DNA from: a virus
Direction: 5' to 3' (one strand)
IMG/VR virus record: IMGVR_UViG_3300045922_000161
Location: 1 to 43,528 of that record
Length of the DNA: 43,528 nt
The notes under the pieces were generated by a model. The model searched no databases. It saw only the letters and a list, made by a program, of their open reading frames with translations, and was not told where the DNA came from. Positions within the stretch are counted from its first letter, which is position 1, and the number at the start of each line of letters is the position of its first letter. Shown piece after piece: positions 1 through 43,528 of this stretch. Made by a program: the position numbers and the translations under genes.

Positions 1-127
1 ATATGACTATCTCGGCGATGGTGCCCGTCCGCACCCCCGCGTTCCGGTGACTGACCGGCGACCAACGGGCCAGCGCGGCGCCGGTCGCACCGTTGGTCAG
101 CGTGGCCCCGGTGAAACGGTAGAACCG
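1..127. repeat. Left copy of 127-bp terminal direct repeat (circular assembly overlap)
   Basis: Bases 1-127 are identical to 43402-43528. The reading frame of a tail gene continues without interruption through the join, so the unique molecule is a 43,401-bp circle. A length of exactly 127 and a position inside a gene fit the overlap left by an assembler better than a biological terminal repeat. The phage DNA may still be circularly permuted in the virion; the sequence does not decide this. Confidence 0.93.
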
Positions 128-586
128 TTGCCCGTTCACCCACACATCGATACGCCCATCAGAGGTGTGTCCGAGCCAGTAGATGTCCACCCGGCCTGTC
201 ATGTTCCGTTGGATCGGGAACGTTCCGCCAACCGGACCGCCGCCCATGAAATGCAAAACCGCATCGCCGCTCGTGTCGTTCACGGCGCGGATCGCCACGA
301 GCGACTGGTTCTGGTCGTCGAACAGATTGAAATGCGCGGCGGTGTTGGGGGTGCCGGTGCCGGCGTCGTTCGCCCGGTGCCAGCGCCAGCCCACCCAGCC
401 CGAGGCCAGCGGCCCGAACGACCGCTCGCCCCAGTAGGTGCCCGCCGCCGCGTGTCCGGTGCACCAAAGCCCGAGGGCGGCGCGAACGCCGGTGCGCACG
501 AGGGCGTCGTTCACCGAGTAGATGTTGATCACGTCGGTGATGGCCGAGAACCCGTCACTCTCATTGAAGGCTGCGTAGACTGCCAT
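1..586 (-). CDS. Lectin-like tail protein 2, N-terminal part (gene crosses the window edge)
   Basis: This is the 5' part of a gene that starts at ATG 586 and continues from 43401 to the stop at 42953, giving a 344-residue protein. It begins one base after the stop of the neighbouring tail gene (588-1631) and is its paralogue: both start M-x-x-YAAFNE-x-DG and both carry a GRIDV(Y/W)V-x-G segment, here near residues 135-145. The hydrophobic and Gly/Thr pattern (IYWLGHTSDGRIDVWVNG) resembles LamG/concanavalin A-like beta-sandwich domains that bind glycans. By position between the fiber adaptor and the lysis genes it is probably a receptor-binding or tail-decoration protein. The fold is inferred from pattern only and no catalytic motif is seen. 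Confidence 0.75.
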   Translation of the reverse strand, partial: MAVYAAFNESDGFSAITDVINIYSVNDALVRTGVRAALGLWCTGHAAAGTYWGERSFGPLASGWVGWRWHRANDAGTGTPNTAAHFNLFDDQNQSLVAIRAVNDTSGDAVLHFMGGGPVGGTFPIQRNMTGRVDIYWLGHTSDGRIDVWVNGQRFYRFTGATLTNGATGAALARWSPVSHRNAGVRTGTIAEIVI

Positions 587-587
587 G

Positions 588-1631
588 TCACGGCCCTGCC
601 GCCCGGAAACCGATCTGCGCCCCGGTGAAGTCACTTTCGATGAAGGGGCGACCTGCGCCCGGGAGCTCCTGCATGGCCATTTGCACCGGGCCGATAATGG
701 TGCCCACGTTCGATGTGGGGCCGGTCAGCACCGTCCCGCTTGCGGTGCGGAACACCGGTGTCAGCCCCGTTGGCGCCCCCGACCCGCGCACAGCTCGGGT
801 GGACACGACCACCGCCCCGATGCGGAAACCACTGCCGATGGCGCCGATCCCGTTCTGCGTTGCCAGCAGAGTTTGCCCGTCGGCGGTGGCGCTGACGTTG
901 GTCGCGTCGGATAGGTCCGGTCCGTTCACGTTGCTCAGCGACCCGTCCCAATCGTTCTGTGCACCAACGGCTTCCAGCGGGATCGTGTAGACCCGCGCGC
1001 CGACGGTCGGCTCGTCCGCCAGCACGACATGGGCAATCATCATATCGCCGGTTTGAACCAGCCCCACGGCCCATACCCGCAGCGACCCGAGCCCGGTCGC
1101 GCCGGACGGCAGGGTGTTCCCAACGAAACTGTGTTCCAGCACCCCGCCCACATACACGTCGATGCGTCCGTTGGTGTTGTGGGCGAGATAATGGATGTCG
1201 AGGTCGATGGTTGCGGACGGCGGCAGCATGGTCTTGCCGGTGTTCGACCCCAGCACCCACAACCGAAGCGGCGCACTCTGCTGGTTCTGCGCGTTGGTGT
1301 TGTAGTCGAGTTCAACCAGTGGCACCCCGTTGTCTGCCGTCAGCCGCAAGGCGGGTTGTTGATGGATAGGTGTGTTGTAAAAGCCACCGCTGTAAATTGT
1401 CCGGTGCAATCGCATGTGCAACCACGAGTTCGTCAGCGGCGGAAACTCGCGGTCCACATAGATCGTGTTCCCGCCATCTGGATGATCCGGCCCAACCCGC
1501 AAGGCGACCCCCGCGCGGTTGACCCCCGACAGCGCTACGGCGCTGTTCGTCGTGGAAAGAACATCGATCCCTACGGCCCCGACGATACCGCCCCAACCGT
1601 CCAGTTCGTTGAACGCTGCGTAGATAGTCAT
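588..1631 (-). CDS. Lectin-like tail protein 1 (paralogue of the next gene)
   Basis: This 347-residue protein starts at ATG 1631, preceded by GAGGGG five bases upstream. An upstream in-frame start lacks such support and would run into the previous gene. The N-terminus (MTIYAAFNELDGWGG) and the central segment with GRIDVYVGGVLEH near residues 155-170 match the neighbouring protein encoded from 586 downward, so the two are tandem duplicates that have diverged. The pattern of short hydrophobic strands, Gly, Asn and Thr fits a LamG/ConA-like jelly roll as found in receptor-binding tail proteins. The C-terminal half (after about residue 230) has no counterpart I can see in the paralogue. The role in host recognition is inferred from its place directly after the T7-type fiber adaptor. 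Confidence 0.75.
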   Translation of the reverse strand: MTIYAAFNELDGWGGIVGAVGIDVLSTTNSAVALSGVNRAGVALRVGPDHPDGGNTIYVDREFPPLTNSWLHMRLHRTIYSGGFYNTPIHQQPALRLTADNGVPLVELDYNTNAQNQQSAPLRLWVLGSNTGKTMLPPSATIDLDIHYLAHNTNGRIDVYVGGVLEHSFVGNTLPSGATGLGSLRVWAVGLVQTGDMMIAHVVLADEPTVGARVYTIPLEAVGAQNDWDGSLSNVNGPDLSDATNVSATADGQTLLATQNGIGAIGSGFRIGAVVVSTRAVRGSGAPTGLTPVFRTASGTVLTGPTSNVGTIIGPVQMAMQELPGAGRPFIESDFTGAQIGFRAAGP

Positions 1632-1642
1632 GACAGCCCCTC

Positions 1643-2329
1643 TCAGAGTTCGTAGACGCGGAACCACAGATCGCCCGCCTGCCCGCCGGACGGCGGCTCG
1701 GTGGACAACGTGATCCGCGACAGCAGGTTTTCCATTTGGTCGGCCCGTTCAAGCAAGGTGTTGATGTGCGCCACCAGCCCTTCGATGTCGAGGTCCAGCA
1801 GTTGCAGAAGCGTCGGCAGCTGGTCGAGAAGCTGAATGATCTCCGGCATCCGTTCGGCAATCAAAATGATGTTGTCCAACTGCGGCCCGAGCCGCACGAT
1901 CAGGTCGATCAGCTGTTGAATGTCGAAGTCGGCCAAGTGCACGGGCAGAACCACCGCGCGGGACAGCTGCTCGACGAGTTGCTGGATCAAGACGACGATG
2001 CGGTCCATGCCGTTCATCACGTCTTCGGCGAAGTAGGGCCCTTGGTTGTAGAGGGTCAGCGGCTGGGTGTAGGGAGCGGCCCCGATGATGTCGATGCGGT
2101 GCCCGGCGGGTGGCGGGGTGCTGAACCGCACCGTGCTGCCGCTCGGGTCGTTCACGTTCAGTAGGGCGTAGTGAACCCCCTGCGTCAGCAGCGTCAGGGT
2201 GCCCGGCCCGTTCGAGATGTAGACCCCGAGGTCGCCATCCGAGATGACCCGGAAAGGCACCGCGAAGTCAATGGTCACGCCGTCCCCCGTATAGGGGCCT
2301 GCTCGACGAGGGGTGTCACTCAGAGCCAT
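1643..2329 (-). CDS. T7 gp17-type tail fiber N-terminal adaptor protein
   Basis: This 228-residue protein has a T7 tail-fiber N-terminal domain in about residues 10-125. Visible features are the opening Y-T-G-D-G-x-x-x-x-F-x-V-P-F, a following pair of strands ending in PPPAGHRIDIIG, and a segment ending in the helix that starts at YFAEDVMNGMDR. In T7 this domain anchors the fiber to the tail tube. Residues 115-215 are mostly heptad-like helix (IQQLVEQL, IIQLLDQLPTLLQLLDLDIEGL), likely a trimeric coiled coil. There is no receptor-binding tip, so the adaptor probably holds separate distal proteins, for which the two lectin-like proteins just downstream are candidates. The start at 2329 has GGAG eight bases upstream. 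Confidence 0.85.
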   Translation of the reverse strand: MALSDTPRRAGPYTGDGVTIDFAVPFRVISDGDLGVYISNGPGTLTLLTQGVHYALLNVNDPSGSTVRFSTPPPAGHRIDIIGAAPYTQPLTLYNQGPYFAEDVMNGMDRIVVLIQQLVEQLSRAVVLPVHLADFDIQQLIDLIVRLGPQLDNIILIAERMPEIIQLLDQLPTLLQLLDLDIEGLVAHINTLLERADQMENLLSRITLSTEPPSGGQAGDLWFRVYEL

Positions 2330-2384
2330 GCGCTTTGCTCCTATCGGCCTACCGCCACCCTACACTCACGCGGCGGCGGTGTCA

Positions 2385-5300
2385 CTATCTGCGCCCGAAT
2401 AGATACTCCAACGGGGATACATCCTGCCCTTCGGCGGAGCGCCACGCGGCGTCGATCAGGCGGTTCATCTGCGTCGAGGGCAGGCCGAACGTCAGCCCCA
2501 GACCGTCCACGATGGCCTTGACCGTGGTCCGGTTGACGGTCTCGGCCTCGAGGTCGCGCAGGATCGCCGACGGGATGCGCGCCATGGTGTTCAGGATCGA
2601 CCCGTAGGCACCCCCGGACGGGAAGCCCGCGAACACGCTAACCGCGTCGCGGACGATGGGCAGTCCGCCCGCCACGGTGAATGCCGTCTCGCGGGTCAGG
2701 AAAGTGGCCCAAGCACGCGGCAGGTTCTCTTCATCGTCATCCGGCAGGCGCCCGGTGATCGCGGCGTAGAGGATCGCTTCGACCGCGAACAACATCGCCA
2801 GATCGACCGACAGCTTCAGCGCCTCGACGCCCGACCGGACCGAGAACCCTTCCTCGCGGAACACCCGCCGGGCTTTGTTGGTCCGCTCGATGGCGATGTT
2901 CATCTTGGCGAACATGTAGCTGCCCAGCGCGGTGAGCAGTCGCACCACGTCATCCTGCCGGCTCGTCCGGCTGGTGGTCCCGCGTTCGATGGCCGTCCTG
3001 TCCGAGAACTCGCCGCCGGCCTGCGCCCGGACGAGGGTGGCATCGGCCTCGGCCACGGCGTCGGTGTCGCTCATGCCCGCCGCTTTGGCCATGTCATAGG
3101 CCGCCATCCACGTCGGCATATCGATTGCGTAGAACTGGATTTTTTGCATCAGCCAGAACCCGGCGGGCGCGATGTAGCGCCTGATCACCCGGTCGTAGCG
3201 GCCCTCGAGCGGCCCTCGCAGGGTGTCGCCCACGATGTCCTGAATGTCCTTGTTGAACGTGGTCTGCCGCCGCCGCATGAACGGCGACGCTTCCATCACC
3301 GCCGCGACCGCCGCACGCGGGTTGGCCGCGTAGCGAAGCGCTGCTTTGGCGAAGTTCGCGCTGCCGACGACGACCATGGACTGCGGCAGGCCGGTCAGCT
3401 GAACGGCCACGGTGGTCAGGTTGAAGGCCAGCTTGGCTATGGTGAAGTTCGACTTCACCCGGCGGGCCATGGACCGCAGCCAATGGTCGGACGCCAACTG
3501 GCCAGCGGCCACGTCCATCACCCACAGTTCCAGCGTCTCGAGGTCCGGCAGCCGCCCGTGCTTGGCGAACAGCTCGCGGAACTGCTTGTTCTGGATGATC
3601 CGCCAGACCTCGGTCACGGCCTCGGAATAGGCCAGATCGTGCACGACCTGCGCGAGGTGCTGGTGAGCCACCTCGATGCCGATCATCAGCGGGCGCCCGC
3701 CCGACCCGTTCACCCGCTCGATCAGGTGCCCGGCTTTGGTCTGCGCCTTCGCGTAGGCCCCCGGCAGCAGGTTCTTCATCACCTCGGCGGTGTTGTCGTC
3801 CGTCACCATGGCCGACAGCTCGCCGTCATACTTGATCGGGTAGTAACCGCCCCGGTAGATGCCGAACGGGGTTTCGACGGGCAACGGCTCGACCTTGGCC
3901 GGGGCAACGCCTTTCAACCGCTTCTCACGGGCGGCAATCTCGGGCCAGTAGCTGTCGATCAAGTCCCACATGCCCTGCACGAAGTCCCAGTCCCGTTTGT
4001 CCAGAGACTTCAGTATTTCGGCCACCTGCGCCTTGGTGAAGCCTTGGCTGGCCGGGTCGGTCAGTCGTTGCAGGTTCCCCTCGTTGCCGGTGTTCAGCGC
4101 AACCGAGATGGCGTCCCACTTGGACAGCCCGCCGCGCACGAACGGGTAGTCCTTCTTGACCGCCATCTGGTTCATCTCGGCAGGCGTGTAGACCGAATAG
4201 AGGGCCTCTAGCTTCTTGGCCAAGTCCTCGCGGCGCGCGGTCGCATCACGGGTCGCGGCGTCGATCTTGGCCTTGATGTAGCGATAGGCCGGGCCGCCTA
4301 TCTCCTGCCCGTCAATCTCGCGCAGCAGCGTCGAGACGTTGATGAACAGGTTGAGATACTGCCGCCAGCCCCGCCTCCGCCGGTCCGCCGCCTGCGCCGT
4401 GCGACCGCGCGGCGTGCCCCGGATATTCCGCTCGAACCCTTCCGCAATCTCGGCCACGGCCTCGGCCAGCGTGCGCTGGCGCTGACGGTCGATCAGCTGG
4501 GCTTTTAGGCGAGCCGTATGCTCGATGTTGGTCAAGGCGTCCAACACGCCCTGCGCCTGATCGACAGTCAGCTGCCGGTAGTTCACCCGCTCGGCCCGCT
4601 CCAAGACCTCGGGCGGGATCGCCAGCTCGTTCTGCCGCCCTTGCTCGGTCATCCACGCGACGTAGCGCAGCAGCGCCGCGCGGCGATCCAGCTGGCGCCC
4701 GCTGACCTTGGTGAACTCGTAGGTCTCGAGGATCGCGTCGATGGGCTCGAGATAGTCCGGGGCGAGGTTCTTGCGGGTCGTGGCCGACTGCAACCGCTTG
4801 ACGCGGGCCTCTAGGCTTTCGACCATGGCCGCCGCCTTGCGGCTTTCGCTGTAGAGCATGAAGTTGATCAGCTGCCGCGACTTGGCCTCGAACGCCGCCT
4901 GCCGATCCCCGCGTTCCAGCGCCCGTTGCGCGTCGCTCGCAGCGCGGCGTTCGGCGGCGAGGTAGACGCTCGACCGCAACGCCTGCCGAAGCGGCAGGTT
5001 TCCGATCACGCGCTGTGCCGCCGCACGGGCCTGCTGTCGGCTCGTCGGCTTGCCTTTGACACCCTCGGCCCGGGCCAGCGCCCGCAGCTCGGCCACCAAC
5101 AACTGCCCCACCTTCTCGCCGTGCAGCGCGTCCAGCACTGTGGCGTCGGCCTCGGGCCGCAGCATCGGGTCGGGGTAGCGTTCCTGCATCACGCGCTCGG
5201 CCTCGGCGGCGGCCTCGGCGTCCAGCGTGGCACTGTTGGTCAGGGCGCGGAACAGGGCCTCGCCCGACCGGAAGCCGAACCACTGCGCAGCCTCGTCCAG

Positions 5301-8300
5301 CGGCACGGTGGGCTCGTCGGCTTTGGTCGCGTAGACCGCCTGCTTGCCGCGCGGCAGTGCGGCCACGGCAGCGGCCCCGAACCGCTCGACCAGTTCGGCC
5401 CGGTTCAGACGGGTCCTCGGCAGGTCGGGCTGATCGTCACCCAACCAGCGTCCGTTGGTGAACCACTCACGCGCGCGCTGATGCGGCTCCCGCATCAGCC
5501 GCTCGCGCTGGACCTCAATCTCCTTGGCCAGTTCGGTTTGGTAGGCCTCAGTCGCCCGCTGGCGGATCGGGGCCATGATGTCGCGCAGCAGCTCGCTCTC
5601 GGCCTCGTCTGCGGCCTGCTCCTGCAACTTCAGGAGACGGCCCCATGTCTCGGCGTCCACGCCCATCTGTTCGGCGCTGGTCGCGCTCACACGCCCCAAC
5701 CCCTCGTTCGCCTCACGGGCGTCGGCAAGCTCGCGCTCGGTCGCCAGCAGCCGGTCGAACACGCCGCGCATCTCGGGGCTGATCTTCACGTTCAGGGCCA
5801 GCGCCGTGCGGTAGAGTTGCCGCAGCCACTGTGTCACCCGGGCGAAGACGGACCGCAGCGCCAGCGTGGGCGCTTTGCCTTCCATCAGGTAGGCTTCCCA
5901 GCCTCGAGCGAACTGCTCGTGCAGCCCGACCGCGATCGCTGCGTCGGTGGCCCCGTCCCCGGTCGTGCCCTCGCGCAGGTAGCGGTGCACGTCATCGACG
6001 CTGATCGTGACACCGGGCGCCGCCGCCTTGCGCGCATCGGCGACGACACCGGCGGCGTTCTGCTTCCACCACTCCTTGACCGTCTCGAAGTCTGTGACCA
6101 CGCTGGGGTCGGCGCCTTCCATCTTGGCCAGCCGCTCGAGAATGAACAGGGCGTGGTGCCCCATCTCGTGCAGCACGGTCGAGAGGTTCTGATCGGCGAA
6201 CAGCGTGATCACGGGTGCGCTGTTGTCGGGCGGCAGGACAATCTGCCCTCGACGCCGCACCGGCCCGGTCTGGAACAGCGGCTGGGGTTTGCGGGCTTCG
6301 GCCCGCATCTCGGGCGTGATGTCGATGGCCCACACAAGCGGCAGAACGTCGGCGACCCCGGGCAAGGCGTCGAGGTTCGCCGCTAGCACGTCCAGCGGTG
6401 CCCGGGCGATTGTCCGTATGGCAGCTTCGCGCTCGCGACGCACCATCTTCTCCTCGACCTCGGCCTCGGCCTCGGCCATGAGTTCCGCGTCCGTCGCCGT
6501 GGCCAGCCGCCGATACCGCGCGATGTTCTCATTGGCCATCTGCTGATAGCCTTCCATCCGCAGCTGGACTTCGCGCCGGCGGAAGTCATCGGGCGGGTAG
6601 GGCATGTTGTTCAGCTGCGCCTGCATCGTGGCCAGCGTCTGCTCGAGCGTCGATACGGCGTCGTCCAGCTGCTTCTTGGCTTTCTCTTGGCGCGCGGCTT
6701 CGGACAGACCCGGAACAAGGCCAACCCGCTTCATTGCCGCATCGAGGGCCGCCTCGCGCGCGGCCGCGAGCTCCATGTCCAGCTGGGCGTTGCTCCCGGG
6801 GCTGATCTGCTCCATCAGTTCGCGCAGGCGCGCGGTGGGCAGGTTCGAGTTTTCCAGCGCCTTCTCGATACGCCGCTGTTGGTTGCGCGCGTCCGTAGAG
6901 TTGGCCGGCGGCGGCAGCGCGTCCACCCGCAGCTTGCCGCCATACTTCTTCGCCCACTTCTCGACGAACCGCTTCATCTGCTGGTCGTAGACGACCGTAA
7001 AGCCGGACCCGCCCAGCGTGATGTCGCTATTGCTCACCTCGCCCATGGGCTCGGCGAGAACACGCGCCGTCATCTCCCGCCCGATCACGTCGGACAGGGG
7101 GCGGGCGAACATGTTGGCGTGCGTCAGCGGGCCATCGCTGTTGGGCGCGCGCACGATCAGACCCGTCCCCGGATGAACGAACAGCTCCCCGTGCGGGTGC
7201 AGTTCCACGCGCCGCAGCCCGGCGTTCGGCCGCCCCGGCGGCACGTCGGACCAACTGATCCTATTGACGACCTCGCGCAGGCGCGTGTTCCAGCGACGGG
7301 CCTGCATCTGCGCCGGGGTCCACGCGAAGGTTTCGTAGTCGCCCCACGCCGCGAGGTTCAGCAGGCGCTTCATCATGACCTCGACCGCCGCCTGCCCCTC
7401 GAACGGCGTGAACGGCAGACGAGACCCTTTCGACGCGAGGTAGCCCGCAAACACCTCTTCCAACATCCGCGCGGCTTCGCGGTAGCTGGCAGCGGCGTCT
7501 TCGACCTGCTCGTTGGTGGCTTCGGGAGATGCGGCCAGTTTGATGAGATTGGCTTCGGCATCAGCCATTGCGTGTCTGAGGCCTTCCTTGCGGACCTCGT
7601 TGGTCAGCTCCCCCGAGAACTGAATGCGATCATAGTATGCCGCTTCCAGCGGGTGCAGCGGTATCCGCTGCGCCGCTTCCGCGCGGGTCTCGAACCCTTC
7701 CGATCCGCCCGCCTTCCGCCAATCGGAGGCAAGGTCGGACTGAACCTCCTCGACAAAGAACGTCGTGCGCCCGCCGATACGGCGGTCGGTCACGCGGGCG
7801 TGGACGACGATGTTGAGGGCCGGGGCGTCCCGGAAATGCGGGGGCGAGTAGGGCCTTGTGTATCTGTTCCGGTTGCGGCCCTCGTTGTGCAGCTCCGGGT
7901 AGTCGAGCAGATACTCGCGATAGTTCACTTTGTCCAAGCCTTCGTTCGGCTCGATGAACTCGCCGTATTCCGCCGCGAAGTCGCCGGCCCCGCTCGTGCC
8001 GTATTCTTCCAACAGGAATTGTTCCAGCGCCGCCACGGCTTCGTCGAAGGTGGAGAACTCGTCCGACAACAGCGGAACATAATAATCGCCGCCACCGCCG
8101 CTTTTGATGATCTCGAGCTCGACACGCCGCCAGCCGACCTCGACGGTCGTGGTATAGCTGACATCCGGGTCGCCGCTGAAATATTCGCTGCGCGCCAAAA
8201 TCTCGGCGTCCCTGACAACGCGCTGACGAATGCGACGAAGATCGCGCGCCAACACTTCCCACGCGGCGGAGATGTCGGCGTCGTCTTCGTCCGGGGTGGA

Positions 8301-11300
8301 CCCGTCCGTCAGAAAATTGTCTACCGCTACGCGCAAGCGGTCCCACAAGGCCTCTTGATCGGCATCGGGCACAAGCTCCGCCACGTCGTCACGAGCGTTC
8401 TCAACGAAGTCGTCCCAGTCTTCGTCGAACCACGCCTCGACAACTCTGGGCACATAGTCGTCAACCTGATCGTTGATGTATGCATCGTCCGGCTCCAGAG
8501 TTCGGGTTTCCCAAAACCGTCGCGGCGGGATGTCAACGGAGGCGACGCCGGGCTGCCCAACCAGCGTTTGCAGCTCTATCTCTTGCCCTTCCAGAAACGC
8601 CACCACCTCATCCCGGGTCACGTTCCGGTCGCCCTGTTCGGCCAACCACTCGTTCACCCCGGACCACTCGATCTCGGTGGCCTTGACGCCCGGCAGCTTG
8701 GCGATGATCGCAATCCAATCGTTCGGCCGAGCCGCCTTCTGCTTGGCCGCGCGCACCGCCGCCGTCAGGGCGCTGTAATACCACTTGCTTTCAGCGGACT
8801 GATAGAGAACCTGCGAGGTGCGGTCATCGAACACGACCTCGGGCACGGCCTCGTCGAACAGGATCGCCACGTCGCCGTGGCCGGTCCGGCCGCTGCCGTC
8901 CTCATGGACGTAGAGCCCCCGGTAGCCCGCTGCTTTGACCGCATCGACCATGGTCGCTATGCTCGGCCCGAGGTCGAGCGCGTCCGGGTTGTCGAACACG
9001 GGGTAAAGACTTTTCGGGTCCACCGCGACAATGTGGTGCCACGGGCCGAGCCCGGACTCTTTCAGATAGCCGGTGCCCGGCTCAGCACGGCCGTCCGGCA
9101 TTCTGCGCCGGGGGTTGATCCCGTAGAAGATGCCGATCGGCCCGTGCTTGTATTCAAAGCCGTGCATCCCGCCACTGCCGGGCTTCCCCTGCTTGATGAC
9201 ATCGCGCGGCGCCTGCGACCAGTGATGCAACTCGACCTTCCCGTCGATCTTGCGGATCGGCAGGTTCGGCCGGGTCGGGTCGCTGAACTCGGTCCCGGGC
9301 GGAGCAACGGGCTGGGTTGGGACGAAAGGCCGCTCCCGGAAACGATACAAGGCGTAGCCTGCCGCCCGCTCGGCATCGATCTTGTAGTCTTCAATATCCG
9401 GGACGATGCCCTCGGTCGAAACCCACTCGGGCAGCAACACAGCCTTCTGGTCGGCGTAGATCGTCTTGGACGGGTTGGCGCGGTTATGCTCGCCGTAGGG
9501 CCCGAAGTTCACCCAACTGTTCTGCCCGCGTGTCTCGGTCGTCATGGCCCGCGCTGCCAGCGGCGAGAACATGCGGACGTGAGCCTGCCACGCATTCTCC
9601 TCGCCGCGCGGGCCGAAGGCCGCCCCCTCGGACCCGTGCCCGAACACGTCGTGAACGATGCGGAAAATGTCGTTCACAACGGTCTCGCGCCCGTCGATGA
9701 CGATGCCGGTCGGAGCCAGCAACGGGTGACGACTGTCGGCCGCGTTCAAGCTGCCGAAACCGTCCTCGGTCGGGAACACCCACAGATGCTTGTTCTGTTG
9801 CAGGTCCCGGATCGCATCCGCCGGGGTCGCATAGGGGTTCTCGCCCTTGATAAACTCGAACGTGAACCCGAGCCGCTGCACGGCCCTGAACTGCGCCAGC
9901 GTCTCGCGGGCCAGCGCCTCGTAGGCTGCGCGAACCTCGGGGTTGTCGAGGTCGGACAGCGGAGCCGCCTCGTAGGCCGCCGCGATTTTCTTGGCGCGCT
10001 CCACGTCCACGGTCGCATAGACAGCCTGATGGCGCACCGGCAACCCAGCTTCCAACATGTAGCGGGTAGCCGCCAGCCGAACCCCCGGCACCGGGCCGGG
10101 ACTGGCACGCTCCAAGTCAGGCAACCGCCGTGACGGGTAGTCATTGATGCCACCAAACCTGAGACCGATCCGCTCGTGCTCGTGGGCGACCTGCAAGATC
10201 GCCCGCCGCGCAGCCTCGCTGGTGATGCGGTTCAGCGTGGCCGCGCGAACTTCGGGCGTCTCGCCCGGCAGCAAGGGCGGCTCAAAATCCTGCCCCAGCA
10301 CGTTCGGCGTCGGTCCCTCACCGTCCGGGGACGCCGGGGGCAACGGCAGGTCCGGCTCGCTCGCAGTGAGCGTCCGCCCCATAGCCGCCGCACCCGGGGC
10401 GGCCGCCCGGGTTGACGCCTCGCGATCAACACCCAGCGAACGCGCCACCCGCAACACCGTCCGGTCGGACGCGATAGTGGGGTCGATACCCCGTGCCACC
10501 AGCGCCGCCCGGACGGCCACGGCCGCAGGCGCGGTGCTGTTCTCGCGAACGGCGCGAGCCAAATCGCCGTAGGTCATCGGCGCGTCGGGATCGGTTCCGG
10601 CCAACCGGACCTCGGCTACGGGGAACTGCTCGAGAAACGCCTCGGGGTCCGGCGCCCGCGCCGCGTTCGTTGCATAGAGGGCCGCGTAGATCGAAGCATA
10701 CTGGCGGGCCACATCGGGCGCCTGACCGGCATCGACGAACCGCTGATAGGCGACCTCATACACTTCGTTGCGGATCGCCTCGGGCGCGTCAACGTCGAGC
10801 TGGTTGTTGGCAATCTGCTCCGCCACGCGCCGCAGTTCCGCTTCCATGCGGGCGCTGCTTTGAACGCGCTCGAAAGGCGTCATGTGCAGCGGATCGAGCC
10901 GGACGTGCGGACGCAGCAAAGTCTCGAACTCGGTGCCCACCACGTCGGTCAGCCAAACCGACATCGGGATCGACACGTCGTGCCCGTCCTGAATAGCCGC
11001 GTCGAAAGTGGTCCGGTCCACCCCCATCGCCGCCAACACGGTGTTCAACGCCGCGCTGTCCTCGACACGCTGGGCGAGCAATTGGGCACCTTCGGCAGAG
11101 ATGCGAACGGTCTCGACAGAGGTGCCCTCGGTGGCCGCCGCCGCCCACTCGCGGAACCTGTTCGGCGCGGTGTCGCGCAATTCGGTCTTCCGCGCGACCT
11201 CGGACAGCCGGTCGAACATCGCCTCGGTGGCAGCGCTGGCCTCACGCTGTTCGACCTCGCGCAGCACCCAAGCACGGGCGCCCGGAGATAGGGACAACAG

Positions 11301-12683
11301 GATGCCCCGCAGCGTGGCCGCCGCCGAGCCGGACAAGACACCCTGCATGAAGGTGTCGTCGAACGCGCCACGCTCGGGGTTGTAGTTCTGCTCGATCAGG
11401 TTTTGCAGGATGGCGCCAACCGTCTCGACCGCCGCCTCGCCGCCGGCGGTGATGGCAAGGTCGCCCGCGATGGCCGACCAGCGACGACGCGCCATGGGCG
11501 CCGCACGCCGCAACAGGTATTCGATGGACAGCGCCTGAATGAACCCCGCCGGCCCGCCTTGCAGGACGTAACGAGCCGCGCTTTCATGATCCATGCCCGC
11601 CGCACGGGCCCGCTGATAGGCTTCGTCCATGCCCGCGCCGGTCGCGGCGACAGCCGTGCCGACAAACCCGCTAGCAGCGCCGACGGCAACGAACGCCGCC
11701 AGAGACCCCAGCCCCGCGCCGAGCTCAGAAGCAATGGAGCCCTCGGTCCCCGGAACGGGCGCGAGAGTTTCCTGCAACCGGCTGGCGATCCAGTTGCCGA
11801 TGATGAACAGGTAGCGATCCTGCACCGGCGTGACGAGGCGGGCACGCAGGCTGGCCAGTTCCTCGGGCGGTGCGCCGCGTTCCAGCGCATCGGCGTATGC
11901 CTCGAGGTTGGCGATGGTGGCCTCGGTATTGGGCGTCTGCAAAAGCATGGCCCGATACCACGCCGCCCGTTGACGAGCGCCCGCCGCGACCCGCGCCCGA
12001 ACCTCGGGGTCCGTCATGTCCTCGCCGCGACCCCACGCCTCGAGCCCCGGGTCGGTGCCAGCCAACATGCCCGCCAGCCGGTCCTGCCCCAGCGCCAGCC
12101 CGCGCAACGACGAACCAATGGTGGCAGGAACCGCGCGCACCGCCGAGCGCGAAAGCTGCACGAGCGGGTTGCGCTGGACGATGTTCGGCTGCCGGAACAG
12201 CCGCTCCATCTCGGCCAGATAGGCCGCATCACGGCGGGCGTAAGCGGCGTTCTCCTCGTAGGCCAACCAGCGAGCCGTGGCCGGCGCGTTCAGCAACGCG
12301 CCCGTGAGACGAGCCGCCTCGGCCTCGGCCTCGTAGGTCGCCCGCTCAGCCGCCAACACCGAGGCAGGAACGCGCCGCCCCGCCTGCTCAAGACTGTCGC
12401 CGAGACGGGCCACGTCGGGCGGCACGGCAGGCGTGGTCGCCACGACACCTGCAGCCTGCCGCGCAGCCCGAGTGCGACCCTGCTCGGCCAGCGACACGAT
12501 GTTCTGCCGCAGATGGACCTCAGGGTCGAAACCCGCGTCGAGGTCAGGCATCGCGGTGAGACGAACGGGCAACGCCGTGGAGCCCAACAGCGCCCGCGTC
12601 GTCTGCCCGACGGGATCGGCGGGCTCACTCAGGGTCGCGCGGAAGTGCGCAACTGGATCGAAGACACCGTTAGCGGTAGACAT
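2385..12683 (-). CDS. Giant polyvalent virion/ejection protein (3432 aa)
   Basis: This single 10.3-kb frame is about 24% of the genome. Following the ejection protein gene, it is probably packaged and ejected with the DNA. Visible pieces in order are: an Ala/Gly hydrophobic stretch near 325-345; HDVFGHG at 1011-1017 followed by GEENAWQAH, a metal-site-like block; a possible ADP-ribosyltransferase-like region at about 1145-1290; a segment at about 1300-1372 (GVKATEIEWSGVNEWL) known from phage polyvalent proteins; EEVQSD at 1645-1650 and GGSGFTVVYD at 1891-1900, which recur together in such proteins; a zincin-type HEMGHH at 2172-2177; long charged helices at about 2250-2700; and a C-terminal domain resembling LPD38 with membrane-like helices from about 3070 to the end. 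Domain names rest on motif memory and no search was run. The start overlaps the upstream gene by 14 bases. Confidence 0.85.
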   Translation of the reverse strand: MSTANGVFDPVAHFRATLSEPADPVGQTTRALLGSTALPVRLTAMPDLDAGFDPEVHLRQNIVSLAEQGRTRAARQAAGVVATTPAVPPDVARLGDSLEQAGRRVPASVLAAERATYEAEAEAARLTGALLNAPATARWLAYEENAAYARRDAAYLAEMERLFRQPNIVQRNPLVQLSRSAVRAVPATIGSSLRGLALGQDRLAGMLAGTDPGLEAWGRGEDMTDPEVRARVAAGARQRAAWYRAMLLQTPNTEATIANLEAYADALERGAPPEELASLRARLVTPVQDRYLFIIGNWIASRLQETLAPVPGTEGSIASELGAGLGSLAAFVAVGAASGFVGTAVAATGAGMDEAYQRARAAGMDHESAARYVLQGGPAGFIQALSIEYLLRRAAPMARRRWSAIAGDLAITAGGEAAVETVGAILQNLIEQNYNPERGAFDDTFMQGVLSGSAAATLRGILLSLSPGARAWVLREVEQREASAATEAMFDRLSEVARKTELRDTAPNRFREWAAAATEGTSVETVRISAEGAQLLAQRVEDSAALNTVLAAMGVDRTTFDAAIQDGHDVSIPMSVWLTDVVGTEFETLLRPHVRLDPLHMTPFERVQSSARMEAELRRVAEQIANNQLDVDAPEAIRNEVYEVAYQRFVDAGQAPDVARQYASIYAALYATNAARAPDPEAFLEQFPVAEVRLAGTDPDAPMTYGDLARAVRENSTAPAAVAVRAALVARGIDPTIASDRTVLRVARSLGVDREASTRAAAPGAAAMGRTLTASEPDLPLPPASPDGEGPTPNVLGQDFEPPLLPGETPEVRAATLNRITSEAARRAILQVAHEHERIGLRFGGINDYPSRRLPDLERASPGPVPGVRLAATRYMLEAGLPVRHQAVYATVDVERAKKIAAAYEAAPLSDLDNPEVRAAYEALARETLAQFRAVQRLGFTFEFIKGENPYATPADAIRDLQQNKHLWVFPTEDGFGSLNAADSRHPLLAPTGIVIDGRETVVNDIFRIVHDVFGHGSEGAAFGPRGEENAWQAHVRMFSPLAARAMTTETRGQNSWVNFGPYGEHNRANPSKTIYADQKAVLLPEWVSTEGIVPDIEDYKIDAERAAGYALYRFRERPFVPTQPVAPPGTEFSDPTRPNLPIRKIDGKVELHHWSQAPRDVIKQGKPGSGGMHGFEYKHGPIGIFYGINPRRRMPDGRAEPGTGYLKESGLGPWHHIVAVDPKSLYPVFDNPDALDLGPSIATMVDAVKAAGYRGLYVHEDGSGRTGHGDVAILFDEAVPEVVFDDRTSQVLYQSAESKWYYSALTAAVRAAKQKAARPNDWIAIIAKLPGVKATEIEWSGVNEWLAEQGDRNVTRDEVVAFLEGQEIELQTLVGQPGVASVDIPPRRFWETRTLEPDDAYINDQVDDYVPRVVEAWFDEDWDDFVENARDDVAELVPDADQEALWDRLRVAVDNFLTDGSTPDEDDADISAAWEVLARDLRRIRQRVVRDAEILARSEYFSGDPDVSYTTTVEVGWRRVELEIIKSGGGGDYYVPLLSDEFSTFDEAVAALEQFLLEEYGTSGAGDFAAEYGEFIEPNEGLDKVNYREYLLDYPELHNEGRNRNRYTRPYSPPHFRDAPALNIVVHARVTDRRIGGRTTFFVEEVQSDLASDWRKAGGSEGFETRAEAAQRIPLHPLEAAYYDRIQFSGELTNEVRKEGLRHAMADAEANLIKLAASPEATNEQVEDAAASYREAARMLEEVFAGYLASKGSRLPFTPFEGQAAVEVMMKRLLNLAAWGDYETFAWTPAQMQARRWNTRLREVVNRISWSDVPPGRPNAGLRRVELHPHGELFVHPGTGLIVRAPNSDGPLTHANMFARPLSDVIGREMTARVLAEPMGEVSNSDITLGGSGFTVVYDQQMKRFVEKWAKKYGGKLRVDALPPPANSTDARNQQRRIEKALENSNLPTARLRELMEQISPGSNAQLDMELAAAREAALDAAMKRVGLVPGLSEAARQEKAKKQLDDAVSTLEQTLATMQAQLNNMPYPPDDFRRREVQLRMEGYQQMANENIARYRRLATATDAELMAEAEAEVEEKMVRREREAAIRTIARAPLDVLAANLDALPGVADVLPLVWAIDITPEMRAEARKPQPLFQTGPVRRRGQIVLPPDNSAPVITLFADQNLSTVLHEMGHHALFILERLAKMEGADPSVVTDFETVKEWWKQNAAGVVADARKAAAPGVTISVDDVHRYLREGTTGDGATDAAIAVGLHEQFARGWEAYLMEGKAPTLALRSVFARVTQWLRQLYRTALALNVKISPEMRGVFDRLLATERELADAREANEGLGRVSATSAEQMGVDAETWGRLLKLQEQAADEAESELLRDIMAPIRQRATEAYQTELAKEIEVQRERLMREPHQRAREWFTNGRWLGDDQPDLPRTRLNRAELVERFGAAAVAALPRGKQAVYATKADEPTVPLDEAAQWFGFRSGEALFRALTNSATLDAEAAAEAERVMQERYPDPMLRPEADATVLDALHGEKVGQLLVAELRALARAEGVKGKPTSRQQARAAAQRVIGNLPLRQALRSSVYLAAERRAASDAQRALERGDRQAAFEAKSRQLINFMLYSESRKAAAMVESLEARVKRLQSATTRKNLAPDYLEPIDAILETYEFTKVSGRQLDRRAALLRYVAWMTEQGRQNELAIPPEVLERAERVNYRQLTVDQAQGVLDALTNIEHTARLKAQLIDRQRQRTLAEAVAEIAEGFERNIRGTPRGRTAQAADRRRRGWRQYLNLFINVSTLLREIDGQEIGGPAYRYIKAKIDAATRDATARREDLAKKLEALYSVYTPAEMNQMAVKKDYPFVRGGLSKWDAISVALNTGNEGNLQRLTDPASQGFTKAQVAEILKSLDKRDWDFVQGMWDLIDSYWPEIAAREKRLKGVAPAKVEPLPVETPFGIYRGGYYPIKYDGELSAMVTDDNTAEVMKNLLPGAYAKAQTKAGHLIERVNGSGGRPLMIGIEVAHQHLAQVVHDLAYSEAVTEVWRIIQNKQFRELFAKHGRLPDLETLELWVMDVAAGQLASDHWLRSMARRVKSNFTIAKLAFNLTTVAVQLTGLPQSMVVVGSANFAKAALRYAANPRAAVAAVMEASPFMRRRQTTFNKDIQDIVGDTLRGPLEGRYDRVIRRYIAPAGFWLMQKIQFYAIDMPTWMAAYDMAKAAGMSDTDAVAEADATLVRAQAGGEFSDRTAIERGTTSRTSRQDDVVRLLTALGSYMFAKMNIAIERTNKARRVFREEGFSVRSGVEALKLSVDLAMLFAVEAILYAAITGRLPDDDEENLPRAWATFLTRETAFTVAGGLPIVRDAVSVFAGFPSGGAYGSILNTMARIPSAILRDLEAETVNRTTVKAIVDGLGLTFGLPSTQMNRLIDAAWRSAEGQDVSPLEYLFGRR

Positions 12684-15600
12684 GCGGCTGGCGCTCCCGC
12701 AGAACCATGTCAGGCGTGATACCAGCCTGCTGCATTATGTGCAATATTTGCGCACGCCGGGTCTCGGCATAGGCATGTAGCAGCTCACTCTCGCTCATGC
12801 GGATCGGCCGGCCGTCCGGCCCTTCAACGTCGTATTGGGGCTCCCCCGCCATACCGAAACCACTCAGCACCCACTCGCCCCAACCGGGCACAACGCGCCC
12901 GGCGCGTATCGACGCCGGCACATCCTCGATACGGACTTCGGGCGTGCGCCCCTCGGCCACGGCGATCATGTCGTTCCACAGTCGCGCGGTCTGCTCTTCC
13001 CGCTCGGCCTGCGTCATGCCGGCGAACTGCGACCCGATGGCCTGCCGGATGCTGTCGGGGATGTCGTTGTAGGCTACGGGCACCGTCCGAGGCGTGGCAC
13101 CGGGCGCCACCCGGTTCTCCACGTCAAACCGAGGAACCAGCGTCGGCCCCCATATCAGACCTGCCGGCTCAATCTCGACCGGGGTCAGCATGTCCGCGAC
13201 AATCGCCCGCAGCTCCAGCCGGTTCGGTGCGGACCCCGTGGCACGGATCACGTCAACCACGCGGGCCTCCAACGCCCTGCGGAACCGCTCGACCATGGCG
13301 CGGTCCTCAGCCCGCATCTGCGTCGGATCGTCGGTCACGTTGATGCCGGTCATCATCTGGAACGTCGAGGACGCATCGCGCCACAGCTGCACCGGGTCCA
13401 CACCGTCCAACGCCGCGCGCATAGCTGCGTGCCGAGCCTCGGGCGTCCGCGCGCCACGCAGCTCGGTCTGCAACGCCGCCAGCCGCCGATAGTCCTCGGC
13501 GTTCAACCGCCCAGCCCCGAGGTGGTATTGCAGGTCGGTCGCAAGGAAGGCTTCGGGGTCGGAGACGGCCTGATCCACCAGCGCCCCGTAGAGCACGGGA
13601 TCGGTCAGGTTGACGCCCTGCTGGAACACGCGGCCGGCCGACGTGAGCGCCGCCGTCAGCTCGTGCCCAAGCCCGATGGCAAGCTCCGGCGGGATCGTCC
13701 AGTCGCCCGTGGACACGCCCCGCTGATAGGCCTGATCGAACAGCGCCCGCCGGGTCTCGCCTTGAATGGCGTCGTAGGCCCGCCGTTGCAGCTCCAATTC
13801 CTGCAACATCGCCTGCCGCAGTTGCAGGTCCGGCTCGGCCAAAGCAGCTTCCAGCCCCGCCGCGAAGTTCGGGCGAGGCATCATGTCGGGCAACTGCGGA
13901 GCCAGTGCAGTCCCATACTCCGCAGACACCGCCGCGCGGTATTGGCCAACTGTTATGGTCGGGGACGCATTGGGCAGAAGTTGGCTGAGCGGCGTGCCGG
14001 GATCGGCCTGCAAGATGGCCAGCCCCAACTCGCGGCCGTGCACCTGCATGATGAACTGGTTCGCAGCGGTCACGCCTAGCCCGGCCGCCGCCAGCGCCGC
14101 ATTGTTGGCCTCGGCCACGGCCAACCACGCCGCGCTGGCATTGGGGTCCTGTTCGCCATGGCGGCGCAGGTAGGTCAACAGGCGCGTGCCGTAGGTGTCG
14201 GACGGGTTATACGCACCCCCGCTTTCCAGAAACCGCCGCAGCCCCTCGTTGCCACCAAGATGCGCGACCGCGCGCATCCCGGAATGCGTGACCGTGACCC
14301 CGTTGATCTGCGTCCCGATGAACCGGAACAGCCCGTTGCGCTCGATGAACTGGTCGATGTCTTGGAAATGCCAGCGTTCGACCGCCCGTTGCAGGTCGGG
14401 GCCGGCGAGAAACTGCTCGGGCGTGGTTCCCGGCGGCAGCACCCCAGCGGCGATAGCTTCGTTCAGTCGAGCGCGGCTGAACTGCAACCGCCCGAAGTGC
14501 CCGATACCGCCCGCACCGGGGACGTTGTTGCGCGCATACCAGTTACCCCCGCTTTCCGAAAGGATGAGGCTTTCGGTGCCCGGCACCTCCGCAACCTGCC
14601 CGCTGGGCACATCCGTGCGGCGCGGACCGGGGCTGGCGCCGGGCGGAGCGTTGGGCGGGCCGGCGAACGGCACAGACGCGGAAGGCGGCATGGCCACCAC
14701 AAAGTCCGGCAGGATGCCCCGGTTCCCCGCCTCGATGGCCGCACGCTGCCCCTGCGTCTCGCCGCCGTAATACCAGAACGGGTCGCGGTCAGTGTGAAGG
14801 TCGAGATGCAGATGACCCCGCGCGACACCGACGCCGCCGATACGACGCGCGCGCCAATACTGGATCAGCGGGGCGAGCTCGTCACCCGACAGCCGCCGAC
14901 CGTTCAGGATGACGGCCACGTCAGCGGCCAACCCGTGGTCATGCCGAGTGGAACCAGACCGAACGCCGCCCGGTGTCTCGGCGGCGGTCTGCCCGCCGCT
15001 GAACACCGACACGATGGCGCCCGGCCCGTAGACCGCCGTGGCCGCCTCGGACAACCGCGCGGCTAGCGTGGCGTCGATCTCCAACCGACGGGCCGTGGTC
15101 GGCGAAATGTCCATACGGACACCCGCCATCGTGGGCGACGGCGGAATGACGAACGCCCCGCTCCGGGCGACCATCATGGTCGTGCCGGGCACCCGCTGGC
15201 CGGTCGTGTAGGTCTCGCGCGGGGCGACTGCGTTACGGAACGCCGGGTTCGCCGCCAACCCAGCAGCTACGCCCGCCGCCAACTGCGGGCCGTAGGCACG
15301 GCCCATGGTATAGTTCGTCGAGGCCGGGGTGCTGATGGCCTCGCGAACCCGGTCCGCCGCAATCTGCGCCCGGACCATCGGGGCCAGCGCGTTCTCGACA
15401 CGGGCTTGGTCTTCGCCCGACATGCGCTCGCGGTTCTCGTTGAAGAACGCCTGCGCGCGCAGCACGCCATTGGGGGCTTCGACCATGCGCGAGATGATCT
15501 GCCGCAAGGTCTGCGAAACCGCCGCCCGCTGCGACGCTGCGATGGCTTCGGGCGAGGAGCCGTTCAGCATCCCCAGACGGGCAATCTCATTCAGCGCCTG

Positions 15601-16152
15601 CGTCAGCGCCGCCTCACGGGCCTCGGGGTTGTCGTAGGCAACCAGCGCCTCGTTCAGAAAGTTCTGCGCGCTGGCCTCGAAGGTGGCGTTGGTGTAGCGC
15701 CGCAGCTCACTTCCATCGTGCCGGATGAACTGCTCGCGCACACTTTGGGTGATGCTGTCAGTCGCCCGGTCGAACACCTGTTGAGCGGCGGGCGACAGGT
15801 TGGCACGGCGCGCCTCCCGCGCCGCGTCCACCGCCTGCTCGGCCGCCAGCCGGGCCTCGCCAATTGCGTTGGCGCCGGTCTGCATGAGGTAGCCGGTCTG
15901 CGGGTCGAACCGCAATTGCCGCAGGTCTTCGATGTAGGCGTTCTGCGCCTCGCGGGCCTCGTTCTCGGCGCGCAGCATCTGAACAGCTTGGAGGTCGCGG
16001 GCCAGCCCGCTGATCGCGCTGCCCAGCCCAATCAGCGCGTTTGCCCGCGCTATCGTGCCCGAGTTGTCGATCAGAATGGGCCGATAGCGAACATCCATGT
16101 CCTGCTGCCGTGCGGGACGGCTTCGGACCTGCTGCTGATACTGCTCGACCAT
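12670..16152 (-). CDS. Internal virion (ejection) protein with M15-like peptidase and lysozyme-like domains
   Basis: This 1160-residue protein combines two cell-wall activities. Residues 1-330 are mostly helical and Ala-rich. Residues about 370-455 look like a VanY/M15 metallopeptidase: S-T-R-H404-D-H-G-L-A-A-D411 and G-H447-L-H449-L-D give the expected zinc ligands for cutting peptidoglycan cross-links. Residues about 525-690 look like a transglycosylase/lysozyme: ESGGNW with the probable catalytic Glu533, then a GIGHFGRLQFSRARL segment. The remaining roughly 470 residues are helical without a recognised motif. In podoviruses such internal proteins open the wall so the tail channel can be extended into the cell. 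The start ATG 16152 lies 20 bases after the preceding gene, and the end overlaps the giant gene. The role is well supported; the peptidase assignment is slightly less so. Confidence 0.85.
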   Translation of the reverse strand: MVEQYQQQVRSRPARQQDMDVRYRPILIDNSGTIARANALIGLGSAISGLARDLQAVQMLRAENEAREAQNAYIEDLRQLRFDPQTGYLMQTGANAIGEARLAAEQAVDAAREARRANLSPAAQQVFDRATDSITQSVREQFIRHDGSELRRYTNATFEASAQNFLNEALVAYDNPEAREAALTQALNEIARLGMLNGSSPEAIAASQRAAVSQTLRQIISRMVEAPNGVLRAQAFFNENRERMSGEDQARVENALAPMVRAQIAADRVREAISTPASTNYTMGRAYGPQLAAGVAAGLAANPAFRNAVAPRETYTTGQRVPGTTMMVARSGAFVIPPSPTMAGVRMDISPTTARRLEIDATLAARLSEAATAVYGPGAIVSVFSGGQTAAETPGGVRSGSTRHDHGLAADVAVILNGRRLSGDELAPLIQYWRARRIGGVGVARGHLHLDLHTDRDPFWYYGGETQGQRAAIEAGNRGILPDFVVAMPPSASVPFAGPPNAPPGASPGPRRTDVPSGQVAEVPGTESLILSESGGNWYARNNVPGAGGIGHFGRLQFSRARLNEAIAAGVLPPGTTPEQFLAGPDLQRAVERWHFQDIDQFIERNGLFRFIGTQINGVTVTHSGMRAVAHLGGNEGLRRFLESGGAYNPSDTYGTRLLTYLRRHGEQDPNASAAWLAVAEANNAALAAAGLGVTAANQFIMQVHGRELGLAILQADPGTPLSQLLPNASPTITVGQYRAAVSAEYGTALAPQLPDMMPRPNFAAGLEAALAEPDLQLRQAMLQELELQRRAYDAIQGETRRALFDQAYQRGVSTGDWTIPPELAIGLGHELTAALTSAGRVFQQGVNLTDPVLYGALVDQAVSDPEAFLATDLQYHLGAGRLNAEDYRRLAALQTELRGARTPEARHAAMRAALDGVDPVQLWRDASSTFQMMTGINVTDDPTQMRAEDRAMVERFRRALEARVVDVIRATGSAPNRLELRAIVADMLTPVEIEPAGLIWGPTLVPRFDVENRVAPGATPRTVPVAYNDIPDSIRQAIGSQFAGMTQAEREEQTARLWNDMIAVAEGRTPEVRIEDVPASIRAGRVVPGWGEWVLSGFGMAGEPQYDVEGPDGRPIRMSESELLHAYAETRRAQILHIMQQAGITPDMVLRERQPHVYR

Positions 16153-16172
16153 GACGGCCTCCAGTTACGCAG

Positions 16173-16742
16173 TTACGCGATCTTCGCGCTGTAGCGGTAG
16201 GCCGTCCCGATACCACCGATGAGCGAACCGACAGCTCCGATCACCCCCGCTTGCCGCGCGGCCCGGCTTTCGATCCGCGCCACCCGCAGCGTGCCTGCCG
16301 CATTCTCGCGATCAAGCATGGCCTGCGTGCGGTAGTTCCACGCCTGCATGTCGAAGTCTTCGGCTTCCAGCGCCGCATTGCGCCGAGCACGGGCGTCGTC
16401 CAGTGCGGTGCCGACGGCCGTATCGACAAGAACGTCGAGCGGGCTGCCGAAACCAAGATCGAGGTTCGAGGCGGCCAGCTGGGCAATCTGCCTGCCCATC
16501 AGCTGCTTGCCCTCGTTGCGAACCCGCTCGCTTTCCTCGGCCCCGCGCAACATGGCATCGCGCGCCCGCCGATCGGCAAACAGCGCGTTCTGCTCGTTGA
16601 CACGGGCCTGCATCTCCATCATGCGGGCGTGCTCCTGCGCCCGCGCCTCGATGGCCGCCGCCTGCGCCTTGCCTGCCTCGTATTGACCTATCGCCCCGAC
16701 GACGGACCCGAGTAGCGTCAGCGCCTCGAGCACCCCACACAT
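16173..16742 (-). CDS. gp14-type internal virion protein B
   Basis: This 189-residue protein (start MCGVLEALTLLGSVVG) has a hydrophobic N-terminus with small residues, a long charged helix (about 20-85), the block GFGSPLDVLVDTAVG near 100, then another long helix and a C-terminal Gly-rich hydrophobic end (GVIGAVGSLIGGIG). This layout matches the gp14-like internal core proteins of podoviruses, which enter the host membrane during DNA ejection. The start at 16742 shares bases with the upstream stop (ATGA), which decides it against a longer frame. It lies directly before the large ejection protein, as in related phages. Confidence 0.8.
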   Translation of the reverse strand: MCGVLEALTLLGSVVGAIGQYEAGKAQAAAIEARAQEHARMMEMQARVNEQNALFADRRARDAMLRGAEESERVRNEGKQLMGRQIAQLAASNLDLGFGSPLDVLVDTAVGTALDDARARRNAALEAEDFDMQAWNYRTQAMLDRENAAGTLRVARIESRAARQAGVIGAVGSLIGGIGTAYRYSAKIA

Positions 16743-17209
16743 CAGCCGTCCCCCTTCATCCAGAACGCTTGCGCGAGCGCACCATTTGGCAACTTCTGCG
16801 CCGGCGCAAGGGTGAACCCGATCCTTCGCAACCAAGAGACCGCCAACGTATTCCTAGCATCGACGACGTTGAACAACAAGCGGTGCCGCTTGCGCCAGTC
16901 CTCGTGCAGGATTGACTTCGTGTAGCGGGCGATGTAGCGCCCCATGACGGTGAGTTCGTCCGTTCCCAGAAGCCACGGGATGCCGGTCAGCCCGACCAAC
17001 CCGGGCTGAACGCACCCGAACATGCAGACCAACCGCCCGTCGTATCGGCCGGAATAGACCGGCCCTTGGGATGCGGCCAGATGCTCCATCGCCTCGTCGG
17101 GCGTCTGCCCGTGAAGATCGCGCAACTCGCGGCAGTCGGCAACCCGCATGTTCCGGGCCAGCACCGCAAAGTCGCTCGGTTCCGCTGGGCCGATGTGACA
17201 CCGCGTCAT
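16742..17209 (-). CDS. gp13-type virion protein with GNAT-like fold
   Basis: This 155-residue protein begins MTRCHIGPAEPSDFAVLARNMR, a typical start of the GNAT-like family that in T7-type phages includes gp13, a protein needed for assembly of the internal core. Further features are RYDGRLVCMFG, the central strand VGLTGIPWLLGT and the C-terminal VDARNTLAVSWLRRIGF, which corresponds to the last helix-strand of acetyltransferases. The usual acyl-CoA-binding Q/RxxGxG/A is not evident, so acetyltransferase activity is doubtful. The start ATG 17209 overlaps the preceding stop by four bases (ATGA); a longer frame opening at 17380 lies within the upstream gene and was rejected. Confidence 0.78.
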   Translation of the reverse strand: MTRCHIGPAEPSDFAVLARNMRVADCRELRDLHGQTPDEAMEHLAASQGPVYSGRYDGRLVCMFGCVQPGLVGLTGIPWLLGTDELTVMGRYIARYTKSILHEDWRKRHRLLFNVVDARNTLAVSWLRRIGFTLAPAQKLPNGALAQAFWMKGDG

Positions 17210-19638
17210 CGCCCGAAAATCCAATCGATCAGGATGCCGTTGATCGTCGCCGGCATCGGCTCGTGCTGCTCGATCAGCAGCTCCCCGTTGGTGGACCAGT
17301 CCGAAGACGGGTTGATGCGCACCGTCCCGGTGAACAGCGCCATGCTCTCGTTCCAAGCCTCGGTTGCCCGCTGCCGCCATTCGACCGGGGGCAGATAGGT
17401 GCCGTCATCCGCAACCGCCGACACGCGCAGGCCGCGCGTGTTCTCTACCCGCAACCGGACCTCGGTGATGGTTTTGTGCCGACCCGCCATATGGCCAATC
17501 TGGTTCACCGCGCCCACGTCGAGGTCGAGCGTCCTGATGCGTCCGGTGTAGCGGTAGCCGACGCTGATCGTCATCCAGACGGGCGGCGCCGGAGCTCGAG
17601 ACAACGGCGGGAACGGAACGGTGTCCGGCGTCTCCTCTTCGTTCGGCGGGGTGTAGACTTGGCCGAAGATAGTGTAGAGGTCCAACTGGATCGCGCCATT
17701 CACGACCGGCAGGTTGTGGATCACATCCCCATTCACGACCGCCGAGACGGTCGCGCCTTCCAAATGATCCAACCCGCGCACAATGCCGAACGGGGCGACG
17801 TAGACAACACGCAGCCCGCAATCCAGATGGTGCGCCTGCTCGGGGGTCGTCGCCTCGTAGTTGTCGATCCGCTCGATGTAGCGCACCGGGGCACCCGCGA
17901 CCGTGCGACGGACCTGTAAGTAGACGACGTTCTGGTCGCCTTCCTCAATCACGGTCACGTTCTCGACACGGGGATCGGTGCCACCCAGCACCACGCGGGT
18001 CCAGCCCCAGATGTCGTGCTCCAGCATGTAGGTGAGGGCCAGCAGACTGCCGTCGTCCATGACGCACCAGACGATGCTATCCGGCTTGCGCTGGTAGGCC
18101 ATCGACACCACGCGGCGGCCACGGAACAGATGCCGGGCCAGCAACGACAGTTCGGTGCTGACAATCTCACGGTCCTCGTTGAAGTCGCGCACCGCGTCGC
18201 CGCCGCGCTGGGCGTGCAGCAGAAAATCGCCGACGACAACCGGTTGCACGCCCTGCGTCCCCCAGCGCGTGATCGGACGCAGGATGATGTTGGTCGGCGA
18301 CAGATAGCCCTTCTGATCCCCGCCGCGTGCCACCCACTCGCCCGACCGGGTGAGGATCATCAGGTCGTTCATGGGGACCAGCGCCTCTATTTGCTGAACC
18401 CCCGACGCCCGGATGCGGAAAGTGATCGCGTCACTGTCCCGCAACGGACTGGACACGCGGAAGTTCCGATAGTTGGTGGACTGACTGGCCCACACCCCGG
18501 CAGGCTGGTTGTGGGTGCTGGCCAACCACAGACGCTGCTCGAAGAACGCGGCGACGCCGGGGTAGTTGCCCTCCCCAACGAACGGCTGCCGCTCAATCTG
18601 CGGCCCATCGCTCAGGTCGGCGACGATGTTCTGATCGACGAACGTCGTGCCGGTCGTGCTGCCGATGAACCCGAACACGCCGTTGTCCTCTTTGTAAACG
18701 ATGTAACGTTCGGCGCCGGGAACGGCATCCCACGAGATGCGGTTGCGGTTGCCATCGATGGACAGGTCGTTGTCGGTGACCTCGACAATGACGCTGGGCA
18801 GGCTTTCCTCGCCTGTCTCGGCCGCGACGGTGGAGACACGGTAGCGGTAGACCTCGGGCACGTCCACGTTTTCGGCCACCTCCGCAACCGCCGACACGTT
18901 GTCGGGCGCAACGGTCGTGATCGCGAAGTCCTCTTCCTCTAGCGTCCACTCGGTCGGCGACACGCGGGTCAGAACGTGCACCGGATAGTCCCGGTGCACG
19001 AGGATCATCTTGTCTTGGTCCTGCGCGTAGTTCAGCGAAAAGGGCTCGTCCGTCAGCTCGTAGGGCGTCTCGATCACGACTTCGGGGATCGCGACCATGC
19101 CGAAGTCGCTCAGGCTGGTATCGAGCGATAGGTCCACCCCCCATTGGTTTTTCAGCGTGAACGTGGTCGCGGACGGAGTGGACGCGACGTAGAACAGGCG
19201 GTTGTTCCAGCCCAGCCGCGCAGGGTAGTTGCGCAACTGCACCCGCTCGCCGACCGTCAGCCCATGGGGCACGCTGCCGCTATTGAACACGGCAACAGTC
19301 CCGGCGGTCACGTTCAGCGTCTCGACCGTTCGCGCCGGGTTCAGCAGGTAGCCGCCGTTGGTGATGAAACGCAAAGTCCGGTTGCCGAAGTCGAGGACGT
19401 AACTCTCACCGGGACCGACCTCGAACGGCAACTGGAAGTTCCGCACGTTCCCGTCGTAGATTGGCCCGACAAAGAACGTGCCGCCCCGAAACCGCGCCCC
19501 GCCCTGCGGCTTGATGACGAAGTTCGTCATCTCCTTCGTGGCGCTTTGATACTTCGACACATCCGGGCGCGAATACATGCCGGGAGACAGCTCGCCCCCG
19601 GTCAAGTTCATCTGGAACGTGCGATAGGCCTCGCTCAC
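17206..19638 (-). CDS. Tail tubular protein B (gp12-like, tail nozzle)
   Basis: This 810-residue protein forms the distal tail tube of short-tailed phages. Its N-terminus (FQMNLTGGELSPGMYSRPDVSKYQSATKEM, split by alignment to TNFVIKPQGGARFRGGT) is the hallmark of the family. The remainder is rich in beta strands, including EERLWLASTHNQP-like and TNYRNF-like segments (near 370-400) and an RTLDLDVGAVNQIGH segment near 710. Length is close to other members. It starts at GTG 19638 with AGGA four bases upstream and overlaps the stop of tail tubular protein A (GTGA). It ends in the ATGA overlap with the gp13-type gene. No oddity was seen. Confidence 0.9.
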   Translation of the reverse strand: MSEAYRTFQMNLTGGELSPGMYSRPDVSKYQSATKEMTNFVIKPQGGARFRGGTFFVGPIYDGNVRNFQLPFEVGPGESYVLDFGNRTLRFITNGGYLLNPARTVETLNVTAGTVAVFNSGSVPHGLTVGERVQLRNYPARLGWNNRLFYVASTPSATTFTLKNQWGVDLSLDTSLSDFGMVAIPEVVIETPYELTDEPFSLNYAQDQDKMILVHRDYPVHVLTRVSPTEWTLEEEDFAITTVAPDNVSAVAEVAENVDVPEVYRYRVSTVAAETGEESLPSVIVEVTDNDLSIDGNRNRISWDAVPGAERYIVYKEDNGVFGFIGSTTGTTFVDQNIVADLSDGPQIERQPFVGEGNYPGVAAFFEQRLWLASTHNQPAGVWASQSTNYRNFRVSSPLRDSDAITFRIRASGVQQIEALVPMNDLMILTRSGEWVARGGDQKGYLSPTNIILRPITRWGTQGVQPVVVGDFLLHAQRGGDAVRDFNEDREIVSTELSLLARHLFRGRRVVSMAYQRKPDSIVWCVMDDGSLLALTYMLEHDIWGWTRVVLGGTDPRVENVTVIEEGDQNVVYLQVRRTVAGAPVRYIERIDNYEATTPEQAHHLDCGLRVVYVAPFGIVRGLDHLEGATVSAVVNGDVIHNLPVVNGAIQLDLYTIFGQVYTPPNEEETPDTVPFPPLSRAPAPPVWMTISVGYRYTGRIRTLDLDVGAVNQIGHMAGRHKTITEVRLRVENTRGLRVSAVADDGTYLPPVEWRQRATEAWNESMALFTGTVRINPSSDWSTNGELLIEQHEPMPATINGILIDWIFGR

Positions 19639-20240
19639 AGCTTCCTCGAAAGGCTGTAGCCCGGCTGCTGATGGTCCTCGTCGAAGGCGTAGAACTGCAC
19701 GTCCTGCGCCGCATCGGCGGTGATGGCCTCCGACCGCGCCCGCAGCTCCTGCTGGCGCAGCTCACGCAGAGTTTCGGGTCGTTTCACAAGGTCCATCGAC
19801 AGCATCGCGGCCAAGTGCATCGCCATATACTCGGTGAACAGCGGCGGGAACCGGCTTTCGTCGGTCAGGTCCGACACATAGTCGATCAGGACCGGAGGCG
19901 GCAGATTGGTGCGGATCGTGTCGCCCAGCACCGCGAACTGCCGAAACGCGATACCCATGTGCGGCGGATCGCCGTCCAGCAACAGGCGCACGATGGCGAT
20001 GGCGTCGGTCGGCCGCTGGTAGGCATAGCGCCATTGCGTGTCCGGCGGCACGGTCAACGGCGCCGCCGACACCCGTGTCCGAGCAAAGGTCCACGAAGAC
20101 GTGGCCAAACAGGCACGTCGAGCCTGCCGATAGAGACGGCGGCAGGCTCGAGCCTCGGCGGTGTTCTCGTCCAACAGGTTGATCGACGGGCGGCCCAACA
20201 ACGACAAGGCGAGGTTGCATATTTCGACTTGGGTGGTCAT
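19635..20240 (-). CDS. Tail tubular protein A (gp11-like, tail adaptor)
   Basis: This 201-residue protein connects portal and tail nozzle. The opening EICNLALSLLGRPSINLLDENTAEA and the following CRRLYRQARRACLATSSWTFAR are the characteristic N-terminal helices of the gp11/gp4-type adaptor family. The later FPPLFTEYMAMHLAAMLSMDLVK helix is also typical. The start at ATG 20240 follows a gap with two hairpins that separates it from the head genes. The stop overlaps the GTG start of tail tubular protein B. Confidence 0.9.
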   Translation of the reverse strand: MTTQVEICNLALSLLGRPSINLLDENTAEARACRRLYRQARRACLATSSWTFARTRVSAAPLTVPPDTQWRYAYQRPTDAIAIVRLLLDGDPPHMGIAFRQFAVLGDTIRTNLPPPVLIDYVSDLTDESRFPPLFTEYMAMHLAAMLSMDLVKRPETLRELRQQELRARSEAITADAAQDVQFYAFDEDHQQPGYSLSRKL

Positions 20241-20261
20241 GGGCGTGTCCCCGATATGAGT

Positions 20262-20288
20262 GCGCCCGGCGGTTCTGCCGCCGGGCGC
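20262..20288. terminator. Hairpin 1 between head and tail gene modules
   Basis: An 11-bp perfect stem (20262-20272 with 20278-20288) encloses a 5-base loop. No T-run follows on the transcribed minus strand, so it could reduce read-through, process the mRNA or protect a 3' end rather than act as a full terminator. Confidence 0.5.
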
Positions 20289-20304
20289 GAGGGCGCCGTA
20301 GCAC

Positions 20305-20323
20305 AGACCCGGCGGCCGGGTCT
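20305..20323. terminator. Hairpin 2 between head and tail gene modules
   Basis: An 8-bp perfect stem (20305-20312 with 20316-20323) with a 3-base loop begins at the stop codon of the small head protein. Together with hairpin 1 it fills the only sizeable gap inside the late structural block. No T-run follows. Confidence 0.45.
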
Positions 20324-20624
20324 AGGCACCAAGCCCCTGCCCACGTCGCCGAGGACCGGCGGGGGAGGGGTTCTGCGCCGCCCGTCGGCGAGCCTCGACG
20401 GCAGCGTTCGCATTGGCTACGGCCAGCGCAGCGGCCATGGCGCGGACTTCGGCCTCGACCTCGGGCTCGGGCTCGGGCTCGGGCTTGGGCCCGGCCTCGA
20501 CCCCGGTTTCGGCCACCGGCTCCATCACCCGAGGATCGAACCGATCCTCGGGGATGTCGAACGGCTCGTCATTCGGCGTCCGAACCGCCAGATAGAACAG
20601 CGGAACCTTGGCGCGAACCCGCAT
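20322..20624 (-). CDS. Small head-module protein with (Pro-Glu) repeat
   Basis: This 100-residue protein opens MRVRAKVPLFY and continues with DEPFDIPEDRFDPRVMEPV. That resembles small phage proteins of the type M-x-V-R-A-x-x-x-G-F/Y followed by GDxFxI, often found among head or connector genes; their function is not known to me. Residues about 50-60 are a Pro-Glu run coded by GAGCCC-type hexamers, and the tail is Ala- and Arg-rich. ATG 20624 was chosen because it overlaps the upstream stop as ATGA, the usual arrangement in this genome; two GTG codons at 20633 and 20636 are alternatives. Confidence 0.65.
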   Translation of the reverse strand: MRVRAKVPLFYLAVRTPNDEPFDIPEDRFDPRVMEPVAETGVEAGPKPEPEPEPEVEAEVRAMAAALAVANANAAVEARRRAAQNPSPAGPRRRGQGLGA

Positions 20625-21088
20625 CAGGTCCACCACTCTTCACGCCCGGCCACGACGCCGGCGGTGATCGCGCCCGCCGTCAGCGTCCCAGCCGACCCGT
20701 CCACGAGCAGCGGCTCGTAGCGCAGGCGGTGGTAGCGCCGATCCGCGCCGACCGGGATCGCGGTCAGCGGGATGCCGAAACGATTGCCCACGGCGAACGA
20801 CGCGACCGGAATGATCAGCGTCAGAACCGTCTTGGGCGACCCCGAGAAGTCCTCGGTCTCGGAGGTCTGGTAGAGAAGGCGGATTTGGGTAACGGACCCG
20901 CCCGAGAAGGTGACGTTCGGACGCAGCAACAGATGCGCGACCGAGCCCTTGCCAAGATCGTTGAAAAAGCCCGGGGTCTGGCCGTGCTTCGGGATGCCAC
21001 GAGGGCCCCGATCGATCACGTTGGTGGAGTTCGCCGCCGACGTGATGGCCTGCGCATCGCTGAACAGGTTGGTCATGTCGAGGATCAT
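20624..21088 (-). CDS. Capsid cement (decoration) protein, Bbp16-like
   Basis: This 154-residue protein begins MILDMTNLFSDAQAITSAANSTNVIDRG, which closely resembles the cement protein of Bordetella phage BPP-1 that sits on the outside of the capsid and stabilises it. The remainder is beta-rich (LLRPNVTFSGGSVTQIRLLYQTS, TLIIPVASFAVGNRFGIPL), consistent with a jelly-roll fold. It lies directly after the major capsid gene, as expected. Assignment is from recognised N-terminus and position. Confidence 0.85.
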   Translation of the reverse strand: MILDMTNLFSDAQAITSAANSTNVIDRGPRGIPKHGQTPGFFNDLGKGSVAHLLLRPNVTFSGGSVTQIRLLYQTSETEDFSGSPKTVLTLIIPVASFAVGNRFGIPLTAIPVGADRRYHRLRYEPLLVDGSAGTLTAGAITAGVVAGREEWWT

Positions 21089-21103
21089 TGGGAGCCCTCC
21101 CGA

Positions 21104-22114
21104 TCAGTTCACGACGTTCGGAACGACAGCTTCGGTGTCCAGAAGGGCGTCTTCACGCCGGATCGGGATGCCGAGGAAGTTCAGAACCGGACGACCCTCG
21201 AAGTTGTCGAGGGTCAGGTTGACGTTGGCACGGTTCGCGGCCTGCTTGTGCAGGAACGCCTGCACGGTGCGCGAGGCGTAGATCACCGTCTTCCCGGTCG
21301 CCTGCATCGGATTGTCCAGCCGATAGTAGGCGTCGATCATCAGGTCGATCAGGTTCGCGCTGGTGCCCGTGCCGGTCGAGTTCAGGTTGTTCACGTCGAT
21401 GTTGGCGATGCGAACGACCGACCGCCAGTCACGGACGGACAGACCGACGGACCACGTGAACTTCTCGCGGTAGACATCATACAGGCCGTTGTTCGACGCC
21501 TCCTTGGTCACCTTGCCTTTGTCCTCGCGGGACAGGCCGCCCTTGGTGCCCTCCGGGTAGATCAGGTGCGTCCCGTTCTCGCTCCACGTGATGAACCAGA
21601 TCGACGTGTTGGTCGAGCCGGTGCCGCCCCCGGTCAGGATTTGCTTGCCGTTCCCGGCCGCGCCGTCGTTGAAGCGCGGCGCCAGCCCCATGAACCGCTC
21701 GGGGTGGATGTCGGTGTTCCCGTAGAACAGGGTCGAGGACACCTGCTGCTGCAAGCCGTGGATGTGGGCACGCGCCTCGTTGGCCCGGAACTGCTGCGGG
21801 TTGCGCGCCAGCTCGACCAGATAGGCGTCCACCTCCGACCAGTCTTCCAGCACGCCGGTCGTATCGCGGACCTGCGCCGTGGTCGATTTGGTCGGAACGA
21901 CGCCCTGATAGAGCCGACGCCACGTCCCGGACGGCAGCCCGGTGCGGACAGTGGTCAGGTGCGACGTGCCTTGGTTCGCCTCGACAACCACGGCATCCAT
22001 GATGGCGTTGTTGTTCTGCGCAAGGATTTCGAGAACCGGGGTGATGTTCCCGGCGTCGTCCTGCTGGCGATAGAGGTCCAGCAGGCCGGGGTAGGTATTG
22101 CCGATGGTGGGCAT
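21104..22114 (-). CDS. Major capsid protein (BPP-1 type, HK97 fold)
   Basis: This 336-residue protein has the typical N-terminus PTIGNTYPGLLDLYRQQDDAG, then TGLPSGTWRRLYQGVVPTKSTT, FYGNTDIHPERFMGLAPRF and a C-terminal IPIRREDALLDTEAVV. These segments are those of the major capsid proteins of BPP-1-like podoviruses, which adopt the HK97 fold; the order and length match. GAGGA lies before the ATG at 22114. The gene sits between the scaffold and cement genes. Confidence 0.93.
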   Translation of the reverse strand: MPTIGNTYPGLLDLYRQQDDAGNITPVLEILAQNNNAIMDAVVVEANQGTSHLTTVRTGLPSGTWRRLYQGVVPTKSTTAQVRDTTGVLEDWSEVDAYLVELARNPQQFRANEARAHIHGLQQQVSSTLFYGNTDIHPERFMGLAPRFNDGAAGNGKQILTGGGTGSTNTSIWFITWSENGTHLIYPEGTKGGLSREDKGKVTKEASNNGLYDVYREKFTWSVGLSVRDWRSVVRIANIDVNNLNSTGTGTSANLIDLMIDAYYRLDNPMQATGKTVIYASRTVQAFLHKQAANRANVNLTLDNFEGRPVLNFLGIPIRREDALLDTEAVVPNVVN

Positions 22115-22117
22115 CCG

Positions 22118-22900
22118 TCAGTTCCTCTTGGTAGCAGGGGTGGTAGCCCCATACATGCGTTGCTCGAGCGGGATCGCTTCGGTCCCACCGCCCCGGCCAC
22201 GCTCGGACACGTCGTCCGCGAGCGCCCGACCGACGCGGTAGAGGAAACGGATCATCTCGGGGTGGTTGCCCCATCCGTTCTGCACGATTGCGGCGTCGAA
22301 CTCGGTGGTTCCGAACTTGGCAATAGCACTGTTGGCGATAGCCACCGCCCGGTCGAACCCGACCTCGGCATACTCGGCATCCGCCTTCGCGGCCTTCTGC
22401 CAGTTCTCATTCACCCGTTGCCACGCAGCCTCGCGCTCCGCAGCCTCCTTGGCCCGCACTTCCCCGAAGAAGGTCGCCAGCCTGTTCGCCTGCCGGCGGG
22501 TCAGGCCCACTTCCTTGAACATTGGGAACGCCTCGGCGGCCAGCGCCTCGTCGATCACCATGCCTTCGGGTAGTTCCAGCACATACTTCCCGTCCTCAGG
22601 CACGGTATCGAGCGGGTCCACAGGCGCTTCCGCCTGCTTCTCGCCTTCGCCGTCCGCGCCCTTCCCGGCGTTCTGTGCCCCGTCCCCACCGACGTTTCGC
22701 GCCGGTGGTTGCAGCAGCGTGCCTTGGCCAGTGCCGCGCGCCCCTGCGCCGGTCTGCTGCCCACCATCGGACCCCGCTGCGGCATCCGCAGGCGCCGCAC
22801 CATTCGGCGCGACGCCATCGGGCGCGGCAGGGGTGACCCCCGCCGCGCCCTCGGTCTCTGCGTTCCACGCCCGCTTGTCGCGGGCCATGTCCACGTTCAT
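22118..22900 (-). CDS. Scaffolding protein
   Basis: This 260-residue protein has a low-complexity Ala/Gly/Pro N-terminal third (to about residue 90), then YVLELPEGMVIDEALAAEAFPMFKEVGLTRRQANRLATFFGE and a charged helix (EREAAWQRVNENWQKAAKADAEYAEVGF). This pattern is typical of scaffolds in this phage group: an acidic flexible arm and a helical core that guides capsid assembly and leaves before DNA packaging. It overlaps the upstream gene by four bases (ATGA) and precedes the major capsid gene by three. Confidence 0.85.
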   Translation of the reverse strand: MNVDMARDKRAWNAETEGAAGVTPAAPDGVAPNGAAPADAAAGSDGGQQTGAGARGTGQGTLLQPPARNVGGDGAQNAGKGADGEGEKQAEAPVDPLDTVPEDGKYVLELPEGMVIDEALAAEAFPMFKEVGLTRRQANRLATFFGEVRAKEAAEREAAWQRVNENWQKAAKADAEYAEVGFDRAVAIANSAIAKFGTTEFDAAIVQNGWGNHPEMIRFLYRVGRALADDVSERGRGGGTEAIPLEQRMYGATTPATKRN

Positions 22901-23199
22901 CCCTCGTCCTCTTCACTCTGGTCGTCTGCACCCGAAGACGCCCGAGCGCGCACCGCGCGGGCCTCCAACAGCAGCTGCGCCAGAATGTCGGGCTGAACTT
23001 GCTCCAAAACGTGAACAATGTCCAGCCCCATCTGTCGCCGGCCCTCGACAATCCCACTCAAAGCCGGGTTAGCCGACAGAAGGCCGGACATGTCCATGAT
23101 GTGCACCAGCAACCGCCGCGTGGGCGGATGGTCCAGCGCCGCCCGAACGGCGTCTCGCAGTTCGGCTCGTGCACGCTTCATGGCCCGGCTTGCCGCCAT
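22897..23199 (-). CDS. Bbp19-like small head protein
   Basis: This 100-residue helical protein has the block TRRLLVHIMDMSGLL followed by GIVEGRRQMGLDIVHVLEQ. It matches the small Bbp19-like family found between portal and scaffold in BPP-1-type phages, whose members show a G-x-R-x-x-G-L motif. Biochemical function is unknown. The C-terminus is acidic (SGADDQSEEDEG). It starts three bases after the portal stop. Confidence 0.75.
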   Translation of the reverse strand: MAASRAMKRARAELRDAVRAALDHPPTRRLLVHIMDMSGLLSANPALSGIVEGRRQMGLDIVHVLEQVQPDILAQLLLEARAVRARASSGADDQSEEDEG

Positions 23200-23202
23200 C
23201 GG

Positions 23203-25011
23203 TCAGATGATCCCGACGCCGATACGGTTGAGCACGTCGCGCGGCTGCGGACCGCGCGGGATGGCGCTTTCGGACAGGACGCGCGCAGCCGACGCTGCCG
23301 CCGCCACGCCCGGACCCGCCTTGTTGATGGCCTCCGCCGCCTGCATAGCCCGCTGCTCTTGCGCCCGCGCACTGCGCAGCTCCTCGACGAGCTTGCCATC
23401 CCGCAGCAGCTCGGGCGAGGTGCCCAGCATATCGGCGTAGTTCTCGAGACCCCGGTCGGCGTCCAGCTTGTCGATGACGCCCGGAAACACCGCCGCGAGG
23501 TTGCCCGCGAAACCGAACAACCGCTCGACGGCCGCCGTCCCAACCGCCTTCTGGGCCTGCGCCATGATCGAGATGTAGTCAACTTCGATCAGCCGGCCGT
23601 CCAGCTCTTCGGGCGTGGGCGGCAGCTTGCCAGCCTTCTCGAGGTGACGATAGGCCGCGCGGATCAGCGGTTGCAGCTTCTCGCGATGTTGCAGCTCCAA
23701 CACCGGGCCGAGGCCGAGCAGCTTCTCACTGTGCCGCTCCTCGATCTCACGGGCCGTGATCTGCCGCCGATCGCTGCGCGCGAGCATCATGAACAGGTTC
23801 GCATACATCAGCTCGTCGATGCGCTCCTCAATCTCGCGAATGTGGTCCTGCATATGCTGGATCGGCGGGTTGACCTCGAACGCCGGACGCAGCCCGTTCG
23901 GATCGTCGGTGAAGTTGACCGCCCCCGGCTCGGTGCTGAACGGCGTGTTCCGCATGGAGGTGGGCGCGTTCATCGGCGGGCGGTTCATCCGCCGGATCGC
24001 CTCGTTCTTGTCGCGCTCGGCGACCTGCAACATCTTGACCTCGGGCAGGGCGTCCATGGCCGGGCTGGTGCCCCACACGTCGTAGCCGTCGCGCTGCCAG
24101 CGCGAAGCGATGATCGGGTTGAAGTCGTAGCCGCTGTCGCGCAGCAAGTTCCCGGCATCGTGCCCAATCTCCCACCACGCCGACTGCACGGGCTTGTTGT
24201 CCGGCGTCAGACGATGCGGATCGCGCCGCAGACGCGGAGCTACCAGCCGCGCGACCGGCACCGGGGCATAGCGGTCCCCACGATCCCACAGATTGCGAAC
24301 GGCGTTCGAGACCCGCGTCCAATCGGGCTCCGAAGTCGGCGTGTTGAAGACGAACCGAGTGACGATCTGCTCGACGGTCAGCACGTCCTCGAGGTAGAGC
24401 GTGTCAATCTCGCCGCGCCGGTTCGCGCCCAGCCAATAGGTGCCCGGCACCAGCACGTGCAGAACGAACGCCGTGTCCGGGTCACTGTCGATCAGCATGG
24501 CGTCGGTCCCGAACAGACCGAGGTCGCCATAGCCGACGTGCAGCGCGTTGTAGGTGCCAGTCGTCTGAAACGCCTGCCGCATGATGATCTGCGCGTTCTC
24601 GAGATACCGTTGAACGGAAAGACGTTTCGACAGCTCGTGGTCAGCCGGGATCAGCCGGAACCACGGCCGCGCCGGACTGGTGATCCCCGTCTGCATCCCG
24701 CTTTGCAACGTCCGCAGCGCGAGCCGAGCACGGTTGTTCAGGATCGGGTCCATCAGGTTACGCCGCCCACGATGATCGGTGCTGCTGAGCGGCGCCCTGA
24801 ACTTGCCCCGGCGCGGGTTGAAGAACCGCTGCAACTGGATGAACAGGTCGTCGAAGTCCGCCCGCAAGGCTTTCAGCCCCACGGCACGGCGCTGCAACTG
24901 CTCGCGCTGACGATGCCGTTCATTGGCGGAAAGCTGATCATGGCGCGCGCCAAGCCCGCCGCGCTGGGGCGCAGCGGCCAACATGTTCACGCCGATGTTC
25001 GGTTCGATCAC
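23203..25011 (-). CDS. Portal protein (head-to-tail connector)
   Basis: This 602-residue protein forms the ring at one capsid vertex through which DNA enters and leaves. Recognisable family segments are NNRARLALRTLQSGMQTGITSPARPWFRL (read as overlapping motifs), HVGYGDLGLFGTDAML, VPGTYWLGANRRGEIDTLY, and PPINAPTSMRN-like and DRRQITAREIEERHSEKLLGLGPVL segments near 430-460. The length is usual for the connector family of podoviruses (PF12236). The start is GTG 25011, which overlaps the previous stop (GTGA); an ATG nine codons on is possible. Confidence 0.9.
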   Translation of the reverse strand: MIEPNIGVNMLAAAPQRGGLGARHDQLSANERHRQREQLQRRAVGLKALRADFDDLFIQLQRFFNPRRGKFRAPLSSTDHRGRRNLMDPILNNRARLALRTLQSGMQTGITSPARPWFRLIPADHELSKRLSVQRYLENAQIIMRQAFQTTGTYNALHVGYGDLGLFGTDAMLIDSDPDTAFVLHVLVPGTYWLGANRRGEIDTLYLEDVLTVEQIVTRFVFNTPTSEPDWTRVSNAVRNLWDRGDRYAPVPVARLVAPRLRRDPHRLTPDNKPVQSAWWEIGHDAGNLLRDSGYDFNPIIASRWQRDGYDVWGTSPAMDALPEVKMLQVAERDKNEAIRRMNRPPMNAPTSMRNTPFSTEPGAVNFTDDPNGLRPAFEVNPPIQHMQDHIREIEERIDELMYANLFMMLARSDRRQITAREIEERHSEKLLGLGPVLELQHREKLQPLIRAAYRHLEKAGKLPPTPEELDGRLIEVDYISIMAQAQKAVGTAAVERLFGFAGNLAAVFPGVIDKLDADRGLENYADMLGTSPELLRDGKLVEELRSARAQEQRAMQAAEAINKAGPGVAAAASAARVLSESAIPRGPQPRDVLNRIGVGII

Positions 25012-25301
25012 GGCCTGATCCTCATCCTGCCGCCGACGATGCTGTTACCGGAGATTGCGGTTCCGGTCGTGCCGGGGCCGCTTCCCGGCGGCGCGAAGTC
25101 CCCGCCGGGTTGAGCTGACATGGCCCCGGTCATCACCCGCGCTGCGGGCTGATTGGCGAACTGCTGCTGCACCTCGCGCCGCTGCTGCGGCAACAGCACC
25201 GCACGGCTGGGCAGCCGCTCCTGCGCCCGAGGCGGAGGCAGCGGCGGCAGCGGCGGCAACGAAGGGGGTGGCTCGGGCGCTCGTGAACGACCTCCGCACA
25301 T
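25008..25301 (-). CDS. Pro-rich small protein between terminase and portal
   Basis: This 97-residue protein starts MCGGRSRAPE and has a run of Pro/Leu (PPPSLPPLPPLPPPR), then a Gln-rich helix (LLPQQRREVQQQFANQPAARV) and a Gly-rich end. No family is recognised. The gene is tightly placed: four bases after terL and with a four-base overlap with portal. That supports it being translated. A Cys-Gly-Gly start and Pro-rich sequence also occur in small proteins at this place in related phages, where the role is unknown. Confidence 0.6.
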   Translation of the reverse strand: MCGGRSRAPEPPPSLPPLPPLPPPRAQERLPSRAVLLPQQRREVQQQFANQPAARVMTGAMSAQPGGDFAPPGSGPGTTGTAISGNSIVGGRMRIRP

Positions 25302-25305
25302 GCGG

Positions 25306-27789
25306 CTATCCCTCCAACGGGTTGAACGTGTAGTCTAGGATCACGGGCTTTGCTCGGTCCGCACCATAGCCCCTCGACGCCGGCAGCGCAACAGGCGCGG
25401 CAAAGGTCAGCGCCAAAGCATCGCCTCGGTTTGGCGACGGCACGCCGCGCCTGCGCATGTCCTCCTTGCTTTCCAGCGCCACCAACCCGTCCAGACGAGC
25501 CAACGTCTGCGGGCCGATCAGGTCCTGCCGCAGCACGGGGTCATCGGGAATGGCGCCGCCCATCTCCAACCAGTCACGGGTCAGCTTCCAAATCTCGGCG
25601 CGCTTGTTCAGGTAGCCGGGAATACTGGACTTGCCCGCAAACCAGACCAGCTGCCACGACCGGCCCATCGCGTCGCCCGCACTCTTGATCCCAGTCCCAT
25701 AGCCCGCGTCTATGAACACGGCCTGCGCGTTGTAGCGCTGCTCGTAGTAGGCCAAGCGCTGGGCAATGAACACGTCCGCCGCGTGACCGGAGCCGTGATC
25801 ACGAAAGGCATCGAGAATGCGGAACATCAAGCCCTGCCGCATTCCGATCACCAGCTCGTCGTCGCCGGTCCACGCAGGGTCGCAGGACAGGATCACCGGG
25901 GCGAACTCGTATTGCTCGGGCCGCAGATGGCGCCCAGCGGCTGCGTCCACGAGGTCTTCTGGGATGAACTGCCGGTTCGAGGCGCGCGGAAACAGACCCC
26001 GAACCCGAACCCGCACGAAGTCGCTGTCTTCGCCGTAGGTCTGCACCCACTTCTCAAGCTCGGCGGTGTTCACGCCCTCGACCGTGCGGCTGTCGATCTG
26101 CCGCGTGCGCCACTGATGCCGGAACCGGCGCCAGAACTCGCGAAACCGGCCCTCGTTCCGCGTCGGGTTGCCGAACACGACCTGCAACAGGATCGTGTCC
26201 TTGTCCGTCATCGCACCCTCGATCACGTCGAACACGTTGTCGGCGATGGCCGAGCCCTCGTCCACCAGCACGGCCAGCAGGCTGCCCTTGTTGTGAAGCC
26301 CTTGGAACGCCTCGGTGTTGTGTTCGGACCAGCTCACGAAGTCGAGCCGCCAGTTGTCCCGACATGACGGATCGTTCACTGCAATCCGCATCGTGTCTAC
26401 ATCGAGCAACGGCGCCGTGATCGACAGCCGCGCCCACTTGGCGAACTCGGGACTGGTCTTGGTCCGAAGTTGGCTTTCGGTGTTCGCCGTCACCAGAACA
26501 CGCGCCCGGCGGTGGCAGGACAAGGCCCAGTTTCCGATGATCGACATCGCCGCGCTGTTGTGCGTCGGGACGTAGCCCTCGGTCAGGTAGAGGCCGGACG
26601 GATCGCTGACCGTCACGCAGCGCACATCGGTCGGCTTGGCAACCCGAACACCGACGATACGACGCGACAGGTCCTGCGGTTCTGGGTAGGACAGCGAGTC
26701 CTGCCGACGATCCGTGAAGCTGGCGACACGCGGCGGCATGGTGATCGACAGCCGCCCGCCGGGCGTCAGTGTGACGCGCCCGCAGAGACCGTGAACGAGG
26801 TCACGCACGGACGCGACCAGCCCCGGATCGGTGAGCCGGAACACGGCCCGCCCTTTGACCGGCCCCGCAGCGGCGTCCAGAAGACCCAGAAGCAGCCTGT
26901 GCCGCCAGCTAGGGGGTTGGGTAGCCCAAGCACGGGGGATGCCTTGGCGGCGCTTCTCTGGGGCTAGCAGGTCGTATTTCCGCAGGGTGGCAAGCAGGCC
27001 CGGCACATGAAGCTGCCACCGATCGCCGTCCGTCTCGCGCGCTTCGACCCGCTCGCCCGGGACGTGCAGGGCCAGCGCTTCGGCCTGCGCCGCCGTCAGC
27101 CCGCCGATGCGGCCAGTGCCGGTGATGCCCGCCGCCAGCCACCAGCCCAGAACGTAGGGCGAGATGGCAGGCTCCTCGTGGGCGCGAACGTAGCCCAGCG
27201 GCCGCGTCACGGGCGGCAGCAGGAAGCGCGGCGCCCGAACCCCAGCTACGCTCGCGCTGGCCCGCGCGAACTCCTGCGCCAGCTCGCGGGTCGTCAGGGT
27301 CTGCCATGGAGCTTCGCCCCGGCGGCGCTCGGGCTGAACGGTCCACAGATGATCGGGATCGCAGCGCACAACGGTGCCGTCCTCGATCAACACCTCGACG
27401 GTGTGACGATGCATCACGGGGTGGACATGCGTGATCGTCACCGGCCCGGCCACGCCGAACAGCCGGTCGCCCACTTGCAAGTCGCCCCATCGGCGCAAGC
27501 CGTCGGGCGTGTCGAGGATCATGTCGAGCGGCTGCGCCTTGCCGATCCCGTGGCCCGAGGCGATGGCGAGGCGGAACGGTGTGTGTCGCGTGGTTGGATC
27601 GACCAGATGATCGCGGATCATCGCCAGCGTCTCGGCCTGCCACGTCCGCAGGGCTTCGCGCTCTAGCACGGTGCCGGGCTGGCCCCACGGAAACGCAATC
27701 TGCGCCCAGCGCAAAGGATCGTAGCGGCAGGCGGCGGCCAGCGCGGCGATGCGCGCGGCTTGGTCAGAAGACAGAGGCTTTGAAGGCAT
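25306..27789 (-). CDS. terL: Terminase large subunit, interrupted by an intein
   Basis: The 827-residue precursor contains a terminase of about 500 residues: an ATPase that drives DNA into the capsid and a nuclease that cuts it. The P-loop is split: ASGHGIGK84 comes before the intein and Ser412 directly after it, so splicing would restore GHGIGKS. Walker B is LLAVLVDEGS with Asp510-Glu511. The nuclease domain shows ILSCD637PAW, VFIDAGYG and NRGDALAL, giving the usual acidic metal ligands. Because the intein splits the nucleotide-binding loop, the unspliced protein should not bind ATP. The gene starts three bases after terS and is followed closely by the Pro-rich gene. Confidence 0.93.
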   Translation of the reverse strand: MPSKPLSSDQAARIAALAAACRYDPLRWAQIAFPWGQPGTVLEREALRTWQAETLAMIRDHLVDPTTRHTPFRLAIASGHGIGKAQPLDMILDTPDGLRRWGDLQVGDRLFGVAGPVTITHVHPVMHRHTVEVLIEDGTVVRCDPDHLWTVQPERRRGEAPWQTLTTRELAQEFARASASVAGVRAPRFLLPPVTRPLGYVRAHEEPAISPYVLGWWLAAGITGTGRIGGLTAAQAEALALHVPGERVEARETDGDRWQLHVPGLLATLRKYDLLAPEKRRQGIPRAWATQPPSWRHRLLLGLLDAAAGPVKGRAVFRLTDPGLVASVRDLVHGLCGRVTLTPGGRLSITMPPRVASFTDRRQDSLSYPEPQDLSRRIVGVRVAKPTDVRCVTVSDPSGLYLTEGYVPTHNSAAMSIIGNWALSCHRRARVLVTANTESQLRTKTSPEFAKWARLSITAPLLDVDTMRIAVNDPSCRDNWRLDFVSWSEHNTEAFQGLHNKGSLLAVLVDEGSAIADNVFDVIEGAMTDKDTILLQVVFGNPTRNEGRFREFWRRFRHQWRTRQIDSRTVEGVNTAELEKWVQTYGEDSDFVRVRVRGLFPRASNRQFIPEDLVDAAAGRHLRPEQYEFAPVILSCDPAWTGDDELVIGMRQGLMFRILDAFRDHGSGHAADVFIAQRLAYYEQRYNAQAVFIDAGYGTGIKSAGDAMGRSWQLVWFAGKSSIPGYLNKRAEIWKLTRDWLEMGGAIPDDPVLRQDLIGPQTLARLDGLVALESKEDMRRRGVPSPNRGDALALTFAAPVALPASRGYGADRAKPVILDYTFNPLEG
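26557..27537 (-). other. Class 3-type intein in terL, with degenerate LAGLIDADG remnant
   Basis: The intein covers precursor residues 85-411 (327 residues). It begins with Ala instead of Cys or Ser and ends VPTHN before Ser412. Block B reads DPDHLWTV (Trp149) and block F DVRCVTV (Cys391), with Thr409 in PTHN. This Trp-Cys-Thr set together with Ala1 defines class 3 inteins, in which the internal Cys starts splicing. The central part keeps two LAGLIDADG-like helices, but the catalytic acids appear lost: LGWWLAAG where LGxxLGDG is usual, and LLLGLLDAAAG where a second DG is usual. Splicing is therefore expected to work and homing is not. Boundaries were checked codon by codon. Confidence 0.9.
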
Positions 27790-27792
27790 GGC

Positions 27793-28317
27793 TCAGCCTT
27801 GGAGCGCAGCTTCCGCAGCACGCAGCAGGGCCTCGAAACCGGTGTGCTGCACGTTCAGCTTGTCGTTGTAGAACCCGTGGTGACGGGCCAGCCGATCGAG
27901 CGCGGTGTCCTTGTCGCACAACTCGAGGACGAAGTTCCCCTGCTTGTCGTAGCGCCAGCCCTTGACCAGCAGGCGACGCAGATGCTCGGGCACCCGCTCG
28001 CGCAGCTCGGCGAGGCTGTTGACGCCCTCGAACACGGCCGGGTCAAACGTGCCCTGCCCCTCGAAGATGGCGCGCAGGTCGTTGACGGTCAGCGTGGCGC
28101 TGGGCGAGGCGCTGGGCGAGACCGGGTCTGGGGCGACGGCACGCGCAGCCATCTCGGCCTGCAACTGGGCCACCCGCGCCCGCACGTCCGGGTCTCGACA
28201 GAGAACCCGCCACGTCGGGTGCCGGATGCCAGCCTCGACCACGGCCTCGCGCCAGTCGCGGCCGGAGGCCACTAGGCGGGCCAGCTCTTCATAGGCGGGA
28301 GGCAGGGAAGCAGCCAT
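27793..28317 (-). CDS. terS: Terminase small subunit
   Basis: This 174-residue protein recognises phage DNA for packaging. The N-terminal half has a helix-turn-helix-like stretch (YEELARLVASGRDWREAVVEAGIRHPTWRVLCRDPDVRARV). The C-terminal part has VKGWRYDKQGNFVLELCDKDTALDRLARHHGFY, split across a motif that is common in small terminases just before the oligomerisation end. It lies directly before terL. ATG 28317 was chosen although no strong ribosome-binding site precedes it; the longer frame to 28455 would cross the divergent gene. It is the first gene of the minus-strand late block. Confidence 0.85.
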   Translation of the reverse strand: MAASLPPAYEELARLVASGRDWREAVVEAGIRHPTWRVLCRDPDVRARVAQLQAEMAARAVAPDPVSPSASPSATLTVNDLRAIFEGQGTFDPAVFEGVNSLAELRERVPEHLRRLLVKGWRYDKQGNFVLELCDKDTALDRLARHHGFYNDKLNVQHTGFEALLRAAEAALQG

Positions 28318-28342
28318 GACGGGCAAGATAGCCTGCGCGCCC

Positions 28343-28381
28343 AGCTCGCGCAATAGGCGCAAAGCTCGCGCAAGATAGGCG
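28343..28381. repeat. Direct repeat pair in the terS / orphan gene divergent gap
   Basis: AGCTCGCGCAATAGGCG (28343-28359) and AGCTCGCGCAAGATAGGCG (28363-28381) lie 20 bases apart, two helical turns, between terS and the plus-strand gene at 28444. They could be tandem binding sites for a regulator of late transcription. A TTGACA follows at 28382-28387 on the plus strand but has no good -10 at normal spacing, so a promoter there is unproven. Confidence 0.5.
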
Positions 28382-28443
28382 TTGACACGGCGCCCTCTCC
28401 GGCGCACGGTGCTGGGACTGAAACCCACCTGATGGAGACCACA

Positions 28444-28821
28444 ATGCAGAACCACGAGACGAAGGCGTCAGACACGCCGGTCGCCGGCGGCGATCGCAGC
28501 CTCAGGCTGAACGGGCGCGAGACGGTCGTCGCGATCCTGCCCGCCTATGTGACGGACCTGCACACGCGGGCGAAGGTGCTGCGCCTGCTCGACACGGCCC
28601 GCGCTACGCTGGCGCTGGCGCACCCCAAGGCCCTGCGTCTGGGACGGGTCTGGCACGAGGGCCGCAGCGTGTCGTGCATCGTCCTTGCACGGGCCGATCT
28701 GCACGGGGTGATCGAGCGGGCGGGCTACCTCGACGAGGACGCGGTGATACTGCCGCTGGACAGCCTGATGCCGGGTGACGTGCTGGTCGAGGCTGGGTTG
28801 CCGCTCGACGCAACCGACTGA
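28444..28821 (+). CDS. Orphan plus-strand protein 1, unknown function
   Basis: This 125-residue protein is not recognised. It starts at ATG 28444, with GGAG six bases upstream; an in-frame ATG at 28432 overlaps that site and is less likely. Segments such as RETVVAILPAYVTDLHTRAKVLRLLDTARATLALAHP and SVSCIVLARADLHGVIERAGYLDEDAVILPL suggest a small alpha/beta protein. It is transcribed opposite to the late and primase blocks and is followed at once by a strong terminator, so it is a single-gene unit. Such placement fits an accessory or early host-interaction gene, but that is inference only. Confidence 0.7.
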   Translation: MQNHETKASDTPVAGGDRSLRLNGRETVVAILPAYVTDLHTRAKVLRLLDTARATLALAHPKALRLGRVWHEGRSVSCIVLARADLHGVIERAGYLDEDAVILPLDSLMPGDVLVEAGLPLDATD

Positions 28822-28851
28822 CACGGGCGGGCGCGAGCGAGGTCGAAGACG

Positions 28852-28880
28852 CGGGCGGCGGGGCATCCCGCCGCCCGTTT
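28852..28880 (+). terminator. Intrinsic terminator after orphan gene 1
   Basis: A perfect 11-bp GC stem (28852-28862 with 28867-28877), a GCAT loop and a following TTT (28878-28880, then GCTT) lie 30 bases after the stop of the 28444-28821 gene. This is the best intrinsic terminator in the window. Confidence 0.75.
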
Positions 28881-29070
28881 GCTTGCCGACGACCCCCTAA
28901 CACGGGCTCGTCTGAGGGGCCGGTTCAGCCGCCAACACCGACCACACATCACATAGCCCTCTCTATATCCTCCCTACCATATACATCACGTCCCTGTAAT
29001 ACTTCACGTGTTAACTACATGCTAAATGTCTGACATTCACCTGTAATTATTACCCCTTCTATATAAAGTA

Positions 29071-29088
29071 TGTGTTCATTGTGTTCAT
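29071..29088. repeat. Tandem 9-bp repeat TGTGTTCAT x2
   Basis: Two perfect adjacent copies lie at 29071-29079 and 29080-29088, just after the AT-rich TCTATATAAAG segment. Confidence 0.7.
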
Positions 29089-29105
29089 AGTAGCTATAGC
29101 AAGAG

Positions 29106-29201
29106 CTAACCCTTTGAAAAAGCTCAAAAACCTTGGTCACACACGACCTACACACAGCGCCGTGCTAAAAACTGGCGCCGTAGCGCCTAACCCTTTGAAA
29201 A
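29106..29201. repeat. Direct repeat CTAACCCTTTGAAAA, two copies 81 bp apart
   Basis: Identical 15-base copies lie at 29106-29120 and 29187-29201. Their length and conservation in non-coding DNA suggest binding sites, for example for a replication or transcription factor. Confidence 0.7.
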
Positions 29202-29209
29202 CACTGCAT

Positions 29210-29287
29210 CCGACAGATTTTTCAATCCGTTGCGTTACACAGCGTTTCTTGACCGTTTGGTCAAAAATCCACGCCAAAATCTGTCGG
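29210..29287. repeat. Nested inverted repeats (12-bp arms around a 6-bp palindrome)
   Basis: CCGACAGATTTT (29210-29221) is exactly inverted at 29276-29287. Within the 54 bases between them lies TTGACC-GTTT-GGTCAA (29249-29264). The DNA could form a cruciform or offer two operator-like sites. Confidence 0.7.
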
Positions 29288-29292
29288 CGCGC

Positions 29293-29330
29293 TGTTTCAG
29301 GCCCCTCACGCCAAAAAATCGTCTGAAACA
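29293..29330. repeat. Inverted repeat TGTTTCAG / CTGAAACA
   Basis: The 8-base arms are at 29293-29300 and 29323-29330. They lie 35 bases before the promoter at 29365 and may be an operator or part of the repeat cluster. Confidence 0.55.
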
Positions 29331-29364
29331 ATTCGTGAGCACTTTTGTGACAACATCAACACAC

Positions 29365-29393
29365 TTGACGCACGCCGTGCGCATACCTTATAT
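29365..29393 (+). promoter_or_regulatory. Sigma70-type promoter for orphan gene 2
   Basis: TTGACG (29365-29370) and TTATAT (29388-29393) are separated by 17 bases; reading the -10 as TATATG gives 18. Transcription would begin near 29400, leaving a leader of about 65 bases before ATG 29467. This is the closest match to the housekeeping consensus I see in the window, as expected of an early phage promoter read by host polymerase. Confidence 0.7.
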
Positions 29394-29451
29394 GAGCCAT
29401 GCGCCAACATCGCGGGCTTAGCACCGCTTTCCACACACTGACCACGCACTG

Positions 29452-29463
29452 AAGGGGCCCCTT
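29452..29463. promoter_or_regulatory. Palindrome over the ribosome-binding site of orphan gene 2
   Basis: AAGGGGCCCCTT is a perfect 12-base palindrome that ends four bases before ATG 29467 and contains the AGGGG that would bind the ribosome. It may be chance or an operator; as a hairpin it lacks a loop. Confidence 0.35.
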
Positions 29464-29466
29464 GTG

Positions 29467-29907
29467 ATGCAGAACTTGTCCTCCAACTTCGTCGTTCTGA
29501 CCGCCACCCAAGCCGTGCTCGGGCCGTGCGACAGCCCGGCGAACCGGGCCGCCCATCGGCATCTCGTGGCCAAGTTGGCCGGCTTCGTGCAGGCGGTTGC
29601 CGGCGCGCGTGTTGAATGCGTGAGCGGCTTCTACCGGGGTGTCGCCGACGGCGTGTCCTACCTGATCGACCTGTCCGATGTCGCCCCCGCCGCCCGTGAC
29701 TGGGCCGTGCGGGCGCTTCGCGAGCTGGCGGGCGAGTATGGGCAGGAAAGCATCCTGACGCAGGACGGCCTGTTCACGCCCGAGGGTGTGCAGCTGGCCG
29801 TGGTCGCAGGCCCGGCCATCGTCGGCGACGAGGCCCGTGCGCAGGACTTCTACAGTGTCCGGCAGGACGGCACCGCGTTCAGCCTCCCGTTGGCCTTCCT
29901 GAACTAG
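29467..29907 (+). CDS. Orphan plus-strand protein 2, unknown function (likely early)
   Basis: This 146-residue protein is not recognised. Notable segments are CVSGFYRGVADGVSYLIDL and ALRELAGEYGQESILTQDGLF, split by a short loop; the pattern suggests an alpha/beta fold with a GQES turn. There are no membrane segments. ATG 29467 was taken over GTG 29464 because it is the normal codon, with AGGGG upstream. The gene has its own strong promoter and a hairpin after its stop, and faces the primase gene. A gene driven alone by a consensus host promoter is typical of early takeover, anti-restriction or anti-defence proteins, but nothing in the sequence proves such a role. Confidence 0.75.
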   Translation: MQNLSSNFVVLTATQAVLGPCDSPANRAAHRHLVAKLAGFVQAVAGARVECVSGFYRGVADGVSYLIDLSDVAPAARDWAVRALRELAGEYGQESILTQDGLFTPEGVQLAVVAGPAIVGDEARAQDFYSVRQDGTAFSLPLAFLN

Positions 29908-29933
29908 GCAAGGCCGCCCCGTGTCGAAGGTAG

Positions 29934-29957
29934 TGGGCCCGCCGCGAGGCGGGCCCA
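29934..29957. terminator. Bidirectional hairpin between convergent genes
   Basis: A perfect 10-bp stem (29934-29943 with 29948-29957) closed by GCGA lies between the stops of orphan gene 2 (plus) and the primase (minus). It has no T-run, but its place between convergent genes supports a terminator for both. Confidence 0.6.
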
Positions 29958-29963
29958 TCCGTG

Positions 29964-32360
29964 TCAGGAAGGCTTGCCATCGATCACGGCCAGCCGCTCC
30001 TTGACGGGCAGCGCCAGCAGCGGCTCCATTCCCGGCCCGTCGATCCGGTAGTAGACCCGAACCAGCAGCCGCCTCCCATCGGGGTCCCTGACCTCGACCC
30101 GCGCCCCGTGCCGCCGCCATCCGGCCAGCCCGTTGCCGCCCAGACGCGCGGAGATGACCCGCCGCCAGTTGCCCGGGCTGTCCATGCCCTCGGCCACCAT
30201 ATCGGCGCAGGCGACCCGCAGGCGAGCGTTCAGTTCGTCGAACCGGATGTAGTCCCGACCCTCGGCAGTCAGTTGCGTCAGCACGTCCTCGAACAGGTCG
30301 TCCATGGCGTCGCGGTTGGCCCCGATCATCGACAACCGGCCCTCGGTCCAGCGCGGGGCTTCGCGGGCCTCGCGCACGTTCGCCGGGCGTGTCAGCAGGT
30401 GCTGGCGAACGGCGGACAGGAACTCGGGCCGGTAGACCCCATTGGCGTCGCGCACGGCTTCTACCGCCGCCCACGCTACCGGGTTCTCGATCAACGGGGT
30501 GCGGGTGTTGGTGAGGATCGCGAACCGGCGGTCGTTCTCGTCCACATAGAGGGCGTCTTCGTGGTTGCTGGCCAGCAGGAACCCGGCGAACACGTCAGTT
30601 TTGTAGTTCGGCAGGCCCTTGCGGATGATGGTGATGTTCCGCAGGCGCGGGTCGATGAGGGTCTTCAGGCGCTCGTAGATGTCAATTCGCTTCCAGCGCA
30701 TATGCTCGCCGTGCTCCGCGCCGCCGGACAGTTCGTCGCAGGTCACGAGCAAAGCTGTCTCCAGCCAATCGGTGTAGACGCCCTGCCCTGTCCCGCCCAT
30801 CAGCTGCACCGAGGTGATCGGCGAGACGTGCTTGCGCCCGAAGACGCCCCGAAGGATGTCGAACAGCGTGCCCCGACCCGTGCCCGAGGTCGGCGTGACC
30901 ATCAGCACCGCAGCGCCGGGCACCGCTGGGTGCTGGGCCTTCACCGCCAACCAGTTCTCGAACCACTCGCGCTCGCGCTCGTTGGGCAAGAGGTGAGTGA
31001 GGAACGTCGTCCAATGGCCCAGCCCGTCCGGGTTGACTATGGGCGGCAGGCCAGTCCAAAGGTTCACCCACCGGCCCTCGTCGTCCTCGAATATCCTTTC
31101 CTCGGTCGTGGGGTTGAACTTGCTCCCGGACACGTCGATCCGGCCCGGGTCCTTCAGCCATTGGTCGGCCGGTGAGATGGTCTTGATCCCGCCGCGAGGG
31201 CCACGGATCGTCAGTGCGAACGGGGCTTCGCGGTTGCGCAGCGTCGCCATGGTCATCGCCGGGCTGCCGTCCAACGGGATGACGCACCGGTCCTGCGTGG
31301 CAAAAGCAAGTTCGCGCAGCAGCTGGGCCGTGCGAGTGGCCAGTATGCTGTCGCCGTCCGCGCTCCCGTTCTCTATTTTCTGCGCCGCGTTCAGCGCCGC
31401 CATGTCGCGCAGCTTGTCCACCGCCGACTGGGACAGGCCACGCTGCTCGGCCTCGACCGGCAGGTGCTGGACATACTCGGCGAAGTCGAAGATCGCCAGC
31501 AGCCCGTCGTATCGCAGACTGGCCACGCAGCGGCGGTGGTTGCGGTTCGGCGTCTCGCGCCCGTCCAACCACGAGGCGGACAGGAACACCCGGTCGGTGT
31601 TGCGCAGGGTCTCGATCAGTTCGTCGCGGGTCATGAACCCGCGCTCGGTCGAGAACACCGCATCCGGCTGTATGTCGAACGCCTCGCGCGGCTCGACCCG
31701 ACCGACGGCGCCGGTCTTGTCGGCTTGCCAGCCGCGCTCGACCATCGTCCTGTTCACCCACAGAACCAGCCGTTCCAGCACGTCGAGCGACACCTCGGGC
31801 AGCGCGGCCAGCGGCACGTTGTGCGGCCCCCGGTCGTTGAGCCACGAATACTCCCGCGTGACTTCGCCACGGTCGTCGATGGTGTGCGCACCATAGGCGA
31901 CGAATGCCTTGGGGTGGCGCATGAACACCTCGAGCCGGTGCCCTTTGGTGCGGTCGTCGCCCTTGAAGAACCGCAGCGACCGCAGCGCATAGGGCACCGA
32001 GGCCGTGCCCGGGGCCAAGCGGACAGCCCACGCCTCGGTCATCTTGCCCGAGGTCCGCACGGGCGCGTTCCCGAACACGGCCCATAGATCATCGGGCATG
32101 TCGTCCACGAGCTCGGCCATCACGGGGTCGTCAATGTCCCAATCGACCATCACCAACCCGCCACGCCCGACGTGCAAAGCGGTGGAAATGCCAGACAATT
32201 CGTGGGACCACTCGTCGATCAGTTCTCGTGTGGGCACGATGTTCGGCCAACCGGCGCGCTGCCCGGCTTTGCCTCGGCAGGGGAAGAACGAGTAGCCGTT
32301 CTCGAGCAACGCTATCCTTAGTGTTGTCTGGGCCTTGACCCTCAGCATGTTGTGTGACAT
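29964..32360 (-). CDS. Primase-polymerase / SF3-like helicase (replication protein)
   Basis: This 798-residue protein probably primes and unwinds phage DNA. Residues about 10-190 look like an archaeo-eukaryotic primase (bifunctional primase/polymerase) domain: SFFPCRGK, then GLVMVD73WD75IDD with the metal-binding aspartates, and later GHRLEVFMRHPKAFVAYG. Residues about 470-640 match the DUF5906-type SF3-like helicase found in phages: NWLAVKAQHP, the P-loop-like GTGRGT at 493-498 with Arg where Lys is usual, LLVTCDELSG as Walker B, and FAGFLLASNHEDALYVDENDRRF, split at the sensor region. Arg in this P-loop is, from memory, common in that family. ATG 32360 was chosen because AGG lies six bases before it; the frame continues upstream to 32489. 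Confidence 0.85.
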   Translation of the reverse strand: MSHNMLRVKAQTTLRIALLENGYSFFPCRGKAGQRAGWPNIVPTRELIDEWSHELSGISTALHVGRGGLVMVDWDIDDPVMAELVDDMPDDLWAVFGNAPVRTSGKMTEAWAVRLAPGTASVPYALRSLRFFKGDDRTKGHRLEVFMRHPKAFVAYGAHTIDDRGEVTREYSWLNDRGPHNVPLAALPEVSLDVLERLVLWVNRTMVERGWQADKTGAVGRVEPREAFDIQPDAVFSTERGFMTRDELIETLRNTDRVFLSASWLDGRETPNRNHRRCVASLRYDGLLAIFDFAEYVQHLPVEAEQRGLSQSAVDKLRDMAALNAAQKIENGSADGDSILATRTAQLLRELAFATQDRCVIPLDGSPAMTMATLRNREAPFALTIRGPRGGIKTISPADQWLKDPGRIDVSGSKFNPTTEERIFEDDEGRWVNLWTGLPPIVNPDGLGHWTTFLTHLLPNEREREWFENWLAVKAQHPAVPGAAVLMVTPTSGTGRGTLFDILRGVFGRKHVSPITSVQLMGGTGQGVYTDWLETALLVTCDELSGGAEHGEHMRWKRIDIYERLKTLIDPRLRNITIIRKGLPNYKTDVFAGFLLASNHEDALYVDENDRRFAILTNTRTPLIENPVAWAAVEAVRDANGVYRPEFLSAVRQHLLTRPANVREAREAPRWTEGRLSMIGANRDAMDDLFEDVLTQLTAEGRDYIRFDELNARLRVACADMVAEGMDSPGNWRRVISARLGGNGLAGWRRHGARVEVRDPDGRRLLVRVYYRIDGPGMEPLLALPVKERLAVIDGKPS

Positions 32361-32424
32361 GGTGAGCCTGCTCTCTTGTTCGGGGGCCGCGCGCACGCGC
32401 GTGGTGACGTGGGGACAACTGCGA

Positions 32425-32450
32425 AGGGGCGCAGCGTAGGCTGCGCCCCT
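32425..32450. terminator. Hairpin between small helical gene and primase
   Basis: A perfect 11-bp stem (32425-32435 with 32440-32450) closed by GTAG lies in the 135-base gap between two minus-strand genes. No T-run follows in the transcribed direction, so it may attenuate or process the message for the primase. Confidence 0.5.
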
Positions 32451-32495
32451 CTCTCTGTCAACGACGGCCGGTTTCATGGCGGTCTGCACCGGTCA

Positions 32496-32792
32496 TCACT
32501 GCGCCTCGCCCGGCTTGCTCAGGCGCTCGACCGTGGCGCGCAGCTCGGCGATCAGGTAGTCGTGGGCGTCGGTTCCGATCCGGTCCTTGGACATGTTGAT
32601 CAACGCGGCAGCGGCGGCGAGGCCGGACAGAACGCCGGCACGGCGGGCCGCCTCGAGGCGCTGAGCCTCGATCGCCTTGCGCTTGGCCAGCAGCTCGCCG
32701 ACGGCCCGCAGGCTCTTGGACAGCGACGGCGGCTGGACCTCGGGTGCAGGATCGCAGAACTCGGAGTGCATCGGGGGCAGGGATAGCTTCAT
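32496..32792 (-). CDS. Small helical protein of the replication block, unknown
   Basis: This 98-residue protein starts at ATG 32792 behind a strong GGAG site. It has an unstructured start (PPMHSEFCDPAPEVQPPS) and then helices (LSKSLRAVGELLAKRKAIEAQRLEAARRAG; YLIAELRATVERLSK) around a short hydrophobic stretch (GLAAAAALI). No family is recognised. It lies between DNA polymerase and primase and may assist one of them. Confidence 0.7.
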   Translation of the reverse strand: MKLSLPPMHSEFCDPAPEVQPPSLSKSLRAVGELLAKRKAIEAQRLEAARRAGVLSGLAAAAALINMSKDRIGTDAHDYLIAELRATVERLSKPGEAQ

Positions 32793-32816
32793 GGGTTCTC
32801 CTTCCGGGGTTGAATA

Positions 32817-32851
32817 GTGCGCACGCTATGCGCACATCGCGCACGTGTCAA
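32817..32851 (-). promoter_or_regulatory. Promoter with overlapping operator-like dyad before the small helical gene
   Basis: On the minus strand TTGACA (32851-32846) is followed after 17 bases by TAGCGT (32828-32823). The inverted repeat GTGCGCA-CGCTA-TGCGCAC (32817-32835) covers the -10. This would let the small gene and primase be transcribed apart from the polymerase, under control of a DNA-binding protein. The -35 is perfect; the -10 is weak. Confidence 0.5.
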
Positions 32852-32855
32852 GGGA

Positions 32856-35072
32856 TCAGTCCACAGCCTTCGTATACCAGTCGTTCCTCGTGATCGACAC
32901 CGCCAGCGGCATTCCCTCGGCCCAAGTTGGCGGGGTCTGCATGACCTGCATCAGGTTGTGTCCGAACTCGTCGGCTTTGTGGGCGGGCACGACCAGACCT
33001 ACCTCGTCGTGCGTATGGAACGTGACGTAGCCCGGCCAGCGGGTTTCATACTCGCGCAGCACCCAGCGCAGCAGCGAGGCGCAGGTCGCCTGCGTCACGT
33101 TCTCGGCCAGCAGCCCGGCCCATAGCGGCGCGCGGCCGTAGCCTCGGGCGTAGGTCAGGCGCACGACCTCGCGCACCTCGCCCGTCTTCCGGTTCTTCTG
33201 GTTGCTCCGCTCCCACTTGACCTTGGGGTAGAGCAACGCCCGCCCGCAGGGCAGGACGCAGATGAGCGTGCCGTTCATGTAGGTGTCGTCGAAGACATAG
33301 CTGACCCGGCCTGCCGTGAACTCGGTTCCGGGGGCAGCGCGGGCCGCCTGCGCCGCTTCCCACAGCTGATCCCAGAACGCGGTCATCCACGGGTTCGCGG
33401 CGCGGTAGTCCCGGACCACGGTCTTGGCCAGCGCCTCGTCGAACGACACGCCGTAGTTTTCGGCCATGGCCATCAGCGCTCCGACCCCGCCGCCGTAGCC
33501 CAGCGACAGAACGGGCACTTTGCCGTGCGACTGGCGCTCGATTTTCGTGACTTCCAGCGGTGACTTGCGCAGGATCAGACCGGCCTGCGTCTGGTAGATG
33601 TCGGGTTTGCTCTTGTCCTGTTGTGAGGCCCGGATCACGTCCAGCACCTTGCGCGCCCCGGTGCTGTTGGCGAGCCATGGCAGGCCGATAGCCTCGATGG
33701 CTGACCAGTCGGCCCAAACCAGTGTCTGGCCCTCGGGCGCGAGGATCGCCGGGCGGATCAGCCGTGACAAGGTGCGTCCGACTGGGCCGAAGGCGGCTTT
33801 GAGCCGCTCGTAGACCTCGGTCACGTTCTCGGGTGTCGCCGAGCCTACCAGTTCTATCGCCCGAAGTTCGGCGTCGGCGTCCCCGACCGTGGCCCGCACG
33901 AGGTTGTGCACCTGCAACCCGCGCGATGAATAGCGCCCGGTCGTCGCGGCCCCGTTGAAGACGTATTGCCCGCGCAGCCGGTCGTCGGCCTCGAGCATAG
34001 GCAGCAGTTTGGTAAACTTCCGGGGCGTGGCGCTGGCCCCGTATTGCCGGACTTCCAGCAACTCGAGGGCGTCGGCCTCGTCATCGGTCAGCCCCTGCTC
34101 CGCGTCCAGTTGCAGCAGGTAGGTGATCAGGCTTTCGACGCGGCCCTTGTCGAGGCCCAGCTCGACCACGGCCACGTCCATCCCGGTCTCGTCGGGTTCC
34201 AGCGTGATCTCGCGGGTCAGGATCGCCTCGACCCGGGGCAGGTGTTCCAACCGCGCCATCACCCAGCGCAGGATCGCCGCGTGCTGGTGCACCGAGGTGA
34301 TCGCGCCGCCGGTGATCCGGGCCACATCCGCGTTCGCGCGGGCGGCGTTCAGTTCGGCCAGCAGCGAGGCTGACCGGCAGAACGCCCGGTCTATCGGCAG
34401 GCCTCGGTCGTTGATCCGTTCGCTGATCCAATACTCCTGCCATTCGCACGCAGGCAGCGGCAGCGTGCCCAGCCAGATTGACCGCATGGCGGCGATGTCG
34501 TCGGCAGCATAGGCGACGAACTCGGCCCACTCTGCCGGGTGCTCGGCCGGCGTGCCGCCGTCCGCGCGCGAGAACAGGCCGATCAACTTCTTGCCGCTGG
34601 CGCGTTTGGGTATCGGGCAGGCTGCGAGCCGCGACGCCCCGGCGAGGTCTGGCGGGTAGTGCGACCGCACGGCCTGCACCATGGCGTCGAGAAACGCCTC
34701 GACCGGCAGGAAGCATTCGCCCGCCGGCCCGCCGCTCACGCCCCGGTTCAGCGCCAGCCGGTCGAAGGCCGCGTTCCATGCGACGAACCAGCCCTTGCCT
34801 GCCCGTGCCTTTGCGACGAATGCCGCGAGGTCGGCGGGCGCGTTTCGCCAGTCGAGCCGGCTGTCCGGCCCGATCACGGTCACGTCCGGCCTGATCGTCC
34901 ACCGCTGCTCCGGCCCGAGGCCGATGGCGTAGGTCACGATCAGGACGCAAAAATCCGGTGCGGCAGTGTGGGCGTAGGGCCCGGCCACGGTCACATCCAC
35001 CGACGACCGTGTTTCGGTGTCGATGAAGCAATAGTCGTTCGGGTCGATAGACAGCGGTTCGTTGGGGCTCAT
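32856..35072 (-). CDS. Family A DNA polymerase with 3'-5' exonuclease
   Basis: This 738-residue protein is the phage replicative polymerase. The exonuclease domain (to about residue 220) shows FID18TE20T, FVAWNAAFDRLALNRG and YAADDIAAMRSI, which supply the acidic metal ligands. The polymerase domain shows motif A LVWADWSAIEAIGL, motif B KIERQSHGKVPVLSLGYGGG and motif C H688-D689-E690 in THDEVGLVV. In motif A the common Tyr-Ser is Trp-Ser. No 5' nuclease domain is present, as is usual in phages. The start at 35072 overlaps the VRR-NUC stop (ATGA), so the two are translated together. Confidence 0.92.
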   Translation of the reverse strand: MSPNEPLSIDPNDYCFIDTETRSSVDVTVAGPYAHTAAPDFCVLIVTYAIGLGPEQRWTIRPDVTVIGPDSRLDWRNAPADLAAFVAKARAGKGWFVAWNAAFDRLALNRGVSGGPAGECFLPVEAFLDAMVQAVRSHYPPDLAGASRLAACPIPKRASGKKLIGLFSRADGGTPAEHPAEWAEFVAYAADDIAAMRSIWLGTLPLPACEWQEYWISERINDRGLPIDRAFCRSASLLAELNAARANADVARITGGAITSVHQHAAILRWVMARLEHLPRVEAILTREITLEPDETGMDVAVVELGLDKGRVESLITYLLQLDAEQGLTDDEADALELLEVRQYGASATPRKFTKLLPMLEADDRLRGQYVFNGAATTGRYSSRGLQVHNLVRATVGDADAELRAIELVGSATPENVTEVYERLKAAFGPVGRTLSRLIRPAILAPEGQTLVWADWSAIEAIGLPWLANSTGARKVLDVIRASQQDKSKPDIYQTQAGLILRKSPLEVTKIERQSHGKVPVLSLGYGGGVGALMAMAENYGVSFDEALAKTVVRDYRAANPWMTAFWDQLWEAAQAARAAPGTEFTAGRVSYVFDDTYMNGTLICVLPCGRALLYPKVKWERSNQKNRKTGEVREVVRLTYARGYGRAPLWAGLLAENVTQATCASLLRWVLREYETRWPGYVTFHTHDEVGLVVPAHKADEFGHNLMQVMQTPPTWAEGMPLAVSITRNDWYTKAVD

Positions 35073-35347
35073 GTCGTGAGTTCCTTCACAAGTTCAACGA
35101 CGCTTTCGGGCGTGTCGATGACGCGGACGGCGTGCCCGTGGCTGGACAACCAGCGCAGCCAATAGGCTTGGTGCGGCGCGATCACGCCACCCTTGGGGCG
35201 TTTGACCTCGACGAACACCAACCGTCCGGGCAGTATCACCAGACGGTCGGGCAGCCCGATCCGCCCGGTCGGGTCCAGCTTGATCGCCACACCGCCGCGC
35301 GCCTCGACTTCGCGGCACAGCATTTTCTCTATTGCGCGCTCTTTCAT
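35069..35347 (-). CDS. VRR-NUC domain nuclease
   Basis: This 92-residue protein is a stand-alone VRR-NUC (PD-(D/E)XK type) nuclease: an N-terminal ERAIEKMLCREVEARGG with the conserved Glu, then GRIGLPD with the metal-binding Asp, LVFVEVKRPKGG with the E-x-K, and HQAYWLRWLSSHGHAVRVI. Such small nucleases occur near phage polymerases and may act on structured DNA during replication. ATG 35347 was chosen because it begins the recognisable domain; longer in-frame starts run into the divergent control region. It is the first gene of the minus-strand replication block. Confidence 0.85.
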   Translation of the reverse strand: MKERAIEKMLCREVEARGGVAIKLDPTGRIGLPDRLVILPGRLVFVEVKRPKGGVIAPHQAYWLRWLSSHGHAVRVIDTPESVVELVKELTT

Positions 35348-35360
35348 TGTGCCATATATG
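35332..35360 (+). promoter_or_regulatory. Promoter of the plus-strand replication operon
   Basis: TTGCGC (35332-35337) and TATATG (35355-35360) are separated by 17 bases. Transcription would start near 35367, inside the dyad at 35359-35375, about 30 bases before the GTG at 35398. The -10 resembles that of the promoter at 29365 (both contain ATATG). Confidence 0.5.
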
Positions 35361-35375
35361 TGTCTCACTGACACA
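35359..35375. promoter_or_regulatory. Operator-like dyad TGTGTC-N5-GACACA
   Basis: This perfect 6-base inverted repeat with a 5-base centre covers the expected transcription start of the plus-strand operon and lies 12 bases outside the ATG of the divergent VRR-NUC gene. The ribbon-helix-helix protein encoded 22 bases downstream is the natural candidate to bind it. Confidence 0.55.
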
Positions 35376-35397
35376 CCCTTAGCACGAGGAGGACATC

Positions 35398-35580
35398 GTG
35401 CCAACCCCCAAACGCAACGTGAACCTGCGCCTGCCGGTGCCGGTGCACAACCAGCTCCGCGACATGTCTGCCGCGTGGGACGAGCCCATGTCGAAGATCG
35501 TCGCGCGGCTCGTTATCGCCCACGCGCTCGCGCACGCGGACGAACTCGCCCGCTATCGGAAAGAGGCGGGCGCACGATGA
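35398..35580 (+). CDS. Ribbon-helix-helix (Arc/MetJ-type) regulator
   Basis: This 60-residue protein begins at GTG 35398 with AGGAGG five bases before it. RNVNLRLPVPVHNQLRDM gives the DNA-contacting strand and first helix, and AWDEPMSKIVARLVIAHAL the second helix of an Arc-type fold. Such proteins bind short inverted repeats as dimers of dimers. It is the first gene of the plus-strand operon and probably controls it, and perhaps the divergent polymerase operon, through the dyad at 35359. The stop overlaps the next start (ATGA). Confidence 0.8.
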   Translation: MPTPKRNVNLRLPVPVHNQLRDMSAAWDEPMSKIVARLVIAHALAHADELARYRKEAGAR

Positions 35581-36839
35581 TCGACCGGATCGCCCTCGTC
35601 ACGCATAGCGGTCTCGTCGGCGGCTCAACCGCCGCGCGCCGTGTCGCGTGCCCGCGCAGCTACGCGCTCGAGCGGCTGATGCCCGACCCGTCCGAGCTCA
35701 GCCCCTACGCCATCGAGGGCACCGCCCTGCACGAATACATGGCGCGGGTGCTGAACGAGGCGGCGCCGCCGTTGCCGTGGACGTTCACCAGCCCGGACGG
35801 CTGGACCAAGACCGTCACGCCCGAGTTGTGGGCCGAGAAGGGTCAGCCGGCGCTGGATGCGTTCGACCGTTTCGTCGCGGAGATTGAGGACCAGTGGGGT
35901 CTGCCTTTCGAGTTCGAGGTCGAGAAACGTTGCGTGTTTCCCGGCATCGAGGGTGCGTTCGGCACGACCGACATCATCGGGCGTTGCGGCCCCGAGGTCT
36001 TCGTGATCGACTGGAAGTTCGGAAACCGTCCGGTGGACGCTGTTGAGAACTGGCAACTCATGTTCTACGCCGTGGCCGCGCTGCACTCGTTCCCCGAGTT
36101 CTTCGCGTCCGACGACCCGCAGGCCAACCTGCCTTCGCGCCCGGTCACGGGGGTGATCATTCAGCCGACCAGCGAAGACGGGATCAGCGTGTGGGAAACC
36201 GACGTGGCGACCTTGAACGAGATGGCCGAAGACCTGCGGGCGGCGGTCCGGCTGGCGCTGGAGCAGGGCGCGGACGCGCCGGTGCACAAGGGGAGCCACT
36301 GCCAGTTCGCCCGGTGCAAGCCAATCTGCCCACTCTGGGTCGGCGACGCCATCGACCTCGCCGAACGGATCGCCGAGCTCGAGGCCGCGCGGGCGGCTTC
36401 GCGCGAAGACTTGGGGACGTTGCTGGGCGACATGCTGGCGCTCGCCGATGCGGCGACGGAGTGGGCCAACGCGGTGCACGCGGCGGCGCTGACCTATGCC
36501 ACCGAGGGCGGCGAGGTGGCCGGGCACAAGCTGGTCGAGAAGCGGGCAGGTGCGCGGTCGTGGGCCGTGCCCGAGGCCGACGTGTTCCGGTTCTTCCGCA
36601 ATCGTCGGTTCCGCATCGACGACTACGCGCCACGCGCACTGGTGTCTGTGGCGCAGGCCGAGAAGCTGTTGAAAGCGGCGGGTCGCGAACTTCCGTCTGA
36701 AATGATCAAGCCGGGCGCCTCGTCCGGCTACAAGCTGGTGAAGGCCGACACGCCCGGGGTTCCGGTCGTGCCCCCGACGCAGGTCGCCGCCGAACTCGGC
36801 GCGCGGCTTGCCAACTTTGCGGCGAACGCCGCGCGCTAA
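35577..36839 (+). CDS. DUF2800 family Cas4/RecB-like nuclease
   Basis: This 420-residue protein has the RecB-type nuclease motifs: EGTALH52EYM, FGTTD132IIG, VID145WK147FG and ENWQLMFYAVAAL. Cys25 (ACPRSY) together with Cys242, Cys247 and Cys251 (HCQFARCKPIC) reproduces the four-cysteine 4Fe-4S arrangement of Cas4 and AddB nucleases. In phages DUF2800 genes lie next to polymerase, SNF2 helicase and VRR-NUC genes, as here, and are thought to act in recombination or DNA processing. ATG 35577 overlaps the previous stop; the frame is open far upstream but that part overlaps other genes. Confidence 0.87.
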   Translation: MIDRIALVTHSGLVGGSTAARRVACPRSYALERLMPDPSELSPYAIEGTALHEYMARVLNEAAPPLPWTFTSPDGWTKTVTPELWAEKGQPALDAFDRFVAEIEDQWGLPFEFEVEKRCVFPGIEGAFGTTDIIGRCGPEVFVIDWKFGNRPVDAVENWQLMFYAVAALHSFPEFFASDDPQANLPSRPVTGVIIQPTSEDGISVWETDVATLNEMAEDLRAAVRLALEQGADAPVHKGSHCQFARCKPICPLWVGDAIDLAERIAELEAARAASREDLGTLLGDMLALADAATEWANAVHAAALTYATEGGEVAGHKLVEKRAGARSWAVPEADVFRFFRNRRFRIDDYAPRALVSVAQAEKLLKAAGRELPSEMIKPGASSGYKLVKADTPGVPVVPPTQVAAELGARLANFAANAAR

Positions 36840-36860
36840 CCCCCACCAATGGAGCGAACC

Positions 36861-37682
<822 letters not shown>

Positions 37683-37739
37683 CCCTTCGCGGCGCGGGGT
37701 AACCTCGCGCCGCGATCACCCCAACTCGAGGTCCTTACC

Positions 37740-37952
37740 ATGCCCAAGCCCCCGACCAACGGTCGCAACCGACCCTCGCCCACTGTCGCCGCTCTGACCG
37801 ACCACCTGCGGCGCGAGTATGCCCGTGTCGAAACCCCTGTCTTGCAGGGCATGTTGCGGGTCGCAAAGACCCGGTTGCGGCCGTTCTTCGCCGACCCGCG
37901 CATGATGGAAGCCCTGCGCAATCTTGTGAAGGAGCGTGAGAATGCCCGCTGA
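37740..37952 (+). CDS. Small helical protein, unknown
   Basis: This 70-residue basic protein has a flexible start (PKPPTNGRNRPSP) and helices (VAALTDHLRREYARVETPVLQGMLRVAKTRLRPFF as consecutive helical segments; MMEALRNLVKEREN). No family is recognised. ATG 37740 has GAGG eight bases upstream. It overlaps the next gene by 11 bases, which supports expression from the same message. Confidence 0.65.
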   Translation: MPKPPTNGRNRPSPTVAALTDHLRREYARVETPVLQGMLRVAKTRLRPFFADPRMMEALRNLVKERENAR

Positions 37953-38175
37953 TGTCATCAGGCTGGCGGTCAAGGCTCCGAGCAACAAGCAAGCGGCGGC
38001 CATTCTGCGCGAGCTGGCCGATCAGCTCGAGGCCGACACCGGCAGGGTTCACGCCGTCGTCGCCGCTGCGGTCACCGACAACGGCTACTATCAGGCGGTC
38101 GAGGGATCGTCCGCGTTGGCGATCATCGGGCTGGCCACGCTGCTGTCCGTTCGCATCACCGAAGAGGATGACTGA
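37942..38175 (+). CDS. Small protein before the SNF2 helicase, unknown
   Basis: This 77-residue protein starts at ATG 37942 with AAGGAG seven bases upstream; a GTG at 37936 is the alternative. The helical stretch APSNKQAAAILRELADQLEAD and a hydrophobic part (SALAIIGLATLLSVRI) are visible. It overlaps the helicase start by one base, so the two are probably coupled. No function can be assigned. Confidence 0.65.
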   Translation: MPADVIRLAVKAPSNKQAAAILRELADQLEADTGRVHAVVAAAVTDNGYYQAVEGSSALAIIGLATLLSVRITEEDD

Positions 38176-39575
38176 TGGATCGGAGTGACCTGCGCCCCAA
38201 GCAGCGGGCCGTCATCGCCGAGATGGTGGCCAGCGAGGGGCTTCTGCTGATCGTCCCCATGGGCGGTGGCAAAACGGTCTGCACCCTGACCGCGTTCCGC
38301 GACAGCGGGGCGCGGGCCATGTTGGTTGTGGCCCCGAAGGCCGTGGCCGAGACGACGTGGCCCAACGAGGTCGCGCGCTGGGAGCATCTGCGTGACCTGC
38401 GCGTGATGCCCTTGACCGGCACCAAGGCCCAGCGTGACCGCAAGCTGCGCACCGAGGCCGATGTGTATGTGGCCAGCCTGAACGTGATGGTCACGGTCCT
38501 CGAAGAGCTGGCGCGGTTGCCGTGGCACCCGGCCCGTGACCTGCTGGTGATCGACGAGATTTCCAAACTGGCCAGCCCGCGCGGCGTGTGGAGCAAGGCC
38601 GCGCGAAAGCACGGGCGCATGTTCACGCGCGTATGGGGGCTGACCGGGACCCCGCGTCCGCGCGGCTGGGAAGATTGGTGGTCGCAGTTGCAGATTGTCT
38701 CGAACGGGCGGGCGTTCGACCTGTCGTTCGACAACTGGCGGCGGGCCTATTTCCGCCCGCTGGACCCCAAGGGCTACAACTGGGCGATCCATACGTTCGC
38801 CCAGCCGTTGATCCAGCGGGTGATCGACACATGGGCCGTGGCCGTGCCCCCGGCGGAGGCCGACACCCTCGGCTTCCACGATGGGGACGGGCACGACCGG
38901 TGGTTCGACCTGACCGAACCGCAGCTCGAGGCGCTGAACACGTTGAACCGCAAGGCGCTGGTCGAGCTGGGGTTGGACTTCATGCCCCCGGTCGAGGCGA
39001 TCCTGCGCAACGAGGCGCTGCTGCACGCCTTCTCGCGGGCTGTCGCGGTGGGCAAAATGGAGCAAGTGCTACAGGGCTTCCTCTACGATGAAAGCGGCAA
39101 GCTGATCCAGTCCTACCCCCACAACCGGGCGAATGCGCTGATCGACCTGACCGAGGAAGCGAACGAGAACCTGCTGATCGCCTACCGCTACGCGCAGGAT
39201 GTGGAGAACCTGCGCGAGGCGTTCGGCGACCCGAACCTGCCGGTGATCGGCGGCGGGCGTGGCGACACGGCCAAGTTGATTGCGGCGTGGAATGCGGGTG
39301 ACCTGCCGGTGCTGGCGATCCATCCGCTCGCGGGCGGGCATGGTCTGAACCTGCAACACGGCGGGCGGCGTGTCGTCTGGTATGCGAACACTTGGTCAGC
39401 CGAGGAATACGAACAGCTGGTCGCGCGTCTTGCCCGTCCCGGGCAGACGCTTCCGGTCTACTCGCACCGCCTGCGGGCTCGGCATTGGCTGGAAGACCTG
39501 AAGATCGCTCGCGCGCAGATGCGGCGGGTGGAGCAGGCCGACGCGGTGTCGGCGATGAAAACCGTGAAAGGGTGA
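38175..39575 (+). CDS. SNF2/DEAD-type helicase
   Basis: This 466-residue protein has the superfamily 2 helicase motifs in order: P-M-G-G-G-K-T (Walker A, about 28-34), VID127E128ISKL (motif II), LTGTPRPRGWEDWW (motif III, 156-), GGGRGDTAKLIAAWN near the start of the second RecA-like domain, AGGHGLNLQHG (motif V) and YEQLVARLARPGQTLPVY (motif VI). Such phage SNF2-type proteins lie beside DUF2800 nucleases and polymerases and probably remodel or unwind DNA during replication or recombination. The short length, without accessory domains, is normal for phages. Confidence 0.88.
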   Translation: MDRSDLRPKQRAVIAEMVASEGLLLIVPMGGGKTVCTLTAFRDSGARAMLVVAPKAVAETTWPNEVARWEHLRDLRVMPLTGTKAQRDRKLRTEADVYVASLNVMVTVLEELARLPWHPARDLLVIDEISKLASPRGVWSKAARKHGRMFTRVWGLTGTPRPRGWEDWWSQLQIVSNGRAFDLSFDNWRRAYFRPLDPKGYNWAIHTFAQPLIQRVIDTWAVAVPPAEADTLGFHDGDGHDRWFDLTEPQLEALNTLNRKALVELGLDFMPPVEAILRNEALLHAFSRAVAVGKMEQVLQGFLYDESGKLIQSYPHNRANALIDLTEEANENLLIAYRYAQDVENLREAFGDPNLPVIGGGRGDTAKLIAAWNAGDLPVLAIHPLAGGHGLNLQHGGRRVVWYANTWSAEEYEQLVARLARPGQTLPVYSHRLRARHWLEDLKIARAQMRRVEQADAVSAMKTVKG

Positions 39576-39579
39576 AACG

Positions 39580-39879
39580 ATGGAAAACGACGCGATCCGG
39601 GTGCGCATCCTGCGCGAGGGCATCAGCCTCACGACGGGCGACCGCAACGAGACCTACGGGGAGCCGTTCGAGAACATGGCCCTCGCTGCGAACCTGTTCA
39701 ACGGGGTCTCGGGCATGAACTTGTCCCCGGCTGACATGGCGATGGCCATGGTCTGCATGAAGCTGTCACGGCTGGCCAAAACGCCGGGGCACCGCGACAG
39801 TGTGGTGGACGCCGCGACCTATCTGGCGATCTACTACGAGTGCTACCAGCGCGAGCAACTGGGCTGGGGAAAGGCTTGA
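39580..39879 (+). CDS. DUF6378-like small protein (possible all-alpha nucleotide pyrophosphatase relative)
   Basis: This 99-residue helical protein contains GDRNETYGEPFENMALAANLFN, the G-D-R-x-x-x-Y-G motif of a small phage family (DUF6378 as I remember it), followed by MAMAMVCMKLSRLA and HRDSVVDAATYLAIYYEC. The D-x-x-x-D-x-x-Y helix resembles the metal-binding helix of MazG-type all-alpha pyrophosphatases, so it may act on nucleotides. This link is tentative. It is the last gene of the plus-strand operon and ends four bases from the convergent spanin gene. Confidence 0.75.
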   Translation: MENDAIRVRILREGISLTTGDRNETYGEPFENMALAANLFNGVSGMNLSPADMAMAMVCMKLSRLAKTPGHRDSVVDAATYLAIYYECYQREQLGWGKA

Positions 39880-39883
39880 TTGC

Positions 39884-40105
39884 TCAGCGGCCCCAGCCGC
39901 AGCCCGCGTCGATGTCCGTCACGAGGTCGAGGCCGGTGCGCTGCGAGCGGGGGCCGCCGTCGGCCAGCAGGGCCGAGAGGTGCGCCGTGACGCCGGGCGC
40001 GATGCGGCGGCACAAGGTCTGGCCGTCAACGGCGGTTGCGGCGAACCAGTTGGCGCAGCCGCTCAGTAACATCAGCGGCAGGCAGGTCAGCAGGAAGACG
40101 CGCAT
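39884..40105 (-). CDS. Outer-membrane spanin lipoprotein (Rz1-like)
   Basis: This 73-residue protein has a lipoprotein signal (MRVFLLTCLPLMLLSGC) with the lipobox L-S-G-Cys17, leaving a 57-residue mature protein in the outer membrane's inner face. It overlaps the inner-membrane spanin gene by 80 bases in another frame, the classic Rz/Rz1 arrangement. The pair fuses the membranes in the last step of lysis of Gram-negative hosts. It is the last gene of the late block. Confidence 0.82.
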   Translation of the reverse strand: MRVFLLTCLPLMLLSGCANWFAATAVDGQTLCRRIAPGVTAHLSALLADGGPRSQRTGLDLVTDIDAGCGWGR

Positions 40106-40253
40106 TGTCGATCCTTTGGTTGGTCTGATCGATGGCTCGGCGGCGACGCGCCTCGGCGCGGCGGTGCGACCGGCGGGCGGCGAAGATGGCGCCCCCGAAA
40201 GCGGCGGCGATCAGCAGCACGGCGGCGGTGACGAGCTCGGCCAGTTTCGTCAT
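40026..40253 (-). CDS. Inner-membrane spanin (Rz-like)
   Basis: This 75-residue protein has one N-terminal membrane segment (about 5-26, LVTAAVLLIAAAFGGAIFAA) and a short, very basic helical part (SHRRAEARRRRAIDQTNQRI) ending RLRQLVRRNRR. ATG 40253 overlaps the endolysin stop (ATGA). Its place between endolysin and an overlapping lipoprotein gene defines it as the inner-membrane spanin, although the periplasmic part, about 48 residues, is short for Rz. Confidence 0.78.
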   Translation of the reverse strand: MTKLAELVTAAVLLIAAAFGGAIFAARRSHRRAEARRRRAIDQTNQRIDNARLPADLPAADVTERLRQLVRRNRR

Positions 40254-40792
40254 TGCAGCGCCCCCACGCACAGTCGGTGTTCCGCCGCGCGGCGGTTCGT
40301 CAGGCCGCGCACCTCGCGGCCCCCGGCGCGGTTCCAGCGCAGGAGCTGGTCGCAGGCCCCGCGCCAATCGCCCGCGTTTGCCAGCCGTGCCAGCGTCGAG
40401 GAACAGGCCGCACCCGGTCCGACGTTGTAGGTCCACGAGATGAGGGCAATCTGCACCCCTTCGGGCTGCTGCGGCAGGCTGGGGATACAGCGGTTGATCT
40501 CGCGCTGGTAGTCGGCCAGCGCGGCCATCAGCATCGCCCGGCATTGCTCGGGCGTGTAGCGGTCGCCCGGCCGCACGCCCCGTGTCTCGCCGTAGCACAC
40601 CGTCCAGACAGGCGGGCTGGCGATCCGGTCCAGATAGGCCTCGGTTCGCTCGCCCTCCCACGGGCCGACGAACAGGGCGGCGGCGGTCAGGACACCGGCG
40701 GTCGCGGCCGCGCCCGTGACCGCGCCCGTGGTCGCAGCGCGAGGACGGGTGCCGGTGATGGTCTGCCAGAAGGCGATCAGGGCTTGTCGCAT
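40250..40792 (-). CDS. SAR-type endolysin (GH24 lysozyme)
   Basis: This 180-residue protein cuts the glycan strands of peptidoglycan. The N-terminal stretch at about 18-43, rich in Ala, Gly and Thr (TTGAVTGAAATAGVLTAAAL), looks like a signal-arrest-release membrane segment. PWE46GERTEAYLD55 gives the catalytic Glu and Asp at the family spacing, and WTVCYGET supplies the Thr, three residues later than usual. IALISWTYNVGPGAACSSTLARL is the usual second half. ATG 40792 has GAGGA six bases upstream; a longer frame upstream lies inside the holin gene. Confidence 0.9.
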   Translation of the reverse strand: MRQALIAFWQTITGTRPRAATTGAVTGAAATAGVLTAAALFVGPWEGERTEAYLDRIASPPVWTVCYGETRGVRPGDRYTPEQCRAMLMAALADYQREINRCIPSLPQQPEGVQIALISWTYNVGPGAACSSTLARLANAGDWRGACDQLLRWNRAGGREVRGLTNRRAAEHRLCVGALQ

Positions 40793-40812
40793 TGGTCGTC
40801 CTCTCGAGGTTG

Positions 40813-41034
40813 TTACGTCAGGCCCTTCTGCGCGATCAGACGGGCGACGAAGGCAGACGCTATGACGACGAGGGTCAAGGCCGGCAGAACCCCGGGCGGC
40901 AGGGCGTCGGGGGCGATGAACGGCAAAACGGCCTCGATCCCGGTCAGCAGGCCGGCCAGCAGGATCAGCCGGATCGACCACGCCCGGCGCAGGATCGTTC
41001 GCCAGTTCGGCGCGAGGTGCAGGTCACTCTTCAT
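40813..41034 (-). CDS. Putative holin (two membrane segments)
   Basis: This 73-residue protein has two hydrophobic helices, about 19-40 (IRLILLAGLLTGIEAVLPFI) and 48-69 (VLPALTLVVIASAFVARLIA), joined by a short Pro-rich turn. The N-terminus (HLAPNWRTILRRAWSIRL) resembles small phage holins of the DUF7940 type. Directly before the endolysin it most likely times lysis. ATG 41034 overlaps the upstream gene by 11 bases. Confidence 0.75.
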   Translation of the reverse strand: MKSDLHLAPNWRTILRRAWSIRLILLAGLLTGIEAVLPFIAPDALPPGVLPALTLVVIASAFVARLIAQKGLT

Positions 41035-41371
41035 CGTCAACCAGCTTCTTGATCCGGGACGCTCGGATAGGTCCGGCCAGCAGCTGTAGCAGCTGGTCAA
41101 CCTTCTTCTCGGTCTGCTCCGTGCGCGCCAGCACGACCGCCAAGGTCTTCTCGACCTCGATCAGGCGGTCGCTGGTTATCCCGGTTATCTTGTCGCGCTC
41201 CGCGCTGCGTTCACGCGCCATCTCGATGTCCTTCCGCATAGCCGCCAGAACGTGCATGACGCGGCTGTAGGCGAAAGCTGCGGCGAACGCCGCCGAGACG
41301 ATGGCGACCAGCGCGGCCATGACCGTGCCCAAAGAAATATCCGGAACCGAAGTCGGATCAAAGCGAAACAT
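41024..41371 (-). CDS. Membrane protein with coiled coil in the lysis cassette
   Basis: This 115-residue protein has one membrane helix (about 14-36, LGTVMAALVAIVSAAFAAAFAY) and then a long charged helix (about 45-105) with the heptad-like DRLIEVEKTLAVVLARTEQTEKKVDQLLQLL. It precedes the putative holin and overlaps it. It could be an antiholin or a second holin-like component; it could also be a structural anchor. The function is not settled by the sequence. Confidence 0.65.
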   Translation of the reverse strand: MFRFDPTSVPDISLGTVMAALVAIVSAAFAAAFAYSRVMHVLAAMRKDIEMARERSAERDKITGITSDRLIEVEKTLAVVLARTEQTEKKVDQLLQLLAGPIRASRIKKLVDDEE

Positions 41372-41381
41372 CTGCTACACT

Positions 41382-42365
41382 TCAGATTGTGGCGAAACCG
41401 CGACGCATCAGACGGATCGTCCCTTGGTTGAACTGACCGCCCCCGGTAGGAGACTGCACGGTGCCCCACGAAAACCGGACGCGTCGGATGGTATAGGGGT
41501 CGTTGCGCGTCAGTCCAGTGACTTGATCGGGCAGCGCAGCCACGCCCGAGCCGCGAAGAAGGGCATCGGAATGGGGCGGCGCCCCGCTGCCAAAGGAGTA
41601 TGCCAATGGCGCACCGCCGATGAATATGTCCTCGGCGCGGGCGACGTGAAGCCGCTTGGGCAGGCGCGGGTTCGGGATCAGCAGGCGCGCGGTGATGTGC
41701 GCGGCTGCCGGTTGCAGGGCGTTGTAGGTTTGCCCGAAATTGCCGTGCTCGTTCTCAATCGGGATGGTCGGGGCCGCGATGACCGGGAACCGGGGCAGCC
41801 AGTTGTTCGCGGACCCACTCTCGAACTGTATCTCCAACCTCTTCAAGGCTGTGGCCGTGGACCGCAGGCTGTCGATCAGAAACATGTATTCGAACCCGTC
41901 CTCGAAGACGGGCGAGGTGATCTGGGCGGTGAGGCCGTTGACGCCAAAGTCATACATCAGGGCCGTGCCGACTTGCACCCAGCCGCCGCTGCCGCCCGTG
42001 CCCGTGCCGCCGCCCAGTGCGGCAATAGCCTGCGCGACCCGCAACGGGGTCATCAGTTTGGTGTTCGAGATGCCCGCCTCGGCCTCGGTCTGCGTGGCGA
42101 TGTCGGGCGAGATAGTCGGGTTCCCTGCCGCACCGGTCGGGTTGGTGATCGTCAGGCCCGCGCCCACCGCCAGTGACCGGGTGGCGCCGCCGTTGCCCGT
42201 CTCGACGACCACCCCGGCGGTCGGCGTGCCCGAGCCGTTGCGGATGCGGGTGCCAACCTGCGCGACGGTCACCCGGCGGGACGTGCCGCCGTCGTTGACC
42301 TCAAGCTGCATCGCGTCGTTCGCGGAGAGTGCGACGGGCAGGTCAGAAATGCGAACGTCAGGCAT
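41382..42365 (-). CDS. Tail fiber/receptor-type protein
   Basis: This 327-residue protein starts MPDVRISDLPVALSANDAMQLEV-like, a start common in phage tail fibers (V-R-I-S-D-L-P). It is followed by a Gly/Thr-rich beta region (GAGLTITNPTGAAGNPTISPDIATQTEAEAG, as separate segments), the LMTPLRVAQAIAAL motif near 105-120 and a Gly-rich linker (GGGTGTGGSGG). The C-terminal 190 residues are beta-rich and end in GGGQFNQGTIRLMRRGFATI. It probably belongs to the distal tail. It lies between the repeat protein and the lysis genes. Confidence 0.75.
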   Translation of the reverse strand: MPDVRISDLPVALSANDAMQLEVNDGGTSRRVTVAQVGTRIRNGSGTPTAGVVVETGNGGATRSLAVGAGLTITNPTGAAGNPTISPDIATQTEAEAGISNTKLMTPLRVAQAIAALGGGTGTGGSGGWVQVGTALMYDFGVNGLTAQITSPVFEDGFEYMFLIDSLRSTATALKRLEIQFESGSANNWLPRFPVIAAPTIPIENEHGNFGQTYNALQPAAAHITARLLIPNPRLPKRLHVARAEDIFIGGAPLAYSFGSGAPPHSDALLRGSGVAALPDQVTGLTRNDPYTIRRVRFSWGTVQSPTGGGQFNQGTIRLMRRGFATI

Positions 42366-42380
42366 GGCTGCTCCTGTCTA

Positions 42381-42956
42381 TCACGAACCCGGCGGTTTCG
42401 GCTCCATGGGATACATCTGACCCCACACGGTCGCAATCCGCTTGGCGAACGCTTCATCGACCAAATGCCAGATGGCCGCGCTGTCCGCCAACCGGCGGTC
42501 GCCGGCCTCGGTGACACGGGGGTTCCTCTCTTCGGTGACCCGCTTGCCGCCCAAGCAGCCGTAGGGAACCACGGCCACCCAGTCGCCCGCCTGCGTCCGA
42601 TACCACATGCCGCGCAACGGCCAGCGCAACTCGACGCCGGCGCCGACCGCTTTCGTGACCCGCACCGCGTCGGCAGGCATCCGAACGGCGTAGGCCAAGG
42701 CTTTCGTGACCTGCACCGCACTGGCAAGCGGCAGCGGAACGGCGTAGGCCACGGCCTTCGTAACCTGCACCGCGCCGGCAGGCATTCGGACGGCGTAGGC
42801 CACAGCCTTCGTAGTCTGCACCGTGCTGGCGGACGGCAGCGGGACAGCGTAGGCCGCAGCCTTCGTTACGAGCACCTCGTTCGCAGCCGGTTCCGACGGA
42901 CCGGGGGTCTGTTGGACAGTGTAGCCTACAGCTTTGGTGATCCTGATCTCGGTCAT
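42381..42956 (-). CDS. Tandem-repeat tail-region protein
   Basis: This 191-residue protein has five to six repeats of about 17-18 residues in its first 105 residues, each opening V-T-K-A-x-A-Y-A-V. Two forms alternate: one continues PLP-x-A-S-x-V-Q, the other RMPA-x-A-V-Q/R. The unique C-terminal part (WPLRGMWYRTQAGDWVAVV...) ends in a helix-rich stretch. Alternating short beta repeats suggest a fibrous or solenoid element of the tail. The family is not recognised. ATG 42956 overlaps the upstream stop (ATGA). Confidence 0.7.
   Translation of the reverse strand: MTEIRITKAVGYTVQQTPGPSEPAANEVLVTKAAAYAVPLPSASTVQTTKAVAYAVRMPAGAVQVTKAVAYAVPLPLASAVQVTKALAYAVRMPADAVRVTKAVGAGVELRWPLRGMWYRTQAGDWVAVVPYGCLGGKRVTEERNPRVTEAGDRRLADSAAIWHLVDEAFAKRIATVWGQMYPMEPKPPGS
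42685..42856. repeat. Coding tandem repeats with alternating 54/51-bp period
   Basis: ACGGCGTAGGCCA starts at 42685, 42739 and 42790, with a variant (ACAGCGTAGGCCG) at 42844. The spacings 54, 51 and 54 show a 105-base super-unit, so the array grew by duplicating a pair of repeats. Confidence 0.85.
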
Positions 42957-43528
42957 GTCACCACGCGAGCCCCGAGGGTGTCGGAACCGCCAGCGCCTAT
43001 GTCACTGATGGTCCACGCGGCGCCCGTGACCGGGTTGGTGTGCATGATCAGCTGGTGCCCGGTGTAGGTCGTTGTGAGCTGTCGCCGCGCTCCGGCGTAG
43101 TTGGTCCCGCTTCGGCGCACCAGCGGCACCAGCCCCTCGACCGGGCTGGACGACTGAAACCGGGCGCGGCAGGACACAATGACCGCCGACAGGTAATAGT
43201 TGGGGTAGCTGGGGGGCCGATCACTACTCAACTGGGGCGGCGCGACGAACTGCTCACCGTCCACGTCCCCGGCAATGTGGCTCTCGTCCGAGTTGGTGCT
43301 GGACCCTGTAATGTTGGAGAACGTCCCCGACATGGTGTGAACGGTGGGGGAGGTGCTGAAACTGAGAGTGTTCACCCGCGCGTGGATCGTGCACTCGTCC
43401 GATATGACTATCTCGGCGATGGTGCCCGTCCGCACCCCCGCGTTCCGGTGACTGACCGGCGACCAACGGGCCAGCGCGGCGCCGGTCGCACCGTTGGTCA
43501 GCGTGGCCCCGGTGAAACGGTAGAACCG
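42953..43528 (-). CDS. Lectin-like tail protein 2, C-terminal part (gene crosses the window edge)
   Basis: This is the 3' part of the gene whose start lies at 586. The fragment carries residues 154-344 of the 344-residue protein; residues 154-195 are encoded in both terminal copies. Visible segments are TGTIAEIVISDECTIHARV, TVHTMSGTFSNITGSSTNSDE-type Ser/Thr-rich beta strands, YYLSAVIVSCRARF and TGHQLIMHTNPVTGAAWTISDIG. The stop overlaps the start of the repeat protein gene. The role is given with the N-terminal part. Confidence 0.75.
   Translation of the reverse strand, partial: RFYRFTGATLTNGATGAALARWSPVSHRNAGVRTGTIAEIVISDECTIHARVNTLSFSTSPTVHTMSGTFSNITGSSTNSDESHIAGDVDGEQFVAPPQLSSDRPPSYPNYYLSAVIVSCRARFQSSSPVEGLVPLVRRSGTNYAGARRQLTTTYTGHQLIMHTNPVTGAAWTISDIGAGGSDTLGARVVT
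43402..43528. repeat. Right copy of 127-bp terminal direct repeat
   Basis: Identical to 1-127. It should be removed once when the genome is closed; otherwise the lectin-like tail gene appears as two broken genes. Confidence 0.93.

Follow-up and report, generated by a model that had tools for sequence, protein, structure and literature searches.

A cysteine-free giant protein of a BPP-1-like podophage as a likely ejection protein with exchangeable enzyme cargo

The locus raises the question of what kind of protein would occupy a single gene of such length in a small phage genome, and whether it enters the host together with the DNA. The window (the whole analyzed stretch of 43,528 nucleotides, IMG/VR record IMGVR_UViG_3300045922_000161) has a perfect 127-bp direct repeat at its ends, which leaves 43,401 bp of unique genome; the giant gene takes up 23.7% of this, in agreement with the 'nearly a quarter' given by an earlier sequence-only reading. 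That reading also had the 3432-residue frame and its coordinates right, leaving the strand unstated. A single open reading frame was found on the minus strand at 2385-12683 (3432 aa, ∼378 kDa; its ATG is at 12683 and its stop codon ends at 2385), and the plus strand over the same interval was full of stops. GC contents at codon positions 1/2/3 were 0.69/0.48/0.85, resembling those of the portal and capsid genes. The coding signal was strong end to end, with no break across 500-codon blocks, and was continuous with the neighboring genes. The phage was identified as a BPP-1/T7-like podophage by its portal, GP7-type capsid, Bbp16-type cement protein, tube, nozzle and terminase.

The late genes were arranged as portal, protease, capsid, tube, nozzle, phrog_308 protein, T7 gp14-family protein, lysozyme protein, giant protein and fiber. 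This order agrees with T7 and BPP-1, and both the gp14-family gene and the gene order of the T7 gp14-gp15-gp16 operon were present. Equivalent slots are Bbp12-Bbp11-Bbp10-Bbp9 in BPP-1, gp14-15-16-17 in T7 and gp52-51-50 in N4. At its start, the giant gene shares 14 nt with the gene upstream of it. The genes of this slot are as follows.

16742..17380, minus strand: internal virion protein (phrog_308, E 6e-26)
16173..16835, minus strand: T7 gp14-family internal virion protein (PF24072, E 1.1e-7; phrog_418)
12670..16152, minus strand: 1160-aa protein in the gp15 slot, with endolysin-like regions and zero cysteines (phrog_26675, phrog_10475)
2385..12683, minus strand: 3432-aa Bbp10-like giant protein (P0001), zero cysteines

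A search for a diversity-generating retroelement (DGR) around the fiber gene returned repeats only, and a TR/VR pair was not seen. Elsewhere in the window, four degenerate 54-nt direct repeats were noted at 42634-42883, and GAGCCG-type repeat runs, Glu-Pro-rich if the plus strand is read, at 37500-37642.

To describe the anatomy of the giant protein, 85 relatives, drawn from IMG/VR as well as from phage records, were compared with the window protein, giving 86 members, and N-arm and zincin profiles were placed in each. The constant parts and the bay between them are listed below.

12180..12458, minus strand: LPD22 domain, residues 76-168 (Pfam PF18834, E 3.3e-8, above cut-off)
11661..11717, minus strand: hydrophobic segment, residues 323-341 (Kyte-Doolittle scan; several relatives have a similar one near residues 250-300)
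10617..11540, minus strand: conserved N-arm, residues 382-689 (profile in 77/86 members)
6279..10616, minus strand: variable cargo bay, residues 690-2135 (1446 aa), differing in length and contents among relatives
5937..6278, minus strand: zincin-like metallopeptidase, residues 2136-2249, HEMGH at 2172-2176
2388..5936, minus strand: conserved helical C-core, residues 2250-3432 (∼1180 aa; phrog_9880, E 9e-276)
2766..2822, minus strand: hydrophobic 19-mer, residues 3288-3306 (many relatives have one about 135-150 aa before the C-terminus)

The C-core is homologous to Bbp10 and to the products of more than 500 loci, and was matched at 100% coverage, with E values reaching 1e-134 once the close cyanophage relatives are set aside. 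Its identity was 28-33% to BPP-1 Bbp10 and to the homologues of CP2, SR18, AF and others, and 58% to the nearest phages, the cyanophages Nsp-JY18 and Mel-JY33. The two marks of a Bbp10-like giant protein, a homologous full-length C-core and a zincin directly before it, were thus found together; the zincin profile was present in all 86 members, and most of the nine that miss the N-arm are proteins cut off by a contig end. Among the 74 complete members, the N part measured 622 ± 39 aa and the C part 1287 ± 45 aa, whereas the bay between N-arm and zincin ranged from 15 to 2037 aa, that of the window being the fourth longest, and 98% of the variation in total length went with bay length (R2 = 0.98). 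Pfam searches of 47 bays returned ART-PolyVal (17), PBECR5 (6), PBECR3 (2) and zeta toxin (2), with ddrB-ParB, GGDEF, RadC, GNAT, LPD3, LPD23 and DUF3293 once each. Because the frame is constant and the bay contents differ, effector exchange happens in the bay and not in the frame; the comparison shows modules, as predicted from sequence, being swapped between phages while the chassis stays. The homologue in Nostoc phage Nsp-JY18 (L003:11508-23546) is 4012 aa long with a 2037-aa bay and zero cysteines, and is annotated only as 'lysin'.

Bbp10 of the Bordetella phage BPP-1 and its homologues in CP2, SR18, AF and Nsp-JY18 share the N-arm, zincin and C-core by homology, as well as the slot before the fiber genes; the bay of Bbp10, however, is 177 aa, whereas the window bay holds three or more modules. 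The likeness to polyvalent proteins (PMC5512222) extends to LPD22, the zincin, several unrelated modules per chain and the late-gene neighborhood. At least two unrelated domains with predicted activities were recognized (HDVFGH, zincin, LPD22, EEVQSD and ART-like), and the gene is placed among late virion genes, within the ejection operon. The kind of protein is therefore already known, and the earlier proposal of a polyvalent multi-domain protein holds; what is new is the chassis and cargo anatomy, the cysteine signature and the HDVFGH module. HDVFGH, which lacks a Pfam model, is a possible further difference from the polyvalent proteins of PMC5512222.

Four segments were delimited within the bay.

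9390..10130, minus strand: HDVFGH domain, residues 852-1098 (phrog_3170; motif at residues 1011-1016)
8748..9329, minus strand: ART-like segment, residues 1119-1312, with an HHWS ... GIFYG ... D motif
8484..8711, minus strand: EWSG..WL segment, residues 1325-1400, also in other cargo bays
6927..7889, minus strand: EEVQSD/GGSGF..YD domain, residues 1599-1919

The HDVFGH, EEVQSD, GGSGF..YD and HEMGH motifs picked out by the sequence-only reading were all present, as was the hydrophobic 19-mer, and none is a chance resemblance. HDVFGH homologues occurred at no fewer than 577 phage loci, the EEVQSD domain matched its family profile at 148 bits (E 1.7e-47), and every relative (85/85) had an HExxH in the equivalent position, that of L024 lying just beyond the automatic distance cut.

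Besides serving as a module, HDVFGH is encoded by small phage genes that stand alone. Residues H1011, D1012, H1016, E1028, H1035, E1050 and Q1054 were invariant or nearly so, and across 145 phage and bacterial sequences the motif region was invariant at R, H, D, H, G, E, H and Q, with a second E at 99%. These conserved polar residues likely form a metal site. The AF2 model (67 sequences) was compact and confident (pLDDT 93.8, pTM 0.92); structural helices alone, the outcome that the sequence-only reading had named as counting against it, is thus not what the prediction gave. No match to HDVFGH was found in Pfam, and Foldseek against the PDB returned nothing below E 1. The same search did reach 21 viral models at E < 1e-3, most of them phage proteins that are giant, polyvalent or unnamed, which indicates that the fold search itself works. 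An aromatic amino acid hydroxylase (AAAH) fold, considered for its H-x4-H ... E spacing, was ruled out, as the PDB held no fold match. The small stand-alone phage proteins (L129, L132, L134-L136, L141, L146, L159 and others) are ∼270-480 aa long.

The EEVQSD domain is widespread in phages (330 loci, scanned with one relative as query, since the pooled alignment was too diverse). Its AF2 model had a moderate pLDDT of 78, with a beta-alpha core and a long helical hairpin, and comparison with the PDB gave no credible fold match, only helical hairpins; to call it GNAT-like would be guesswork. The ART-like segment is common to ∼40 phage proteins, and a candidate H-Y-D arrangement (HHWS/GIFYG/D) is visible in its sequence. 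It resembles in this the H...Y...D-like motif of ART-PolyVal (PF18760, Tox-ART-HYD2 type), a family carried by homologous bays. Unlike ART-PolyVal, the window segment had no match to PF18760 above cut-off, was also missed by an ART-PolyVal-type profile built from the relatives, and aligned to such a family in hhalign (E 1.4e-5) over the C-terminal 40 columns only. Residues 1119-1312 were accordingly filed as ART-like rather than as an ART, the only weak one among the assignments proposed earlier. The adjoining EWSG..WL segment is 30% identical to a copy in L067 that comes bundled with that protein's ART.

Cysteine content was compared as a possible mark of delivery. The giant protein had 0 cysteines in 3432 residues vs. 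46 in 8455 in the other window proteins (Fisher 2e-7). The family as a whole had 19 in 191,682 residues (chassis, 8 in 146,357; bays, 11 in 45,325), and 74/86 members had none. In the same loci, cysteine made up 1.76% of the tube, 0.61% of the nozzle, 0.72% of the MCP and 1.46% of the polymerase, and 0.5-1.8% of most other conserved proteins, with the lysozyme partner and a small head-protease set near zero. The lysozyme partner of the window had 0 in 1160 residues, and the gp14-like and phrog_308 partners carried 0.5-0.85%, so the absence of cysteine is not universal in the operon. The proven ejected proteins gp15 and gp16 of T7 (0 in 2065 residues, L372:5826-12052) and gp50, gp51 and gp52 of N4 (L338:9524-22524) were cysteine-free, whereas T7 gp11, gp12 and gp17 and the N4 sheath do have cysteines. 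The lack of cysteine in N4 vRNAP has reportedly been remarked on in older literature. The Dar proteins of P1, injected by a contractile-tail phage, were depleted about threefold (0.30% vs. 0.93%) and not free of it.

The same contrast was seen within HDVFGH, with 5 cysteines in 25,904 residues of phage or prophage-like copies vs. 163 in 12,304 (1.3%) for the small copies from bacteria (Fisher 5e-73, without phylogenetic correction; those from bacteria belong mostly to one clade); as phage and bacterial copies are largely separate clades, it does not stand for many independent events. Small stand-alone phage copies had 0 in 6386 residues, their conserved neighbors 1.27%, a difference that predicts delivery for these copies too, and these proteins may be unrecognized injected proteins. 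The simplest reason for a cysteine-free chain would be unfolded passage through the tail and the oxidizing periplasm, followed by refolding without disulfides. A literature search found no paper stating a cysteine rule, and the text of Iyer 2017 (PMC5512222) mentions neither cysteine, BPP-1 nor a fixed chassis.

Two known ejection proteins offer a closer comparison. T7 gp16 is likewise the last and largest internal virion protein, cysteine-free and placed before the fiber gene; it holds its own endolysin-type domain, whereas in the window phage that function sits in the preceding protein. N4 gp50 is alike in its length of ∼3500 aa, its place as last of three ejection genes and its zero cysteines. 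The N4 vRNAP consists of an N domain, the enzyme, an HExxH-bearing C1 and a helical C2 of ∼1100 aa that has no structural relatives (PMC12633501). That the C-core might be homologous to the N4 vRNAP C-terminal domain was considered and rejected: the layout fits, and the sequences fail to match even when 18 diverse vRNAPs are used. The best hhalign match was at P 0.0043, in the zincin only, and a deeper alignment gave P 0.12 or worse; no RNAP family match was found in the window at the thresholds used. With no profile homology, the giant protein is better said to work like the N4 vRNAP than to be one, and by this analogy the N4 vRNAP is its best functional analogue.

On balance, we consider it likely that the giant protein is the large ejection protein (gp16 slot) of a BPP-1-like podophage, a delivery chassis with exchangeable enzyme cargo. 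The N-arm, zincin and helical C-core would form a fixed frame packaged in the head, which would follow the gp14-like and lysozyme-bearing partners out through the tail and help to bridge the envelope. The ∼1450-aa bay would bring the HDVFGH, ART-like and EEVQSD modules into the cell within the same chain, where they would refold in the cytoplasm and act at the start of infection, perhaps against host defenses. Packaging and delivery, as proposed from the sequence earlier, are supported by synteny, homology to the Bbp10 slot and the family-wide exclusion of cysteine; the last, shared with the ejected proteins of T7 and N4, points indirectly to carriage into the cell with the DNA. No virion proteomics of the window phage or of Bbp10 was found in the literature, the BPP-1 virion paper having analyzed two major bands only (PMC3863775). 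A purely structural or envelope-breaching protein, its modules decayed or structural only, would suit the 'lysin' label of the Nsp-JY18 homologue, a chassis of more than half the chain, and a window EEVQSD copy that reads WTPAQMQ where the consensus is WTTGxQQ. It is improbable, however, given that HDVFGH retains all its catalytic-type residues and is predicted to fold confidently, that well-known enzymes occur in the bays of relatives, and that the peptidoglycan enzyme-like regions sit in the adjoining 1160-aa protein. Least probable is a late protein that stays in the producing cell and lost its cysteines through helical composition or drift. In its favor is the negative outcome of the search for virion data; against it, the loss reaches globular cargo and HDVFGH copies whose bacterial homologues have 1.3% cysteine, neighbors in the same genomes are normal in this respect, and the gene is syntenic with ejection genes.

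Delivery could also involve cleavage, with the zincin cutting the chain, either inside the head or following entry, so that the modules are freed separately, as the sequence-only reading had suggested. Conservation fits this idea. Just past the zincin segment, an HEQFARG motif at ∼2252 holds the probable third ligand, and (H/Q)Exx(F/W)AR follows the HExxH in most relatives; HExxH and a downstream Glu, the pattern of a zincin, are thus both present, the Glu being a ligand by inference. Virtually every relative keeps the pair where cargo and core adjoin, the position expected of a releasing protease. Self-cleavage was, moreover, proposed by Iyer 2017, and DdrB of P1 is processed (PMC5512222). 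Against it, the N4 vRNAP has its HExxH 1272 aa from the C-terminus vs. 1260 in the giant protein, yet is described by Iyer 2017 (PMC5512222) as packaged without processing, and near-bayless relatives (15-17 aa; L076, L035) retain the zincin without cargo to release, which argues that it is not kept merely for that purpose. With the ligands conserved and no sign of cleavage, cutting by its own protease is unsupported and we regard it as doubtful. The earlier reading was therefore right on the kind of protein and on the idea of delivery, went too far on self-cleavage, and overlooked the constant chassis with its variable bay, the lack of cysteine and what the relatives are.

Injection of polyvalent proteins has hitherto been predicted mostly by their context. 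A chassis that stays constant around a bay of measurable length offers a natural cargo-delivery system comparable over hundreds of phages, and the cysteine signature is a cheap, falsifiable delivery test for any phage protein. HDVFGH, abundant and strongly conserved, with no Pfam model or solved fold relative and with SAM/homocysteine neighbors in bacteria, is a concrete enzyme candidate.

These bacterial copies occur in two contexts. In the first (hosts including Aquimarina, Enterovibrio, Aureispira and Actinophytocola), HDVFGH lies beside or is fused with an AdoHcyase-NAD-like protein and DUF3293. This unnamed trio is found as an operon or as one fused protein (L279:3784-6118, L283:3837-6275); HDVFGH and DUF3293 are also paired in some phages, as neighbors or in one chain (L126, L146, L150), and a literature search found no paper on DUF3293. 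In the second, mainly actinobacterial context, the neighbors were a class-V aminotransferase (30 of 62 loci), a SAM methyltransferase (26), a Cys/Met PLP enzyme (26) and a homocysteine S-methyltransferase (21). AhcY was present in 6/62 at the threshold used, one being the AdoHcyase-like gene of L302, and 32/62 bacterial loci had a SAH or homocysteine enzyme. The conserved actinobacterial cluster (L307:4890-9882, L331:1762-10481) appears to be an uncharacterized sulfur/methyl pathway, sometimes with AhcY. Sulfur/methyl-donor metabolism is thus a lead for the putative substrate of HDVFGH. A further, linked pair of claims is offered tentatively and is unlikely to hold in full: that cysteine exclusion marks envelope-threaded phage proteins, and that HDVFGH is a new-fold, probably metal-dependent SAM/homocysteine enzyme, shared with bacterial clusters and injected to alter methyl-donor pools. 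If true, injected effectors could be read from sequence, with many small cysteine-free phage proteins nominated as delivered, and methyl-donor pools would be altered when restriction or other methylation-linked defenses decide infection.

Two minor observations concern the relatives. Xanthomonas phage homologues L009 and L033 carry a second HExxH (HEVLH) inside the bay, at residue 926, and score 23-27 bits against the N4 C-terminal-domain profile. A near-identical HDVFGH gene (HDAIAH variant, 467-526 aa) was present at L315-L325, in assemblies labeled Microbacterium, Croceicoccus, Verrucomicrobia and Acidobacteria, which suggests either contamination or a mobile element.

Follow-up and report, generated by a model that had tools for sequence, protein, structure and literature searches.

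A predicted class 3 intein with a degenerate LAGLIDADG endonuclease in the P-loop of a phage large terminase

The window analysed here, the whole 43,528-base stretch of virus record IMGVR_UViG_3300045922_000161, derives from a podovirus-like phage, with portal, protease, capsid, tail and internal virion protein families encoded on the minus strand and with replication genes for a primase, a DNA polymerase and a helicase. Its large terminase (TerL) gene is preceded by that of the small subunit, whose product shows 42% identity in 168 aligned columns with the TerS annotated in Nostoc phage Nsp-JY18, and contains a long in-frame insert with the parts listed in Table 1. Elsewhere in the window, an open frame of 3,432 residues (2385-12683, minus strand) matches the uncharacterised phage family phrog_9880 (E 9e-276), best over the C-terminal third of the frame, and adjoins a 1,160-residue frame with endolysin-like parts (12670-16152). 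On the plus strand, a 147-residue frame (29464-29907) shows a weak, below cut-off Pfam match (E 5e-4) to the S-adenosylmethionine lyase family, a kind of early phage gene that counters restriction.

Table 1. Features of the terminase locus; residue numbers are those of the intein unless the precursor is named.
Feature	Position	Strand	Remarks
Small terminase subunit	27793..28455	-	directly upstream of TerL; 42% identical to TerS of Nostoc phage Nsp-JY18
Large terminase (TerL) precursor	25306..27789	-	827 aa, epsilon15/Uetakevirus type, intein in frame; PHROG terminase large subunit
N-extein, precursor residues 1-84, ends ...ASGHGIGK (first part of P-loop)	27538..27789	-	collinear with intein-free homologues
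Predicted class 3 intein, 327 aa, AQPLDM...VPTHN	26557..27537	-	residues 85-411 of precursor
Block B His63-Leu-Trp65	27343..27351	-	Trp65 first of WCT triplet, precursor Trp149; His, Trp invariant in 50 others
Decayed LAGLIDADG endonuclease region, residues 76-291	26665..27312	-	limits approximate
Ala136 (GCG), first motif LGWWLAAG	27130..27132	-	PI-SceI counterpart Asp218
Ala223 (GCT), second motif GLLDAAAG	26869..26871	-	PI-SceI counterpart Asp326
Block F Cys307, predicted initiating nucleophile	26617..26619	-	precursor Cys391; invariant in 50 others
Block G Thr325-His326-Asn327	26557..26565	-	precursor Thr409-His410-Asn411
C-extein: +1 nucleophile Ser412, rest of P-loop, rest of ATPase, nuclease domain, stop codon	25306..26556	-	

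The precursor is one open frame, in which 327 residues separate Lys84 from Ser412 of the terminase motif GHGIGKS. The inserted residues are missing from the intein-free terminases of Nsp-JY18 and epsilon15, and removing them joins the flanks as ...IASGHGIGK + SAAMS..., collinear with IASGHGIGK+SAAMG in Nsp-JY18 and with the epsilon15 terminase. Compared with the uninterrupted Nsp-JY18 terminase, the C-extein shows 64% identity; against the terminases of epsilon15-like phages the figure is about 50%. The open frame of the insert is not due to chance, since only 0.18% of base-shuffled versions stay open and its codons are used as in the other genes of the phage. We thus find what defines an intein, a conserved host protein interrupted in frame relative to collinear, uninterrupted homologues, and find it exactly at the junction where an earlier, sequence-only reading had placed it. 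The uninterrupted relatives which that reading proposed to look for comprise these two phages and at least 120 Ser/Thr alleles of the junction: all 120 among the matches listed are intein-free, and none holds a class 1 intein, with a search pattern able to catch inteins beginning with Cys or Ser as well.

Judged by its sequence, the insert is a class 3 intein that splits the P-loop exactly. Members of this class lack Cys or Ser at position 1 and carry a Trp-Cys-Thr (WCT) triplet in blocks B, F and G, as defined in two earlier studies (PMC5050341, PMC7664689). Here, position 1 is Ala (Ala85 of the precursor, codon GCG), and Trp65, within the block B sequence DPDHLW (Asp60, His63, Trp65), Cys307 and Thr325 occupy the three blocks, in agreement with the residues and coordinates proposed from the sequence alone, all of which are correct. 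The same columns are common to the 50 other class 3 inteins that we compared, 38 of which occupy the same terminase site and 12 other sites or other phage proteins: none of the 50 departs from His, Trp, Cys, His or Asn in the respective columns, and the block G Thr is conserved in 49 and replaced by Ser in one. Blocks A, B, F and G and a terminal Asn followed by Ser are present as well, in a modelled HINT fold. We considered a class 1 intein as well and ruled it out, given that the insert begins with Ala, not Cys or Ser, and has the full WCT set. In established class 3 chemistry the block F Cys starts splicing (PMC7664689, PMC6195587), and by analogy Cys307 would do so here.

In line with this, phmmer matched the intein to the PDB sequences of the class 3 DnaB inteins of M. 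chimaera and M. smegmatis. An AlphaFold2 model, for which the input alignment of relatives already carried the fold, reached a pLDDT of 91.6 and a pTM of 0.90; its splicing domain superposes on MsmDnaBi1 (6bs8) with a Z-score of 18.8 and an rmsd of 1.4 Å over 122 residues at 37% identity, and the whole intein superposes on PI-SceI with a Z-score of 24.5 over 309 residues, as a double LAGLIDADG domain nested in the HINT domain. MsmDnaBi1 and MchDnaB1 (6rix), on which the model superposes at 1.4-1.8 Å, share with it Ala1, the block B HxW, the block F Cys, the block G Thr-His-Asn, Ser+1 and a P-loop host site, but are mini-inteins without an endonuclease domain and reside in a replicative helicase, whereas the window intein carries an endonuclease region and resides in a terminase. 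It is also the most divergent intein of its set (branch length 2.3, best identity 33%), so that its splicing efficiency is not assured, and this divergence accounts for the lack of any Pfam match above cut-off and for a score of 12 bits, below the cut-off of 15.6, with the NCBIfam C-terminal intein model.

By sequence, the insertion is more ordinary than it looks at first, because class 3 inteins are found at the same site in dozens of phages, most of them with intact endonuclease motifs. We scanned viral contigs for ASGHGIGK with an Ala or Gly codon directly after it and for SGHG(I/V)GK with Ala in that place, reading each frame, and collected, from these contigs and from genomes, at least 50 inteins (39 distinct) at the same junction between Lys and Ser or Thr, including the one in the window; without it there are at least 49 copies, 38 of them distinct and all of class 3, counts that represent samples and not frequencies. 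Carriers include Salmonella phages, among them PAT1, and contigs of Citrobacter, Pseudescherichia and Samsonia; in the genome collection, the P-loop pattern returned 19 stretches, three of them real inteins (one each from Pseudescherichia, Citrobacter and Samsonia) and the rest mostly chance matches. The record of Salmonella virus PAT1 (L002, MT261384) names a plain terminase of 816 residues, with no intein annotated, although the protein contains a 322-residue class 3 intein; 65FD and 66FD have matches to that same stretch. Searching the viral contigs with the window intein's own peptides found no close relative.

In the tree, 33 of the 38 distinct same-site inteins form one supported group, with L302 and a group made up of L309, L310, L072 and L136 outside it. 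Class 3 inteins have probably entered the site more than once, to judge from this tree, and a single origin for all same-site inteins is not rejected (AU p 0.14). The unconstrained tree places the window intein outside the main same-site clade (97/99), although its branch there is very long; a tree that keeps it within the clade is worse by only 0.09 log units (AU p 0.39).

At least 86 further epsilon15-like terminases (L033-L151, e.g., L033, L034 and L036) have Gly after the P-loop Lys (ASGHGIGKG), a residue that is unusual at this place in a Walker A motif. None of them contains an intein, as expected, because Gly cannot be a +1 nucleophile.

Within the endonuclease half, a profile of the relatives' corresponding halves matched both acid positions to PI-SceI Asp218 and Asp326, which we take to be its catalytic Asp residues; this match needed the profile, and a direct search of the PDB with the endonuclease half of one relative (L122) gave no match. 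Both positions are Ala in the window intein (Ala136 and Ala223), in place of the catalytic acids of an active LAGLIDADG enzyme, and the loss already noted for the two motifs from the sequence alone is thereby placed on defined residues. Among the 50 other class 3 inteins, the first position is Asp in 46, Asn in three and Lys in one, the second is Asp in 48, Ala in one and Asn in one, and only L309 lacks both acids. An additional set of class 3 loci is biased towards intact endonucleases, since one of its search patterns demanded ...DG. Similarly, Pfam searches of 32 aligned inteins detect LAGLIDADG_3 in 28 and Hom_end in 28, and neither in the window intein. On one fixed, quickly built topology with a long window branch, its tip branch measures 2.24 for the endonuclease and 0.94 for the splicing domain, an excess larger than in any other of the 42 inteins listed, and inteins with motif lesions show a larger endonuclease excess as a group (Mann-Whitney p 0.006; 0.02 without the window). 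The frame of this half is open, its codon usage is phage-like and its fold is kept in the model, from which we infer a folded but catalytically dead scaffold. With both catalytic acids lost, self-driven homing has very probably been lost too, as the sequence-only reading had claimed.

Other inteins at this site show different degrees of decay. One LAGLIDADG motif is altered in L295, L294 and L302; in the first of these (L295:2675-3655), the first motif is intact, the second is disrupted (LCDSAVVS) and the endonuclease half is fast-evolving. The intein of L309 (509-1243) is cut to 245 residues, with Lys and Asn at the two acid positions, and by its sequence has gone further in decay than the window intein has.

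We therefore favour, with high confidence, a class 3 intein that interrupts the terminase P-loop between Lys and Ser, has a LAGLIDADG endonuclease deprived of its catalytic acids and is kept by vertical descent, at the degeneration stage of the homing cycle. In the proposed mechanism, Cys307, aided by His63 and Thr325, would attack the Lys84-Ala85 bond and take the N-extein as a thioester, Ser412 (+1) would then take over the N-extein, Asn327 would cyclise and release the intein, and an acyl shift would leave an intact GHGIGKS loop. Before splicing, the P-loop Lys and Ser would be 327 residues apart, ATP binding should fail and the ATPase of the precursor would presumably be inactive; a precedent for such a precursor block is RadA, cited in PMC6195587. 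The intein can probably still splice and no longer spread, passing on by vertical descent while splicing would be selected through the need for the terminase. Retention on the grounds that only a precise loss would be tolerated, an imprecise one being lethal, would fit the accepted homing-cycle model (PMC8966425).

Among the alternatives, the one with an appreciable, if minor, chance of being right is that the dead endonuclease half is not en route to deletion and is instead kept since splicing needs it, a Hint-endonuclease mutualism as known for TliVMA and MvuTFIIB (PMC8966425). The scaffold is indeed full-length and folded in the model despite the loss of both acids, and its codons are used as elsewhere in the gene. 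On the other hand, it evolves much faster than the splicing half, the L309 intein at the same site has lost both acids and is down to 245 residues, and the likewise dead Pyrococcus horikoshii VMA intein (PhoVMA) splices without its endonuclease domain (PMC8966425).

Much less probable is that splicing is a regulated switch, a timer or redox sensor that holds back the packaging motor until infection is late or conditions become reducing. This part of the sequence-only reading is not supported; its class 3 assignment, the split P-loop and the acid loss are. Dividing the ATP-binding loop does make splicing a gate of activity by logic, and in the class 3 intein Msm DnaBi1 H2O2 causes a reversible inhibition that acts through Cys118-Cys48 (PMC6195587). 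However, we see no sign of regulation in the sequence: Cys48, the redox partner in DnaBi1, aligns with Thr46 of the window intein, and of the non-catalytic cysteines left, Cys59 and Cys252, neither is conserved. Cys59 adjoins the block B Asp60, where a less direct redox route is conceivable, but is Val or Ala in 39 of the 50 relatives. In addition, the closest terminases have no intein, and five phage TerL inteins spliced quickly in a reporter (PMC5050341). The related proposal that the dead scaffold is kept or adapted for a host function, with splicing making the assembly of the packaging motor dependent on conditions, seems marginally more doubtful still. A splicing-defective insert in a dead terminase gene, belonging to a defective phage or prophage remnant, would suit the unusual divergence of the intein but is very improbable, given that every splicing residue is present, that the frame is intact with phage-like codon usage, and that the C-extein and the portal, capsid, tail and replication genes all have open frames. 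Least likely of all is an endonuclease still active, and an intein still homing, through other acids, as the retained Asp221 of the second motif aligns with PI-SceI Asp324 and not with Asp326, and the first motif has no acid at all.

The favoured reading, a class 3 intein with a dead endonuclease, combines traits known from several systems. The TerL intein of PAT1 shares with it the terminase family, the Lys-Ser site and the WCT residues, but has intact acids (GVWLGDG, LLDTDG) and is 29% identical to it. The mycobacteriophage TerL1-a intein likewise follows the P-loop Lys of a phage large terminase, but precedes Thr and belongs to a different terminase family; in the same study TerL1-c and TerL1-e, not TerL1-a, grouped with the class 3 DnaB-b inteins, and both spliced quickly (PMC5050341, portion available). 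PhoVMA (7qst) also has a LAGLIDADG domain without catalytic Asp and with the scaffold kept, and is called inactive (PMC8966425), but is an archaeal intein with Cys1 in a V-ATPase and not of class 3, while the window intein is a class 3 phage intein. Thus, inteins between the P-loop Lys and Thr and class 3 inteins in phage terminases have been described separately (PMC5050341), as have inteins with inactivated LAGLIDADG domains (PMC8966425). For class 3 inteins in epsilon15-like terminases we found no description in the literature searched, and the same-site decay series across these terminases may be undescribed.

Taken alone, the window intein is an ordinary late-stage intein, and its value is comparative. 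At one codon junction of one terminase family, there are inteins with both acids intact, with one motif altered, with both acids lost at full length, as in the window, and with both lost and the intein shortened, as in L309. Such a decay series at a single site could be used to ask at what stage and for what reason phages lose homing endonucleases.
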